This document shows, piece after piece, positions 1-64,000 of a stretch of 64,000 nt of DNA. This DNA comes from Acidobacteriota bacterium (lineage in GTDB: Bacteria; Acidobacteriota; UBA6911; RPQK01; JAJDTT01): assembly GCA_028874215.1 (NCBI GenBank), contig JAPPLF010000006.1, positions 1 to 64,000 on the forward strand. The letters run 5' to 3'. A program made the translations under genes and the position numbers. The stretch's first letter is position 1, and each line of letters starts with the position of its first letter. The notes below the pieces were generated by a model. It was not told where the DNA came from. It searched no databases and saw only the letters and a list, made by a program, of their open reading frames with translations.

Positions 1-15
1 AAACAATAACGGCTC

Positions 16-162
16 TCACGTCCCTTGAATCGACTTGTTCAGACCTTCCCTAAGAACTTTGGCCGACAAACTGTACGCCTGGCTCCCGGTTTGGGCGTGT
101 GCACCACTTGCGCAAAGACCCATGAGAACCCCTGCCATCGTTTTTCCGAACCAAGCCTGCAT
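16..162 (-). CDS. possible short secreted peptide
   Basis: This is a 48-residue reading frame with a good GGAGG ribosome binding site (168-172), five bases before an ATG. The product starts with a signal-peptide-like stretch (MQAWFGKTMAGVLMG) and a plausible signal peptidase site after AHA. Only about 25 residues would remain after cleavage, and I recognise no family. It could be the 5' remnant of a truncated secreted-protein gene, or spurious. It is divergent from the amidase operon. The call rests only on the binding site and the signal-like N-terminus. Confidence 0.3.
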   Translation of the reverse strand: MQAWFGKTMAGVLMGLCASGAHAQTGSQAYSLSAKVLREGLNKSIQGT

Positions 163-287
163 CACGACCTCCATTTCGGAAATGTGCGGTTGCACCCCGG
201 CGCATCGCCCGCCTCGGCTTTCCGGAGAACTGTTACCGAATATCCATCTTTGAGCACAACCCGTCAATCCAAGACCCGCGAAAAACA

Positions 288-487
288 ATGCAGCCCGAGG
301 ACTGCGTCGATGTCGGCCGACACCACATACTCCCGGTATACTCCCTCCGGAACGCCTTGTCCGGCGGGTGCAGGAACGGTCCCGGTACTGGCGGGACTTT
401 CACCACGGACTGCTGAGCGCGAATATCGAGAACTGGTTCGACTGGAGTGAATGTCATGATTCCGGGAAGCGATCCGAAGGAGTTTGA
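288..487 (+). pseudogene. possible frameshifted small gene before the amidase
   Basis: Between the left edge and the amidase, two frames on the plus strand look coding in sequence. An ATG at 288 opens a frame reading MQPEDCVDVGRHHILPVYS. From about 347 a second frame reads PERLVRRVQERSRYWRDFHH and ends at 487, inside the amidase. The second part is rich in W, Y, H and D and has mostly G/C third positions, as real genes do here. One shift near 345 would join the two parts. No family was recognised, and the stretch may be chance. Nothing else is seen in 163-287. Confidence 0.28.
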
Positions 488-1724
488 ATCCCGTTTGGAG
501 GCGGTTCGGGCCTGGGAGCCCCGAGTGCGGGCTCTGGTGGATTGGAATGAGGCGTCCGCCCGGCAGCGCTTTGCCGCGGCCGGGTCCGGCCCGTTGGCGG
601 GATGGTCCCTGGGTGTGAAGGACATCGTGGACGTGGAGGGGCTGGTGACGCGCTCCAACGCCGGCTTCGTTCCCTGGCGCCCCGCCGCCCGGGACGCCGC
701 CGTGGTCGAAACCCTCCGGGCCCGCGGCGCCTTCGTCCTCAGCAAGACGGTGACCACCACGTTCGCCTATTTCGATCCCGGACCCACCGGAAACCCCTGG
801 AACCCGGATCACACGCCGGGCGGCTCCAGCAGCGGCTCGGCCGCCGCCGTCGCCTGCGGGATGATCCGCTTGGGATTGGGGAGTCAAACGGTCGCCTCCG
901 TCAACCGGCCCGCCAGCTATTGCGGGGTCGTGGGCCTGAAGCCTTCCTATGGGCGGATTCCCATCGAAGGCGTTTTCCCCTTCGCTCCCAGCTTCGACAC
1001 CCTCGGGTTCTTTACGGCTGATGTTGCCGATGCCCTGGAGGCATACCAGGTCTTCTCCGGCGAGCCGCCGGCGTCGCCGCCGGCGTCGATCCGGGTCGGC
1101 CTGCTGCCCGACCAGAAGGTGAAGGCCGCCGATCCGGAGATGCTCTCGGCTTTGGCGCAGGTGGGACGCCGGCTGGAATCGGCGGGACTGCAAGTGTCTT
1201 CCGCCGAGCTGCCTTCCTGCTGCGAGGAGGCCCACGACAACCACTGGACGCTGGTGGCGGCCGAAGCTGCGGTGGTGCACGGTGGCCTGTACCGGGTCTT
1301 TGGAGATTCCTATCCTCCCAAATTGAGGGCCTTGATCCGGAGGGGCGCCAGGGTCGCGGCGTCGGAGTTGGAGCGGGTCCGGAGCCACCGGAAACGCGTC
1401 CGGACGGAGGTCGAACGCCTCTTCGGTGAGTTCCATGTCCTCTTGTGTCCTTCGGCGCCGGGAGCGGCGCCGGCCGGAATCGAAGCCACCGGAGACCCTC
1501 GCTTCAGCCTGATCTGGACCTATACGGGGCTGCCCACGCTGACTCTGCCCTATGGCCTCTCCGAGGCGGGACTTCCCCTGGGCTTCCAGTTGGTGGCGCC
1601 CCCGAACCGGGAGGCGGACCTTCTGGCCATCGGCCGAAAAATGGAGGCCGTCTTCGAATTCGCGAGGCGGCATCCCTTGAGGCTTCATGGCGAGACGGCG
1701 GCCCGCCGTAGTGCAGGCGAGTGA
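456..1724 (+). CDS. amidase signature family hydrolase
   Basis: This is a serine amidase of the GatA/AtzF/fatty-acid-amide-hydrolase superfamily, which hydrolyses a C-N amide bond. The Ser-cisSer-Lys triad can be placed: Lys55 in GVKDI, Ser124 at the start of the GGSSSGSAA signature and Ser148 in QTVASVNRP, 24 residues later as in the family. The loop around the nucleophile is unusual, because family members normally read DTGGS where this protein has QTVAS, so the substrate may be uncommon. The ATG at 456 is chosen because GGAG lies eight bases upstream; a GTG at 447 is possible. The stop overlaps the GTG of the next gene. With a DadA-like oxidase and a hydroxyacid dehydrogenase downstream, I infer catabolism of an amide of an amino or hydroxy acid. 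It is not a GatA subunit, because gatB and gatC are absent here. Confidence 0.85.
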   Translation: MIPGSDPKEFESRLEAVRAWEPRVRALVDWNEASARQRFAAAGSGPLAGWSLGVKDIVDVEGLVTRSNAGFVPWRPAARDAAVVETLRARGAFVLSKTVTTTFAYFDPGPTGNPWNPDHTPGGSSSGSAAAVACGMIRLGLGSQTVASVNRPASYCGVVGLKPSYGRIPIEGVFPFAPSFDTLGFFTADVADALEAYQVFSGEPPASPPASIRVGLLPDQKVKAADPEMLSALAQVGRRLESAGLQVSSAELPSCCEEAHDNHWTLVAAEAAVVHGGLYRVFGDSYPPKLRALIRRGARVAASELERVRSHRKRVRTEVERLFGEFHVLLCPSAPGAAPAGIEATGDPRFSLIWTYTGLPTLTLPYGLSEAGLPLGFQLVAPPNREADLLAIGRKMEAVFEFARRHPLRLHGETAARRSAGE

Positions 1725-3373
1725 AGGACACTCCGATTCGGACCATCCGGGCGATCCTCTTCGATTTCGACGGCACTCTCACGCGGCCGGGTTCCCTCGA
1801 CTTCCAACAACTGCGGCAGGAACTGGCGAGTCCGGCGGGCGCCCCCATATTGGAATACATTCAGGGACTGCCTCCGGATCGCCGCCGGCACTGCTTGAGT
1901 GTCCTCGACCGCTTCGAGACGGAGGGCGCGGTCCGGTCGCGGCCCAATGAAGGCGCCGAGGAGTTGATTCGGGAGCTTCAGGCGCGGCGGCTGCCATTGG
2001 CCGTCGTGAGCCGGAACAGCCGCGGTGCGGTCGTCCGTGCGCTGGAAAACTTTCCCTCCATCGGCCTCTCCGATTTCAACGTCATCATCACCCGGGACGA
2101 TGACATCCTGCCCAAGCCGCACCCCGAGGGGATCCGGCTCGCAGCCGGGAAAATGGGAGTCAGTGCCGCCGAGACGCTGGTGGTGGGAGATTTCCACTTC
2201 GACATAACCGCCGGCTTCCGAGCCGGGTCCCCCACGGTCTTCCTCACCAATGGCCGGATGGAGCCGCCCGGGACCCCGGCCCCGGACTACGTGGTCGAGA
2301 ATCTGTCCCAGGTGGGGGCCCTGGTCCGCGAGCGGTCTCCCCTGGCGGCGGGAAAGCTCCCCAACGAACTGCTCGACCGGATCCTGAATGAGCGGGAGCC
2401 GGGTGATCCTTCGCTTCTCATCGGTCCCGGCGTGGGAGAGGATACGGCCGCCGTGGCATTGGGCAGGGAGGATGAGGTCCTGATCCTGAAGTCGGACCCC
2501 ATCACCTTCGCCACCGACGAGATGGCGTACTACACCCTGGTGGTCAACGCCAACGACGTGGCCACGTCCGGGGGCACTCCCCGCTGGCTGTTGACAACGC
2601 TCCTGTTCCCTCCGGGAACCACCGGCGAACAGGTCAAACGGCTCATGGCGAGTCTCCGGCGCTGGTGCGGCCGGCTGGGAGTGACTCTCTGCGGAGGGCA
2701 CACCGAGGTCACCGACTCGGTCACCAAACCGGTGGCGGTCGGGCAGATGGTGGGAACCGCCACCCGGAGCCGGCTCGTGGACAAGAGCCGGATGCGCCCC
2801 GGTGACCAGATCCTGTTGACCAAGGCATTGGCGGTGGAGGGGACTGCCATCCTGGCCCGTGAATTCCGTCCGGCCCTGGAAAGCCTGGGAGTTCCCGCCG
2901 ACGAGGTCTCCCGTTGCGAACAATTCCTCTTCTCCCCCGGAATCAGCGTCCTGGAGGAGGCGGAGACGGTTCTGGAGTCGGGAGGAGTTTCGGCTCTCCA
3001 CGACGTGACCGAAGGAGGAGCGGCGACGGCCCTGGACGAATTGACCCGTGCCGGGCGCCATCGCATTCGCGTCCGGGCCGACCGGATTCCCGTCTTCCCC
3101 GAGACGGCCCGGATTTGCCGCCTGCTGGGCATCGATCCCCTGGGGCTCATCGGCTCCGGCAGCCTCATCATCGTCTGCCGGGCCGATTCGCGCCAGCGGC
3201 TGGAGGGAGCACTGGAAGACCGGGGCATTCAGGCCACCTGGGTGGGGGAGGTTCTGGGTCCCGGTGCCGGAGTCGAAGCGGTGGACGGCGAAGGCGAATC
3301 CCTCCCCTGGCCTCATTTCGAGACCGACGAACTGCCGCGAGCCATCGAGAAACTGCAGCGGATCAAGATCTGA
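1721..3373 (+). CDS. HAD phosphatase fused to AIR-synthase/HypE-like domain
   Basis: This is a 550-residue two-domain protein. Residues 1-200 are a HAD-superfamily hydrolase with all four motifs: DFDGT at 15-19, a motif II serine in VVSRNS, a lysine in PKPHPEG and GDFHFD as motif IV. Residues from about 215 resemble PurM/HypE/SelD-type ATP-binding enzymes, with GVGEDTAAV, NDVATSGGTP and GGHTEVTD. HypE-type domains use ATP to activate or dehydrate an amide or carboxamide; HAD domains remove phosphate. The GTG start overlaps the amidase stop (GTGA), so the two are probably translationally coupled. I do not know this fusion as a named enzyme, and its substrate is not evident from sequence. Confidence 0.8.
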   Translation: MKDTPIRTIRAILFDFDGTLTRPGSLDFQQLRQELASPAGAPILEYIQGLPPDRRRHCLSVLDRFETEGAVRSRPNEGAEELIRELQARRLPLAVVSRNSRGAVVRALENFPSIGLSDFNVIITRDDDILPKPHPEGIRLAAGKMGVSAAETLVVGDFHFDITAGFRAGSPTVFLTNGRMEPPGTPAPDYVVENLSQVGALVRERSPLAAGKLPNELLDRILNEREPGDPSLLIGPGVGEDTAAVALGREDEVLILKSDPITFATDEMAYYTLVVNANDVATSGGTPRWLLTTLLFPPGTTGEQVKRLMASLRRWCGRLGVTLCGGHTEVTDSVTKPVAVGQMVGTATRSRLVDKSRMRPGDQILLTKALAVEGTAILAREFRPALESLGVPADEVSRCEQFLFSPGISVLEEAETVLESGGVSALHDVTEGGAATALDELTRAGRHRIRVRADRIPVFPETARICRLLGIDPLGLIGSGSLIIVCRADSRQRLEGALEDRGIQATWVGEVLGPGAGVEAVDGEGESLPWPHFETDELPRAIEKLQRIKI

Positions 3374-3489
3374 GGAATGGCGGACGAACGCCTCCCCGTC
3401 TCATCTCCCGCGGTTCGAGGGCTTGTCTTGGAACCGTCCCGGGTGTAGGTTGCGCGGGCGTTGAGGCCAAGATCGAAGGTGAAAGGCGG

Positions 3490-4740
3490 ATGACGGAGAA
3501 AACCGACGTTCTCGTCATCGGCGGCGGCGTCATCGGCGTCTGCTCCGCTTACTTCCTGGCACAGCGGGGATGCGCCGTCACCCTGGTCGAAAGGGGAGAG
3601 ATCTGCTCCGGGAGTTCCTACGGGAATTCCGGGCTGATCGTCCCCAGCCACTCGGTCCCCCTGGCCGCTCCGGGGGTGTTGAGCCAGGGTCTTCGATGGC
3701 TGCTGGACCCGGTCAGCCCCTTCTACATCAAGCCCCGCCTCGACCTCGACCTGGTGCGCTGGCTCTGGTGGTTTCAACAGGCCTCCCGGGACGAACCAAT
3801 GAGGAAGGGGATCCCCGTTCTCCGGGATCTCTCGAATGCCAGCCTGGAATTGTATCGGGGCCTGGCGGACCGGGGAGAACTGGAGTTCGGTTTCCGGCAA
3901 AAGGGGTGGCTGCAGATCTTCCGGTCCGAGCGGCTTCTGGCCAAAGCCCTGGCGGAAGCCCGGCTCCTGAGGGAGTTCGGTCTCGAATCCACTCTGCTGG
4001 ACACGGTTCGGGTGCGTGAGATGGAGCCGAACGTGCAGCCGTCCATCATCGCCGGAATCCACTTTCCCGAAGACGCCCATCTGATCCCGCACCGGTTCGT
4101 CCACCAGATGGCGGATGCCGCCCGCCGCGCGGGGGCGGTCTTCCGGACCGGGACCGAAGTGCTGGAAATGAAGACCTCCAGGACGCGGGTCACGCGGGTG
4201 GTGACCACGAGAGGGGACCTGCGGCCGGAACAGGTGGTGCTCGCCGCCGGATCCTGGTCTCCCCTGGTGGCTCGAACCGTGGGGCTGGATGTCCCCGTGC
4301 AGCCCGCCAAGGGGTACAGCGTGACGGTCAGGGCTCCCGCCAACACGCCACGGGTCCCCTTGATGCTGGCGGAGGCCAAGGTGGCCGCCACTCCCATGGG
4401 AGACAAGCTGCGCTTCGGCGGAACCTTGGAACTGGCCGGTCTGGACCTTTCGGTGAACCTTCCCCGTGTCCAGGCTATCCTGCGGGCCGCCCGGACGCAT
4501 CTGGCCGGCATGAAGGAGTTGGACCTGCACGAAATCTGGAGAGGCCTGCGGCCGCTGACTCCGGACGGGCTTCCCTTCATCGGGCGGACCCGGAAGTGGA
4601 ACAACCTGTTGTTGGCGACGGGCCACTCCACCATCGGCATCTCTCTGGGGCCCGTCACGGGAAAACTGATCTCGGAAATCGCCGCCGGGGAGGGCGCCGG
4701 CCAGGACCTGTCCCGCCTGGAACCGGAGCGCTTCCATTGA
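3490..4740 (+). CDS. FAD-dependent D-amino-acid dehydrogenase-like oxidoreductase
   Basis: This is a 416-residue DAO/DadA-type flavoprotein. The dinucleotide-binding GGGVIG (11-16) is near the N-terminus, followed by the ERG segment after the second strand, and the C-terminal FAD-contacting stretch LRPLTPDGLPFIG is present. The family oxidises amino acids (D-amino acids, glycine, sarcosine or hydroxyproline) to imino acids and passes electrons to quinone or oxygen. The length fits DadA. The ATG at 3490 is preceded by GAAAGGCGG. It lies 116 bases after the HAD fusion gene and 44 bases before the dehydrogenase, in the same direction, so a shared catabolic operon is likely. The exact substrate is unknown. 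Confidence 0.8.
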   Translation: MTEKTDVLVIGGGVIGVCSAYFLAQRGCAVTLVERGEICSGSSYGNSGLIVPSHSVPLAAPGVLSQGLRWLLDPVSPFYIKPRLDLDLVRWLWWFQQASRDEPMRKGIPVLRDLSNASLELYRGLADRGELEFGFRQKGWLQIFRSERLLAKALAEARLLREFGLESTLLDTVRVREMEPNVQPSIIAGIHFPEDAHLIPHRFVHQMADAARRAGAVFRTGTEVLEMKTSRTRVTRVVTTRGDLRPEQVVLAAGSWSPLVARTVGLDVPVQPAKGYSVTVRAPANTPRVPLMLAEAKVAATPMGDKLRFGGTLELAGLDLSVNLPRVQAILRAARTHLAGMKELDLHEIWRGLRPLTPDGLPFIGRTRKWNNLLLATGHSTIGISLGPVTGKLISEIAAGEGAGQDLSRLEPERFH

Positions 4741-4784
4741 AGTCCCGCGGCAAGTGAATCGGACCATTCATCGAGGAAAAAACC

Positions 4785-5780
4785 ATGCCGAAAGTAATGA
4801 TCACCCCCACCAGCATGCAGCATCGGCCTTCTCCCTTCGCCGGCCTTCTGGAACGGGCCGGCTTCGAGGTGCGCTATCCCACCAACCCGGAATTGGTCAT
4901 GGGTCTGACGGGTGACGAGGAGACCATCCGTCAGTTGAAGGGGATCGAGGCCATCATCGCGGGCGGGGAGTATTTCACGCCTGCGGTCCTGGACGGTCTA
5001 CCGGAACTGCGAGTCATCGCCCGGGCCGGCGTCGGTTTCGACCGGGTGGACGTCGCCGCCGCGACCCGGCGGGGAATCCCGGTCACGGTGACGCCCTCGG
5101 CCAATCATGAGGCGGTGGCCGAGCACGCCATCACCCTGCTGCTGGCCACGGTCCGCTCCATCGTCTCCACTTCCAGGCAGATCGCGGCGGGACGATGGCC
5201 GCGCCGGACGCTGGGCACGGTGAGAGAAAAAACCTTGGGAATCGTGGGGCTGGGGCGGATCGGCCGCAGCACGGCGGTCCGGGCCATCCCGCTGGGCATG
5301 AAGGTGGTGGCCCACGAGATCTTCCCGGACCAGGAATTCGTTCGCGCCCACGGCATCGAACTGCTGAGTTTCGAACAACTCCTGGAGAGGTCGGATTTCA
5401 TCACCCTGCACTGTCCGCTGACGGACCGGACCCGGCACTTCTTCGGGAAGGAGGCGTTCGATCGAATGAAGCCGGGGAGCATTCTCATCAACACGGCTCG
5501 AGGTCCGTTGGTCAATGAGACGGACTTGCTGGAAGCCTTGAGGTCGGGGCGGCTTCGGGCTGCCGGCCTCGACGTCATGGAGCAGGAGCCGCCGGATCCG
5601 GACAATCCCCTGCTGCGGATGGCCAACGTTCTGGTCACGTCTCACCAGGCCGGCGGCGACGAGGCCTCGGTGATCGCCATGGGGATGGAAGCCGCCGAGT
5701 GCGTCATCGCCCTGTGGCAGGGAGATTGGCCCGAAGGGGCGGTGATCAACGACGAATTGAAGTCCGGCTGGAAGTGGTGA
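4785..5780 (+). CDS. D-2-hydroxyacid dehydrogenase (SerA-like, short form)
   Basis: This is an NAD-dependent D-isomer-specific 2-hydroxyacid dehydrogenase of 331 residues. The Rossmann motif GLGRIG lies at 155-160 and the catalytic set is Arg239 (TARGP), Glu266 (DVMEQEP) and His287 (TSHQAGG). It lacks the ACT and intervening domains of full-length phosphoglycerate dehydrogenase, so it may be a 3-phosphoglycerate, glyoxylate or other 2-oxoacid enzyme. A GAGG motif lies about nine bases before the ATG. It is the last gene of the amidase operon, and palindromic repeats begin within a few bases of its stop. Confidence 0.85.
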   Translation: MPKVMITPTSMQHRPSPFAGLLERAGFEVRYPTNPELVMGLTGDEETIRQLKGIEAIIAGGEYFTPAVLDGLPELRVIARAGVGFDRVDVAAATRRGIPVTVTPSANHEAVAEHAITLLLATVRSIVSTSRQIAAGRWPRRTLGTVREKTLGIVGLGRIGRSTAVRAIPLGMKVVAHEIFPDQEFVRAHGIELLSFEQLLERSDFITLHCPLTDRTRHFFGKEAFDRMKPGSILINTARGPLVNETDLLEALRSGRLRAAGLDVMEQEPPDPDNPLLRMANVLVTSHQAGGDEASVIAMGMEAAECVIALWQGDWPEGAVINDELKSGWKW

Positions 5781-5783
5781 CGG

Positions 5784-5910
5784 GAGCGGCGGTTTCCCAC
5801 CGGGGCGGCGGTTTCCTAACCGCCGATTCCCACACCGGGGCGGCGGTTTCCCAACCGCCCATTCTTGGAACATTGCGAAATGTGTCCCGCGGGCGATTTG
5901 GAAATCGCCC
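5784..5910. repeat. interspersed palindromic repeat cluster, short form
   Basis: The gap between the dehydrogenase and the exporter gene holds three copies of a hairpin module built on CGGCGGTTTCC (about 5787-5806 degenerate, 5806-5825 near perfect, 5841-5860 with one end mismatch). One copy of a second hairpin (5891-5910) reads GGGCGATTTGGAAATCGCCC. Both modules recur in the 86-bp tandem array at 48449-48870, in the same order and orientation. It is an intergenic REP-like element. It may also end transcription of the upstream operon, but no T-tract is present. Confidence 0.8.
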
Positions 5911-5929
5911 CTCCTTTTCCCGTTCCGGT

Positions 5930-5935
5930 TAGAAT
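5930..5935 (+). promoter_or_regulatory. candidate -10 box, leaderless exporter gene
   Basis: TAGAAT matches five of six bases of the -10 consensus and ends six bases before the GTG start at 5942. Transcription would start at or near the start codon. No Shine-Dalgarno sequence and no clear -35 element are visible, so support is weak and rests partly on the same layout at 14848 and 18630. Confidence 0.3.
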
Positions 5936-5941
5936 CCCTGC

Positions 5942-7726
5942 GTGCCGGACCTGCGAAAGCTGATTCCCTACATCCTGCCGACCGCCCATTGGCTTTTCCT
6001 GGGCTTCGTTCTGCTGTTCGTCAGCGGCGGTCTGGACGGGCTCATCACGGTGCTGTTGAAGCCGATCTTCGACCAGTTGGCTCCGGAGGCCGGAACGGCA
6101 GGGGCGGTCCAGACCAAGTTTGATTTTCTGCAGGAACACCTGGGCGTCGGCGCCGGCAGCCTTCGCCAGATCGCCTTTCTCCTGGTCGGGTTGTCCCTGC
6201 TCAAGGCATTCCTCCTCTATTTTGCCGAGTACCTCATGAGTTACAGCGGGCAGAATGTGGTGGCCCTGTTGCGGAATCGGCTCTACGGGCGGCTGCTTCA
6301 CCAGTCCGCCGCCTTCTTTTCCGATCAACCCACCGGACAGCTCATGTCGCGGGTGCTCAACGACACCGAACGGGTGCTGGAAGCGGCCAGCAAGTCGCTG
6401 ACCGACTTCCTGCGCCAGGTGTTTCTCCTGCTGTTCTTCCTGGGACTGATCGTCTACATCAACTGGGTGTTGTCCGTGCTGGCGCTGCTCATGGCTCCGG
6501 TGGTTCTGGGGTTGGCGGCACGCCTGGGACGGAAGATGAAGGGCGTCAGCCACGAGAGCCAGGAAAACCTGGCGCGGCTGTCCCAATTGTTGCAGGAGAC
6601 GTTGGCCGGCCAGAAGATCGTCCAGGCCTTCGGCATGGAGAACTACGAGAAGAAACGCTTTCGCCGCTCCATCGGCGACCTGGTCCACGCCAATCTCAAG
6701 GGGGCCCGGCTCTCGGCCCTGGCATCGCCCATGGTCGAGTTCCTCGGATACGCTTCCTTCGTGCCGTTTTTGTTCTACGCCAACCGGCAGGTTCAGGAAG
6801 GACTGGGGATCGGGATCCTGGTGGTTTTCCTGGCGGCCCTGTTTCGCCTTTATGAGCCGGTCAGGAAACTCTCCAGAATGCACCTGAATTTTCAACAGGC
6901 TTTCGCAGCGTCCAGCCGGATCTTCGACCTGCTGGGCTCGCAAATCGGGGTGAAAGACGTTCCCGCGGCCGTTGAAATCGCCCCGTTTTCCCGATCCGTC
7001 GCCTTCGAGAACGTCTCCTTCCGCTACCGGCAGGGCGACGTTTCCGTGCTGCGGCGGATCAATCTGAACCTGGCCCGCGGCGAGATCCTGGCGCTGGCGG
7101 GGACCAGCGGAGCCGGCAAGAGCACACTGGCCAGCCTTCTTCCCCGTTTCCATGACCCCTCTGCGGGACGGATCTCCATCGACGGCACGGACATCCGGAC
7201 GGTCTCCCTCCATTCCCTGCGGCGGCAGATCGCCCTCGTTCCCCAGGAGACCTTTCTGTTCGACGACACGATCCGGAACAACATCGCGTACGGGCTTCCC
7301 GGCTGCGGCGATGCCCAGGTCAGAAGAGCGGCCCGCATGGCATTCATCCATGAATTCATCGAAACCCTGCCCGCAGGCTACGAAACCCGTATCGGCGAGC
7401 GGGGAACCCGGCTCTCCGGGGGCCAGCGGCAGCGGGTCGCCATTGCCCGGGCGTTGCTGAAGGATGCCCCCATCCTGATTCTGGACGAGGCGACCTCCGC
7501 CCTGGACGCCGAGTCGGAGCGGTTGGTCCAGGAAGCCCTTCTGAATCTCCTCCGCGAGAGGACCGCCGTGGTCATCGCTCACCGCCTGTCTACAGTGCTC
7601 CTGGCGGATCGGATCGCACTCATGGAGGAGGGCCGGATCGTGGACGTGGGAGGCCATGAGACTCTTCTGGAGCGCTCCGCCTCCTACCGCCGGCTGCACA
7701 GGCTGCAGTCTGAACCGCAAGCATGA
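5942..7726 (+). CDS. MsbA-like ABC exporter (half transporter)
   Basis: This is a 594-residue half transporter, probably a homodimer in the inner membrane. An N-terminal six-helix exporter domain (about 1-330) is followed by an ATPase domain with Walker A GTSGAGKST (around 387-395), the signature [15 protein letters not shown], Walker B LILDEATSALD and a switch histidine in IAHRLST. Family members flip lipid A core across the inner membrane (MsbA) or export lipids and drugs. Length and motif order fit MsbA, and Kdo genes lie elsewhere in the window, but drug or lipid export cannot be told apart from sequence alone. Translation starts at GTG. Confidence 0.85.
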   Translation: MPDLRKLIPYILPTAHWLFLGFVLLFVSGGLDGLITVLLKPIFDQLAPEAGTAGAVQTKFDFLQEHLGVGAGSLRQIAFLLVGLSLLKAFLLYFAEYLMSYSGQNVVALLRNRLYGRLLHQSAAFFSDQPTGQLMSRVLNDTERVLEAASKSLTDFLRQVFLLLFFLGLIVYINWVLSVLALLMAPVVLGLAARLGRKMKGVSHESQENLARLSQLLQETLAGQKIVQAFGMENYEKKRFRRSIGDLVHANLKGARLSALASPMVEFLGYASFVPFLFYANRQVQEGLGIGILVVFLAALFRLYEPVRKLSRMHLNFQQAFAASSRIFDLLGSQIGVKDVPAAVEIAPFSRSVAFENVSFRYRQGDVSVLRRINLNLARGEILALAGTSGAGKSTLASLLPRFHDPSAGRISIDGTDIRTVSLHSLRRQIALVPQETFLFDDTIRNNIAYGLPGCGDAQVRRAARMAFIHEFIETLPAGYETRIGERGTRLSGGQRQRVAIARALLKDAPILILDEATSALDAESERLVQEALLNLLRERTAVVIAHRLSTVLLADRIALMEEGRIVDVGGHETLLERSASYRRLHRLQSEPQA

Positions 7727-7742
7727 AACCGACGGAGAGACC

Positions 7743-8615
7743 ATGTACAGCATGACCGGTTTTGGACAAGCGGAAAGGACCCTCGAGACCATGGAAGTCT
7801 CGGTGGAGGTCCGGACCCTCAACGGCCGATACCTGGACATGAAGCTGAGACTCCCGCGCGGAGCCAGGTTCCTGGAAGCACGAATGCGCCAGGTCGTCCG
7901 GGGGAAACTGGGCCGGGGCCGGGTGGACCTGTCGCTGGAGATCACCTGGAAATCCCAGGCCCGTTACCGGATCGACGATGACCTGGTGAAGAACTACCTG
8001 GCGATGGTGGAGCGCCTCCGGTCCCTGGGCGTCGGCGGAGAGCTGGACGCGGCCGACTGTCTGCGGCTGTCCGGCACGCTGGTTGCCAACCAGCCGGGAG
8101 CCGAGATCCAACAATGCGCCGACGATCTGTTGGCAGTGGCCGGCGAGGCCCTGGATCGGGTCGTGGAAGCCCGCCAGGCGGAAGGAGCGCGATTGCTCGA
8201 AGACCTGACGGCGCGGATCCAGTCCCTCGAAAGGACGGTCAAGGAGATTGGAGGACACGCCGCAGAGGTGTTCGATCTGGCTCGCGCCAAGTTGACGAAA
8301 CGCTTGGAGGAGATGAACCTCTCCTTTTCTCCGGATCAGGGCCGCCTGGCCGAAGAGATCGCGTACTATGCCGCCCGGGCGGAGATCTCCGAGGAGATCA
8401 CCCGCTTGCGCAGCCACCTGGGCCGTTTCTCCCATCAGCTCCGGGAGCCGGGATCCGAACCCAGGGGAAAGAACCTGGATTTCCTGTGCCAGGAAATGCA
8501 CCGGGAAGTGACGACCATCCTGGCCAAGAGCTCTCTGCCCCACGTCTCGAGCCTGGCCCTGGAGGCGAAGGGCGAGGTCGAGAAGGTCCGGGAACAGGTC
8601 CAGAATGTAGAATAA
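7743..8615 (+). CDS. YicC-family endoribonuclease
   Basis: This is a 290-residue member of the YicC/YloC family, RNA endonucleases that take part in RNA turnover and stationary-phase survival. The conserved N-terminus MYSMTGFGQAE and the R-x-LN-x-R-Y-L-D segment (RTLNGRYLD) are present, as is the C-terminal stretch ending in KxEVEKVREQVQNVE. The ATG at 7743 matches the family start exactly and is preceded by GGAGAGACC. It sits just upstream of gmk and rpoZ, the order seen in many bacteria. A remA-like (DUF370) gene, often found between yicC and gmk elsewhere, is not present. Confidence 0.9.
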   Translation: MYSMTGFGQAERTLETMEVSVEVRTLNGRYLDMKLRLPRGARFLEARMRQVVRGKLGRGRVDLSLEITWKSQARYRIDDDLVKNYLAMVERLRSLGVGGELDAADCLRLSGTLVANQPGAEIQQCADDLLAVAGEALDRVVEARQAEGARLLEDLTARIQSLERTVKEIGGHAAEVFDLARAKLTKRLEEMNLSFSPDQGRLAEEIAYYAARAEISEEITRLRSHLGRFSHQLREPGSEPRGKNLDFLCQEMHREVTTILAKSSLPHVSSLALEAKGEVEKVREQVQNVE

Positions 8616-8681
8616 CGGTTCGCGGTCCGGCGTCGGGGAGCCCGGCCGATCATCGAGCGTTTCGGAGGCGAAATCCACGCC

Positions 8682-9308
8682 ATGGCAGGCAGATTGATCG
8701 TTATGAGCGGCCCCTCGGGAGCCGGCAAGACCAGTCTGGGCCGGGCCCTGGTGGAGCAGGTCGAGCGGATCCGCTTCTCCGTCAGTCACACCACGCGGCA
8801 GCCGCGGCAGGGCGAACGTCACGGCGTCGAATATTTTTTCGTCTCCGAACCCGAATTCCGCGAGATGGTGGCCCGTGACCGGTTTCTGGAGCATGCCCGG
8901 GTTCACGGCCACTACTACGGCACTTCCCGTGAGTGGGTCAGAGACTGTCTCGATTCGGGAAAGGACGTGTTACTGGACATCGACGTGCAAGGGGCTCGCC
9001 AGATCATGGATCAGGTTCGGGACGCGCTGACGATCCTGATCCTTCCGCCATCCAGGCGGGAACTGGAGCGCCGCCTGACCCACAGGGGGCAGGATCGCCT
9101 GGCGGTCATCCGGCGGCGCATGGAGCGGGCGGCCGAGGAGGTTGGCGCCTACAACCAGTACCGATACGCTATAATCAACGATTCCCTCAAGGACGCCTTG
9201 CTGGAGTTGAAATCGGTGGTCGGTTCCCACGAATCCGATTCCGGCGCCCCGGTCCGGAACACCAGGCGGATCCAAGAGGTGGTAGGAACGTTCAAGGAGG
9301 CCCAATGA
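8682..9308 (+). CDS. gmk: guanylate kinase
   Basis: Guanylate kinase phosphorylates GMP to GDP with ATP in the cytoplasm. The 208-residue protein has Walker A GPSGAGKTSL near the N-terminus, the GMP-binding segment SVSHTTRQPRQGE, and FVSEPEFREM with the following YGTS motif. The conserved DIDVQGARQI is also present. The length is normal for the family. The ATG is followed by MAGRLIVMSGPSG as expected. Its TGA overlaps the rpoZ ATG by four bases, suggesting coupled translation. Confidence 0.95.
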   Translation: MAGRLIVMSGPSGAGKTSLGRALVEQVERIRFSVSHTTRQPRQGERHGVEYFFVSEPEFREMVARDRFLEHARVHGHYYGTSREWVRDCLDSGKDVLLDIDVQGARQIMDQVRDALTILILPPSRRELERRLTHRGQDRLAVIRRRMERAAEEVGAYNQYRYAIINDSLKDALLELKSVVGSHESDSGAPVRNTRRIQEVVGTFKEAQ

Positions 9309-9538
9309 TCATAGACATTCCCGACGAGTACGACAGCAAGTTCCGATTCATTCTGGTGGCGGCCGAGAGAGCCAAGCAGCTACAGAACGGCTACCCTCCC
9401 ATGGTCGACGAGAAGTCCCCGAAGCCGGCCCACATCGCTATCCAGGAGGCGCAACAGGGACTCATCACCTGGGAAATCCTGGAGGAAGCGGACGAGGAAG
9501 CGGACGAGATCGAATTCGACGGCGGCGAAGCCTACTGA
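9305..9538 (+). CDS. rpoZ: RNA polymerase omega subunit
   Basis: This 77-residue protein follows guanylate kinase, the usual place of rpoZ. It carries the omega-like core FILVAAERAKQLQNG and the KPAHIAIQEAQQGLI stretch, then an acidic tail (EEADEEADEIEFDGG). Omega helps fold the beta-prime subunit and assemble the polymerase. The start (MIIDIPDEYDSKFR) lacks the more common N-terminal form, and the protein is compact. The start overlaps gmk by ATGA, and GGAGG lies 5-9 bases upstream within gmk. Confidence 0.88.
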   Translation: MIIDIPDEYDSKFRFILVAAERAKQLQNGYPPMVDEKSPKPAHIAIQEAQQGLITWEILEEADEEADEIEFDGGEAY

Positions 9539-9544
9539 GTTCCC

Positions 9545-10750
9545 ATGCGAATCGTTCTGGGCGTCACCGGCTGCATCGCGGCCTATAAATCCGCCGTCAT
9601 CCTGAGATTGCTTCAGGAGGGGGGGTGCGAGGTGCTCCCGGTGATGACCGAGCATGCCAAGAGATTCCTGGGGCCACTGACCCTGGAGAAGCTCTCGGGG
9701 AACCGCGTTGTGGACAGCCTGTTCCGGGATTCCTCGGCGGCCATCGAACATATCGCCCTGGCCCGCAGCAGCGAACTGTTGCTGGTGGCGCCGGCGACGG
9801 CCAACACGCTGGCCAAGTTCGCCCACGGCATCGGGGACGACTTTTTGAGCACCCTCTATATTTCCACCGTCACTCCCACCGTCGTGGCTCCCGCCATGAA
9901 CGTCGAGATGTGGCGCCATCCCGCGACGCAATCCAATCTGGAGATTCTGCGCGGGCGCGGAGTCTCCGTGGTGGAGCCGGAAGCGGGCTACCTGGCTTGT
10001 GGAGAAGTGGGGGAGGGGCGTCTGGCCGAGCCGGAGGTCATCGTCGAACGGGCGCTGCGGATCCTGAGCCGGGGGAAGGGGTTGGAAGGCAAGCGGGTGC
10101 TGGTTACTGCCGGGCCCACGGTCGAGGACATCGATCCGGTCCGGTTCCTCTCGAACCGTTCCTCGGGGAAGATGGGGTACGCCATCGCCGCGGAGGCCCA
10201 GTCCCGCGGCGCTCGCGTCACTCTGGTTTCGGGGCCGACTCATCTGCCTCCTCCTCCGGGCGTGGAATCGATTGCCGTCCGGTCGGCCGAAGAGATGGCC
10301 GCCGCCGTCGGCGGGCGCTTCGAGCGGTCGCAGATCGTCGTCATGGCCGCCGCCGTGGGAGACTTCGCGCCGGTCCGCCGATGCCGGGAGAAGATCAAGA
10401 AAGACGAAGGCACTCTCGGCACGCTCCGGCTTCGACCGGTTCGGGACATCCTCATGGAGTTGGGAGAGAAGAAACGAGCCGGCCAGTTCCTGGTGGGCTT
10501 TGCCGCCGAGTCCAGCGGTCTCCGGCGAAACGCCGTCGAAAAACTGCGCCGGAAGCGTCTGGACCTGATCGTCGCCAACGACATCTCCCGTCCGGATCGA
10601 GGTTTCGCGTCGGACTACAACCAGGTGCTGTTGCTGGACCCGGAGGGAGCGGAAGAGAAATCTCCGCTGCTCACCAAGAGACGGGTGGCCGCCTTCCTGT
10701 GGGATCGAATCCAGGACCGGCTGGCATCCCGCCCGGTACAGGTGGCGTGA
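9545..10750 (+). CDS. coaBC: CoaBC: phosphopantothenoylcysteine decarboxylase/synthetase
   Basis: This bifunctional enzyme of coenzyme A synthesis joins cysteine to 4'-phosphopantothenate with CTP (CoaB), then decarboxylates the product with FMN (CoaC). It has 401 residues, the usual length. The CoaC half shows GVTGCIAAYK, the active-site histidine in IEHIALAR, PAMNVEMW and the cysteine of GYLACGEVGEGR. The CoaB half begins around 180 with VTAGPTVEDIDPVRF, then NRSSGKMGYA, and has the late lysine-containing segment and NDIS. Only six bases separate it from rpoZ. Confidence 0.95.
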   Translation: MRIVLGVTGCIAAYKSAVILRLLQEGGCEVLPVMTEHAKRFLGPLTLEKLSGNRVVDSLFRDSSAAIEHIALARSSELLLVAPATANTLAKFAHGIGDDFLSTLYISTVTPTVVAPAMNVEMWRHPATQSNLEILRGRGVSVVEPEAGYLACGEVGEGRLAEPEVIVERALRILSRGKGLEGKRVLVTAGPTVEDIDPVRFLSNRSSGKMGYAIAAEAQSRGARVTLVSGPTHLPPPPGVESIAVRSAEEMAAAVGGRFERSQIVVMAAAVGDFAPVRRCREKIKKDEGTLGTLRLRPVRDILMELGEKKRAGQFLVGFAAESSGLRRNAVEKLRRKRLDLIVANDISRPDRGFASDYNQVLLLDPEGAEEKSPLLTKRRVAAFLWDRIQDRLASRPVQVA

Positions 10751-10757
10751 GCGGCAC

Positions 10758-11648
10758 GTGGCCAAGGTAGGATTCGTCGCCCTGATCGGCCGCCCCAACT
10801 CGGGGAAGTCCAGCCTTCTGAACCGCCTCATCCGTTCCAAGGTTTCCATCGTCAGCGACAAACCTCAGACCACGAGGCACCGGATTCTGGGGGTCCTGAC
10901 CCGGGCGGACTCCCAGATCATCTTCGTGGATACTCCCGGAGTCCATCGCCCCGGCTATCGGCTCAACGAACGGATGATGGGGGCGGTCTACGAAGCGCTG
11001 AGGTCCGTCGACCTGGTGCTCCACATGGTGGATGCCTCCGAGCGCTTCGGCAAGGGAGAGAAGTACGTCCTGGACCTGATTCGCCGGATCCGGCAACCTG
11101 CGCTCCTCCTGCTCAACAAGGTCGACCTCATCAACAAGGGGCGGTTGCTTCCCATGATGGAGTTCTACCACCAGCGTCACGGCTACCGGGAGATCATTCC
11201 CATCTCGGCTCTCAAGGGGGACAACCTGGCGGTCCTGCTGGACCGGATCGCCGGGAACCTGCCCGAACGGGAATTCGAGTATCCGGACGATTACCTGACG
11301 GACCAGCCGGAGCGATCCCTGGTGGGAGAGCTCATTCGGGAGAAGGTGTTGGATTGCACCCGGCAGGAGCTTCCCTATTCCACCGCCGTCCTGGTGGAGG
11401 AGTTCGACGAAGGACGGCGGACCGACGGCCTGGTGGTGATCCGGGCCTCCATCGTGGTGGAGAAGGCGAGTCAGAAGAAGATCGTCATCGGCCGGGCGGG
11501 CCGAATGATCAAGACCATCGGGACGCGGGCCCGCAAGGAGATCCAGCGTTTCCTGGGCGTTCGCAGGGTTGCGCTCGAGTTGCAGGTCAGTGTCGCGCCC
11601 GAGTGGAGGAACCGGGAGGGGCTCCTGGATCGGTTCGGTGTGGTTTAA
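10758..11648 (+). CDS. era: GTPase Era
   Basis: Era is an essential GTPase that binds the 3' end of 16S rRNA and assists 30S maturation at the membrane. The 296-residue protein has G1 GRPNSGKS, G2 around TTRHR, G3 DTPGVHR, G4 NKVD and G5 SALKG, then a C-terminal KH domain with IGRAGRMIKTIGTRAR. The GTG start at 10758 gives the typical VAKVGFVALIGRPNSG N-terminus. It lies seven bases after coaBC and probably shares its transcript. Confidence 0.95.
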   Translation: MAKVGFVALIGRPNSGKSSLLNRLIRSKVSIVSDKPQTTRHRILGVLTRADSQIIFVDTPGVHRPGYRLNERMMGAVYEALRSVDLVLHMVDASERFGKGEKYVLDLIRRIRQPALLLLNKVDLINKGRLLPMMEFYHQRHGYREIIPISALKGDNLAVLLDRIAGNLPEREFEYPDDYLTDQPERSLVGELIREKVLDCTRQELPYSTAVLVEEFDEGRRTDGLVVIRASIVVEKASQKKIVIGRAGRMIKTIGTRARKEIQRFLGVRRVALELQVSVAPEWRNREGLLDRFGVV

Positions 11649-11721
11649 AAGCTTTCCCACGCGGTTTTGGCACCACCTCGTAGTAGACTGAACCCAAGGT
11701 TTCCCCGAGGAATCGGCCGGC

Positions 11722-12372
11722 ATGCGTGAACTGGTCCATCAACTGAACTTCTTCAGCGAGTTGGGAGTGACCCATCTCAACCTGAAAAACCTGAATCGGG
11801 TTCCGACTCTTCCGGAAATCCGGGAGGAGATGGGAGAGTGCACGAGGTGCAAACTGCACCGGGGGCGCCAAAACATCGTGTTCGGAGTCGGCAACCCCGA
11901 AGCCGACCTCATGTTCGTGGGAGAGGCTCCGGGAGCCGACGAAGACGCCCAGGGGATCCCCTTCGTCGGCCGGGCCGGCCAGCTCCTGACCCGCATCATC
12001 GAGTCCATCGGCCTGCAGCGGGAACAGGTCTACATCGCCAATATCCTCAAGTGCCGGCCGCCCCGAAACCGGGATCCCCAACCGGACGAGGTCGAATCGT
12101 GCGAGGGTTTTCTTTTCCAGCAGATCCAAGCCATCGATCCGCTCCTGGTCGTGGCCCTGGGCAGGTACGCGGCCCAGACGCTGCTTCAGACCCAGACCGC
12201 CATATCCCGGATCCGGGGCAAGTTTTATCCCTACCGGGGAGGTCTTCTGATTCCCACGTTCCACCCTTCCTATCTGCTTCGCAACCCGAGGGCCAAACGG
12301 GAGGTCTGGGAGGACATGAAGGCGATCCGGGCCAAGCTGACCGAACTGGGAAGCTCCTACTACGCACCGTGA
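11722..12372 (+). CDS. uracil-DNA glycosylase, family 4 (4Fe-4S)
   Basis: This enzyme removes uracil from DNA to start base excision repair. The 216-residue protein has the family 4 layout: two cysteines in CTRCKLH, motif [10 protein letters not shown], cysteines in ILKCRPP and VESCEGF that complete a 4Fe-4S site, and motif B HPSYLLR near the C-terminus. Family 4 enzymes occur in thermophiles and many other bacteria. A short N-terminal extension (about 35 residues) precedes the cluster-binding segment. It follows era after 73 bases and may have its own promoter. Confidence 0.9.
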
Positions 12373-12450
12373 CCCCGGTAGCCTGTTCGATCCCGGCTCC
12401 GGGATCGGCCTTGGTTTGACCAGGGCCGGCGCCGGCGGGACGTTTCGCAC

Positions 12451-14751
12451 TTGGCCGAGTTTCTCATGCCCGCGAGCCCCCAAGTTGCCCCCGGCCGAGA
12501 CCCCGAGCAGGACCGGAACGTCCAGGTTGCGGTACCTCTCCCGCTCTTCCGGGAGTTCACCTACCGGGTTCCGGATCGGATGGAGACGCCGCCGGCCGCC
12601 GGCACCCGGGTTTTGGTCCCCTTCGGCCACCGGAAACTGGTGGGCATCGTCGTCTCCGGTTCACCCCGGGTCACCGGTCTGGAGTTGAAGAATCTGGAGC
12701 GGGTCCTGGATCGGGACCCCATCCTTTCTCCCCAACTGTTGAGTCTCGGCCAATGGGTGGCGCGTTACTACTTCTCGCCTCTGGGAGAAGTCCTGCAGAG
12801 CATGCTTCCCCCGGGCCTGCTGTCGAAGCCCTCCTCCACGGTCTCCCGGTCTTGGCCGGTCAAGACCCGGATGGCGATCCGGAGCGTCGATCTTTCCCGG
12901 GAATCCGGTCTGACGAGGCGGCAGCGGGAGCTCCTGGCACTGTTGCGCGCCCGGAAGCTCCCGGTCGCGGTGTCCCGATTCGTCCGGGAGGCCGGCACCA
13001 CCCGCGGCACGCTGAAGGCGATGGCGGCACGGGGCGCCGTGGTGCTGAAGCCGGAGCGGGTCTACCGCTCCCCGTGGCTCGATTCGGACCCGCCCCCGCC
13101 GGTCAAGCGTCATTCGTTGAACCCGGATCAGAGCAGGATCCTGGAAGAGATTCGAAGGCGGCTGTCCGGTGGCGGCTTTCACAGCATGCTCATCCATGGA
13201 ATCACGGGAAGCGGCAAGACGGAGGTCTATCTCAACGCCATTTCCCAGGTGGTTCGAACCGGCGGGAGCGCCTTGATGCTGGTTCCGGAAATCGGATTGA
13301 CCCCCCAGATCTCCAACCAGTTCCGGGGCTGGTTCGGTTCGGAGGTGGCCATTCTTCACAGCGCCCTCTCCGAGGGGGAGAGGTTCGACCAATGGTTGCG
13401 TATTCGGGAGGGAAAGGCCCGGGTCGTGATCGGCACCCGGTCTTCGGTCTTCGCTCCCGTCCCCGACCTGAGAATCGCCATCGTCGACGAGGAGCACGAC
13501 TCCTCCTACAAGCAGGGGGAAATGCCCAGGTATCACGCCCGGGACGCGGCGTTGAAACGCGGACAATTGGAGCAGGCCCTGGTGGTGCTGGGAAGCGCCA
13601 CGCCGCAGTTGGAGATCTACCACGTGTCCCGGGACCGGGGACGCCCCCGGCCGGAGGTCCTGCCTCGCAGGGTTCTGGACCGCTCCCTGCCCCAGGTCGA
13701 GGTCGTGGATATGAGGCTGGAGTTTCAGAAGCACGGCAAGGCGCTGATCCTCTCGGACCTGCTCAGGGATTCGCTCCGGCAGAGCCTGGAGTGCGGCGAC
13801 CAGGCGCTGCTCCTGCTCAATCGCCGGGGCTATTCCGCGGCTCTGCTCTGCCGGAGCTGCGGGAACACCGAGCGCTGCCGGAACTGCAGCATCAGCCTGA
13901 CCTACCATCGAGACCGGAATCGGCTCCTCTGCCACTACTGCGGGTTCACCCGTTCGCTCCCCGCCCGCTGCCGGGATTGCGGCAAGCGGTACATCCACCT
14001 GTTGGGGGAAGGGACGGAGAAGGTGCAGGAGGCGCTCCAGGAACTGTTTCCCGAGGCCCGGGTGGGCCGCCTGGACCGGGACACGGTGCGGCGCAAAGGA
14101 AGCCTGCAACGGATCCTGTCGGACTTTCGCCGGGGCCGGACCGATGTTCTGGTGGGCACCCAGATGATCGCCAAGGGGCACGACTTCCCGGGAGTCACGC
14201 TGGTCGGCGTACTGAGCGCGGACCAGGGCTTGAGGCTGCCCGACTTCCGAGCCGCCGAGCGGACCTTCCAACTCCTGACCCAGGTGGCGGGCCGGGCCGG
14301 CCGGGGGGAGCGTGCCGGCCGGGTCGTCATCCAGACCTACTATCCCAACCACTACAGTCTCAAGGCGGCCCGCCGGCAGGACTACCCACTGTTCTTTCAG
14401 GAGGAGATCGAGTTCCGGCGCCGATTCCAATACCCGCCCTTCTCGGCCCTGGTCAGCCTTCTGGTCCAGGGTCGGGACCGGGGTTCGACACTCGATTTGG
14501 CCCACCGGCTCGGCCGGAGCCTGTTGGAGCACCGAAAACGAATCGGCGCCCATCAGAGGCTGCGGATCCTGGGGCCGGCCCCGGCGCCGCTGGAGCGGAT
14601 CAAGGGGGAATACCGATTCCAGATTCTGATCAAGGCCGTCCGCCGTCCGGAAGCCCTGGAAGTCGTCCGTTCGAGCCGGGAGGAGCTCTCCCGGAAAGGG
14701 GCCAACCTGAAGCAGGTCTCCGTGGACGTGGACCCGGTGAACCTGATGTGA
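12451..14751 (+). CDS. priA: primosomal helicase PriA
   Basis: PriA is the 3'-5' helicase that restarts collapsed replication forks. The protein has about 766 residues: an N-terminal DNA-binding domain, a helicase domain with Walker A GITGSGKTEVY, the DEEHDSSYKQ box, GSATPQLE and GTQMIAKGHDFPGVTLVG, and helicase motif VI QVAGRAGRG. An eight-cysteine zinc module lies between them (CRSCGNTERCRNC, then CHYCGF and CRDCGK). The start is uncertain: a TTG at 12451 is used here, and an ATG at 12466 would shorten the protein by five residues. Neither has a clear ribosome binding site. Confidence 0.93.
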   Translation: MAEFLMPASPQVAPGRDPEQDRNVQVAVPLPLFREFTYRVPDRMETPPAAGTRVLVPFGHRKLVGIVVSGSPRVTGLELKNLERVLDRDPILSPQLLSLGQWVARYYFSPLGEVLQSMLPPGLLSKPSSTVSRSWPVKTRMAIRSVDLSRESGLTRRQRELLALLRARKLPVAVSRFVREAGTTRGTLKAMAARGAVVLKPERVYRSPWLDSDPPPPVKRHSLNPDQSRILEEIRRRLSGGGFHSMLIHGITGSGKTEVYLNAISQVVRTGGSALMLVPEIGLTPQISNQFRGWFGSEVAILHSALSEGERFDQWLRIREGKARVVIGTRSSVFAPVPDLRIAIVDEEHDSSYKQGEMPRYHARDAALKRGQLEQALVVLGSATPQLEIYHVSRDRGRPRPEVLPRRVLDRSLPQVEVVDMRLEFQKHGKALILSDLLRDSLRQSLECGDQALLLLNRRGYSAALLCRSCGNTERCRNCSISLTYHRDRNRLLCHYCGFTRSLPARCRDCGKRYIHLLGEGTEKVQEALQELFPEARVGRLDRDTVRRKGSLQRILSDFRRGRTDVLVGTQMIAKGHDFPGVTLVGVLSADQGLRLPDFRAAERTFQLLTQVAGRAGRGERAGRVVIQTYYPNHYSLKAARRQDYPLFFQEEIEFRRRFQYPPFSALVSLLVQGRDRGSTLDLAHRLGRSLLEHRKRIGAHQRLRILGPAPAPLERIKGEYRFQILIKAVRRPEALEVVRSSREELSRKGANLKQVSVDVDPVNLM

Positions 14752-14797
14752 AATCCGTTCATCTGATCGCAATAGGGGCCGGCCGCGCGAGTGTCCT

Positions 14798-14822
14798 CTG
14801 CGGCGCGCCGTCCGCGCCGCAG
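14798..14822 (+). terminator. strong GC hairpin after priA
   Basis: A perfect ten-base-pair inverted repeat (CTGCGGCGCG, five-base loop, CGCGCCGCAG) lies 46 bases after the priA stop. The next bases are ATTGGAACC, so the T-tract of a classical intrinsic terminator is missing. It may still end or pause transcription before the promoter at 14824-14853. Confidence 0.45.
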
Positions 14823-14823
14823 A

Positions 14824-14853
14824 TTGGAACCGGTTCCAGACGAGAGATACAAT
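14824..14853 (+). promoter_or_regulatory. promoter with palindromic operator, leaderless start
   Basis: TTGGAA (14824-14829), an 18-base spacer and TACAAT (14848-14853) form a plausible promoter. The -10 box ends six bases before the ATG at 14860, so the mRNA would be leaderless; no Shine-Dalgarno sequence is seen. A perfect 14-base palindrome, TGGAACCGGTTCCA (14825-14838), covers the -35 element. Its symmetry and central CG resemble operators of LacI/GalR-type repressors. The regulator is not in this window. Confidence 0.45.
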
Positions 14854-14859
14854 TGACTC

Positions 14860-15960
14860 ATGGCCGAGTCATCGCCATTGGGCGCTTCTGAAGCCTATCC
14901 GAACCCGGACGACATCTTCCGCAGTATCCGGGGCTGGGCTCCCGAACCGGTCCTCGACCTCCTGGACCAACTGGCTTTCCTTCTGCCGGACGACATCAAG
15001 TATCGCCTCAAGACGGTCATGGACACCCTCCCGCGCCAGGGGGACAACATGCAGAAGGTCCTGGAGGTGGTCCGCGGGCAGTGGCGGGAGATCCAGTCGG
15101 AGGAGGAGTTGCGGATCAGTGTCGTGGGGATGCCCCAATCGGGGAAGGCGACGCTGATTCGGGCCCTGACCCGGGATCAGGACGAAACGGTGCGGCCCAT
15201 CTTTCATCCCGTCGGCATCCAGGGAGTGGAAGAGTTCGTCGGATACCGGACGCCGGACCTGACCCGGGACCTGCAGCAGGCGGATTTCATTCTGCTGGTT
15301 CTGGACGGCCGCTTCGAAGCCACACTCTCCACGCGGCGCCTCCTGGAGCGGCTTCAGGGTTACGGGACGCCGCTGCTGGTGGTCCTGAGCAAGATGGATC
15401 TTGTCCGGCAGCCGAGCCGGATGGTCCGGTCCGCCAGAGGCGTTCTGGGCACCTCCGTGTTCCCGGTTTCCGTGGCCCAGCCGGAGAGACTCGAACGGCT
15501 TCTGAAATCGATCGTCTCGGCCCTCCCCAAGGCCCTCTATCCGCTGACGCGAAGCCTGCCCGGGTTCCGCCGGACCATCTGCAATTCCATCGTGACCCAG
15601 GCGTCCTTCTCTGCCGCCCTGGTGGGAGCCGTACCCATACCGGTCAGCGACATGTTGCCGCTGAGCGCCATTCAGACGGCCATGATCCTGAAGGTCGCCA
15701 GAGCCTTCGGCTATCCGCTGAATCGGAGCCGGGCCCGGGAACTGCTGCCGCTTCTGGTGTCCGGCGCCCTGGTGCGGGAGGGAGGCGACCGGCTGCTGCG
15801 GCGGTTTCCGGGGAAGCAGCACCTCTTGCGCGTTTCCTTGGCCGGTGTCTGGACCTTTCTCGCCGGCCAGATCGCGGTCCGTTACTTCGAGGAAATGCGC
15901 CGTCACACCCAGCGCCTGGGCGGTGGCGCCCCCGGGGAATTGAGACTGGTCAATTCCTGA
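14860..15960 (+). CDS. degenerate GTPase-like protein with DUF697-type membrane domain
   Basis: This is a 366-residue protein. After about 80 residues comes a P-loop-like domain: GMPQSGKATL as G1, where the usual S/T after GK is alanine, and SKMD as G4. The DxxG of G3 is not found; GYRTPDLT stands near its place. The C-terminal third has hydrophobic segments with PIPVSDMLPLSAIQTAMI, typical of DUF697/YcjF-like membrane domains fused to Era-type GTPases. This suggests a membrane-associated protein that may bind nucleotide poorly or not at all. The biological role is unknown. It has its own apparent promoter. Confidence 0.65.
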   Translation: MAESSPLGASEAYPNPDDIFRSIRGWAPEPVLDLLDQLAFLLPDDIKYRLKTVMDTLPRQGDNMQKVLEVVRGQWREIQSEEELRISVVGMPQSGKATLIRALTRDQDETVRPIFHPVGIQGVEEFVGYRTPDLTRDLQQADFILLVLDGRFEATLSTRRLLERLQGYGTPLLVVLSKMDLVRQPSRMVRSARGVLGTSVFPVSVAQPERLERLLKSIVSALPKALYPLTRSLPGFRRTICNSIVTQASFSAALVGAVPIPVSDMLPLSAIQTAMILKVARAFGYPLNRSRARELLPLLVSGALVREGGDRLLRRFPGKQHLLRVSLAGVWTFLAGQIAVRYFEEMRRHTQRLGGGAPGELRLVNS

Positions 15961-16085
15961 CCGGTCCAATCTGGACGCCGGGGAGGCCCTGCGGGTTCGT
16001 GTGGAGCCCCGCTCCCGCGGAAAGGTTCCGGTGCCGTGGTGAACGATTCGCCGGGTCTGCCCGTCCAATAGACGCGAGGGTCAGC

Positions 16086-16871
16086 TTGAAGTCCTGGATC
16101 TTGAGTCTGGTGGCCGGTCTGATGATGGCTGGGCCGACACTCGGCGCCAAGAAGTTCTGGGAAAAGGTTCCCCACCAGGAATGGAGCCGGGAGCAGGTCT
16201 CCAAGATCCTGACCCAGTCGCCTTGGGCCCGCCAGTTCCACATCTCACGAGCCAAGCTCGAGAAGTCCTATCGGCCCGCAGACGATCGCTCGTTGGAAAA
16301 AGACCTGGAAGGCCGCCGCGCAGGCTCACCAGGGTCCGTGGGGATCACCTCCCGCGGGGCGTCCGTCTATGTGCAGGACCAGACGGTGTCCAGGCAGTTC
16401 GACAGTACCGGCGGCGCCTTCGGTTCGTTTGTTCCGGTGACCGTCCGTTGGGAAACCGCGATGCCTGTGAAGCGGGCATGGTCGCGGATCCCGGAATCGA
16501 GCCGGGTGAGGTCAAAAACGGACGACGGGGAGTGGACGGGGAAGGATTCGAGCCATGTTGTCGTCAGCGTGTCGGGTTTGCCGCCGCGGATGATCCCGGT
16601 TGAGGCGGCGGAAAAAGATCGGTTCCTGGACGGCGTCAGGTCGCAGTCGTATCTCAAGGCCGGAAAAAGAGCGCGATGGCTGCCCGCCGGCGCCAGGTTG
16701 GGAGAAAAACAGCGGTGGGTGGCGTTGTACCTTCTGTTTCCCAGAGAGAGAGCCCGGGAAGTCGAACTGCGCGACAAGACGATCGAGTTCGTCACCAGAA
16801 TTTCAGACCAGAAAATATCTCGCAAATTCAAACTCAAGGACATGGTCTTTGAGGGGAAGTTGGCCTTTTGA
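16086..16871 (+). CDS. secreted protein of unknown function (acidobacterial type)
   Basis: A TTG start with GAGGG six bases upstream opens a 261-residue protein that begins with a signal peptide (MKSWILSLVAGLMMAG, then TLGA). The mature N-terminus reads FWEKVPHQEWSREQ followed by SPWAR, a pattern I associate with Acidobacteria-specific exported proteins of unknown function. The rest is mixed alpha/beta without a known catalytic motif. The gene overlaps the next one by TTGA and is probably coupled to it, so the two products may act together in the periplasm. The start could be wrong, but no better one is in frame. Confidence 0.6.
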   Translation: MKSWILSLVAGLMMAGPTLGAKKFWEKVPHQEWSREQVSKILTQSPWARQFHISRAKLEKSYRPADDRSLEKDLEGRRAGSPGSVGITSRGASVYVQDQTVSRQFDSTGGAFGSFVPVTVRWETAMPVKRAWSRIPESSRVRSKTDDGEWTGKDSSHVVVSVSGLPPRMIPVEAAEKDRFLDGVRSQSYLKAGKRARWLPAGARLGEKQRWVALYLLFPRERAREVELRDKTIEFVTRISDQKISRKFKLKDMVFEGKLAF

Positions 16872-18598
16872 GAGCCCACGGCGTGAGGAGCGTTCAGCGG
16901 AATGCCGGCTTCTCATTCGCGGCGTATCTGCTTGTGGTGTTCCTGCTCCCGGGGACTTTGGCGTGGCCTGAATCCGGGCGGCGGCAGGACACGGTCCCCA
17001 GATTTCGCGCCGAATCGGAATTGGTGCTGGTCGACCTCGTGGCCACGGATGGCAAGGGCCGATTCGTCGCCGACATCCGTCAGGATGAAGTCGAGGTTCG
17101 GGAGGACGGGAAGCGCCGGAAGATCCAGTTGTTCAGGCTGGAACAGGGAGAAATTCCCGCCGGACAACCGGGAGAGCCGTCTCCCGGCGCGTCCCGTTCG
17201 CTCCGGGACGTTCCGAAGCGGGGCCAGGGCGGCTACGTCGTTTTCCTGTTGGATCTCCAGACCATGGACCTGGACTCGGCGGAGCGGAGCAAGGGAGCCA
17301 TTCGGGAGTTTCTGCACTCGGGAATGGATCGTGAAGACCTGGCCATGCTGGTCACGATTCGGCCCGCCTTCCAGGTGGACCAACCGTTCACCCGGGAGCT
17401 GGAGAAGCTGGACGCCGCCTTGGATCAGGTTCCCTATCGCCGTGAAGAGGCCAGCCTGGAGGAGTTTGCGGAACGGGTGGATGAGATCTTCAATCGCTTC
17501 GGGAGGGATATTCCCCCGGAGGTGCCCGTATCCTACGCGGAAATGGAGGCGCAGCAGTACCTCGCGGACCTGAGAACCCGCCTCGATCTGTCCTGCCGGG
17601 CGATCTCCGCCCTTTCCCGATACCTGGGTTCCCTTCCGGGGAGAAAGCGGGTGCTTTACTTCTCGAGAGGTTATGCCGTCAATGCCTACCACAGGGTGTC
17701 GGAGATCATCCAGCGAAGGAGAGACCAATTGCATCGTGGGCTGCACAGGCCGCGGGCAGCCAGTTTGTCCAAGCTCAGGATCGGCAACATGGCCTCCATC
17801 TACGCCAGGAGCCTCCGCTCCGCCGTGGATCAGGCCAATCGCAACCAGGTGTCGGTCTACAGCATCGACCCCCGGGGCCTGATGCTGGCGCCCTTCCAGC
17901 ACAGCACGTACTTCGACATCGGAGACATGGAGTCGACTCAAGAGTTCCTGGCCACCCTGTCCGACGACACGGGAGGCCTCCTTCTCACCAACGAAAACGA
18001 ACTCGTCGATCCCATACGGACGGCCTATCGGGACAGCCGGTCCTACTACCTTCTGGGTTACGTTCCCGATGCCGAGTTGGAGGACGGCAAGTTTCACCGG
18101 ATCGAAGTCAAGGTGAAACGAAAGGGCCTGAAGCTCCGGTACCGCCGGGGATATGAGACCGTGGCTCCGGAGAAGGCGGCCCAGTCCAACTTGAGCAACG
18201 CCTTCAAGTTTCCCGACCTCTACCGGGACTTTCCGTTCCGGCTCGCCGTCCGCCGCGACGGCGGACAATGGGTGGTGCGACCTCTTATTCCCAAGCAGGC
18301 GCTGACCTTCTCCGACGATGCCGGCCGAAAACGTTGCGACCTGGAGATATTCGGCATTCCCTTCGACGCATCGGGCGAACCGCTGGGAGAGAACTTCCTG
18401 TTCGCCAAGGCGCTCGAAATGGATTTCTCGGAGCAGGAACTCGTCTCTTTCCGACAGTACGAGACGTTCAGTCCCTCGCTGGAGACGGCAATTCCGGAGG
18501 ACGCCCGGAACCTGGTGGTGGTGCTGCGCCAGAGACGGACCGGAATGCTGTCCGCCGCGACCCACATGATCGACACGGACTCGAATCCATCCGAATAG
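16868..18598 (+). CDS. VWFA-related secreted protein (acidobacterial type)
   Basis: This is a 576-residue protein with a hydrophobic export segment (AAYLLVVFLLPGTLAW, about 18-33). A domain of the kind described as acidobacterial VWFA-related follows: VDLVATDGKGRFVADI, the DEVEVREDGK repeat region, and a VWA-like fold beginning GGYVVFLLDLQTMDLDSAE. The MIDAS motif DxSxS appears only as DLQTMD and so may be degenerate. VWA domains mediate protein contacts, often metal-dependent; the cellular role of this family is unknown. The TTG start overlaps the preceding stop; a GTG at 16883 is an alternative. Confidence 0.75.
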   Translation: MRAHGVRSVQRNAGFSFAAYLLVVFLLPGTLAWPESGRRQDTVPRFRAESELVLVDLVATDGKGRFVADIRQDEVEVREDGKRRKIQLFRLEQGEIPAGQPGEPSPGASRSLRDVPKRGQGGYVVFLLDLQTMDLDSAERSKGAIREFLHSGMDREDLAMLVTIRPAFQVDQPFTRELEKLDAALDQVPYRREEASLEEFAERVDEIFNRFGRDIPPEVPVSYAEMEAQQYLADLRTRLDLSCRAISALSRYLGSLPGRKRVLYFSRGYAVNAYHRVSEIIQRRRDQLHRGLHRPRAASLSKLRIGNMASIYARSLRSAVDQANRNQVSVYSIDPRGLMLAPFQHSTYFDIGDMESTQEFLATLSDDTGGLLLTNENELVDPIRTAYRDSRSYYLLGYVPDAELEDGKFHRIEVKVKRKGLKLRYRRGYETVAPEKAAQSNLSNAFKFPDLYRDFPFRLAVRRDGGQWVVRPLIPKQALTFSDDAGRKRCDLEIFGIPFDASGEPLGENFLFAKALEMDFSEQELVSFRQYETFSPSLETAIPEDARNLVVVLRQRRTGMLSAATHMIDTDSNPSE

Positions 18599-18605
18599 AC
18601 ACCCC

Positions 18606-18635
18606 TTGCCAGGGGCCGGCGGGCTGGGATACCTT
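18606..18635 (+). promoter_or_regulatory. promoter of the Kdo gene cluster, leaderless start
   Basis: TTGCCA (18606-18611, five of six consensus bases), an 18-base spacer and TACCTT (18630-18635) precede the kdsB ATG at 18641 by five bases. No Shine-Dalgarno sequence is present, so kdsB is probably read from a leaderless or nearly leaderless mRNA. The promoter lies eight bases past the VWA stop codon. Confidence 0.5.
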
Positions 18636-18640
18636 TCCCT

Positions 18641-21068
<2,428 letters not shown>

Positions 21069-21099
21069 TCGAAGCCTTCCTTTCCGGTTCCGGGTTCCG

Positions 21100-21123
21100 G
21101 ATCCCGGCAAGGTCTGCCGGATC
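21100..21123. other. hairpin in the pyrG-kdsA gap
   Basis: GATCCCGGCA and TGCCGGATC pair over about ten bases with one bulge and a five-base loop. It has no T-tract. It may pause transcription or structure the kdsA leader. A TATGAT sequence at 21165-21170 is a possible internal -10 box, but it has no good -35. Confidence 0.25.
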
Positions 21124-21181
21124 AGTCCGCCGCAGTGCGACCCCTTTCCCCTCTCTCTTTGCGGTATGATCTGGAGTCGCC

Positions 21182-22048
21182 GTGAGAAGACGGATGGACT
21201 TCCGCAAATGGCGGCTCGGCGCCCGGCAGCCTTTTTTTCTCATCGCAGGTCCCTGCGTCATCGAAAGCGAAGAACACGCCCTGGGTGTCGCCGCCCGGCT
21301 CCGGGAAATCACGTCCGCTCTGGACGTCCCCTTCATCTTCAAGGCTTCCTACGACAAGGCCAACCGGACTTCCATTCGCTCCTTTCGGGGCCCGGGCCTG
21401 GGCCGCGGCCTGGAGATCCTGGGACGAATCCGCCGCGAGTTGGGTGTTGCGGTCACGTCCGACGTGCATGAACCCGGACAAGTGGGCCCGGCGGCGGAAG
21501 TCCTGGACCTCTTGCAGATTCCCGCTTTCCTCTGCCGTCAAACCGATCTCATCGTCGCGGCGGCCGCCACGGGAAGACCGGTCAACATCAAGAAGGGACA
21601 GTTTCTGGCGCCCGGAGATCTGGTTCACGCGGTCGAGAAGGCCCGAAGCACGGGCAATCGGGACCTGTTCGTCACCGAACGGGGAACCAGCTTCGGATAC
21701 AACAACCTGGTTGTCGACTTCCGGTCGCTCCCGCTGCTGAGAAAACTGGGCGTACCGGTGGTCTTCGACGCCACCCACAGCGTCCAACTGCCCGGTGGAG
21801 CCGGCGGATCCAGCTCCGGCGAGAGCGGTTTCATCCCCTATCTGGCGCGCGCGGCTGTGGCGGTGGGTGTGGACGGGCTCTTCATGGAGGTGCATCCGGA
21901 GCCGAAGCGGGCCCTGAGCGATGGCGCCAACGCATTGCAGATCGATCTGCTCAAAGGTATGTTGACGCAACTTTGCCGGCTCGACGCACTGACCAGGGAA
22001 GCCGGATTCGAGCCGTTGAAACCTGGGGAGGACGGTCGTGCAAGCTGA
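21182..22048 (+). CDS. kdsA: Kdo-8-phosphate synthase
   Basis: KdsA condenses arabinose-5-phosphate and phosphoenolpyruvate to Kdo-8-phosphate. The protein has 288 residues with FLIAGPCVIES near the N-terminus, FKASYDKANRTS, VTSDVHEP, KKGQFLAP and FDATHSVQLPGG. The cysteine in AGPC marks the metal-dependent class; the metal-free class has asparagine there. The GTG at 21182 is used because GGAG lies five bases upstream; an ATG at 21194 is an alternative. Its end overlaps kdsD by 11 bases. Confidence 0.95.
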   Translation: MRRRMDFRKWRLGARQPFFLIAGPCVIESEEHALGVAARLREITSALDVPFIFKASYDKANRTSIRSFRGPGLGRGLEILGRIRRELGVAVTSDVHEPGQVGPAAEVLDLLQIPAFLCRQTDLIVAAAATGRPVNIKKGQFLAPGDLVHAVEKARSTGNRDLFVTERGTSFGYNNLVVDFRSLPLLRKLGVPVVFDATHSVQLPGGAGGSSSGESGFIPYLARAAVAVGVDGLFMEVHPEPKRALSDGANALQIDLLKGMLTQLCRLDALTREAGFEPLKPGEDGRAS

Positions 22049-23039
22049 GACCGCGCCGAGTCGAAATGCCGGGACCAGCCGGTCCCGGGAGACGGCCCGG
22101 AGAGTCCTGGAGACGGAGGCCGAGGCGGTCGCGGCTCTCATTCCCCGTCTCGACCATCGTTTCGACCGGGCCATCGAGCTGCTGGCTTCCTGCACCGGGC
22201 GGGTGGTTCTCACCGGCATGGGAAAATCGGGCATCATCGCCCGGAAGATCGCCGCGACCCTCTCCAGCACCGGGACGCCCGCCCTGTTCGTCCATCCCGC
22301 CGACGCCATCCATGGCGACCTGGGCATGTTGGCCGAAAGGGATCTGGCCGTTGCCGTTTCCAACAGCGGCGAGACTCACGAGTTGGTGCGTTTGCTTCCC
22401 ACCCTCAAGCGGCTCGGCGTTCCCCTTATCGGCCTGGTGGGAGAGATGGAATCGACGCTCGCCCACTACTCCGACGTGGTTCTGAACGTGGGAGTGGACC
22501 GGGAGGCTTGCGCGCTCGGCCTGGCCCCCACGGCATCCACGACCGCCGCCCTGGCCTTGGGGGACGCGTTGGCCGTCGTTCTCTCGGAGCGAAAGGGACT
22601 GCGGCCACGGGACTTCGCGCGGCTCCATCCGGGCGGGGGGCTGGGCAGCCGGTTGATTCTGGTGTCCGATCTCATGCACCGGGGGGATGAGATTCCCAAG
22701 GCCGCAGCGTCCACCTCCATGAAGGAGGTGATCGACGAGATCAGCCGGAAGGGACTGGGCATCGCCGGAATCGTGGCGGAAGACGGCCGGCTCGCGGGGG
22801 TCATTTCGGACGGTGACTTGCGCCGCATGCTGCAGAGTCGAGGCGGATCGATCCTCGCCTGCACCGCCGCCGAGTGCATGACTCCGAACCCCGTCACCAT
22901 CGGAGGCGACGAGCTGGCCACCAAGGCGCTGAACCTCATGGAGAGGAAGAGAATCACTTCACTGCCGGTGCCGGACGGCGACGGAAGGCTCGTGGGAATC
23001 ATTCACCTCCATGACCTCTGGCGGACCGAGATGTTCTGA
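22038..23039 (+). CDS. kdsD: arabinose-5-phosphate isomerase
   Basis: KdsD isomerises ribulose-5-phosphate to arabinose-5-phosphate, the substrate of KdsA. The 333-residue protein has an N-terminal SIS sugar-isomerase domain ([20 protein letters not shown], then SNSGETHEL) and two C-terminal CBS domains, the standard architecture. It starts at GTG, overlapping kdsA by 11 bases. kdsC and the lpt genes that often follow are absent. Instead the last 81 bases overlap the 3' end of an ATPase gene on the other strand. Confidence 0.95.
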
Positions 23040-23795
23040 TCCTTCTGGTCCGCGCAGCTTCTCGTCCCGTGTGATCTTGCCGTCGAGCAACTCGATCACG
23101 CGATGAGCGCGCTCGGCGATGCCGGGGTCGTGGGTGACCAGAACGATGGTGTTGCCTTTTCGGTGGAGGGCATCGAAGAGGTTCAGGATCTCCCGGCCGG
23201 TGCGCGAGTCCAGGTTGCCGGTCGGCTCGTCGGCCAAGAGGATCGACGGACGGTTGACGAGAGCCCGCCCGATGGCGACCCGCTGGCGCTGCCCCCCGGA
23301 CAATTCGTTGGGCCGGTGGTGGGCCCGGTCCTCCAGTTCCACCTGAGCCAGAATCTCACGGGTTCTGAAACGGCGCCGTGACGCCGGCAGCCGGCTGTAG
23401 ATGAGCGGCAACTCGATGTTCTTGTAGGCGGAGGCCCGGGCCAGCAGGTTGAAGGTCTGGAAGACGAAGCCGATTTCCTGGTTCCGGACCCGCGCCAGCT
23501 CGTCATCGTTCATCGAACTCACCAGTTTCCCGTGAAGGAAGTACTGCCCGCGAGTCGGCGTGTCCAGGCAGCCGATGACGTTCATCAGAGTGGACTTGCC
23601 GGAGCCGGACGGCCCCATGATGGCCAGGTACTCGTTCTCTTCGACCTGGAAGCTGAGGTTCCGCAGGGCGTGCACGACCTGGGTGCCCATCCGGTAGCTC
23701 TTCCACAGTTCGACGGCGCGAATCAGCACTTTGGAAGTGCGGTCGCGGCCTGCCGCCGTTGCTTCAGGAGCTTCGTGGAGGGGAGCACTATTCAT
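22959..23795 (-). CDS. MacB-type ABC transporter ATPase
   Basis: This is a 278-residue ATP-binding protein of the LolD/MacB class. It has Walker [14 protein letters not shown], the [12 protein letters not shown] Q-loop region, signature [15 protein letters not shown], Walker [14 protein letters not shown] and a switch histidine in VTHDP. It powers the permease encoded just upstream, which overlaps its start by eight bases. The last roughly 27 residues lie beyond the usual ATPase end and are antisense to the kdsD 3' end. It is part of a MacAB-TolC-like tripartite system that probably exports drugs, peptides, lipids or proteins. Confidence 0.9.
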
Positions 23796-25023
23796 AGCGG
23801 AGGGCTTCGATGGGAGAGACGCGGGAGGCCTTTCGGGCGGGGTAGATCCCGAAGACGAGCCCCACGGATGCCGAGACCCCGACCGCCAGCAGGACCGACA
23901 CGCCGGTGATGGTCGTCGGCCAACCGGCGTAGGTGGAGACCGCGCTGGAGATGGAGGAGCCCAGCAGGACGCCCAGGGCCGCGCCGCTGAGGCTGATGGC
24001 CAGGGCCTCCAGCAGGAACTGCCGGCCGATGTCCCGGCGGCGGGCGCCCACCGCCCGGCGCAGGCCGATTTCGTTGGTCCGTTCCAGGACCGAGGCCAAC
24101 ATGATGTTCATGATCCCGATTCCTCCCACCAGCAGGGAAATGGAAGCGATGGCGCCCATGACCAGGTTGAAGATCCGCTGGGTCTGGCGGCTCTGTTCCA
24201 ACAGGCGCTCCGGAACCACGATGGAGAAGTCGTCGATGTTCCGGTGGGTGCTTGCGACCATGCCGGAGATCACGGCGGCCTGCTCGGAGAGATCCTGGCC
24301 CTGGGGAAGCTGGACGACGATCTCGTCCAGTTCGTTCTCCACCGGCTTGCGTTCGTACTTGGCCAGAAGGGTCTCCAGCGGAACGTAGATGTCGTTGTTC
24401 ACGCTTTCGATCCTGACGCCTTCGAACTCGTCCTTTTCCAGTAGTTGGTCGGCCAGCACTCCCACCACGGTGAACCAGAGCGCATCGATCTTCACCGGTT
24501 CTCCCAGTGCCGGATTCAGTCCGAAGAGCTTGCGGCGGGCCGTCTTTCCCAAGACGCAGACCTGGTGGCGCTTGAGTCCGTCCGTGGGCAGAAAGAATGA
24601 GCCTTCCACCACTTCCAGATTGGCGGCGAGAGGGTATCCGGCGTCGACTCCCAGGATCCGCGAGTCCGCCCGGCCCAGCGCCGACGCGATCTGGTAGGTC
24701 TTGTGTTCCTTCCTGGCATGGATTCGGGTCCCGGCCGGAAGCACCTGCCCCAGCGCCTGGACATCGTGGCGCGTCAGGCCGGGAGAGTCCTGCCGGATGA
24801 TACGGAGTTCCTCTTCCTCGAATGCCTTGGCCCGGATCAGGACGTTTCGCAGCCCCATCTTTTGGATCAGCGACAGAGCCTCCCGTCCGGCTCCGGCCCC
24901 GATGGAGAGCATCGACAGGACGGCGGCCACTCCGAAGATCATTCCCAGCATGGTCAGAGACGTGCGGAGCTTGTGCAGCAGCAGGTTGGAAAGCGCGATC
25001 CTGACCGACTCGGCGAAGAACAT
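23788..25023 (-). CDS. MacB-type ABC transporter permease
   Basis: This is a 411-residue inner-membrane permease with MacB_PCD and FtsX-like domains. The first transmembrane helix includes [18 protein letters not shown], then a large periplasmic domain (about 45-280), then three helices including [17 protein letters not shown] and a segment ending [18 protein letters not shown], the classic MacB/FtsX end. Such mechanotransmitter permeases drive substrate out through a periplasmic adaptor and TolC. It lies four bases after the adaptor gene and overlaps the ATPase gene. Confidence 0.9.
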
Positions 25024-25027
25024 GCGC

Positions 25028-26332
25028 TCAAAAGGGGACGTAACGGCGCCGCTGAGTGCTCGCCGTGGGAGAGCTGAAGTCGGGAAGGTGGAGGCGCTGG
25101 TCCTCCAGGGGGTGGCGCAGGCAGATCCGGGTCCCTGCAGCCAGGCCCTGAACCACGTGGAAGCCGAAGTCGCTGTCCACGATCTCGATTCTTTTCTCCA
25201 GGTACTCGCCGCCTTCCCTGACGAAGACCACGAACTCCGAATCCTTCTTGATGACCGCGCTCCGGGGAATCACGATAACGCCGGTTTGTTCCCCCAGCTC
25301 GATCTCGGCGGAGAATCGCATGCCCGGGTTCAGCTTCTCCATGGATTCGGGTGAGACATGGAGCCGAGCTTCGCAAAGGAAGAACTTCCGGGGGTCGCGC
25401 GGATGCCTTTGCCGGGCGATCTTGTCCACCTTGTCGATTTCTCCCGAGAAGTTCTCCCCGGGAAACGCATCGAGCCGAACCTGGACCTTCTTTCCGGTCT
25501 GCACTCCCCGAATCTGGTTTTCCGGGACAAACAACCGGGCGCGGAAGCGTTCCATGTCGGCGATGTCCATCAAGGGCTGTGTGGGCCAGACCTCGGAGCC
25601 CACTTCGAGAACGGTCCAGCTCCGCCGGTAGAGGACCACCCCGCCGAGAGGAGCTTTGGCTTCGAGTGAGGAGAGGGTCTCCCGGGCCATCTCCATCTCC
25701 GTTTCCGCCATTTTCCGGTCGACCTGGAGAAGGCGCAGGTCGGCTTCGGAGAGCCCCTGCTCCACCTCCCCCTTGCGATTCAAGTGTCCCTTTCTGTACC
25801 GGGCCAGGGCGGCGCTCATGATCGATTCCCGGATCTCCCATCGAGAGAAGATCCGTTCGTCCTTTCGAATCTGATCCTGCGTGTAATCCAGTTCCAAATC
25901 CGTGCTCTCAAGGTCCCGCTTCAGAGTCGCGGCCCGGCTCCGCGCCTCCATTTTCTGTTTCTCGATGAGGTGATTCTGAGTGTCGAGGGTGTTATGGCTC
26001 TGCTGCAGGGTCAGCACCGCGTCGGTCTGGTCGAACGCGACGACGGTGTCCCCTTGCTCGACGATCTGGCCTTCATCGGCCAGCCAGGCCAACTTCAGCG
26101 AGCCGGTCTTCACCATGGGGGCGTGGACCGGTGTGACCTGTAGACCTGTGAGTTCGCCGTCCGCCCGAACCAGGACCCGATAGTCTTGGGGAGTCACCCG
26201 CATCAGGGGTACGGGTTCGTTCTCCTGGGGATCCATCAGGGTGGCCAACCACTGTCTGCCCGCGTCCCGGAAATGGAAAACGACGCCCGCCGCGACGACC
26301 AGGAGCGACAATGCCAGGTAGACTTTTTTCAT
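25028..26332 (-). CDS. MacA/HlyD-type periplasmic adaptor
   Basis: This is a 434-residue membrane-fusion protein. It has one N-terminal membrane anchor (MKKVYLALSLLVVAAGV), a lipoyl-like half motif (GSLKLAWLADEGQIVEQGDTVVAFD as a region), a long coiled-coil hairpin with many charged residues (about 130-240), the second lipoyl half (KAPLGGVVLYR), then beta-barrel and membrane-proximal domains. GGAGG lies four bases before the ATG at 26332. It bridges the MacB-type permease to the outer-membrane channel. Confidence 0.88.
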   Translation of the reverse strand: MKKVYLALSLLVVAAGVVFHFRDAGRQWLATLMDPQENEPVPLMRVTPQDYRVLVRADGELTGLQVTPVHAPMVKTGSLKLAWLADEGQIVEQGDTVVAFDQTDAVLTLQQSHNTLDTQNHLIEKQKMEARSRAATLKRDLESTDLELDYTQDQIRKDERIFSRWEIRESIMSAALARYRKGHLNRKGEVEQGLSEADLRLLQVDRKMAETEMEMARETLSSLEAKAPLGGVVLYRRSWTVLEVGSEVWPTQPLMDIADMERFRARLFVPENQIRGVQTGKKVQVRLDAFPGENFSGEIDKVDKIARQRHPRDPRKFFLCEARLHVSPESMEKLNPGMRFSAEIELGEQTGVIVIPRSAVIKKDSEFVVFVREGGEYLEKRIEIVDSDFGFHVVQGLAAGTRICLRHPLEDQRLHLPDFSSPTASTQRRRYVPF

Positions 26333-26390
26333 CGGCCCTCCGGCGCCCCGGGAACGGACATGAATGCCCATCGCAGAGCACCTTGCGCCT

Positions 26391-28649
26391 TCACCGTCCC
26401 GACAGGTGGACCGGCTGGGTGAACGCCCCGTTGCCGGCCGAATCCCAGGCGGCAAACCGCACCCACTTCTTGCCCGGTGAATCGAATTCCATCCGGAACG
26501 TCTTGCGGCCGAACGAACCGAGACCGGTTGTCGCCAGCACCTGCCGGCCGGTCGCTTTGCCATCGCCCCAAACGAGTTCTACGAACTCGAGGGGGAATGT
26601 CCATTCGACCTCGGCGACAAACGTCTTGCGGTCCTCGAATCCTTCGACCTCGTGGGACGGGATCAGGACCTCCCCCGTCGAGACGAAGAACTCTCCCCGC
26701 CTCATTGCCCCGGTGATGGGGCTCCAGTCCTCGTCGAAAGCGGGCAACTCGTTCAACCGCACATAGTTGACGATCAAGTGCGGATAGATTTCGTCCTCGG
26801 GATACTTGGTGTAAGTATCGCCCTCCGCAATCATGTACTTCGGCCCTGCCCAATTGTTCATGTCGTCGAGGGTTCCGAAGCACCGTTCCTCGCAGATCCT
26901 CGGCGTCGACAGGTCCGCCGGGAGGGTCTGGAAGGCTGCTCCCAGATAGCGGTCGCTGAGAAAGTGGGGCGCCTCTCGCACGGAATCGGGATAGAACGTC
27001 GAACCCTTGGTGCGCGGGTGCGCCTGCCAGATCAGGCCCTTCTCCGTTTCCAGCAGCGAGAGCATCTCGCCCGCCGAGCCCACGCGGTAGACCGTCCCGT
27101 AATCCGGGTGGCTTGACCGGAACGCCTTGTCGGACCCGCGCACCTTGGACCAGTAGACCGGCCTCGGGAACACCAGCGTGTAGTGCCCGCCAAGATGCAC
27201 GTTCGGCTCCTCGCCGGGCAGCAGCAGGAAATCCTTGTCCGAGTGACGCCGGCAGGCCTCGAAGTACTCGTCCAGTTCCCTGAACCGGACTTCACCTTCG
27301 TCCGCCGGGTGCCCGTCGCCATGAAAATCGGACATCATCGCGATGTTGATCCCCAGGCCCTTGAATGCCGAAACCCACGGAGGCCTCGCGTCAAGGGACC
27401 CGAGGTCGACCAGCTGCTCGGCGAAGTGCGTATGGAAATGGCTGACCGCCACTTGGTGGCCCTCCAGCGGCTTGTACTTGTCGCCGTGGGTGTAGGCCAG
27501 CACTTCTTTCAGGGTGGACTCCGCGTCCCGCGGTCCCAGGTAGTAGTAGACGGCCATCCGCTGCAGCGTTCCCGGCGGAGCGTTGTAGAGAGCGAAGTTG
27601 CCTTCCGCGAAGGCGCGCGATTGACGGACCCGCTTTTCCCAGATTTCCTGGGAAGCGCCCCACGGGCGGAACATCTCTTCCCGCTCGGCCTGGCGCACGC
27701 CGGCGTCGAAGCGCCCCTTCTCTGACTGCCGGTACCAGACGTAACCGAGATTCATCTCGATCTCACGCGCGAAGAAGAACTTGTGAGAGGGGGGGAAGAT
27801 CGCCAGCGTACCGCGCTCCTGCTCGAGCAGGAGGATCCGGTTGCGGGCGCGAAGCGGAACGGGACCGTCATTGACACCACCACCGAAGCGATAGTGCTGC
27901 CAGTCCCTGGCGATGTCCCTCCAGCGCAGACGCCGGTAGTCATCGCTCTTCAGACCGCCCAGCCCGGCGCGGTAGACGTACGCGACCGATGGCCTGGCCG
28001 TCGCCGCCACGGCCTCCTGGCGAACCAGGTTGGACCCTTTGTAAACGGTGAATCGAAGGCTCCCCTGGAACGAGCCCAACGTCAAACCGTCAAACGAAAC
28101 CTGGAGCCGCACCCCGTCCCGGCGCACCCGGCACGCTTTGACGTTGTATCGGACCTCGCTGCGCGTCACCTCCGAGGGATCCCTGGGGAGCCCGGGGTTC
28201 ACGCCTTCGCGGCCCGGCACATTCAGCGGGGCGTCCCAGAAGACCTTCCATTTCTCCTGCTCCACGACTTCAGGCGTGGCCTCCCGGCCCAGGGCCTGCA
28301 TGGGCCGCAACTGCTGGTGGGAGATGCGGCGCTTTCCCTCCGCTACATGAAACTGTGGACGGGCGTCCTGCACGAGCGGCACCCAGTGCCCCTCCCCGGA
28401 AAGTGCGGCCATTTGCCGTATGACCGGCTGGGCGCCCGCCAGGCCGAAACTTGCCCGGAGCCGCCCGGCTGAGGTTCCGCCGCCGGCCGGCACCGGCGCT
28501 GCGGAGCCTGTCCATTCAAAGACCACGTCTCCGTCGACGCTCTCGGCCTTCAGCCCCTCCAGGGGACGGTAGTCGGTGAAGTCGCAATGGAGAGGTTGTC
28601 CTGAAGCCACCGCGCAAGAAAGCAGTAGCAGGCCGGGCAGGATTTTCAT
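26391..28649 (-). CDS. secreted PHP-like metal-dependent protein
   Basis: This is a 752-residue protein starting with a signal peptide (MKILPGLLLLSCAVASG). The C-terminal half contains a string of metal-ligand motifs in PHP/amidohydrolase style: SHFHTHF, MMSDFHGDGHP, LPGEEPNVH, WQAHPRTKG and AEGDTY. This suggests a metal-dependent phosphoesterase or hydrolase (DUF3604-like); the N-terminal half resembles a beta-sandwich. It lies between two adaptor genes of an efflux locus, 58 and 91 bases from them, on the same strand, so it is probably co-transcribed. It may be a partner or substrate of the exporter. No precise reaction can be assigned. Confidence 0.6.
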   Translation of the reverse strand: MKILPGLLLLSCAVASGQPLHCDFTDYRPLEGLKAESVDGDVVFEWTGSAAPVPAGGGTSAGRLRASFGLAGAQPVIRQMAALSGEGHWVPLVQDARPQFHVAEGKRRISHQQLRPMQALGREATPEVVEQEKWKVFWDAPLNVPGREGVNPGLPRDPSEVTRSEVRYNVKACRVRRDGVRLQVSFDGLTLGSFQGSLRFTVYKGSNLVRQEAVAATARPSVAYVYRAGLGGLKSDDYRRLRWRDIARDWQHYRFGGGVNDGPVPLRARNRILLLEQERGTLAIFPPSHKFFFAREIEMNLGYVWYRQSEKGRFDAGVRQAEREEMFRPWGASQEIWEKRVRQSRAFAEGNFALYNAPPGTLQRMAVYYYLGPRDAESTLKEVLAYTHGDKYKPLEGHQVAVSHFHTHFAEQLVDLGSLDARPPWVSAFKGLGINIAMMSDFHGDGHPADEGEVRFRELDEYFEACRRHSDKDFLLLPGEEPNVHLGGHYTLVFPRPVYWSKVRGSDKAFRSSHPDYGTVYRVGSAGEMLSLLETEKGLIWQAHPRTKGSTFYPDSVREAPHFLSDRYLGAAFQTLPADLSTPRICEERCFGTLDDMNNWAGPKYMIAEGDTYTKYPEDEIYPHLIVNYVRLNELPAFDEDWSPITGAMRRGEFFVSTGEVLIPSHEVEGFEDRKTFVAEVEWTFPLEFVELVWGDGKATGRQVLATTGLGSFGRKTFRMEFDSPGKKWVRFAAWDSAGNGAFTQPVHLSGR

Positions 28650-28740
28650 GAAATCGATCCGCGTTCTTGTCGGCGCTGTCCGAGCAGTCCGCACCTGTGC
28701 AGACCCGGTCGAATGCCGTGACGACTTTTGCCACGGGCTG

Positions 28741-31059
28741 TCACCCCGCATCCGGCACATTGGCGACCTCCTCTCCCTCCGTCAGCCCTTCCTTGACCAC
28801 GGCGACGACACCGTTGCCCCGCCCCAACTTGATGGATCGCTTGACCGGCCCGCCCTCCTGATTCACCCAGACGAAGGACTCGCCATTTTCCGTCTGAATG
28901 ACCGACAGGGGCAAGGTCAGGACATCCTGGAAGTGGTTGACGACGATCCGGATCCGGGTGGCCATGCCCGGACGCATTCTCTCCTGGTCCACGCGCTCCA
29001 GCTCTACCGTGAGGTCCAGGACCTTCATGGGCCGATCGAAGCTGGCCGGAGAGAAGAGGGTGGCCACCGACGCGACCCTTCCCTTGAAGGTCCGGTCCGG
29101 AATGGCGTCCAGGTCGACTCTGACTTCCTGGCCGACGCGGACTTTTCCGGCGTCGATTTCCGCGACCCGGGCGTCCACCACCAGGCTCGACAGGTCGGGG
29201 AGGCTCATGATGGTCCTGCCCGCGTACACGTCGCTTCCCACCCGCACCGGCTCGTTGCGCCAGTTCCTCTGGTAAAGGACGGTGCCGGCCCGGGGTGAGA
29301 CGATTTCCATGGCCTGGATCGATTTTCGGTGATGGGAGGCTCTCTCTTCATAGAGCCGCCGGCTGTCTTGCAGGATCTTGAGCTGCAGGTCGGCGTCCTG
29401 CTTCACGAACCTCCGCTGCAGTTCCAGGGTCTCGACCTTGCGGCGAGCCAATTCCGCCTCGTATTCCGCCTTTTTGACGTCGAGGATCGACTGGAACTCC
29501 CTGGCTTCCACCAGTTGTTTCTCCTTCTTCTGAGCATCGGCCCGGGCTTCCTCCAGCTTCAGGTCCAGGTCCCGTGCCGACAGCTCCAAAGACGCCTTGG
29601 TCTTCTCGTACTCTTCCCGGGCCTTCTCGACGTTGGCCGTTTCCTGACGCAGTTTCTTCTCGACTTCCGTCGGGTCCAAGCGCACCACGACGTCCCCTTT
29701 TTCCACCGGGCTTCCCTCGGGCGCCAAGTGGGTGACCTTGTAGTTCCAGGTGTTGGGAAGAGCCGGCGACTGGATCGAAGTCGCCAACGCCGCATTGAGT
29801 ACTCCGTTGCCGGGCGCGGTGAGGGTGAAGTCCTCCCGTTTCATCCGGATCCAATCCCCCTCCGATTGGCGGCCCGGGTCCGTGCCCAAATTCAGGAGGA
29901 GTCTCTGTCCGGCATCCAGTCCGGCCACCGACGCCCAGCGGTCCGTCGTATCCAGGACTTTCACCGGCAGCTTCCGCCCCGTCTCATCCCACGCGAAGAC
30001 CTCGCCGCCGGGCCCCAGGTGGAGCGCCTCCCGGGGCGCCGTCATTCGCTCGCCCACCGGCACCGGAATCCTCACTCGAGCCGTCATTCCCGGCTTCATG
30101 ATGCCCAGATCCGTTTCCAGTAGGGATACGCGGGCCTCGAAGACCTTGAGCCGGGATCTCCGCGACCTGGCCTTCGCCGCTTCCGAAACCCGCAGCACTC
30201 GTCCGCGGAAGCGGCGGGCGGGATAGGCATCCAGGGTCACCTCGGCAGGCATCCCTTCCTGCAGCAGGCCGAGCTCGGAGTCGTAGACGACGGCGGCAAC
30301 TTCCAGGTGATCCAGGTTGGGGAGCATCAGGACCGGACGCCCTCCCCAGACCGCGTCTCCCGGCTGGAGCCTGCGCTCTTCCCGGTCGTGCCGCGCCCGG
30401 ACGGCCAGTCCGGAGGAGGGCGCCCGGACCGTGAGCCGGTCCATGGACTGAAGCAGGTGTTTGAGTTGCAGATCGGCCCGCTGGTAGTCGAGTTCGAGAA
30501 CCTCCAACTCGGCCCGTCCGGTTTCCTGTTGACTGGCGAGTTGCTGGTCGGCCTTGTCCAGCTTGATCCTGGCCTGCGAGACGTCGTACCGGTACTTTTC
30601 GGAATCTTCCCGAGGCACCAGGTCGGGCGGAATCCCGGCGTAGACCCGGGCGACCTTCAATTCCTTTTCGGCGGTGGCCCTTTGCAGAAGTTGCTCCTGC
30701 CGTTGGGACCCGATTTCGGCTTCCCTGCGGGCGATCTTGAGCCGCGCTTCCTCCCGTTTCTTCTCCAGGTCCAACCGTTCGGTCTCCAGGCTGGAGCCGT
30801 CGAACTTCACCAGCAGATCCCCGTTCCGGACCTTGGATCCCTGGTCCGCCAGATGACTCAGTTTCAGGTTCCAATGGTGGGGAATCCTGGGAGAGTAGAC
30901 GATCAGGGAATCGCCGGCCTGGAGTTCGCCGGTGAGGGTCACGAACTTGACGAAGGGCCGCTGCTGGACCGTGACGATGCGGGTGGTCCCGTCCAGGTCG
31001 TTGGCCGCCGCCAGGGCCGTGCAGGACAGAAGAACAAGCGGCAAGAGGGTGTTTCTCAT
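28741..31059 (-). CDS. double membrane-fusion (HlyD-like) adaptor, tandem duplication in one protein
   Basis: This is a 772-residue exported protein (signal MRNTLLPLVLLSCTALAAA) with two complete adaptor units. In unit 1 (about 25-405) the order is SPRIPHHWNLKLSHLADQGS, coiled coil, VRAPSSGLAV, then LDAYPARRFRGRV and IMKPGMTARVRI. Unit 2 (about 411-772) repeats this order with SPALPNTWNYKVTHLAPEGS, a longer coiled coil rich in K/E, EIVSPRAGTV, LDAIPDRTFKGRV and RMRPGMATRIRI. The usual adaptor has one such unit. GGGGAG lies before the ATG. It is divergent from the TolC-like gene and heads the minus-strand efflux genes. Confidence 0.85.
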   Translation of the reverse strand: MRNTLLPLVLLSCTALAAANDLDGTTRIVTVQQRPFVKFVTLTGELQAGDSLIVYSPRIPHHWNLKLSHLADQGSKVRNGDLLVKFDGSSLETERLDLEKKREEARLKIARREAEIGSQRQEQLLQRATAEKELKVARVYAGIPPDLVPREDSEKYRYDVSQARIKLDKADQQLASQQETGRAELEVLELDYQRADLQLKHLLQSMDRLTVRAPSSGLAVRARHDREERRLQPGDAVWGGRPVLMLPNLDHLEVAAVVYDSELGLLQEGMPAEVTLDAYPARRFRGRVLRVSEAAKARSRRSRLKVFEARVSLLETDLGIMKPGMTARVRIPVPVGERMTAPREALHLGPGGEVFAWDETGRKLPVKVLDTTDRWASVAGLDAGQRLLLNLGTDPGRQSEGDWIRMKREDFTLTAPGNGVLNAALATSIQSPALPNTWNYKVTHLAPEGSPVEKGDVVVRLDPTEVEKKLRQETANVEKAREEYEKTKASLELSARDLDLKLEEARADAQKKEKQLVEAREFQSILDVKKAEYEAELARRKVETLELQRRFVKQDADLQLKILQDSRRLYEERASHHRKSIQAMEIVSPRAGTVLYQRNWRNEPVRVGSDVYAGRTIMSLPDLSSLVVDARVAEIDAGKVRVGQEVRVDLDAIPDRTFKGRVASVATLFSPASFDRPMKVLDLTVELERVDQERMRPGMATRIRIVVNHFQDVLTLPLSVIQTENGESFVWVNQEGGPVKRSIKLGRGNGVVAVVKEGLTEGEEVANVPDAG

Positions 31060-31093
31060 GAACACTCTCCCCGGAGGGAGGACGGTCTGAGGG

Positions 31094-31147
31094 ATAATAT
31101 GTCTACAGGGAGCAGCGTCCGGAAACACGCCATTCCGGCACGCTGCT
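31094..31147 (-). promoter_or_regulatory. divergent control region: -10 box and inverted repeat
   Basis: The 213-base gap between the adaptor and TolC-like genes holds TATTAT on the minus strand (31094-31099), about 35 bases before the adaptor ATG. Next to it is an imperfect inverted repeat: AGCAGCG-CCGGAA at 31111-31124 against TTCCGG-CGCTGCT at 31133-31147, 13 paired bases with an eight-base loop. The repeat covers the expected -35 position. It could be a repressor operator or an RNA hairpin. No regulator gene is adjacent. Confidence 0.4.
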
Positions 31148-31272
31148 CTCCGCTGAAATCCGGCCGTGTGCCCGGGCCTGATCGGGATCGGCCGATCCTT
31201 ATGGACTTCGAACGCATCTCTAACTGAGACGAACCTCTGACTTGAAGATGCAACAGCGACGCGAGGAGTTCA

Positions 31273-32919
31273 ATGATGTTTGCCGTTCGCACCCCTTTTT
31301 CCCTGTTGGCCGTTCTCTGGCTCGGATTGTTTCCGGCCGAAGGCTCTTCCGATACGGACCAGGAATTCCCTGCCAGCGAACCCTACGTGGACCGGGTTCG
31401 AAGCGAGGGAAGATTCATGGATCTCTCCTTGAAGGAGGCCGTCCGTCTGGCTCTGACCAACAATTTGGAGATCGCCATCGAGGATTTCAATGAAGACCTG
31501 ACCGAACAACGGATATTCCAGACTCGCGGCGACTACGATCCGATGCTCAGCTTCACCACCGGCTGGAATTCCAACGAGTGGCCGGCCACCAGCATTCTGG
31601 ACGCGGGCCGCAACGTCCCCACCTCCCTGCGGCGAGGGTTCGAGCTCAGTTCATCGGTTCAACAGCCGGTCAAAGGTGGCGGCACCCTCCAGATGACCTT
31701 GAACAACAATCGCAACTCCACCAACAGTGCTTTTTCCATCATCAATCCCAATTTCGAGTCCTACTTCAACTTCTCATTCAGCCAACCCCTGTGGCGGGGT
31801 TTCCGGCAGACTCAGACCGAGCGGCAGTTGAAGCTCTACAACCTGGATCGTCACATCAACGAGAGCCAGTTCAAGGAGCGGGTGTCGGCCATCATCCTGC
31901 GCCTCCAGACCGAGTATTGGGAATTGGTCTCGGCCATCGACAACCACGAGACGCGCCGCCAATCCCGCGAACAGGCCGTCCTGCAGCACGAGCTCAACAA
32001 GCGGAGGGTCGCCGTGGGCATTTCGGCTCCGATGGAGGTCAGCCGGACCCGGGCGGAGGTGTCCAAACGGGAGCAGGCCACGATTCAGGCCGAAGTCCAG
32101 ATTGTCATCCGGCAGAATGCCGTCAAGAAGCTCCTCACGCCCGACCGGTCGGCTGCCCTCTGGAATCTGACGTTGATCCCCACGGACCGGCCTCGAATCC
32201 GGCCCCTGGCCATCGAATTGGAGGAGGCCATCGAACAGGCTTTGAAGCGACGCCCCGAGCTGGAGCGCCTGAACCTGGAGTTGGAAAAGAACCGGGTCGA
32301 CAGGGATTACTACAAGAGGGAAGGCAAGCCACGAATCAACCTCAGGGCCAACGTCGGATCGTACGGCCGTTCCGGACAGGTCTTCAAGAACGTGGATTTC
32401 TTCGGGGCTCTGACTCGCGAGCCGGATCCGGCGCACCCCTTCTACGGCAACTTCGGCGATTCCATGGGACAGGCGCTGGGGTTCGACTACATCTCCTACG
32501 GGATCTTCGTCGATGTGGAGATCCCCTTGAGAAATCGCCGCAACGAGGGCCTCATGGCGGAAACCGCCATCGCCGAGCGCCGTCTCCGGCACGAGACTCG
32601 GGAGCAGGAACAGGTCATCGTGGAGGAGGTCCGCAACGCCTACGAACGTCTCGGCATTCAAAAGAGGGAACTGGACATGTCCGCGCTGGCGGTTCGCTTT
32701 GCCGAAGAACAACTGGAACTGGAAACCAAGCGGTTCAAGGCGGGACTCTCCACCAACTTCGAGCTCCTGCAGTACCAGCGGGACGTGGCCGAGGCCCGGC
32801 TCGTGGAACTGCGCTCCCAGATCGACTATCAATTGGCGCTCACCGGATTGCGGAAGGCCATGAACACCATCATCGACGCCCAGGACATGGCGGTTGCCCA
32901 AGGGTCGAATTCCAATTAG
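31273..32919 (+). CDS. TolC-type outer-membrane efflux channel
   Basis: This is a 548-residue outer-membrane channel protein with a signal peptide (FSLLAVLWLGLFPAEG). The first OEP repeat starts MDLSLKEAVRLALTNNLEIA and the second lies around LEEAIEQALKRRPELERLNL, each followed by a long helical region, typical of TolC/OprM proteins that form the trimeric exit duct. The ATG at 31273 (or 31276) follows GAGGAG. Being divergent from the adaptor genes and alone on the plus strand, it probably supplies the outer duct of the efflux system encoded at 22959-31059. Confidence 0.9.
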   Translation: MMFAVRTPFSLLAVLWLGLFPAEGSSDTDQEFPASEPYVDRVRSEGRFMDLSLKEAVRLALTNNLEIAIEDFNEDLTEQRIFQTRGDYDPMLSFTTGWNSNEWPATSILDAGRNVPTSLRRGFELSSSVQQPVKGGGTLQMTLNNNRNSTNSAFSIINPNFESYFNFSFSQPLWRGFRQTQTERQLKLYNLDRHINESQFKERVSAIILRLQTEYWELVSAIDNHETRRQSREQAVLQHELNKRRVAVGISAPMEVSRTRAEVSKREQATIQAEVQIVIRQNAVKKLLTPDRSAALWNLTLIPTDRPRIRPLAIELEEAIEQALKRRPELERLNLELEKNRVDRDYYKREGKPRINLRANVGSYGRSGQVFKNVDFFGALTREPDPAHPFYGNFGDSMGQALGFDYISYGIFVDVEIPLRNRRNEGLMAETAIAERRLRHETREQEQVIVEEVRNAYERLGIQKRELDMSALAVRFAEEQLELETKRFKAGLSTNFELLQYQRDVAEARLVELRSQIDYQLALTGLRKAMNTIIDAQDMAVAQGSNSN

Positions 32920-32945
32920 CTCGTTATCCTCAGAATCTTGTGCAA

Positions 32946-33187
32946 ATGAATTGGACCCCCAGTGAGCGCGTCCTTGCCAAGTGCAGCGCCATATCGCAGA
33001 CCTCGAAACAACCGGACTGGTCCAGCGGATTGAACGAAGGTCCAGACATGGCGGGAAGCGGACAAACTTCTATGATCTCGGTGGGCTTGTAGACCGCTTG
33101 AAAAATCTTGAGCCAGACTTCCGCGAGGTAGAGGAAAAGATCAGGGTAGCCCGTAAGGCCGTCTCGCGACGCGGTTACAGACAGTGA
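32946..33187 (+). pseudogene. relic of a winged-helix DNA-binding protein
   Basis: A frame opening at GTG 32981 encodes VQRHIADLETTGLVQR, then RSRHGGKRTNFYDLGGLVDR, the recognition helix and wing of a replication-initiator-like helix-turn-helix domain. The matching N-terminal part seems to lie in another frame (MNWTPSERVLAK from 32946) with most of the domain missing between them. The simplest reading is a gene with an internal deletion. It sits between the efflux locus and the HEPN gene. Nothing else is seen in 32920-33272. Confidence 0.4.
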
Positions 33188-33272
33188 CGGCGAATCAATT
33201 CAGACTCCTGAAAGGCTGAACCCCGGACGCATACCGATGGCAGAGGCGGGTCCGGGGTGTACGAGAGGAAGT

Positions 33273-33995
33273 ATGGCAGAGCAGCGGCGACGCGTCAAAA
33301 CCTTCTTGTACACCGAAGGTTTTCTCAAGGAACTCGAGACATCGCTCTCGTCCGAGCGCATGGACACGTATCGAAGGGTGACCCGGGGAGACATCGAAAG
33401 GGCAGCTCTGCTCTACACTTGGAATACGGTAGTCAGCGGCGCCTTCTATGGGCCACTTCAAGGGTTGGAGGTGGCGTTGCGCAATGCCATGCATCGTCAA
33501 ATCGGGAGGAGTTACGGCGCGACATGGTACAAGAATCCAAATGCCGGGCTTGACGACGGTTGCCGGGCGCGGATCGCAAAGGCGAAGCTGAGATTAAGGC
33601 GCGACGGCTACGCCGTTAGTCCATCCCAGATCGTGGCGGTATTGCCGTTTGGTTTCTGGGTCTCTCTGCTAGGACCCGGTGGCCAGATCCGAGGTTCGGA
33701 CTACAGAGCAAACTATGAAATGACATTGTGGCGGCCGGCGCTACGCAAAGTGTTCCCATACTGTAAGACTCTAACGCGGCGACAGGCGCACAAGCCGCTC
33801 AATTACCTGAGAATGCTTCGGAATAGAATCGCCCATCACGAACCCATCTTTGCGAGAAACCTCAGGAAAGATCACCAAAGCATTCTCAAGGTGACCGGGT
33901 GGATTTCACCCCCAACACGAGAGTGGATTGAGCACCATAGCCGAGTTCCAGCTTTGCTCAAGACGCCAAAAGACAAGATGGGAATCTACTTTTAA
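33273..33995 (+). CDS. Abi-like HEPN-domain protein
   Basis: This is a 240-residue protein with the layout of Abi_2/AbiD/F-like proteins. It has VALRNAMHRQIG in the middle, PFGFWVSLLG, and near residue 195 the motif RNRIAHHEPIF, which carries the R-x4-H signature of HEPN ribonucleases. Such proteins can abort phage infection or act as RNase toxins. The ATG at 33273 has GAGAGG close upstream; an ATG at 33237 would add 12 residues. The neighbours are an HTH relic and a tRNA gene. No partner antitoxin was recognised, so a lone or relic defence gene is possible. Confidence 0.7.
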   Translation: MAEQRRRVKTFLYTEGFLKELETSLSSERMDTYRRVTRGDIERAALLYTWNTVVSGAFYGPLQGLEVALRNAMHRQIGRSYGATWYKNPNAGLDDGCRARIAKAKLRLRRDGYAVSPSQIVAVLPFGFWVSLLGPGGQIRGSDYRANYEMTLWRPALRKVFPYCKTLTRRQAHKPLNYLRMLRNRIAHHEPIFARNLRKDHQSILKVTGWISPPTREWIEHHSRVPALLKTPKDKMGIYF

Positions 33996-34110
33996 GCGGC
34001 CCAACTCTTGATATTGTCGCCGAATTCCTCTTGGCGGAGGCTCGGTGCTTGGCAATGGACGTAACAGCGGGTGCGGTGATCAGTAAGGTGGCCGAGTTTC
34101 TGCGGACGGC

Positions 34111-34139
34111 GTTTCATTCTTTCTGCCGGGTGCTAGAAT
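34111..34139 (+). promoter_or_regulatory. promoter of tRNA-Gly
   Basis: TAGAAT at 34134-34139 matches five of six -10 bases and ends nine bases before the mature tRNA 5' end. The -35 (TTTCAT at 34112-34117, spacer 16) is poor. Nothing else is seen in 33996-34148. Confidence 0.4.
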
Positions 34140-34148
34140 GATGGGCGA

Positions 34149-34223
<75 letters not shown>

Positions 34224-34230
34224 CTTTTTC

Positions 34231-35274
34231 ATGCGTCTCATACGTGGAGTGAACCCGGCTCGAATCGGTTCGCCGCTCCTGTTTCTGCTCTTCTTCCTTG
34301 CGGCGTCGACAGATGCCGGAGTGCGGGCCGCGCCGCTGCGGGCCGGGATCATCGGCCTCGACACGTCCCACTCCGTCCACTTCACCCGGATCCTCAACGA
34401 TCCCGAGGACGAGAACCACGTCCCGGGCTGCCGGGTGGTGGCCGCGTACCCCCAGGGGAGCCCCGACATCGAGTCGAGCGTGCGGCGGGTCCCGGAATAC
34501 ACGCGCCGGGTCCGGGAGATGGGCGTCGAAATCGTGCCCAGCATCGAGGCGCTCCTGGAGAAGGTGGACGTGGTCCTGCTGGAGACCAACGACGGGCGTC
34601 CCCACCTGGAGCAGGCCGCGCCGGTCCTGAAGGCGGGCAAGCCGGTCTTCATCGACAAGCCGGTGGCGGGAAGCCTGGCGGACGTGATTGCCATCTACGA
34701 GCTTTCGAAACGCTACGGGACACCGGTCTTCTCCTCGTCCGCTTTGCGCTATGCCGCCGGGGTCCAGGAAGTGGTCAAAGGGAAGGTGGGGAAGATCCTG
34801 GCCTGCGACGCCTACGGTCCCGGCAACCTGGAGCCGACCCACCCGGATCTCTTCTGGTACGGCATTCATGGGGTGGAAACCCTCTACACCGTCCTGGGGC
34901 CCGGCTGCGTGGAGCTGAGCCGGATGACGACGGCGAGTGACGACGTGGTGGTGGGAAGGTGGTCCGACGGGCGGCTCGGCACCTTTCGGGGGCGCCGGAC
35001 CGGGAAGCGGGGATTCGGCGGGACCGTCTTCGGGAGCGACGCCATCGCGCCGCTGGGAGGCTTCACCGGCTATCCTCCCCTGGTCGCCCGGATCGTGGAG
35101 TTTTTCGAGACTCGCGTTGTACCTGTCGATCCTGCCACGACGCTGGAAATCTACGTCTTCATGGAAGCCGCCGACGAGAGCAAACGGCGCGGCGGGGCGC
35201 CGGTTCGCCTGCAGGACGTGCTGGAGAAGGCCAGGATCGAGGCCCGGGAAACACTCTCCCGCAGATTCCCGTAG
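34231..35274 (+). CDS. exported Gfo/Idh/MocA-type oxidoreductase
   Basis: This is a 347-residue Rossmann-fold protein with a signal-like N-terminus (PLLFLLFFLAASTDAG), then GIIGLDTSHSVHFTRIL in place of the usual GxGxxG, and the conserved EKP-like motif appearing as FIDKPVAG. The family are NAD(P)-dependent sugar or polyol oxidoreductases; exported ones often carry Tat or Sec signals in Planctomycetes and Acidobacteria. The ATG is only seven bases after the tRNA CCA, with no room for a ribosome binding site outside the tRNA. The substrate is unknown. Confidence 0.7.
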   Translation: MRLIRGVNPARIGSPLLFLLFFLAASTDAGVRAAPLRAGIIGLDTSHSVHFTRILNDPEDENHVPGCRVVAAYPQGSPDIESSVRRVPEYTRRVREMGVEIVPSIEALLEKVDVVLLETNDGRPHLEQAAPVLKAGKPVFIDKPVAGSLADVIAIYELSKRYGTPVFSSSALRYAAGVQEVVKGKVGKILACDAYGPGNLEPTHPDLFWYGIHGVETLYTVLGPGCVELSRMTTASDDVVVGRWSDGRLGTFRGRRTGKRGFGGTVFGSDAIAPLGGFTGYPPLVARIVEFFETRVVPVDPATTLEIYVFMEAADESKRRGGAPVRLQDVLEKARIEARETLSRRFP

Positions 35275-35402
35275 GAAAGAGATTTTCTATAGATAGTAAA
35301 ATACGGACCAATATTCATCATACAAAGACAATAGTGATCCTCTTACGGAAGAATATGAGGGGCGTCCTTTGGCGTTGACGTCTTCCTTTTCCGTCTCGCG
35401 CC

Positions 35403-35431
35403 TTGACTTCCGACAGGGGTTCGGATAGGAA
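35403..35431 (+). promoter_or_regulatory. candidate promoter for the cytochrome/PQQ operon
   Basis: TTGACT (35403-35408, five of six), a 17-base spacer and TAGGAA (35426-35431) lie upstream of the cytochrome gene TTG at 35453. The -10 is weak. The preceding stretch 35275-35345 is unusually AT-rich for this genome and may hold further regulatory sites. Confidence 0.3.
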
Positions 35432-35452
35432 AAACACAACGTTGAAACCGTT

Positions 35453-36262
35453 TTGAAAAATACCAACCTCCTCGCCGCCGGTTTGTTGTTCCTGACGCTG
35501 ACACACGAGTCGCCGGCGCAACAGCCGGTCGCCGAGAACCCTTACACCTCGGTCGCCGACTTGAATAACGGCGCCCGGAACTTTCGGAACCACTGCGCCA
35601 TCTGTCACGCCCTGGACGCCACGGGCGAATCGGGGCCGGATCTGACCCGATCCGAGTATCGTCATGGGAACAGCAACTCGGCCCTGTTCCGCATCGTCAG
35701 CCAGGGGATCACCGGGACCAGCATGGCGGCCCACCGGTTCACCGATCGGGAGGTCTGGCAACTGGTCGCCTATATTCGATCGCTGGACCGCCGTTTTGCG
35801 CCCGAAGCGCTTTCCGGCGACCCCGCCAAGGGCAAGGTCGTCTTCGAGGAGCAAGGGGACTGCTCCCGCTGTCACATGGTCGACGGACAGGGAGGGCGTC
35901 TGGGTCCCGACTTGAGCGACGTGGGCTGGAAGCGGTCCGGCAGTTTCCTGAAAGAGTCCATCCTGGAACCCAGCGCGGAGATCGGAAACAGTTCCGAGAC
36001 CTTCGTGGACGGCACCCGCCGCTACTGGCCGGTCACCCTCACCCTGGCCGACGGAGACTCCGTTCAGGGGGTGGTCCTGAATGAAGACACCTATTCGATC
36101 CAGGTCATGGACGAGGAAGAGCGCCTCCTCTCCTATTCCAAGAAGCTCCTGAAAGAGATACGCAGGGGCCAGGTCTCGGCCATGCCCACCTATCAGGACG
36201 ATCTCTCCGAGGCGGAAGTCGACGACCTGGTGGCCTATCTCGCTTCTCTGAAAAGGAAATAG
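35453..36262 (+). CDS. di-haem c-type cytochrome
   Basis: This is a 269-residue periplasmic protein with a signal peptide (LLAAGLLFLTLT, cleavage near AQQ). Two CxxCH haem sites are visible: CAICH at 48-52 and CSRCH at 137-141, with likely methionine ligands later in each domain. The start is a TTG without a clear ribosome binding site. It lies five bases before a PQQ dehydrogenase gene, the classic partner arrangement in which the cytochrome takes electrons from the quinoprotein and passes them to the respiratory chain. Confidence 0.85.
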   Translation: MKNTNLLAAGLLFLTLTHESPAQQPVAENPYTSVADLNNGARNFRNHCAICHALDATGESGPDLTRSEYRHGNSNSALFRIVSQGITGTSMAAHRFTDREVWQLVAYIRSLDRRFAPEALSGDPAKGKVVFEEQGDCSRCHMVDGQGGRLGPDLSDVGWKRSGSFLKESILEPSAEIGNSSETFVDGTRRYWPVTLTLADGDSVQGVVLNEDTYSIQVMDEEERLLSYSKKLLKEIRRGQVSAMPTYQDDLSEAEVDDLVAYLASLKRK

Positions 36263-36267
36263 CGTCC

Positions 36268-37899
36268 ATGAAACGGCATTCGGCGATCTGTTTGGTGCTG
36301 TTGCTGGCGGCGGCCTGCCAGCCTGGCGGAACGGTTTCCAGACAGGAAGCGGCGGTCCTCTCGGGAGAGGTGACCTCCGATGAACTGCTGACGGCGGACC
36401 AGTTGCCGGGACACTGGCTCACCTACTCGGGCGGTTACCGGAGTTGGCGCTACAGCGGCCTGGACCAGGTCAACACCGCCAATGTCCACCGCCTCCGCCT
36501 GGACTGGGCGTTCCAGTTCAAGAGCCTGGAGAAGGTGGAGACCACGCCGCTGGTGGTCAACGACGTCATGTACGTGACGCAGCCTCCCAGCGACGCCCTG
36601 GCGTTGGATGTCCGGACCGGCCGGCCCTACTGGGAGTACCGGCACAAACTGCCGGAACGCGTCAGCGTCTGCTGCGGCCAGGTGAACCGGGGAATGGCCA
36701 TTTTGAACGGCCGGGTCTACCTGGGCACTCTGGACGCCCAACTCGTGGCCCTGGACGCCAAGACGGGAGCCGTCGTCTGGAAGGCGAAGGTGGCCGAGTA
36801 CGACGAGGGCTACAGCATCACGGTGGCGCCGCTGGCTGTGAAGGACAAGATCATCGTGGGCATCTCGGGCGGGGAATATGGCATCCGGGGATTCCTGGAT
36901 GCCTACGACGCCGCCACCGGCGAGCGGGCCTGGCGTTTCTACACCATTCCCGGTCCCGGAGAACCGGGGAACGAGACCTGGTCCGGCGACTCGTGGAAAC
37001 AGGGTGGAGCGCCGACCTGGATCACCGGTTCCTACGATCCGGAACTGGACCTCATCTACTGGGGCACGGGGAATCCCGCCCCCGACTGGAACGGCGACGT
37101 TCGGCTGGGGGACAACCTGTACGCCTCTTCGGTCGTGGCCGTGGAGGCCGACACCGGAAAGATGCGCTGGTATTTCCAGTTCACTCCCCACGACGTCCAC
37201 GATTGGGACTCGGTGCAGATCCCGGTGCTGGTGGACGGCGAGTTCGGCGGAGTCCGGCGGAAGCTCATGTACTTCGCCAACCGGAACGGGTTCTACTACG
37301 TGCTTGACCGGACCTCCGGAGAGTTTCTCCTGGCCAAGAACTACGTCAAGGTCACCTGGGCGGAGAGGATCGACGAGAACGGCCGCCCGGTCCGGGTCCC
37401 CAACATGGAGCCCACCGAGGAGGGGACGCTGGTTTATCCCGGCGTCCAGGGGGGCACCAACTGGTACTCTCCTTCCTACAGTCCCCGCACCGATCTCTTC
37501 TACGTGCCGGTCTGGGAGCTGCCCAATCTCTTCTACAAGGGTGAAGCCGATTACACGCCGGGGCTTCCCTACTGGGGCGGATTGGTTCAAGGAGCGTCCG
37601 AAGAGCCGCCGGGAAGGGGAGCGATCCGGGCCCTGGTCCCGGAGACGGGCGAGCTCAAGTGGGAGTATCCAATGCTGACCGTCCCCTGGGCCGGTGTTCT
37701 CACCACCGCCGGCGACCTCGCCTTCGGAGGGACCACCGACGGCCAGTTCTTCGCCCTGGACGCCCGCACCGGGGAGCAGCTCTGGTTCGCCCAACTGGGC
37801 GGCATGATCGCCACCAATCCCATCACCTACCTCAACCAGGGCAAGCAGCACCTGGCCATCACCGCCGGGACCACACTCTTCAGCTTCGAGTTGGAATGA
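36268..37899 (+). CDS. PQQ-dependent alcohol/aldehyde dehydrogenase
   Basis: This is a 543-residue quinoprotein with an eight-bladed propeller and an N-terminal signal that could be a lipoprotein signal (VLLLAAAC). It has the vicinal cysteines Cys135-Cys136 (SVCCGQ) of the PQQ site, repeated W-docking motifs (ALDAKTGAVVWKAKV, ALDARTGEQLWF), GGAPTWITGSYDPELDLIYWGTGNP as a region, and HDVHDWD with Asp312 and Asp314. The D-W-D order matches lanthanide-dependent members (XoxF, ExaF), whereas calcium enzymes have a small residue at 314. AAGGAAA precedes the ATG. It is co-transcribed with the cytochrome gene. Confidence 0.85.
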   Translation: MKRHSAICLVLLLAAACQPGGTVSRQEAAVLSGEVTSDELLTADQLPGHWLTYSGGYRSWRYSGLDQVNTANVHRLRLDWAFQFKSLEKVETTPLVVNDVMYVTQPPSDALALDVRTGRPYWEYRHKLPERVSVCCGQVNRGMAILNGRVYLGTLDAQLVALDAKTGAVVWKAKVAEYDEGYSITVAPLAVKDKIIVGISGGEYGIRGFLDAYDAATGERAWRFYTIPGPGEPGNETWSGDSWKQGGAPTWITGSYDPELDLIYWGTGNPAPDWNGDVRLGDNLYASSVVAVEADTGKMRWYFQFTPHDVHDWDSVQIPVLVDGEFGGVRRKLMYFANRNGFYYVLDRTSGEFLLAKNYVKVTWAERIDENGRPVRVPNMEPTEEGTLVYPGVQGGTNWYSPSYSPRTDLFYVPVWELPNLFYKGEADYTPGLPYWGGLVQGASEEPPGRGAIRALVPETGELKWEYPMLTVPWAGVLTTAGDLAFGGTTDGQFFALDARTGEQLWFAQLGGMIATNPITYLNQGKQHLAITAGTTLFSFELE

Positions 37900-37911
37900 C
37901 CGTCAGGCCGG

Positions 37912-39405
<1,494 letters not shown>

Positions 39406-39505
39406 GGCCTTCGCGAAAAGGGCGATGTCCCAGGGTAGTTCTTCGGCGGTTCACTTGCAATTTCGCCCCCGCCGCGCGGCCTCGCTGCACTCCGCCCAGC
39501 GAATC

Positions 39506-42070
39506 TCAGTTCAAGTAGAAGAACTCATTGGTGTTCAGCAGAGTGAGGCAGAAGGACTGAAGGGCCCGCGCCTTGATCGCCGGGGTCGTCTCGGTCCCGG
39601 TCAGGTCATCGCGGATCTGCGCTTCCTGGACCCGAAGAAAGTCCAGCGCCGCTTCCAATTCCTCGGGGCTGGGTCCCCTGGCCAGTCCCATCCGGAAAGC
39701 GCCCCGGACCTGGTTGTCCCGTTCGTCGCCGGCCGTGCGCATCACTCTTTGCGCCAGGCGCCGCGCCTGCTCATGGGCGAAGTCTCCATTCAGAAACGTC
39801 AGGGCCTGGGGCCCGGTGGTGGAGACCCGGCGCTGCTCGCAACTGGAGGTGGTGTCGGGTGAATCCAGCAAATCCAGTTCGGGAACGGCCAGGGAGCGCT
39901 TGACGAAGATGTAGATGCTCCGCCGGCGGTTCTGCTCCGGATCGGGGTCTCCCCAGTTGAGTCCCGGCATCGACTGTCCGGCCAGGACCGAGTCGGGAAT
40001 TCGGGGAAACATGCTGGGACCGTGCATGAAGTGATTGAGACTGCCGCTGACGGCCAGCATCGAATCCCGGACGGCTTCGGCTTCCAGGCGACGGGGCTGC
40101 CACCGCCAGAGGAGGCGATTCTGGTGATCCGCGCCGGCGGCCTGCGGGTTCCAGTCGGACGATTGGGCGAAGGTGGAGGAGCCGACCAGCAGCCGGACCA
40201 GGTGCTTCACGCTCCAGCCGGAGTCGATGAATTCGGAGGCCAGCCAGTCCAGCAGCCGGGGGTGGCTGGGGGTGTCCCCCGCGACGCCGAAATCGTTCTC
40301 GGTGGCCACCAGGCCGTCGCCGAAGACCCACTGCCAGATCCGGTTCACCATGACCCGGGCCACCAGGGGATTTTCGGGGTGACTCATCCACCGGGCCAGC
40401 CAGCGCCGCCGTCCGCTGGTGTCGACGGTCGGCTCTACGGGTCCGAGCCGGGACAAGAGGTCCGGACGGCCCAGGATGGTGGGAACCAGGGGGTGAACCT
40501 CCTCCCCGGGCGTCCCCGGGTCGCCGCGCAGCAGAATCCGGGTGGCGGCAGGGTAAGGAGTGTCTTCATACCAGACGTAGGCCCGAGGAGGTTCGGCGGG
40601 GGTCTTCGCCTTCGCCCGGGCCATCTCCCGCTCCCATCGACTCAGGTTTCCGGCCTCTTCGGTGGTGGCTTCAGCCAGGATCTCCCGATCCATGCGTTCC
40701 TCGAACTTGCGGACCAGGGACTTCTGCTCGTCGGTCCGGTCCTCTTCCCGGGTCCGGAATGCCAGGACGGTTTCGGCGTGGTGCGCCCAGCTGAGATCCC
40801 GGTCGGAGTCCCCGCCGGAGAGCAGCCGATTCAATATCTTCCGGCTCAGTTTCTTCTTCTCCGCCTGCAGGTCCTCCATCTGAATCCTCAGATTCATGGA
40901 GGCCACCCGGTACCGTTCCAGTTCTTCCGGCGTGCCCACCATCCGGTCCAGATCGACGCGGGGTTTCAGGAGATTCTTGGGACGCTTGAGCGGTTCGAAA
41001 AAGGCGAGCGAGCGATAGTAGTCCTCCTGGCTGAAGGGTTCGAACTTGTGGTCATGGCAGCGGGCGCAACGCAGGGTCAGGCCGAGAAAGGTGCTGCTGG
41101 CGGTCCCCAGAACGTCGTCCAGTTGTTCGTAGCGGTCCAGGCGTTCCTCCGCCGGTTCGTCGTCCCAGGTCCCGAGACGCAAGAATGTCGTGGCGATCTG
41201 GGTTTCGGCGTCGGTGCCGTCGATTTCGTCTCCGGCCAACTGCTCGGTGAGGAAGCGATCGTAGGGCTTGTCCCGGTTGAAGGCGTCGATGACGTAGTCG
41301 CGATAACGCCACGCGTGCGGTTTGGTGCCGTCTCGCTCGTAGCCGTTGGATTCGGCATAACGCACCACGTCAAGCCAGTGCCGGGCCCAGCGTTCACCGT
41401 ACTGGGGTGCGCCCAGAAGTTCGTCCACCAGTCGGGTGTGGGCGGGATCGCCCGGACCCAGGGTCAGCCGGTCCGACTCCTCCAAAGACGGCGGCAAGCC
41501 GGTCAGGACCAGGGTCAGCCGCCGGATGAGGGTTCTGGAGTCCGCCAGGGCCGCGGGTTGGATGCCCTTCTCCTCCAACCGGCTCAGGATGAAGGCGTCG
41601 ACGGGCGTCCGGACCCAATCCCGATTCCTGACGGACGGGACGGGAGGTTTCCGGATCGGGCGGAATGACCAATGGGACGGGAGATGCGCCGCGGCCGGTT
41701 CCAAATCGGGTTGCTCCGGAAGCGGATCCCACGGAGCACCGGCATTGATCCAATCGGCCAGCAGCCGGACCTCCTCCGGTTCCAGCTTCTCCTCCCCCTG
41801 AGGCATGCTGTGGTCCGCGACCCGCTGGTAGAGAAGACTCCCGCCGGCATTCCCTTTCACCAGAGCCGGACCCTGGCTGCCTCCCTTTTCCATGGAGTAG
41901 ACGGTCCGCAGATCCAGGTCTCCCATCTGGAGGCTCTCGCCGTGGCATTGAAGGCAATACCGGTTCAGGAGGGGGCGGACCTGGGAGTCGAACCGGGGGG
42001 CCGGTTCGGAAGCGTGAACCAAGCCACAGGCGGCCGCGATGACAGCCAATGCCAGTCCACGCTTGATCAT
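39506..42070 (-). CDS. PSD1-family cytochrome c-like protein (DUF1549/DUF1553), copy 1
   Basis: This is an 854-residue exported protein with a signal peptide (GLALAVIAAACGLVHAS) and a cytochrome c site CLQCH near the N-terminus (PSCyt1 domain). The DUF1549 part contains RYAESNGYERDG and a second CARCHDHKFEP site, and a DUF1553 C-terminal part has NRIWQWVFGDGLV and FAHEQARRLAQRV. The family is large in Planctomycetes and Acidobacteria and always lacks a proven reaction; a haem-linked oxidoreductase acting on polysaccharides has been suggested. It pairs with the DUF1501 gene downstream. Confidence 0.88.
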   Translation of the reverse strand: MIKRGLALAVIAAACGLVHASEPAPRFDSQVRPLLNRYCLQCHGESLQMGDLDLRTVYSMEKGGSQGPALVKGNAGGSLLYQRVADHSMPQGEEKLEPEEVRLLADWINAGAPWDPLPEQPDLEPAAAHLPSHWSFRPIRKPPVPSVRNRDWVRTPVDAFILSRLEEKGIQPAALADSRTLIRRLTLVLTGLPPSLEESDRLTLGPGDPAHTRLVDELLGAPQYGERWARHWLDVVRYAESNGYERDGTKPHAWRYRDYVIDAFNRDKPYDRFLTEQLAGDEIDGTDAETQIATTFLRLGTWDDEPAEERLDRYEQLDDVLGTASSTFLGLTLRCARCHDHKFEPFSQEDYYRSLAFFEPLKRPKNLLKPRVDLDRMVGTPEELERYRVASMNLRIQMEDLQAEKKKLSRKILNRLLSGGDSDRDLSWAHHAETVLAFRTREEDRTDEQKSLVRKFEERMDREILAEATTEEAGNLSRWEREMARAKAKTPAEPPRAYVWYEDTPYPAATRILLRGDPGTPGEEVHPLVPTILGRPDLLSRLGPVEPTVDTSGRRRWLARWMSHPENPLVARVMVNRIWQWVFGDGLVATENDFGVAGDTPSHPRLLDWLASEFIDSGWSVKHLVRLLVGSSTFAQSSDWNPQAAGADHQNRLLWRWQPRRLEAEAVRDSMLAVSGSLNHFMHGPSMFPRIPDSVLAGQSMPGLNWGDPDPEQNRRRSIYIFVKRSLAVPELDLLDSPDTTSSCEQRRVSTTGPQALTFLNGDFAHEQARRLAQRVMRTAGDERDNQVRGAFRMGLARGPSPEELEAALDFLRVQEAQIRDDLTGTETTPAIKARALQSFCLTLLNTNEFFYLN

Positions 42071-42113
42071 GACGAATTCCGCTTGAGGGAGAACCCTCCG
42101 GGCGAAAATCCCG

Positions 42114-43562
42114 CTACGCCAGGATCTTCTCGGCCACCACGCCGGCGACGTCGGTCAGGCGGAAGTCGCGTCCGGTGTAGTGAAAGGTCAGCTTCTCGTG
42201 GTCCAGCCCCAGCAGGTGAAGAACGGTGGCATGGAAATCATGGATGTGCATCCGGTCCTCCACCGCGTGGTAGCCGATGTCGTCGGTGGCGCCATAGACG
42301 AATCCGGGCTTGACTCCGCCGCCGGCCATCCAGATGGAATAGCCGTAGGGGTTGTGGTCGCGGCCGTCTCCTCCCTGGGAGACCGGGGTGCGTCCGAACT
42401 CTCCGGCCCAGATCACCAGCGTCTCCTCCAGCATGCCCCTGGACTTCAGGTCCTTGAGCAAACCGGCGATGGGCAGGTCCACTTCCCGGGCGTTCTCGGT
42501 GTGCTTCTCGTAGAGTTGGGAATGCTGATCCCACTTGTAGCTGTGGGTGCACTGGATGAAGCGCACGCCCCGCTCGGCCAGGCGCCGCGCCAGCAGGCAT
42601 TGCCAGCCGAACTCGTGGGTTTCCTCCCGGTCGAGGCCGTAGAGCTTCCGGGTGGCCTCCGATTCTTTCTCGACTTCGAAGGCCTCGGGCGCCCTCATCT
42701 GCATTCGAAACGCCAGTTCGAAGGCCTGGATGCGGGCCTCCAGCTCGGCATCGTGCCGTCGAAGTTGAGCATGGCGCCGATTGATGTTCTGGAGCATGTC
42801 CAGCTCGTAGCGCTGCTGCTCCGGCGTGAAGCCGCGGTGAACCAGGTACTCGATGGGTTCTCCCCGAAAGTCCTTGACCTTGAGCCCCGAGTGACCGATG
42901 GCGGTGCCCTGGTAGGCCCCGGGCAGGAAGGCCGAACTCCAGTTCTTGGCGCCGCCGTGGGCCAACGCCGGCTTGATGGTGATGTAGCCGGGCAGGTTCT
43001 GGTTCTCCGTGCCCAGGCCGTACAGGGCCCAGGACCCGAGCGACGGGCGGGTGAAGGTGCTGGTGCCGGTGAAGGTCTGCAGCAGCGCGGCTCCATGGTC
43101 CACGCCTTCTCCCACCATGGACCGGATCACGCAGAGGTCGTCCACGCAGGTCCGGACGTGGGGAAAGAGGTCGCTCATGGGAATGCCGCTCTGGCCGGTT
43201 CGTTTGAAGTCCCAGAGCGGTTTCATCAGCGGTCCCGGAGGATCCTCGTCGAAGGCCAGGGGACGCTTGATGGGGAGCGGTTTCCCGTGATCCCGGTAGA
43301 GCCGGGGCTTGGGATCCAGGATGTCGACGCTGGAGGGTCCGCCGTGCATGAACAGGAAGATGACCTGCCGGGCCCGCGGCTCGAAATGCGGCTTCCGGAC
43401 GGCCAGCGGGTTGGCCTCTGCGGATGCGGCGGCGAGCCGGTCCGCCTCGGACAGGAGTCCTGCCAGTCCCAGAACTCCGAAGCCGCAGGCCGTGTCTCTC
43501 AGCATGGAGCGCCGCGTCAACAGCGGGGGCCGCTGCAAATTCTTCCATGGATTCTCGATCAT
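42114..43562 (-). CDS. DUF1501 protein (Tat-exported, sulfatase-like fold), copy 2
   Basis: This is a 482-residue paralogue of the protein at 37912, with a twin-arginine-like signal (RRSMLRDTACGFG), FMHGGPSSVDILDPKPR and WAGEFGRTPVSQ. The start is placed at the ATG at 43562 because GAGGTGA precedes it; a TTG 24 bases upstream is less likely. It is 43 bases upstream of PSD1 copy 1 and downstream of PSD1 copy 2, so the four genes form two head-to-tail pairs. Which PSD1 partners it is open, but order within the pairs suggests copy 2. Confidence 0.88.
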   Translation of the reverse strand: MIENPWKNLQRPPLLTRRSMLRDTACGFGVLGLAGLLSEADRLAAASAEANPLAVRKPHFEPRARQVIFLFMHGGPSSVDILDPKPRLYRDHGKPLPIKRPLAFDEDPPGPLMKPLWDFKRTGQSGIPMSDLFPHVRTCVDDLCVIRSMVGEGVDHGAALLQTFTGTSTFTRPSLGSWALYGLGTENQNLPGYITIKPALAHGGAKNWSSAFLPGAYQGTAIGHSGLKVKDFRGEPIEYLVHRGFTPEQQRYELDMLQNINRRHAQLRRHDAELEARIQAFELAFRMQMRAPEAFEVEKESEATRKLYGLDREETHEFGWQCLLARRLAERGVRFIQCTHSYKWDQHSQLYEKHTENAREVDLPIAGLLKDLKSRGMLEETLVIWAGEFGRTPVSQGGDGRDHNPYGYSIWMAGGGVKPGFVYGATDDIGYHAVEDRMHIHDFHATVLHLLGLDHEKLTFHYTGRDFRLTDVAGVVAEKILA

Positions 43563-43673
43563 GAGATCACCTCGAGTATGGTTCAATCCCGTAGCAAGCC
43601 CGATCCTGGTTCCGGATCCGGGACTTGCGTCGCGTCGAGCGGGTCTGTCCCGATCTTGCCGCCGAATTCTGAT

Positions 43674-46472
43674 CTAGTCAACATACATGAAGTCGTTGGA
43701 CGCCATCAAAATCCGGCAGAAGCTGCCCCAGGCATCCAGACCGGGCGCCTTCGCCCCTTCGAATTTCCCCGTGAAGTCACCAAGGTAGGCCAGCGCAGCT
43801 TGCCGCTCTTCCACCTCCGGTATCCGGTTCAGGGTGATGAGGTAGGCCCGGTCGATCCGCTCGGCCGGACCGGCGTCCTCCTTTTCCAGCCGGGCCGCCA
43901 GATTCCGGGCCCGGTCGGCCACGAACTCGCTGTTCATCATGAACAGGGCCTGGGGGGCGACGTTGGTGTGCGCCCGTTTGCCCATGCTGGTGGTGGCGTC
44001 GCCGAAGTCGAACAGGTTCAGGAGCGTCGGGAGATTGGCGCGCCGGAGGGGGAGATAGACCATCCTCCTGCGGACCGTCTCCGGATTCAAACTCAGGCGG
44101 TCGTTGCTGTTCTCGGTGTCGGTGCCGAACCCGGACTGCAGGGTTCCGCCCATGGTCAGGTCCAGGGAACCGTCCATGGACAGCAGACCGTCCCGGATCT
44201 CCTCGACCTCGAGGCGCCGCCGTTCGAAGCGGGACAGAAGCTGGTTCTGCGGGTCCCGCAAATTCTTCTCCGGGGTGGTCCCGCTACCCATTCGGTAGGT
44301 GGCCGAAGTCATGATCAGACGGTGCATCTTCTTGATGGACCAACCCTCTTGGACGAAGCGGCGAGCCAGGTAGTCCAGCAGTTGAGGATGGGTCGGAGGA
44401 GTGCCCAATTTCCCGAAGTTATTGGGTGTTCGCACCAGTCCCTGTCCGAAGTGCCATTGCCAGATGCGATTGACCATCACCCGGGCCGTCAGTGGATGGT
44501 CCGGACCGGTCAACCAGCGGGCCAGCTCCATGCGGCCGCTGCCCTTGGAAATCGGATCCTGGTCCGCCCCCGCCAGAATCTGGGGGAAGCGCTTGGGCGC
44601 TTCCTCGCCCAGGTTGTTGTAGTCCCCCCGGACGAAGACCCGTTGCCGGACCGGATCTCCGTCCTCCACGGCGCAGGCCATGGCCGGCTCGGAAGGCAAG
44701 GTCTCTTCCAAGTGCTTCAGTTCCTGTCGGTAGAGTTCCAGACGCCGGTTGGATTCTTGGGAAAAGACCTTTTCCTGGGCCTTCTCCCCCAGGAAGAACG
44801 GTCCTTTGCCGGCGAAGTAGACTTCGTGGAAAAAGCGGTCCTCCCCCGGCTCGAATTTGGGCCTTGGCGGCGGAGGCATGTTCATTTCCTTGAGCATGCG
44901 GCGGACCCGCTCCCGCCACTTCCGGAGGGTTTCGTTCCATTCCTCCAGGCGCTCGTGGAACCGTTTCTGGTAAGCGGCCGCCGTCTGCGACCGGTTCGCA
45001 TCGGAAGCCTGGCGCCACTCGTCCATATGAGGTCTTCGGACCTCGCGCGGCCGGAGGTAATCGATCCACTTCCGCAATATGGGAGCCTGCAAATCGTGGT
45101 CCGCCGCCAGCGCTTCGGCCTGCTCGTCTCCGCCGGCATTGCCGGCAACCAGCATGTAGTCGGCCAACCGGGGACTCAGCTTGGACACGTAGGCTTGTAG
45201 TTCCCGGTCCACGACGTCTTCGATCTCGAACTTCTTGTTGCCGATCGACTCCTTGTGGTCCTTGTACGCCTGGTACTCGTGCGCAGGGACCAGCGGCGTG
45301 AACAGGAGCTTGGAAACGGTCCTTCCCATGGCCGTAAAGCTGCGGGTGCTGGCGAACATGCCGAGCAGGGAGTAGTAGTCCTTGGTGGGAATGGGATCGA
45401 ATTTGTGGTCGTGGCAGCGGGCGCAGGTCACGGTGAGCCCCAGGAAACCCTTGGAGACCACGTCCAACTGCTCGTCCCAGACGTCGTAGAGCATCCGCTG
45501 CTTGTCCTGCTGCGCCAGCGCCTTGGGGCCCAAGGCCAGGAATCCGGTGGCGACGATCCCGCGGCGCCGCTTCTCGACGGGCGCGCCGGCGTGGAGCAGG
45601 TCGCCGGCCAACTGCTCCGTGATGAATTCGTCGTAGGGCAGGTCGTCGTTGAACGCCTGAACCACGTAGTCGCGGTAACGCCACGCGTAGGGGTAGCGGT
45701 GATCCTCGTCGTTGCCGGTGGAGTCGGCGTACCGGGCCACGTCGAGCCAATGCCGCCCCCAGCGTTCGCCGTACCGGGGAGAAGCCAGCATCCGGTCCAC
45801 CATCTTCTCGAAAGCGCGGGGCGATTCGTCACTCAGAAAATCGGCGATTTGTTTCTCATTGGGAGGCAGCCCGGTGAGGTCGTAGCTGGCTCTCCTCAAC
45901 AGTGCGAGCCGGGAAGCCGGAGCGGACGGACGCAGGTTCGCCGCCTCCAGCCGGGCCAGCACGAAACGATCCAGCGGGGACCGGACCCAGTCCACATCGT
46001 TCACCTGGGGAGGTTTTGGATCCTCGATCCTCTGAAAAGCCCAGAAGTTCCGCTCGGCCGCCGTGAATCGGCCGCCCCCTTCGGCTCCAACCGGCGGTCT
46101 GTCCGCAACGGGGGCTCCCGGCCAGTGAGCTCCGGTCCTGACCCAGTCCGCCAGGGCGGCGATCTCATCCTGGGGCAGCATCCCGCCGGGAGGCATCTTG
46201 ATTCGCTCCTGGTACCGGATGACTTCCAGGATCCGGCTTTCGGACGGCGCCTCGCTGGAAACCACGGGGCCGTTCTGGCCGCCCTTCGCGAATCCCTCGG
46301 CGCTGGACAGATCCAGTCCGCCGGTCTTGAGGCCGGAGTTGTGGCAGGCTTGACACTTGTTGGCCAGAACCGGACGGACCCGCTTCTCGAAGTACTCCGC
46401 CGCCGCATCCTGACCCGGCAGAGTAGATGTGGAAACCGTGAAACCAAGAAGAAGAAACAGAAATGCACGCAT
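43674..46472 (-). CDS. PSD1-family cytochrome c-like protein (DUF1549/DUF1553), copy 2
   Basis: This is a 932-residue exported protein with signal MRAFLFLLLGFTVSTS and PSCyt1 motif KCQACHNSG. The DUF1549 part shows RYADSTGNDEDHRYPY and a second CARCHDHKFDP haem site, and the DUF1553 end has NRIWQWHFGQGLV. It is the first gene of the four-gene minus-strand set. It is longer than copy 1 by a charged coiled-coil insertion in the middle (around 480-640). The ATG at 46472 is used; a TTG at 46496 also exists. A TATACT at 46487-46492 could be its -10 box, but that would place the transcription start close to the ATG. Confidence 0.87.
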   Translation of the reverse strand: MRAFLFLLLGFTVSTSTLPGQDAAAEYFEKRVRPVLANKCQACHNSGLKTGGLDLSSAEGFAKGGQNGPVVSSEAPSESRILEVIRYQERIKMPPGGMLPQDEIAALADWVRTGAHWPGAPVADRPPVGAEGGGRFTAAERNFWAFQRIEDPKPPQVNDVDWVRSPLDRFVLARLEAANLRPSAPASRLALLRRASYDLTGLPPNEKQIADFLSDESPRAFEKMVDRMLASPRYGERWGRHWLDVARYADSTGNDEDHRYPYAWRYRDYVVQAFNDDLPYDEFITEQLAGDLLHAGAPVEKRRRGIVATGFLALGPKALAQQDKQRMLYDVWDEQLDVVSKGFLGLTVTCARCHDHKFDPIPTKDYYSLLGMFASTRSFTAMGRTVSKLLFTPLVPAHEYQAYKDHKESIGNKKFEIEDVVDRELQAYVSKLSPRLADYMLVAGNAGGDEQAEALAADHDLQAPILRKWIDYLRPREVRRPHMDEWRQASDANRSQTAAAYQKRFHERLEEWNETLRKWRERVRRMLKEMNMPPPPRPKFEPGEDRFFHEVYFAGKGPFFLGEKAQEKVFSQESNRRLELYRQELKHLEETLPSEPAMACAVEDGDPVRQRVFVRGDYNNLGEEAPKRFPQILAGADQDPISKGSGRMELARWLTGPDHPLTARVMVNRIWQWHFGQGLVRTPNNFGKLGTPPTHPQLLDYLARRFVQEGWSIKKMHRLIMTSATYRMGSGTTPEKNLRDPQNQLLSRFERRRLEVEEIRDGLLSMDGSLDLTMGGTLQSGFGTDTENSNDRLSLNPETVRRRMVYLPLRRANLPTLLNLFDFGDATTSMGKRAHTNVAPQALFMMNSEFVADRARNLAARLEKEDAGPAERIDRAYLITLNRIPEVEERQAALAYLGDFTGKFEGAKAPGLDAWGSFCRILMASNDFMYVD

Positions 46473-46552
46473 GACAGTTGGCGGAAAGTATACCAAAAGC
46501 CGTAGGTTCCGTTGCTCCCGAAAATGCCGCAGGTTGGTAGACTCAGGCGTCG

Positions 46553-47611
46553 ATGAGGCGTGATCTCGGAATTGGAATCACCGGCTCGGGATTCATGGGA
46601 CGGACTCATGCCGAGGCGGTGAGCGCCGTGCCCGGGTTCAGGCTGGTTGCGGTGACCAGCGGCGGCCGTGCGCAAGGTCTGGCCGAACGGTTCGGAGCCG
46701 ATCTGGAGCCGGATGTGCAACGCCTGGTTCGGCGTGCCGACGTGGACGCCGTCATTGTCACGACTCCCCACCATGTCCACGTCCATGACGCCGTGGCCTG
46801 CATCTCCGCGGGAAAGCACGTGCTGGTGGAGAAACCCCTGGCCACCACCGTGTCCGACTGCGACCGCATGATCGCTGCGGCGCGACGGCGTTCCGTGACC
46901 TTGGCCGTGGGCTACCATCAACGGTTTCGCAGGAACAACGTGGAGGCCCGGAGGCTGATTCGGGAGGGGGCCATCGGCCGGATCCTGACCGTCCAGGCGA
47001 CCATGTTGACCGAGGCCTCTCTCCGGGACGGCGGAGGATGGGAATGGTGGGACGATCCTGCCAGCCTGGGCCACGTGCTGAACTCGGCGCCGCACGGCAT
47101 CGACCTGCTCCGCTGGTGCATGGGGACGGAAGTCGCCGCCGTGAGCGCCCTTTCCCGCGGTTTTCTGACCCGGGCCCCGGTGGAGAACACGACGCTGGCG
47201 CTGCTCGGTTTCCACAACGGCGCCCTGCTCAGCCTCTACTCCACCAACCTGATGCCGGACCCGGGATTTCCCGGAGAATCCTTTCGCCTCAGGATCATGG
47301 GCTCGGAGGGACTGATGGACCTGGATCCCTTCGGGGACCTGAAACTGGCGGCCGGCGGAACCTGGCGCACCGTCTCCACCCAGCCCGCGGCCCGGTTCAT
47401 TGCCGCCGAGGTGCCCCTCAGCCCGGCGCGCCTCAGAGCGTACGAGCGCCAACTCCGGGCCTTTGGCGACGCCATCGAAGGCAGGTCCAGCCGGATCGGA
47501 TCGGGTCGGGACGGGCGCGCCGGCGTGGCGGCCGTCACCGCCATGTTGGAGGCGTCACGAGCCGGGACCGTGATCCACCTTCCGGACCGCAGCGCCGGCA
47601 GCAAATCCTGA
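46553..47611 (+). CDS. Gfo/Idh/MocA-family oxidoreductase
   Basis: This is a cytoplasmic NAD(P)-dependent oxidoreductase of 352 residues. It has GITGSGFMGRTHAEA at the N-terminus (GxGxxG), VIVTTPHHVH, the EKPLATT motif with the catalytic lysine, and NSAPHGIDLLRW supplying the His. The family acts on sugars, inositols and related polyols. It is divergent from PSD1 copy 2 with 80 bases between, and a TAGACT box ends nine bases before the ATG. The next gene, exodeoxyribonuclease III, is 69 bases away and unrelated in function. Confidence 0.85.
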   Translation: MRRDLGIGITGSGFMGRTHAEAVSAVPGFRLVAVTSGGRAQGLAERFGADLEPDVQRLVRRADVDAVIVTTPHHVHVHDAVACISAGKHVLVEKPLATTVSDCDRMIAAARRRSVTLAVGYHQRFRRNNVEARRLIREGAIGRILTVQATMLTEASLRDGGGWEWWDDPASLGHVLNSAPHGIDLLRWCMGTEVAAVSALSRGFLTRAPVENTTLALLGFHNGALLSLYSTNLMPDPGFPGESFRLRIMGSEGLMDLDPFGDLKLAAGGTWRTVSTQPAARFIAAEVPLSPARLRAYERQLRAFGDAIEGRSSRIGSGRDGRAGVAAVTAMLEASRAGTVIHLPDRSAGSKS

Positions 47612-47680
47612 CCTCCATTCCTGATTCCGGGTTCGGCATTCCCACCGGTTGCGGTATACACTGGCCGCCGGGCTGCAGGC

Positions 47681-48685
47681 ATGAGGATCGCCACCTGGAA
47701 CATCAACGGGCTTCGGGCCCGACTCGACTACGTTTTTCACTGGCTCGATTCCCGCCGTCCCGACCTCGTGGGACTGCAGGAGTTGAAGATGCACGAGGAC
47801 CTCTTCCCTCATGCCGAGTTCCGGGCGCGGGGCTACCGGGCGGCGGTCCATGCGTCCAAGGCCTGGAACGGCGTGTCCATCCTGAGCCGGGAACCAGCCA
47901 CCATTCTTCAGTCGGGGCTGCCGGGGCAGGAGCACCTGGGCACCCGCCTGGTGAGTGCCCGCGTGACCGGCGTGACCTTCATCACCGTCTACTGTCCAAA
48001 CGGAAAGCACGTGGGGCACGACGACTTCCCCAGAAAACTCTTCTGGTTCGATGCGCTCCTGTCCTACCTGGAGGAGCGGCACCAGGTTTCCGAGTCCCTG
48101 GTCCTGTGCGGCGACTTCAACATCTGTCCCACTCCGCTGGACACCTGGAACGAAGAGGAGCTCGGAGGGAAGATCTTCCACACCGACGAGGAAAGAACCC
48201 GGTTCCGGCGATTGCTGGACTGGGGACTGGTGGATCTTTACCGGGAGCGCTTCCCGCAGGAACGGAAATTCTCCTGGTGGGATTACCGGTACGGAGCCTT
48301 CCACCGGAACCGGGGGCTCCGAATCGATTTCCTCCTGTCGACCCCGGCGCTGGCCAAACGGCTGCGACGGGTTGAGATCGACCGCGACTACCGGAAGAAG
48401 AAAGAGGGCATGACCGCCTCGGACCATTGCCCGGTCGTCGCCGACCTTGGAGCGGCGGTTTCCTTGCCGCCGATTCTTTGGGCATCGGCGAACGAGGGGA
48501 ACCGGGCGATTAGGAAATCGCCCTTCCGAACAGGGGAGCGGCGGTTTCCCAGCCGCCGATTCTTTGGGCATCGGCGAACGAGGGGAACCGGGCGATTAGG
48601 AAATCGCCCTTCCGAACAGGGGAGCGGCGGTTTCCCAACCGCCGATTCTTTGGGCATCGGCGAACGAAGGGGGCCGGGCGATTAG
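47681..48685 (+). CDS. xth: exodeoxyribonuclease III with repeat-encoded tail
   Basis: This is an AP endonuclease/exonuclease of base excision repair. All family motifs are present: NINGLRAR, the metal-binding Glu in LQELKMHEDL, YCPNGK, GDFNICPTPLD, LRIDFLL and SDHCPVVADL, which normally is the last segment. The core ends near residue 256. The frame then runs on through the 86-bp repeats for about 78 more residues with an arginine- and glycine-rich, low-complexity sequence, so the ancestral stop appears to have been lost or replaced when the repeat array was inserted. The tail is probably dispensable, if translated. Confidence 0.88.
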   Translation: MRIATWNINGLRARLDYVFHWLDSRRPDLVGLQELKMHEDLFPHAEFRARGYRAAVHASKAWNGVSILSREPATILQSGLPGQEHLGTRLVSARVTGVTFITVYCPNGKHVGHDDFPRKLFWFDALLSYLEERHQVSESLVLCGDFNICPTPLDTWNEEELGGKIFHTDEERTRFRRLLDWGLVDLYRERFPQERKFSWWDYRYGAFHRNRGLRIDFLLSTPALAKRLRRVEIDRDYRKKKEGMTASDHCPVVADLGAAVSLPPILWASANEGNRAIRKSPFRTGERRFPSRRFFGHRRTRGTGRLGNRPSEQGSGGFPTADSLGIGERRGPGD

Positions 48686-48870
48686 GAAATCGCCCTTCCG
48701 AACAGGGGAGCGGCGGTTTCCCAGCCGCCGATTCTTCGGGCATCGGCGAACGAGGGGGACCGGGCGATTAGGAAATCGCCCTTCCGAACACCGGAGCGGC
48801 GGTTTCCCAACCGCCGATTCTTCGGGCGTCGGCGAACGAGGGGAACCGGGCGACTGGAAATCGCCCTTCC
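48449..48870. repeat. five-copy 86-bp tandem repeat with paired hairpins
   Basis: GGAGCGGCGG starts at 48449, 48535, 48621, 48707 and 48793, a constant period of 86 bases; the last unit is a little shorter. Each unit has hairpin A (CGGCGGTTTCCCARCCGCCG type, first at 48453-48472) and hairpin B (GGGCGATTAGGAAATCGCCC at 48504-48523, 48590, 48676 and 48762; degenerate at 48848). Between them is CGCCGAT with a nine-base gap then ATCGGCG. The array lies between the convergent xth and phosphotriesterase-like genes and runs into the 3' end of xth. The same modules occur at 5784-5910. Confidence 0.92.
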
Positions 48871-49794
48871 TCAGAAATCCAGGACCCGGATCGGGTTGTC
48901 CACCAGGATGACGCGGATCTGTTCGTCGGTGAGGCCTTCCTCCCGGAGCAGGGGGACGAAGGTGGTCAGGAGGTAGTCGAAACCGTGTCCTCCGTTCCAG
49001 CGCAGCAGGGAATTGGCGCAGATGTCCATGGAGATCAGGACCCGATCCAGGTAGCCTGCCTGAACCAGCTCGGCAACATTTCGGGCTCTTCTCCATTCCG
49101 GCTGAGTCCCGGCGCTGGCGGGACGGCCCACGTGGTCGATCTCCACGTAGACGCCCCGCTCGGCGATGGCCAGCTCGCCCTTGACGCCGCGCCGTTCTCC
49201 CAGGTGTCCGATCACGATCCGCTCCGGCGGAACCCCCTCCTCCTTCAGGATGTCCATCTGCTCGTGAGCCAGGTCGCCGAAATGGGTGGTGTGGGTGGTC
49301 ACGGTGGCGCCGGTCGCCCGCTGGGCCCTGGCGGCCGCGCGGAACACCTTTTCCTCCGCCGGCGTGACGTGGAAGCGCTCGGTGCCGATCTCGCCGATGA
49401 TGCCGGGCCGGATGCCGCCCTCCACCCCCTCTTCCAGCTCCTTCACCAGCATCCCGGCGAGGGCATTGGTGCTGAGTTCATGGATGTAGGCCGGATAGAC
49501 TCGTTCCCGGTACCAGCCGCACCCCATGATGATGTGGAGTCCGGTGGCCTGGGCCAGTCTTCGCATCCCGCACGGGTCGCGCCGGAGTCCGATGGGGGTC
49601 ACGTCCACCAGGGCGGAACCGCCGGCGTCGCGATAGAAGGCCAGTTCCTCCACCAGCAACTCTTCGTCATCCACGGTGCTGTCGTATCCCAGTCGCCCTC
49701 CCCATTCCCAGGCGTCCACCAGGGTGTGCTCGTGCATGAGGGTGACGCCCAGGTCCGCAGGTTCAATGGGGCCGAGAACGGTCTGAATCGACAT
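48871..49794 (-). CDS. phosphotriesterase-family metal-dependent hydrolase
   Basis: This is a 307-residue TIM-barrel hydrolase of the phosphotriesterase family. The HxH pair is in LMHEHT near residue 20, and further metal ligands are histidines in VTTHTTHF and IGHLGER and Asp in ISMDIC. The residue that bridges the two metals in phosphotriesterase, a carboxylated lysine, is here replaced by Glu in IIGEIGTERF, as in E. coli PHP (php) homologues. Such enzymes often act on lactones or esters rather than organophosphates. GGAGGAG precedes the ATG. The stop touches the end of the 86-bp repeat array. Confidence 0.82.
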   Translation of the reverse strand: MSIQTVLGPIEPADLGVTLMHEHTLVDAWEWGGRLGYDSTVDDEELLVEELAFYRDAGGSALVDVTPIGLRRDPCGMRRLAQATGLHIIMGCGWYRERVYPAYIHELSTNALAGMLVKELEEGVEGGIRPGIIGEIGTERFHVTPAEEKVFRAAARAQRATGATVTTHTTHFGDLAHEQMDILKEEGVPPERIVIGHLGERRGVKGELAIAERGVYVEIDHVGRPASAGTQPEWRRARNVAELVQAGYLDRVLISMDICANSLLRWNGGHGFDYLLTTFVPLLREEGLTDEQIRVILVDNPIRVLDF

Positions 49795-49807
49795 GGAGCT
49801 CCTCCGC

Positions 49808-51124
49808 TCAGCAGGAAAACAGGGGACGCGCTTCCTCCAGGACTTCCCGCATATTGCCGGTCAGGATGCGGATTTCCGCCTCTCCCATGACCGTGGTGAG
49901 GGCAAAGAGGGCGTAGAGCTTGATGCCGCGGTTCAGCAGGGCCAGGTGGACCAGCGACATGATCCGCGAGCCCCGCTCCAGGGCCGCCGCGTCGGATCGA
50001 ACCTGAGCGTCCAGGTCCAGGCTGACCAGGGAAGCGACCCGGTTCACCTCCAAGGGGAGCCGGAGGTCCCGGACGATCCGCTGCAGCCCGTCACGGAGCG
50101 ACCCGCCGAGGCGGCTCAGGTGTTCGAAGGCCTCGGGCGTCAGCATCTCCATGGCCTTCAAGCCCGCGGCGGAGGTCATGGGATTGCCGTTGAGGGTGCC
50201 GGCGTGGGACACGGAGGGTGTCGGGCCATCGGCGAAGAGGGCCATGATGTCTTCTCTCCCCCCGAAGGCGCCGACCGGGAGCCCGCCGCCGATGATCTTG
50301 CCCAGGGCCGTGAGATCGGGGACCACGCCGTAATGTTCCTGACCCCCTCCGGAGGCGACCCGGAAGGTGATGACCTCGTCGAAAACCAGCAGGATGCCCA
50401 GGCGCCGCGTCGTTTCCCGCAGGAACTGGAGATAACCCTCCGGGGGCAGCCCCAGGCCTCCTTGCGTCATGACCGGATTCACGACGACGGCCGCCAGGCG
50501 GTCGCGGTGGGTCTCCATCAGGTTTCGGGCCGCCGCCTCGTCGCCGAAGGGGGCCACCAGCACGTTGTCGCTCTCGTTGCCCGGAATGCCGGTGACCAGC
50601 GCCAGGGGACTCCCGTCATCCGCTCGGGTGAACTCGGTTCCCTCGTACGTGCCGTGGTAGGCGCCCGCCATCTTCAGGATGACGTCGCGCCCGGTAAAGG
50701 CCCGCGCCACCTTGATGGCGTGCATGTTGGCTTCCGTGCCCGAATTGCAGAAGCGGATGCGGTCGACCGAGGGCAGCCTGCGGCAGAGCAGCCGGGCCAG
50801 CTTCACCTGGTGGGGGTTGGGGGCCATCCACCCGGTGCCCCGCCCGGCCTGCCTCCGAATGGTCGCGGAGATCTCCGGGTGGGAATGTCCGTGGATGAGC
50901 GTCGTGGCGTTGTTGGTGAAATCCAGGATTCGATTGCCGTCCACGTCATGAAGGGTGCTTCCCTCGCCCCGAACAAAATAGGAAGGATGCGGGGGAAAAC
51001 ACGTTCCCAGCCGCGTATCGCCGCCGGGAAGGAAACGCCGGGCTTCCCGGAACAACTCGCGTGACTTGGGCGTGCGCTCGCGGTAATGGGATTCGATCCT
51101 GGCCTGCCACTCTGAAAGGGTCAT
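49808..51124 (-). CDS. class III PLP aminotransferase (glutamate-1-semialdehyde mutase-like)
   Basis: This is a 438-residue fold-type I PLP enzyme. The PLP lysine is in ALGKIIGGGLPVG, and FDEVITFR, FCNSGTEANMHAIK and HAGTLNGNPMTSAAG are conserved family segments. The pattern resembles HemL and its catabolic relatives that move amino groups on terminal carbons. Whether it makes 5-aminolaevulinate is unknown, since no other haem genes are close. The ATG at 51124 has no strong ribosome binding site. It is 13 bases upstream of the phosphotriesterase-like gene, so the two are probably co-transcribed. Confidence 0.82.
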   Translation of the reverse strand: MTLSEWQARIESHYRERTPKSRELFREARRFLPGGDTRLGTCFPPHPSYFVRGEGSTLHDVDGNRILDFTNNATTLIHGHSHPEISATIRRQAGRGTGWMAPNPHQVKLARLLCRRLPSVDRIRFCNSGTEANMHAIKVARAFTGRDVILKMAGAYHGTYEGTEFTRADDGSPLALVTGIPGNESDNVLVAPFGDEAAARNLMETHRDRLAAVVVNPVMTQGGLGLPPEGYLQFLRETTRRLGILLVFDEVITFRVASGGGQEHYGVVPDLTALGKIIGGGLPVGAFGGREDIMALFADGPTPSVSHAGTLNGNPMTSAAGLKAMEMLTPEAFEHLSRLGGSLRDGLQRIVRDLRLPLEVNRVASLVSLDLDAQVRSDAAALERGSRIMSLVHLALLNRGIKLYALFALTTVMGEAEIRILTGNMREVLEEARPLFSC

Positions 51125-51198
51125 CGCGACATTCTTGCAGGGCCTTTCCCGGCGGGCAAGAGAACCGGTCAATGTGGGGGGACGGTCCCCTCCTTGGC

Positions 51199-53496
51199 TC
51201 AGAGGTTGTCCAGGATGAATCGCGTCATCAGCCTCCGGAGGTGGTGGACCTGCTCCGGGCCCCTCACTCCATGCCGGGCTCGGGGGTAGATCATCATCTG
51301 GAAGTCCTTTCCCTCTTCCTGGAGGCGATGGGCCAGCCGGAGGGTGTTCTGGAGATGGACGTTGTCGTCCAGGCCGCCGTGGATCAGAAGCAGCTTGCCC
51401 TTCAGGTTGCCGGCCGCCTCCAGCACCGAGCTCTTCCGGTAGCCCTCCGGATTGTCCTTGGGAAGCCCCATGTACCGCTCGGTGTAGATGGTGTCGTAGA
51501 GCCTCCAGTCGGTCACCGGAGCCCCCGCGATGCCGATCCGGAAGCTGTCGCTGTGGGTCAACGCATAGCTGGCCAGGTAGCCGCCGAAGCTCCAACCCCA
51601 AATTCCGATTCGGTCCGAATCCACGTAGGGGCGCTCCCGGAGCCATTCCAGCCCGTCTTCCAGGTCGCGCAGCTCCCGGGTGCCGAAGTTCCGATGCACC
51701 GGCCACGCCGAACGGGCGCCCTTCCCGCTGGCGCTTCGGTTGTCGCAGACCCAGATCAGATAGCCCTCCTGGGCCATGAGCTGGTGCCAGAGGTGGTTGG
51801 TTCCTCCCCATCTCCTTCTGACCCTGGGCAGTCCCGGTCCACCGTAGACATAGGCCAGAACCGGATACTTTCGGGCGGGATCGAATTCCTGGGGCAGGAT
51901 CATCATGGCCTCCATGACGAACCCGTCCCGGGTGGGCACCTGCAGAAACCGGGGAGAAGAGAGTCGAAACTGATCCAGGTTCTCGCGGCGGCTGGGGTGG
52001 ATTTCCCTCAAGAGCGTTCCGTTCGCGTCGTGAACGCTCAACCGGGGAGGGGTGTCGATGTCGCTCCAGGTGTCGAGATAGAGTGAGCCCTGGTCGTTGA
52101 ACCGGGGACGATGGGTGCCCGGTTCGCGGGAGACTCTCGCAATCGGTCCACCGCTCAGAGTCGAGCGGTAAAGGTGTCTCTCGCCGGAGCCGTCCCGGTC
52201 CGCCGTGAAATGGATCCGCCCGTTTCCGGGGGAATGGTGGAGCAGTTCATGGACGTTCCATTGTCCGCTGGTGACCGGTCCGATGAGGGTGCCGTCGGCC
52301 CGGTAACGGTACAGGTGCCGCCATCCGGTGCGATCGCTCATCCAGAGGAAGGAACCGTCCGGCAGCCAGCGCGGCTCGGCCAGAACGTCGACCCAGGCCG
52401 CGCCCTCCTCCCGCAACAGCGTCGTCGTCACCGCCGATGAGAGCCGGTGCAGCTTCAGGTCCAACCGGGTCTGAATCCGGTTCTGCTCCTGAAAAACCAC
52501 GGCGCCTCCATCCCGGCTCCAACCGGCCCGGACGAGCAGGCGGTCGTCTTCGGGCTCGTTTTCGATCCAGCGGACCGCTTTTCCGGAGACCGCGACGACG
52601 CCGATGCGCGCCCGGGGGTTGGGGTCTCCCGCCTTGGGGTAACGGGTCGTCCGTGTGGACGGGTAGAGCGGCTCGTAGTCGAGCAGCGTGAAGGCCGGCA
52701 CCGGGGAGTCGTCCAACTGCAGAAAGGCCAGGTGGGAGGAATCGGGACTCCACCAGTAACCCTTGTAGTTGCCCCGGCCGTAGAGCTCCTCCTGGTAGAG
52801 CCAATTCAGCTTGCCGTTTGAGATTTCACCGCCGCCGCCCTGAGTGAGGCGGGACTCGCGGCCGTTTTCGACTTGGACGATGTAGAGGTCCTGGCCGCGA
52901 ACGAAGCTCACCAGGCGTCCGTCGGGGCTGAACTCGGCCAGTTCCTCCCGATCGGAGGAACGGGTCAGCCGCGTCGCGGTTCCGGATTCCAGGTCGTAAA
53001 GGAAGAGGTCCCCGGCGTGCTTGAACAGGAGGGTCTTTTCGCCGGGACTCAATCGGAACCAGCCGAGCGCGGCTGATTCGGGGTTCGGGGTGTCGAGACC
53101 GGGTTCCGAGAGCGATTTTCGAATTCGCGTCTCATCCAGCACGGTCGTCGCGCTTCCCGTGACGGCATCCGTCTTGAACAGAGTGCGCGATTTCCTGCCC
53201 TGGTGGAGATAGTGCCGTCCGTCCCGCGTCCAACGCAGATCTCCGGGAGGCGAGCCGGTGAAGTCCAGCTTGGTGCGGGGATCGTAGAGATGCTGGAGGG
53301 TCAGGCGGGACTTCTGCGATCCGGCGAGAGAAGAGAAGAGGGAGAGAAACAGGAAACACGCCAGCCAGCCGCGAATCGGGAGAATTGGGAAGGGTCCGGC
53401 GGACGATTTCCAATCGGGCGGGTCAATACGAGACGTGTCTCTTCGAGTTGGCCGCTTACTTCGATTTCTTGTCGGGCACCACCGGTTCAAACTCAC
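51199..53496 (-). CDS. prolyl oligopeptidase family protein, DPP IV-like
   Basis: This is a large S9 peptidase of about 765 residues. A Sec signal anchor ([13 protein letters not shown]) is followed by a beta-propeller and an alpha/beta hydrolase domain with catalytic Ser in GWSFGGY, Asp in HGGLDDNVH and His in [16 protein letters not shown] resembles the Glu-Glu motif that lets DPP IV enzymes bind the peptide N-terminus. It probably cleaves dipeptides from peptides in the periplasm. The start is uncertain: no ATG, GTG or TTG is in frame between the rplQ stop and the signal peptide, so translation must begin inside rplQ (GTG 53496 or TTG 53490), or at a rare codon. Confidence 0.8.
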
Positions 53497-53848
53497 TCCC
53501 CACCAGCTCCAGAAGAGCCATCTCCGCCTGATCTCCCTGGCGGAACCCGAGGCGGAGAATGCGAGTGTAGCCGCCGTTGCGCTCGGAGAAACGGGGGCCG
53601 ATTTCGTCGAAGAGTTTGTACACCACCTCCTTGCGCCGGATGAAGCTCAGAGCTCGCCGCCGGGCATGCAGGTTCTCCCGCTTGCCCAACGTGATCATCT
53701 TCTCGGCCACCGGACGCAACGCCTTGGCCTTGGAAATGGTGGTGACGATCCGCTCGTTGTCCAGGAACTCGGTCACCATATTGCGCATCATCGCTTTCCG
53801 GTGACTCGCGGTCCGCCCCAGCTTTTTTCCCTTTCGACGGTGTCTCAT
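53456..53848 (-). CDS. rplQ: 50S ribosomal protein L17
   Basis: L17 has 130 residues, starting [20 protein letters not shown], with [19 protein letters not shown] and [22 protein letters not shown] near the end. It lies directly after rpoA (five bases between), the conserved alpha-operon order. A short tail ([10 protein letters not shown]) follows the core. The 3' end overlaps the start of the DPP IV-like gene by about 40 bases. Confidence 0.98.
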
Positions 53849-53853
53849 GACCG

Positions 53854-54837
53854 TCAGACCTCCGTGGTTTCGCGGACCAGCCGCCCCTTGCTGTCGATCT
53901 TCATGCCGAACGACAGGCCCATCTCAGCCAGCAGTTCCTTGATCTCGCTCAGGGACTTCCGCCCGAAGTTCTTGGTCTTGAGCATCTCGGCTTCGGTCTT
54001 GACGACCAACTCGCCGATGGTCTCCACACTCGCGTTCTTGAGGCAATTGTAGGCCCGAACCGACAACTCCAGCTCTTCGACCGGTTTGATCAGGTTCTCG
54101 TTGACGGCCTGGTCCTCGTCTTCCTCGACCACGTCCTCTTCCGAGTCCTCTTCGAAATTGATGAACATGAACAGGTGCTCCTTGAGGATCTGCGCGGCCT
54201 GTGCCACGGCATCCTGCGGAGCGACACTCCCATTGGTCACCACTTCCAGATTGAGTCGCTCGTATTCGGTCGACTGCCCCAAGCGCGCCGCCTCCACATG
54301 AAAGTTGGCCCGCCGAACCGGCGAATGGACCGAATCCATGGCGATGTATCCCAGACTCAAGTCCTCATCGTGGTTCTCGTTCGCCGGGACATAGCCCCGG
54401 CCGTTCTTGACCCGCACCTCCATGCTGATGCTGGCTTCCTGGTTCAGGGTGGCGATGTGGACGTCCGGGTCCAGTATCTCCACGTCCGGGTCCGGCTTGA
54501 AGTCTCCGGACTTGATCTCCCCTTCTCCCGCGGCCTCGAGGTAGAGGGTCTTGGGCTCACCGGAGTGCAGAATCAAGGGGATCTGCCTCAGGTTCATGAT
54601 GATGTCGGTCACGTCTTCCCGGACACCCGGGATCGACGAGAACTCGTGCAGGACTCCGTCTATCTTGACCGCCGTCAGGGCCGCTCCCTCGATAGCGGAG
54701 AGCAGGACCCTCCGCAGGGAATGCCCAACCGTGGTGGCGAAGCCACGCTCGAACGGCTGGGCATGGAATTGGCCCAGGGTCGCGGTCAAGGTATCCGGGT
54801 CATAAAAGAGCTTGTTCGGTTTTTGAAACTCTCTCAT
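53854..54837 (-). CDS. rpoA: RNA polymerase alpha subunit
   Basis: The 327-residue alpha subunit has the N-terminal assembly domain with [22 protein letters not shown] and the C-terminal helix-hairpin-helix domain ending [18 protein letters not shown], which binds UP elements and activators. The linker is strongly acidic ([15 protein letters not shown], about 223-238). The ATG at 54837 ([10 protein letters not shown]) is preferred to an in-frame start 87 bases upstream, because alpha subunits start this close to the core. It lies between rpsD and rplQ as usual. Confidence 0.97.
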
Positions 54838-54996
54838 GGATCTAATTCTCCGACGATTCTTTAAACTGCCGCCTCGACGAGGCTCCGGTCCGCGCCCACC
54901 GCCCTCGCGGGGGGCATGACTCAAACCTGCGGCTGCCGGCAGAGCCCAGACGAAATCATGGGGAATCTGTCCGAGCGGGCCGGCGCCGGCCGGCGG

Positions 54997-55632
54997 CTAC
55001 TTGGAATAGAGTTCCACCACCAGGGACTCCTCGATAGCCAGCGAGATATGTTCCCGGGTCGGCAGCTCCAACACCTGGCCCTTGAATTGATTTTTTTCCA
55101 GACTCAGCCACGCGGGAACCCCGCGTCCGGCGGCGGCGTCCAATGCGGCGCGAACCAGCAAATTGTTCCAGATCTTCTGTTGCAGCGAGACTTCATCCCC
55201 CGCCTTGACCAGAAAGGACGGGATGTCGACCCGCCGTCCGTTGACCCGGATATGGCCGTGCCGGACCAACTGCCGGGCCTGATTCCTGGAGGAGGCAAAA
55301 CCGAGCCGATAGACGACGCTGTCGAGTCTCCGTTCCAGAAACTGCAACAGGAGTTCGCCGGTGACGCCCCTCTTTTTGGCGGCCTTGGCGAAATAGCTGC
55401 GGAACTGGCGCTCCAGGACGCCGTAGACTCGCTTGACCTTCTGTTTTTCACGGAGTTGCTGGCCGTAACCCATGATCCTGGGCCGGCCCCGCATGTCGCG
55501 CCCATGCTCTCCCGGAACGATGTTCCGCTTCTCGATGGCGCACTTGTCCGAAAAGCAGCGATTTCCCTTCAGGAACAGTTTCATCCCCTCGCGTCTGCAG
55601 AGACGGCAGACAGGGCCCTTATAGCGTGCCAA
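54997..55632 (-). CDS. rpsD: 30S ribosomal protein S4 (zinc form)
   Basis: S4 has 211 residues beginning [20 protein letters not shown], with Cys9, Cys12, Cys26 and Cys31 forming the zinc site of the C-plus type. The S4 RNA-binding domain is [20 protein letters not shown], then [17 protein letters not shown]. The TTG at 55632 is the start because GGAAGGAG sits seven bases upstream and the product then begins exactly like other S4 proteins; a GTG at 55656 would add eight residues. It is a primary assembly protein of the 30S body. Confidence 0.96.
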
Positions 55633-55699
55633 GCTCTTTCTCCTTCCCGAACTCACCTGCCGATGACATGCAGTACTCCCGGTCCGTTGCCAAAGACCC

Positions 55700-56107
55700 C
55701 TAAACCCGGCGCCGCTTGGGTGGACGGCAACCGTTGTGGGGGATCGGCGTCACGTCCCGGATTGATTTGATATCGATTCCGGACGACTGAATGGCCCGCA
55801 CGGCCGCCTCGCGGCCTCCGCCGGGTCCCTTGACCCAGACCTCGCAGGTGCGAATTCCGTACAGGTCGCGGGCCCGATTGGCTGCCGTGTGCCCGGCCTG
55901 AGAGGCGGCGAAGGGAGTGCTCTTGCGGCTCCCCTTGAAGCCCTGCATACCGGCGGTGGCGGTCGATAGAACGTTCCCGTCCTGATCGGTGATGGTGATG
56001 ATCGTATTGTTGAACGTCGCCTTCACGTGGACGATGCCGTGAAGAACGGTTCGGCGATCCTTCCTCTTGACCGACTTCCGTCGTTTTGTCTTTTTACCCT
56101 TGGCCAT
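55700..56107 (-). CDS. rpsK: 30S ribosomal protein S11
   Basis: S11 has 135 residues with [36 protein letters not shown] and the conserved C-terminus [12 protein letters not shown]. The N-terminus is basic ([19 protein letters not shown]). It sits in the platform near the decoding site. It follows rpsM after about 150 bases, which include no other gene. Confidence 0.98.
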
Positions 56108-56260
56108 CTGCCTGTTCCTCTGATCGGTCCCCTGGTTCGAGTCCGCCGTTCACCGGCTCCGTGCGCGAATTCCCCGCGTATTCCGTGCGGACATGCGCCG
56201 TCGGCAAACCTGCGGAGCAGGTCATCGCCGGACCCCGGCGCCCGCGGTTTTCGAAAGCCT

Positions 56261-56635
56261 CTAGCGCCCCCTCTTTCTCCGCATGATGCGGATCTTGCGC
56301 GGGCCCTTTCGGGTCCTGGCATTGGTGTGGGTTCGCTGGCCCCGGGTGGGGAGTCCCCGGCGATGCCGAAGCCCCCGGTAGCAGCCGATGTCCATGAGAC
56401 GCTTGATGTTGATCTGGAGTTCCTTGCGCAGGTCCCCTTCGATCCGCCCCGCGTCTTCGATGACGCGGCGGAGCCGGGTGGCCTCCTCCTCGGTGAGGTC
56501 CCCGGTGTTCTTGTCCGCATCCACTCTCGCCGCGTCCAGGATCTTCCGGGACCGGGACTGTCCGATTCCGTAGATGTAGGTCAGCGAAATCAGAATCCGT
56601 TTCCTGTCCGGTATGTTCACTCCAATTAGCCGCAT
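56261..56635 (-). CDS. rpsM: 30S ribosomal protein S13
   Basis: S13 has 124 residues with [20 protein letters not shown], the helix-two-turn-helix core [12 protein letters not shown] and the basic tail [18 protein letters not shown]. It contacts the large subunit at the bridge in the 30S head. It begins about 34 bases after rpmJ in the transcript. The standard alpha-operon order is kept. Confidence 0.98.
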
Positions 56636-56668
56636 TGTGCCGATCCCCGCTCCGTGGTCGCTGGACGA

Positions 56669-56782
56669 TTACCCCTGACGCTGCTTGTGTTTCGGGTTGC
56701 TGCAGATGACTCGGACCACACCCTTGCGCCGGACGATCTTGCATTGCCTGCAGATTCTCTTGACCGAAGCTCGAACCTTCAT
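56669..56782 (-). CDS. rpmJ: 50S ribosomal protein L36 (zinc form)
   Basis: This 37-residue protein begins [15 protein letters not shown] and has zinc ligands Cys11, Cys14, Cys27 and His32. It starts four bases inside the end of map (shared ATGA), so it is translationally coupled. The infA gene often present between map and rpmJ is missing here. Confidence 0.96.
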
Positions 56783-57585
56783 TCTTCGCCCCCTGCCATC
56801 GCCGAATCGGGACTGGATGCGCCGAGGCGGGTCCTGCCGCTGGAGTTGCTGAGGATCCAGGGGCCGTTTTCAGTGACGGCGACCGAATGCTCGAAATGGG
56901 CGCTGTAACCCCCGTCCGCCGTCACCGCCGTCCACCGGTCTTCCAACACTCTGACGCCGGGGCCCCGGCTGTTGACCATGGGCTCGATCGCCAGAACCAT
57001 ACCCGGCTTCAATCGGGGGCCCTTTCCCGGATCGCCGTAGTTGGGAACCTGCGGTTCCTCATGCAGGAATCTGCCGATCCCATGTCCTACGAATTCCCGC
57101 ACCACCGAAAAACCGTAGGCTTCTACGTACTTCTGAATGCCATGAGAGATGTCGGAGATGCGGTTTCCCACCACCACCTGCTCGATCCCCAGGTAGAGGG
57201 ACTCGCGGGTCACGTCCAACAGCTTCCTCAGTTCGGGCGAAACCTCGCCCACGCAGAAGGTCCAGGCGGAGTCGCCGTAGAATCCCTTGTAGTAGACGCC
57301 GACGTCCAGGGACAGGATATCTCCCTCTTCGAGAGGCTGGTCGTTGGGAATCCCGTGGACGATCTGATTGTTGACGGAGGCGCAGACGCTGGCGGGGAAT
57401 CCCCGGTAGCCCTTGAAGGCGGGCCTGGCCCCGCTCCCGAGGATCAAGTCCTCGGCGGCGGCATCCAGTTGCCGCGTGGTCATGCCGGGCCGGACCATGG
57501 TCCCCAGAAGGTCCAATGTCTTGGACACCAGGCGGTTGGCCTCGCGCATCCTGTCCAGTTCCTTAGCGCCTTTGCAGACGATCAT
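56779..57585 (-). CDS. map: type I methionine aminopeptidase
   Basis: Map removes N-terminal methionine from new proteins. The 268-residue enzyme has the di-metal site: Asp in [19 protein letters not shown] (two aspartates), His in [14 protein letters not shown], Glu in LAIEPMVN and Glu near the end in [11 protein letters not shown]. The ATG at 57585 gives the normal start [16 protein letters not shown]; longer in-frame versions have no homologous sequence. It begins 45 bases before the end of adk on the same strand, so the two genes overlap in different frames. Confidence 0.93.
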
Positions 57586-57629
57586 CCCAATCGGGTTCCT
57601 GATGCGAAACGAATCCGCAAGACCGAACG

Positions 57630-58277
57630 TCACTTCCGCGACATGGTCTCGACGACGGAGTCGAAGACCTCGCGGATTCCTCCGGAAGCCTCCACCTCTC
57701 CGTAACGGCCTTTTGTCTTGTAGTAATCGACCAGCGGCTGAGTCTGATCCCGGTAGACTCGCAGTCTCTCCCGAATCACCGATTCGCGGTCGTCGCGACG
57801 GAGCACCAATTCCCCGCCGCACGAATCACAGACGCCCTCCTTCCGGGGCTGGGAGTAATACAGGTTGTAGATATTACCACAGCCGACACAGTGGCGGCGC
57901 CCGTTGAGGCGCCTGACAACCTCCGCGTCCTCCAGTTTCAAATTGATCACCACGGGCGGAAGACCGTTGCTGATTCGACTCAGGTAGGTGGCCTGAGCGA
58001 GGGTTCGGGGAAATCCGTCCAACAGGATTCCGTTGCCCGTGTTCCGCGCCAGCGTCTTTCCCACGATCTCGGCCACCAACTCATCCGGAACCAACTCTCC
58101 CGAGTTCATGATGGCTTCCACCCGGCCGCCCAGATCGGTGCCGGCCCTTACTTCCTCTCTCAGGATGTCCCCGGTGGAGACGTGCAGGTAGCCGAAGCGG
58201 CCCGCGAGGCGCTTGGCCTGGGTCCCTTTCCCGGCTCCGGGGGGGCCGAGCAGAATGGTCACCGGATTCTCGGACAT
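57630..58277 (-). CDS. adk: adenylate kinase (zinc LID)
   Basis: Adenylate kinase balances AMP, ADP and ATP. The 215-residue enzyme has P-loop GPPGAGKGTQAKRLA, the FGYLHVSTGDILRE AMP-binding helix, LLDGFPRT and a long LID carrying four cysteines (CVGCG and CDSCG), the zinc form seen in Gram-positive and many other bacteria. It sits in the secY-adk-map order of the spc operon and follows secY by 21 bases. Confidence 0.97.
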   Translation of the reverse strand: MSENPVTILLGPPGAGKGTQAKRLAGRFGYLHVSTGDILREEVRAGTDLGGRVEAIMNSGELVPDELVAEIVGKTLARNTGNGILLDGFPRTLAQATYLSRISNGLPPVVINLKLEDAEVVRRLNGRRHCVGCGNIYNLYYSQPRKEGVCDSCGGELVLRRDDRESVIRERLRVYRDQTQPLVDYYKTKGRYGEVEASGGIREVFDSVVETMSRK

Positions 58278-58298
58278 CAGAATCGCATCTCCGGTCCG

Positions 58299-59705
58299 TT
58301 ACCCTCTTCGTCCCCGAATCCGGCCCTTTTTGAGGAAGCCCTCGTAGTGCCTCATGATCAGTTGCGACTCGATCTGTTTGACCGTGTCCATCCCCACTCC
58401 CACCACGATGAGGAGAGACGTTCCTCCGAAATAGAAGGTCACCCCCAACCCGTTGGTGAAGAAATCCAGATTGTTGTCGATCAGGAAGTTGTCCATAACC
58501 GGACCCACCCAGGGAATCGGCTGGACCTTGAATCCGGTCATCAGGAATTCAGGGAGCAGGCAGACCAGAACCAGGTAGACGGCGCCGGCCGCCGTGAGGC
58601 GGCTCAAGGTCCGGTCGATGTACTGTGCGGTTCGCCGGCCGGGCCGAATCCCCGGAATATAGCCGCCGTATTTGCGGATGTTGTCGGCCACCTCGTCCGG
58701 GTTGAAGATGATGCTCACGTAGAAGAAGCAGAAGAACATGATCCCGGCGATGTAGATGAGGTTGTAGAGGGGGTAGCCCTGTTGAAGCTGCGTGGCAAGG
58801 CTCTGGACCCACTCGGCCTCGAAGACCAGGCCCATGGTGGACGGGAAGGCGAGAATGGAGGCGGCGAAGATCACCGGGATGACTCCGCCCGAGTTCACCT
58901 TGAGAGGCAGGTGCGTGGCTTGCCCGCCGTACATTCTCCGGCCCACCACCCGCTTGGCGTACTGGATGGGGATCCTCCGCTGCCCCCGTTCCACGATGAC
59001 GATCCCGATCACCACCAGGATCATCATCACCAGGAGCAGGATGATGGTGAAGACGGACCGGGTTCCCAGCATCCAGTCCTGCCACAGGGAGTAGGCGGCG
59101 GACGGCAGGCCGACCACGATGCCGGCGAAGATGATCAGGGAGATCCCGTTGCCGATGCCGCGTTCGGAAATCTGCTCGCCGAGCCACATCACCAGCGTCG
59201 TTCCGGTGGTGAGGGTCAGCATGGTCATGAGCCGGAAGCCCCAGCCCGGATGCGGCACCACCGGCGGGACCGCCTCCATCCGCTCCAGCACCGAGGCGGA
59301 AGCCAGGCTCTGGAACAGGCAGAGGCCCACGGTCAGGTACCGGGTGTATTGATTGATCTTCTTCCGGCCCAATTGACCTTCCTTGGAGAGCCGCTCCAGG
59401 AAGGGCCAGACCACCGTCAGCAACTGCAGGATGATGGACGCGGTGATGTAGGGAGTGATGCCCAGGGCAAAGATGGAGAACCGGCTCAGGTTGCCCCCCG
59501 AGAACATGTCCAGGAAGCCCAGGACGGTCCCGGCCTGCTGGTTGAAGACCAGTTCCAGGGCGCCGCTGTCCACTCCCGGAGTCGGGATCCAGCTCCCCAC
59601 CCGGTACGCGGCCAGGAGCCCCAGCATGAAGAGGACCCGCCTCCGCAGATCGGGAATATGAAAGATGTTCCGGAAACTGCCCAGAACCGGACTGAAATCG
59701 GCCAT
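58299..59705 (-). CDS. secY: preprotein translocase subunit SecY
   Basis: SecY forms the protein-conducting channel of the inner membrane, about ten transmembrane segments in 468 residues. It begins with the cytosolic FRNIFHIPDLRRRVLFMLG region, then GIMPYIT-type segment GITPYITASIILQ, GTTLVMWLGEQISERGIGNG and FFCFFYVSIIFNPDEVADNI. The start ATG shares bases with the rplO stop (overlap at 59705). The arrangement is the normal spc operon order. Confidence 0.98.
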   Translation of the reverse strand: MADFSPVLGSFRNIFHIPDLRRRVLFMLGLLAAYRVGSWIPTPGVDSGALELVFNQQAGTVLGFLDMFSGGNLSRFSIFALGITPYITASIILQLLTVVWPFLERLSKEGQLGRKKINQYTRYLTVGLCLFQSLASASVLERMEAVPPVVPHPGWGFRLMTMLTLTTGTTLVMWLGEQISERGIGNGISLIIFAGIVVGLPSAAYSLWQDWMLGTRSVFTIILLLVMMILVVIGIVIVERGQRRIPIQYAKRVVGRRMYGGQATHLPLKVNSGGVIPVIFAASILAFPSTMGLVFEAEWVQSLATQLQQGYPLYNLIYIAGIMFFCFFYVSIIFNPDEVADNIRKYGGYIPGIRPGRRTAQYIDRTLSRLTAAGAVYLVLVCLLPEFLMTGFKVQPIPWVGPVMDNFLIDNNLDFFTNGLGVTFYFGGTSLLIVVGVGMDTVKQIESQLIMRHYEGFLKKGRIRGRRG

Positions 59706-60154
59706 CAGCTCAAAACCTCGACATTGCCTCCGGCCTGCTCGATCTTCTCCCGGGCCGACTGGCTGAGGTGGTGCGCGCGAACCGTCAACTTGCGTTCCAG
59801 TTCCCCTTCGCCCAGGATGCGCAGGCCGTCACCCAACTTTTTGATCATACCCCGCTCCATGAGCTGCTCGGGACCGACGGCGGTTCCGTCCTCGAAACGA
59901 TTCAGGTCCCGAACGTTGATCACCGCGAACCGCTTGCGGAAGGGGTTCTTGAAACCGCGCTTGGGAATCCTTCGATAGAGGGGCATCTGGCCGCCTTCAA
60001 AACCGGCCCGGGCCGAGTATCCGGAGCGGGACTTCTGACCCTTGAAACCGCGGCCGGCGGTCTTTCCGGTTCCGGAGCCCGGTCCGCGGCCGACCCGCTT
60101 GCGAACGTGACGCGTCCCCGGAGCCGGCTTCAAAGTGTGGAGTGCATGACTCAT
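59705..60154 (-). CDS. rplO: 50S ribosomal protein L15
   Basis: L15 has 149 residues with the glycine-rich [40 protein letters not shown] and [13 protein letters not shown]. The C-terminus holds [19 protein letters not shown]. It is a late assembly protein near the 5S rRNA. It overlaps rpmD by four bases. Confidence 0.98.
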
Positions 60155-60372
60155 CGCTCGTTCCCCTCGACGATCTGCACCAGGTGGGGAATCTTGGCCA
60201 CCATTCCCCGGATCTCCCGGGTGTCGGGCCTCTCCACCACCTGATGCAACTTCCTCAGGCCCAATCCCCGAACCACCAGCTTCTGGTGTTTCGAGCGCCC
60301 GATGGCGCTGCGAACGTAGCGGATTCGGATGGTCCCCGTCCGGCGTCCCTGCGGCTCCCTCTCTTCAGCCAC
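60151..60372 (-). CDS. rpmD: 50S ribosomal protein L30
   Basis: L30 has 73 residues, slightly longer than many because of an N-terminal charged stretch ([12 protein letters not shown]). The core is [20 protein letters not shown], then [20 protein letters not shown]. It abuts rpsE and overlaps rplO, as expected for the spc operon. No unusual residue was noted. Confidence 0.95.
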
Positions 60373-60864
60373 CTAGAGGTCCTCCACGGAAATGCCGCGG
60401 CTCAGGGCCACCGCCTCCGGACTGCGCAACTGGGACAACCCATCGAAAGTGGCCTTGACCACGTTGTGGGGATTGGTGGTTCCCACGCTCTTCGTCACCA
60501 CGTCTCGAATCCCGACCGATTCCATCACTGCCCGAACCGGGCCGCCGGCAATGATGCCGGTCCCTTCCGGAGCCGGTTTGAGAATGACCAGTCCCGCGCC
60601 GAAACGTCCCTTGACGCCATGGTGGATCGTCGACCCCTTCAGCGGAACGCCGATCATGGATTTCTTCGCCTTCTCCATTCCTTTTCTGATGGCCGACGGG
60701 ACCTCGCGCGCTTTGCCCATGCCCCAACCGACCTTCCCGTTCTGGTCTCCCACGACCACCAGTGCGCCGAAGCTGAGGTTTTTTCCTCCCTTCACCACCT
60801 TGGTGACCCGGTTGATTGAGATGACCTGATCCTTCAGTTCGTCGTTGTAGTCCTTATGCGCCAT
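60373..60864 (-). CDS. rpsE: 30S ribosomal protein S5
   Basis: S5 has 163 residues with [40 protein letters not shown] and [20 protein letters not shown]. It contributes to decoding accuracy. The ATG at 60864 (MAHKDYND) is chosen because GGAG lies five bases upstream; a GTG six bases earlier is an alternative. It is directly followed by rpmD. Confidence 0.97.
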
Positions 60865-60877
60865 GAGCACTCCGTGT

Positions 60878-61243
60878 CTAGAACTTGAGCCCCACCTCCC
60901 GGGCGGCGTCCGCCAGAGCCTTGACCCGGCCGAAATACCTGTACCCGCCGCGGTCGAAGACCACCTCGTTGATCCCGGAGGCGAGAGCCTGTCGGGCGAT
61001 GCTGGTCCCGACGCGGCGAGCGGCGTCGATATTGCCTCCGTTGGGCATTTTCTCGCCGTTCACCTTCAAGGTCGAAGCACTCACCAGACTCCGGCCGTGC
61101 TGGTCGTCGATAATCTGGGCATACATGTGTTTCAGGCTGCGAAAGACACAAAGGCGGGGCCGCTCGGGCGTTCCCGACAGCGCCTTCCGGATCCGGCGGT
61201 GGATCCGGGATCTTCGATAAGTCCGACTCGCCTGCTTCGCCAT
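60878..61243 (-). CDS. rplR: 50S ribosomal protein L18
   Basis: L18 has 121 residues with [40 protein letters not shown] and [20 protein letters not shown]. It binds 5S rRNA. It lies between rplF (five bases) and rpsE. Confidence 0.97.
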
Positions 61244-61248
61244 TCCCC

Positions 61249-61809
61249 TCAGGCTCCCTTCTTGCCCACCTTCAGGTGAATCTGCTCGTTTCTGTACCGG
61301 ATCCCCTTCCCCTTGTAGGCATCCGGCCGCTTCAGGGCGCGGATGTCGGCGGCAACCTGTCCGACACGGTACTTGTCCACCCCTTCGACCTGAATCGTCG
61401 CGACGTAGTTCTGGATCTGGCGGTTGGTCCGCTCCACCCGGATGGTGATGCCGTCCGGGACGGGGAAATCGATGGTATGGGAAAACCCCAGCGACAGGAT
61501 CAGAGATCGGCCTCGCAGTTCGGCACGGAAACCGATTCCGACTATATCCAGCTCCTTGCGGAAGCCCTTGGTGACGCCCGTCACCGAATTCGCCAGCAGC
61601 GACCGGGCCAATCCGTGCAGCGACCGGGAGGTCTTGTCCTCGCCGCCCCTCCGGACTCGGAGCTCGCCGTTCTCCACCGCGGCGGTGATCCCTCGCGGAA
61701 CCGCGGTCGACATGGACCCCAGCGGGCCCTGGACTCGAACCTGACCACCCAGAACCGAAACCTTCACCCCGCTGGGTATGGGGATGGGCATTTTGCCTAC
61801 GCGCGACAT
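61249..61809 (-). CDS. rplF: 50S ribosomal protein L6
   Basis: L6 has 186 residues with [17 protein letters not shown], then [11 protein letters not shown] and the C-terminal [15 protein letters not shown]-like segment ([20 protein letters not shown]). Two repeated alpha-beta halves are as in the family. It stabilises the sarcin-ricin region. It is separated from rpsH by 53 bases. Confidence 0.97.
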
Positions 61810-61862
61810 GACGTCTTACTCACAATCTTGGACACGGCCGTAAACCGGCCGGGCTGGCCGGC

Positions 61863-62261
61863 TCAATACACCTCGCAGAGCAACTCTCCACCGATACCCG
61901 ACTCCCGGGCCTTCTTGCCGGTCAGGATTCCCTGAGAGGTGGAAAGGATGTTGATGCCCAGTCCCTCCAAAACCAGGGGAATCTCGTTCCTGCCCACGTA
62001 TCTGCGGCGCCCCGGAGTGCTGACACAGCGAAGGACCTGGATCACGGGCATTTTGTCGGGACCGTATTTGAGGCGGACCGTCAGCTTCTGGAACGGCGGT
62101 TCTCCGTCGGTCGTGTAGCCGGAGATGTAGCCTTCCTGATGGAGGATTTTCACCACTTCCGCCTTGAGCCTGGAGTGGGGGATCCGGACCGCATCGTGCC
62201 GGGCCACGAGGGCGTTTCTGATCCGGGTGAGAAGATCGGCTATGGGATACGTGACTGACAT
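61863..62261 (-). CDS. rpsH: 30S ribosomal protein S8
   Basis: S8 has 132 residues with YPIADLLTRIRNALVARHDA, IPHSRLKAEVVKILHQEGYI, RRRYVGRNEIPLVLEGLGIN and the C-terminus SGIGGELLCEVY. It is a primary rRNA-binding protein of the 30S platform and in enterobacteria also the spc-operon translational repressor. Whether that control exists here is unknown. Confidence 0.98.
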   Translation of the reverse strand: MSVTYPIADLLTRIRNALVARHDAVRIPHSRLKAEVVKILHQEGYISGYTTDGEPPFQKLTVRLKYGPDKMPVIQVLRCVSTPGRRRYVGRNEIPLVLEGLGINILSTSQGILTGKKARESGIGGELLCEVY

Positions 62262-62316
62262 GAGAATCTACTTTCGCCTTCGTCCGCAATCGTCGTCGGA
62301 CGCCGCTGCAGCGGCG

Positions 62317-62502
62317 TCACCAACTGGACTTGATCACTCCCGGAATCTCTCCCAACAAAGCCAACTGGCGGAAACAGATCCTGCAGAGCTGGAACTTGCG
62401 CAGATAACCGCGAGCACGCCCGCAACGCCGGCATCGGTTGTAGCGCCGCGTGGAGAACTTGGCTGGTCTTCTTTGTTTCGCAATCAAACCATTTCGGGCC
62501 AT
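62317..62502 (-). CDS. rpsN: 30S ribosomal protein S14 type Z (zinc form)
   Basis: S14 is the short 61-residue form. It begins [20 protein letters not shown] and has [20 protein letters not shown], so four cysteines bind zinc. It ends GVIKSSW, as type Z proteins do. A GGAGG is next to the ATG at 62502, and a second GGGGAGG lies just upstream. It sits between rplE and rpsH. Confidence 0.97.
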
Positions 62503-62579
62503 CCTCCTACACCTCCCCTGCCGGCGTGCCGGCAACGAACCAGAGTCGAGACTTTCGCCTGCGAAAGTCCCCTGGCGGT

Positions 62580-63143
62580 TCAAAAAATCAGTTGGCGGTC
62601 CTCCTCCCGGCCGAAGGGCACGCCGAGTCCCGCCAGCAGGACGCGCGCCTCTTCATCCGACTTGGCGGTCGTCACTATGGTGACGTTCATTCCGTGCGTC
62701 GTCTCGGCACGGCCCAAGTCGATCTCCGGAAAGATCAAGTGCTCCCGGATTCCGAGCGTATAGTTGCCCTGTCCGTCGAAAGCGTTGGGTGGAACGCCTC
62801 GAAAATCCCGGACCCGGGGCAGACCGATGTTGATGAGCCGGTCCAGGAACTCGAGCATCCGGTTGCCGCGCAACGTGACCATCACTCCGATGGGCATCCC
62901 CTGGCGCAGCTTGAACCCGGCGATGGATTTCCTGGCGCGGGTCACCACCGCCTTCTGCCCGGTGATGGCGGTCAGCTCGGCCGACGCCGAGTCCAGCAGG
63001 CGAATATTCTGGATCGCCTGTCCCATGCCCAGATTGACCACGACCTTCACCAGCCTGGGGATCGCCATGACGTTGTCATAGCCGAACTCCTCCACCAGCT
63101 TCGGGACCACCTCTTCCTTGATCTTCTGTTTGAGCCGAGCCAC
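62580..63143 (-). CDS. rplE: 50S ribosomal protein L5
   Basis: L5 has 187 residues with [59 protein letters not shown] and [20 protein letters not shown]. It binds 5S rRNA and contacts P-site tRNA. It lies 33 bases after rplX and 77 before rpsN. Confidence 0.98.
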
Positions 63144-63176
63144 TGTTTCTACCCTTGCTGCCGCCCCGCCGGGACG

Positions 63177-63497
63177 CTACTTGTCGATGGTGCCTCCGCA
63201 CTTCTTGCAGGTTCGGACCTTCTTTCCGTCCGAGAGCCGCGTATATCCCACCCGGCTCGCCCGGTTGCACTCCCCGCAGATCACCTGCAGATTCGAGAGA
63301 GCCACGGGGGCTTCCTTTTCCAGGATTCCGCCTTGCACGTTCTGTTGCGGATTCTGCCTGGTGTGCCGATGGATCATGTTGATCCTCTCGATCACGGCTC
63401 GTTTCCCATCGGACAATACCTGGAGGACGCGCCCCGTCTTGCCGCGGTCTTTCCCGGCCAGCACCAGCACCTGGTCATTCGCCTTCACGTGGAGCAT
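63177..63497 (-). CDS. rplX: 50S ribosomal protein L24 (with zinc-like cysteines)
   Basis: L24 has 106 residues with a KOW domain ([20 protein letters not shown]) and [20 protein letters not shown]. Its C-terminal part holds CGEC and CKKC pairs, a possible zinc ribbon, common in some L24 proteins. It starts 50S assembly. It begins 19 bases after rplN. Confidence 0.97.
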
Positions 63498-63516
63498 CCG
63501 AAAAACCCTCTTCCGG

Positions 63517-63885
63517 TCACAAAACCTCGGGAGCCAACGAAACGATCCTCATGAATCGCTTTTCCCTCAATTCTCTCGCCACGGGACCGAAGACGCGGGT
63601 TCCCACCGGTTCCCGCGCGTTGTTGATGACGACGGCCGCGTTCTCGTCGAAGCGGATGTAAGAGCCGTCCGGCCGCCGGTTCTCCTTGCGCATCCGGACG
63701 ACCACAGCCTTCACCACCTGTCCCTTCTTCACCGCGCCGTTGGGGCTGGCCTCCTTCACCGAGGCCGTGATGACCTCTCCCAGGCTGGCGCCCCGTCCCA
63801 CGTCTCCGCCCAAGGGCGAGATGCAGGAAATCCTTCGGGCTCCCGAATTGTCGGCAACGTTCAGAACGGTCTGCATCTGGATCAT
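63517..63885 (-). CDS. rplN: 50S ribosomal protein L14
   Basis: L14 has 122 residues starting [19 protein letters not shown], with [20 protein letters not shown] and the C-terminal [20 protein letters not shown]. It contacts the 30S subunit in bridge B8. The gene lies seven bases after rpsQ. Confidence 0.98.
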
Positions 63886-63892
63886 GATCCAC

Positions 63893-64000
63893 CTACCCCT
63901 TGGCTTTCTCCACGACCCGCACCAGGGTCCAGCGCTTCCGCTTGCTCAAAGGCCGGGTTTCCTCGATCAGAACCTTGTCGCCCGGCCGGCACGCGTTCTC
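63893..64000 (-). CDS. rpsQ: 30S ribosomal protein S17, partial
   Basis: Only the C-terminal 35 residues lie in the window; the 5' part is beyond the right edge. They read [20 protein letters not shown], then [15 protein letters not shown] and a TAG stop. This fits S17 (the GDxVxIxExRPLSKxKxW segment) and its place directly upstream of rplN. S10-operon genes such as rpmC and rplP probably follow outside the window. Confidence 0.93.

Follow-up and report, generated by a model that had tools for sequence, protein, structure and literature searches.

A conserved fusion of a HAD subfamily IA domain and an uncharacterised AIRS-family domain in Acidobacteriota and Desulfobacterota

Domain organisation of the fusion protein

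The window, i.e., the whole 64,000-nt stretch of an Acidobacteriota genome analysed here, carries at 1721–3373 a GTG-initiated open reading frame of 550 residues, flanked by an amidase gene and a gene for a DadA-like dehydrogenase (Table 1). The protein is laid out as a HAD subfamily IA phosphatase domain (residues ~9–200; activity predicted) followed by a complete AIRS/AIRS_C module (~207–546). Pfam placed HAD_2 (1.3e-19) and Hydrolase (1.5e-19) at residues 9–173, AIRS (2.4e-14; 54.1 bits against a curated cut-off of 24) at residues 239–346, and AIRS_C (7.2e-17; 62.4 bits against 23.1) at residues 359–515. The original prediction, a HAD half joined to an AIRS-type ATP-binding half, agrees with these and with the NCBIfam matches, and alignment of the second half to a non-AIRS family, which it had named as grounds for refutation, did not occur. 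All six motifs that it described as kept were found in the protein: DFDGT (15–19), KPHPEG (132–137), and GDFHFD (156–161) in the HAD half, and GVGEDTAAV (237–245), NDVATSGG (278–285), and GGHTEVTD (325–332) in the AIRS half.

Table 1. Genes, domains, and key residues at the fusion locus.
Feature	Position (window nucleotides, or protein residues)	Strand	Basis and remarks
Amidase (PF01425)	447..1724	+	Stop overlaps fusion GTG; neighbour kept in genus only
HAD-AIRS fusion gene	1721..3373	+	GTG start, 550 aa ORF; family matches; relatives
HAD subfamily IA half (residues ~9-200)	1745..2320	+	D15/D17, S97-R98-N99, K132, D157/D161; Pfam, alignment, model
AIRS half (residues ~207-546)	2339..3358	+	Pfam, alignment, AIRS-tree clade; AIRS_N modelled poorly, AIRS_C well
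AIRS half key residues	G211-K212 loop, D241, D259-P260, N278-D279, GGHTE 325-329, E373	+	Alignment
AIRS half key residues, continued	H427-D428-x-T430-E431-G432-G433, S479-G480, D536-E537	+	Alignment
DadA-like FAD-dependent amino acid dehydrogenase	3490..4740	+	Neighbour kept in genus only
D-isomer 2-hydroxyacid dehydrogenase	4785..5780	+	Neighbour in genus

The HAD subfamily IA motifs occur in the expected order (DxD at D15/D17, then S97, K132, and D157/D161) and are kept in the relatives. AlphaFold2 modelling (mean pLDDT 73.9, pTM 0.45) gave pLDDT values of ~90 over most of the HAD half and modelled most of AIRS_C well; AIRS_N was mostly below 50, and at this pTM no domain arrangement was obtained. 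A Foldseek search with the model matched the HAD half to Pseudomonas fluorescens structures (3r09, 2ybd, and 3m9l) and the AIRS half to HypE, then ThiL and SelD, in agreement with the sequence search. These structures represent the HAD hydrolase of P. fluorescens Pf-5, which belongs to the same subfamily (2.2e-22 over residues 9–176) and has the TRN and PKPHP signatures; unlike the fusion, it is a stand-alone protein, and we know of no function for it.

Distribution of the fusion

A full-length HAD–AIRS fusion was found in 10 of 396 Acidobacteriota genomes, four of them in the window’s genus (itself included; 83–100% identity) and six in other genera (51–56%), and in 5 of 297 Desulfobacterota genomes (G396, G438, G564, G565, and G613; 49–53%). 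It is also present in four named Desulfobacterales/Deltaproteobacteria MAGs (L036, L037, L038, and L040), a list that overlaps with the Desulfobacterota count since L036 is G396. The counts leave out G509, whose match starts at residue 78 near a contig start and is unseen by the HAD profile. Outside the window’s own genome, identity ranges from 49 to 94%. In the AIRS tree, these main-type fusions form one clade across both phyla (20 rows, comprising 18 fusions and two incomplete sequences; support 100/100).

Both domains thus recur in the same order in other genera, and the finding of the fusion in a single genome only, the other ground for refutation named in the original prediction, is excluded. 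The fusion is a real gene and not an assembly chimera, because it recurs unbroken in three further members of the window’s genus (83–94%) and in additional families and phyla. The original prediction knew of no characterised enzyme with this order, and searches of an open-access literature library likewise found none described. We regard the protein as a conserved new arrangement of two known superfamilies, and we know of no function for either the AIRS family or the HAD subfamily.

Partial loss was seen in one family. In G012, the fusion has decayed to a HAD remnant interrupted by an in-frame stop (L063, 9447–9884), at the place where G006 of the same genus has it intact (L050, 8845–10500), and the G012 genome gave no AIRS match at E 1e-18. 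G009, of the same family as these two, has the HAD alone at the same place. The AIRS half can therefore be lost.

Genomic context

In all four loci of the genus (the window, L033, L034, and L035), the fusion lies between the amidase and DadA-like genes, all on the same strand. The GTG start of the fusion (1721–1723) overlaps the TGA stop of the amidase (1722–1724), which makes the translational coupling put forward in the original prediction plausible from sequence. Such an arrangement would be expected if the amidase, the fusion, and the DadA-like enzyme formed one degradation route, with an amide as the substrate of the AIRS half. However, neither neighbour cluster occurs within five genes of the other main-type fusions (0 of 14 loci), which adjoin unrelated genes. 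The proposed reading of constant amidase and DadA-like neighbours as the sign of a pathway thus failed outside the genus; an amide pathway was rejected as a general role, and we consider it very improbable.

Elsewhere, the fusion adjoins genes for a LeuA-like synthase (L050), an MFS transporter (L135), a methyltransferase (L046), or a luciferase-like monooxygenase (L047), and a PLP decarboxylase and an Lrp regulator lie beside it in L036, L037, L038, and L040. HlyD/MacB, Ddl, LolA, and Peptidase_MA genes are recurrent neighbours in some lineages only. With genes called by a simple codon-score script, some of whose calls are wrong or missing, the fusion neighbours varied from lineage to lineage, and those of the stand-alone HAD did not converge. 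A radical-SAM/B12 gene near several fusions was dropped as a candidate partner because its copies belong to different subfamilies, mostly with 22–29% identity between lineages (41–43% for L042 versus L048).

The planctomycete stand-alone HAD gene (L042, L240, L242, and L249) is followed by a gene of ~180–225 codons; those of L240, L242, and L249 form one cluster, and the two tested (L042 and L242) are LolA-like. In the window, short GC-rich repeats of the gggcggcggtttcc type, perhaps a REP-like element, occupy positions 5780–5910 between the 2-hydroxyacid dehydrogenase gene and an ABC transporter gene.

Position of the AIRS half within its superfamily

The window protein scored 97.1 bits with the NCBIfam model for HypE (TIGR02124), 77.2 with that for ThiL, and 70.4 with that for SelD, all below the respective cut-offs of 251.6, 184.15, and 125. 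HypE is the nearest characterised relative by score, as the original prediction had suggested. A superfamily tree was built with E. coli and local rows of HypE (8), ThiL (8), SelD (5), and PurM (1). The window’s AIRS family (28 rows) formed its own clade (96/95) outside those of HypE (100/100), ThiL (98/99), and SelD (100/99); a more distant AIRS group B (11 rows) joined it weakly (83/71), and the one PurM row, from E. coli, sat on a very long branch. By its sequence, the AIRS half represents an uncharacterised family apart from HypE, ThiL, and SelD, which may be the one labelled PurM-like1 (CDD cd06061).

Within the close family, G211-K212, D241, D259-P260, N278-D279, GGHTE, E373, HDxTEGG, S479-G480, and D536 are invariant, counted over the rows with a letter at the site (61 to 65 of the 65 close-family rows), except for G432 (64/65). 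The fusion has in common with HypE, the carbamoyl dehydratase of hydrogenase maturation, the AIRS fold and the conserved acidic residues; it differs in having GGHTE instead of GGDTK, H427 instead of Arg, and a HAD domain attached. The C-terminal cysteine of HypE is the residue that is carbamoylated. It is absent here, the window protein ending in LQRIKI where E. coli HypE ends in PRIC; three members of the AIRS family have a Cys within the last eight residues, none with the PRIC end. In SelD (selenide, water dikinase), the catalytic Cys/Sec sits in a Gly-rich loop. The Gly-Lys loop of the fusion aligns by eye with the GCGCKI loop of E. coli SelD and the GGHT motif is common to both, but the loop of the window protein (AAGKLP) has no Cys. 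ThiL (thiamine-phosphate kinase) is comparable in its AIRS fold and its ATP phosphotransfer, yet the window genome has its own ThiL in addition to the fusion.

With HypE as the best-scoring characterised family and the best structural match, the AIRS half might belong to a HypE paralogue, i.e., a carbamoyl or other nitrile-forming dehydratase with a phosphatase attached. The missing terminal cysteine and the separate HypE clade make this quite unlikely. In addition, no HypE was found in the window genome, since the fusion, ThiL, and SelD account for all three of its AIRS-type matches. Identity with HypE itself was rejected on the sub-threshold score, the missing cysteine, and the clade. The chemistry originally proposed, in which ATP is used on an amide or carboxylate, matches PurM and HypE and is no more than a candidate for this family, a clade of its own that lacks the HypE terminal cysteine and has the GGHT motif in common with SelD.

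Repeated linkage of the HAD and AIRS families

The two families are also linked in other ways. A reversed AIRS–HAD fusion in one frame was detected in four Acidobacteriota genomes (L068–L071) and in one planctomycete (L237), and these five form one clade in both the HAD and the AIRS trees. L132 is a separate HAD–AIRS fusion, whose closest kin in both trees (HAD 99/97, AIRS 100/100) is L144, in which the two domains are encoded by separate genes with a 4 bp overlap. In L133 and L159, the HAD gene lies directly upstream of the AIRS gene on the same strand. In all linkage classes, the HAD partners have T(R/N)N and RD..KP signatures in common, the Pro of KP following a one-residue gap in part of them; both signatures are absent from the E. 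coli controls Gph and HxpB.

In AU tests on groups named after the first tree had been seen, a single clade of all fusions (p 8e-6) and a clade of L132 with the main type (p 2e-6) were rejected, and a joint AIRS clade of the main and reversed types was not (p 0.22). Even if the main and reversed AIRS halves form one clade, the change of order still requires a second rearrangement. With L132 outside the main clade, the reversed order, and the adjacent gene pairs, these sequence-based tests force the view that the link arose more than once, with at least two origins; given the reversed order, three origins are likely.

Co-occurrence of the separate genes was assessed with the window protein as query at E-value cut-offs of 1e-18 or 1e-20, at which the distant HADs of L133, L144, and L159 are missed; counts were entered by hand after exclusion of matches resembling HypE and, for Desulfobacterota, of a few that were weak or partial. 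In Planctomycetota, where two distant AIRS relatives (G730 and G792) were not counted as AIRS, HAD was present in 15 of 19 AIRS genomes versus 30 of 227 others (Fisher p 2e-9, kinship ignored). The table comprises 15 genomes with both families (one of them fused), 4 with AIRS only, 30 with HAD only, and 197 with neither, HAD thus occurring in 45 of 246 genomes overall; without the fused genome, p is 9e-9. There was no clear co-occurrence in the 378 Acidobacteriota without the fusion (both 4, AIRS only 34, HAD only 12, neither 328; p 0.065), which include 38 AIRS and 16 HAD genomes, or in Desulfobacterota (both 0, AIRS only 58, HAD only 7, neither 225; p 0.35). Many genomes carry only one of the two families, so each can at times do without its partner. 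The decayed fusion of G012 and the lack of convergence of the gene neighbours on one pathway also count against the link.

This raises the question of whether the fusions arose by neutral joining of adjacent genes whose products act on unrelated substrates. The frequent occurrence of each family alone and the two phyla without clear co-occurrence would fit such a view. Nevertheless, the same HAD subfamily and AIRS family were fused more than once and in both orders, in addition to the adjacent pairs, and we consider neutral joining unlikely.

Proposed function

Because the same two parts have been joined or paired more than once and in both orders, they probably share a small-molecule substrate or a pathway. 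We favour, at a probability of roughly 60%, a bifunctional and probably cytosolic metabolic enzyme with both halves on one route. The AIRS half would bind Mg-ATP through the conserved acidic residues and transfer the gamma-phosphate to a small molecule, thereby activating it. The HAD half would dephosphorylate a metabolite of this route, most likely a precursor or product handled by the AIRS half, as in other HAD–enzyme fusions; either step could come first. A broader proposal, which we hold tentatively as somewhat short of probable, is that the AIRS half belongs to a branch of the superfamily with a new function and makes, together with the HAD half, an undescribed two-step route in Acidobacteriota, Desulfobacterota, and Planctomycetota, joined separately and in both orders.

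Precedents exist for pairings of this kind. MtlD of Acinetobacter (PDB 7ocn), a Foldseek match via the HAD part, is likewise bifunctional with a HAD phosphatase domain, although its partner is a dehydrogenase; the HAD domain of MtlD acts on its partner’s product. Crenarchaeal SelD-like proteins are described as fused to an acylphosphatase-like domain, and the authors of that study infer a functional link (PMC4210487). As described there, that fusion also combines an AIRS-superfamily member with a phosphatase-type domain, but the AIRS family and the phosphatase fold are different and the hosts are archaea. By analogy, both are precedents for the pairing and not members of the window’s family.

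Key ATP-dependent reactions in the metabolism of purines, thiamine, selenium, and the hydrogenase cofactor are catalysed by AIRS enzymes. A separate AIRS family, present here in three phyla and with repeated links to a single HAD subfamily, hints at a missing metabolic reaction; although the parts are ordinary, the hint is strong and can be tested. The fusion offers a ready object for assays, with both steps in one protein.

Cofactor genes near AIRS relatives

Stand-alone AIRS relatives are located beside FolP (L059, L060, and L073) and, in L158 and its cluster mates, beside QueD/PTPS–FolE2. In the Desulfobacterota loci L146, L158, L165, and L170, the stand-alone AIRS gene directly follows a FolE2-cluster gene (4/4), with a QueD/PTPS-cluster gene upstream in three. 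Group B AIRS genes lie within thiamine runs, AIRS–TenA–ThiE–ThiD in L169 (4388–7665) and AIRS–ThiD in L134 (6501–8257), and both genomes have a canonical ThiL elsewhere. These pterin and thiamine neighbours suggested cofactor kinases, and with ThiL among the nearest characterised families, the AIRS half could be a stand-in for a missing ThiL or FolK. The normal enzymes are present, however: FolK in 78 of 80 genomes, including all fusion genomes tested, and ThiL above the cut-off in 66 of 80, including the window genome (238.9 bits), while 10 of the 14 without ThiL have thiamine pyrophosphokinase. Replacement of FolK or ThiL was accordingly rejected as a general role and seems hardly credible.

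Among the 40 genomes tested for both, ThiL and thiamine pyrophosphokinase were apparently mutually exclusive, all ten pyrophosphokinase genomes (G109, G223, G373, G455, G417, G535, G695, G611, G473, and G436) being without ThiL over the cut-off. The SelD of the window genome (G000, contig C10; L201) occupies the C-terminal end of a reading frame with >700 codons and is thus probably fused to another domain. Several SelD-type matches in relatives carry an in-frame TGA, as a selenocysteine SelD would.
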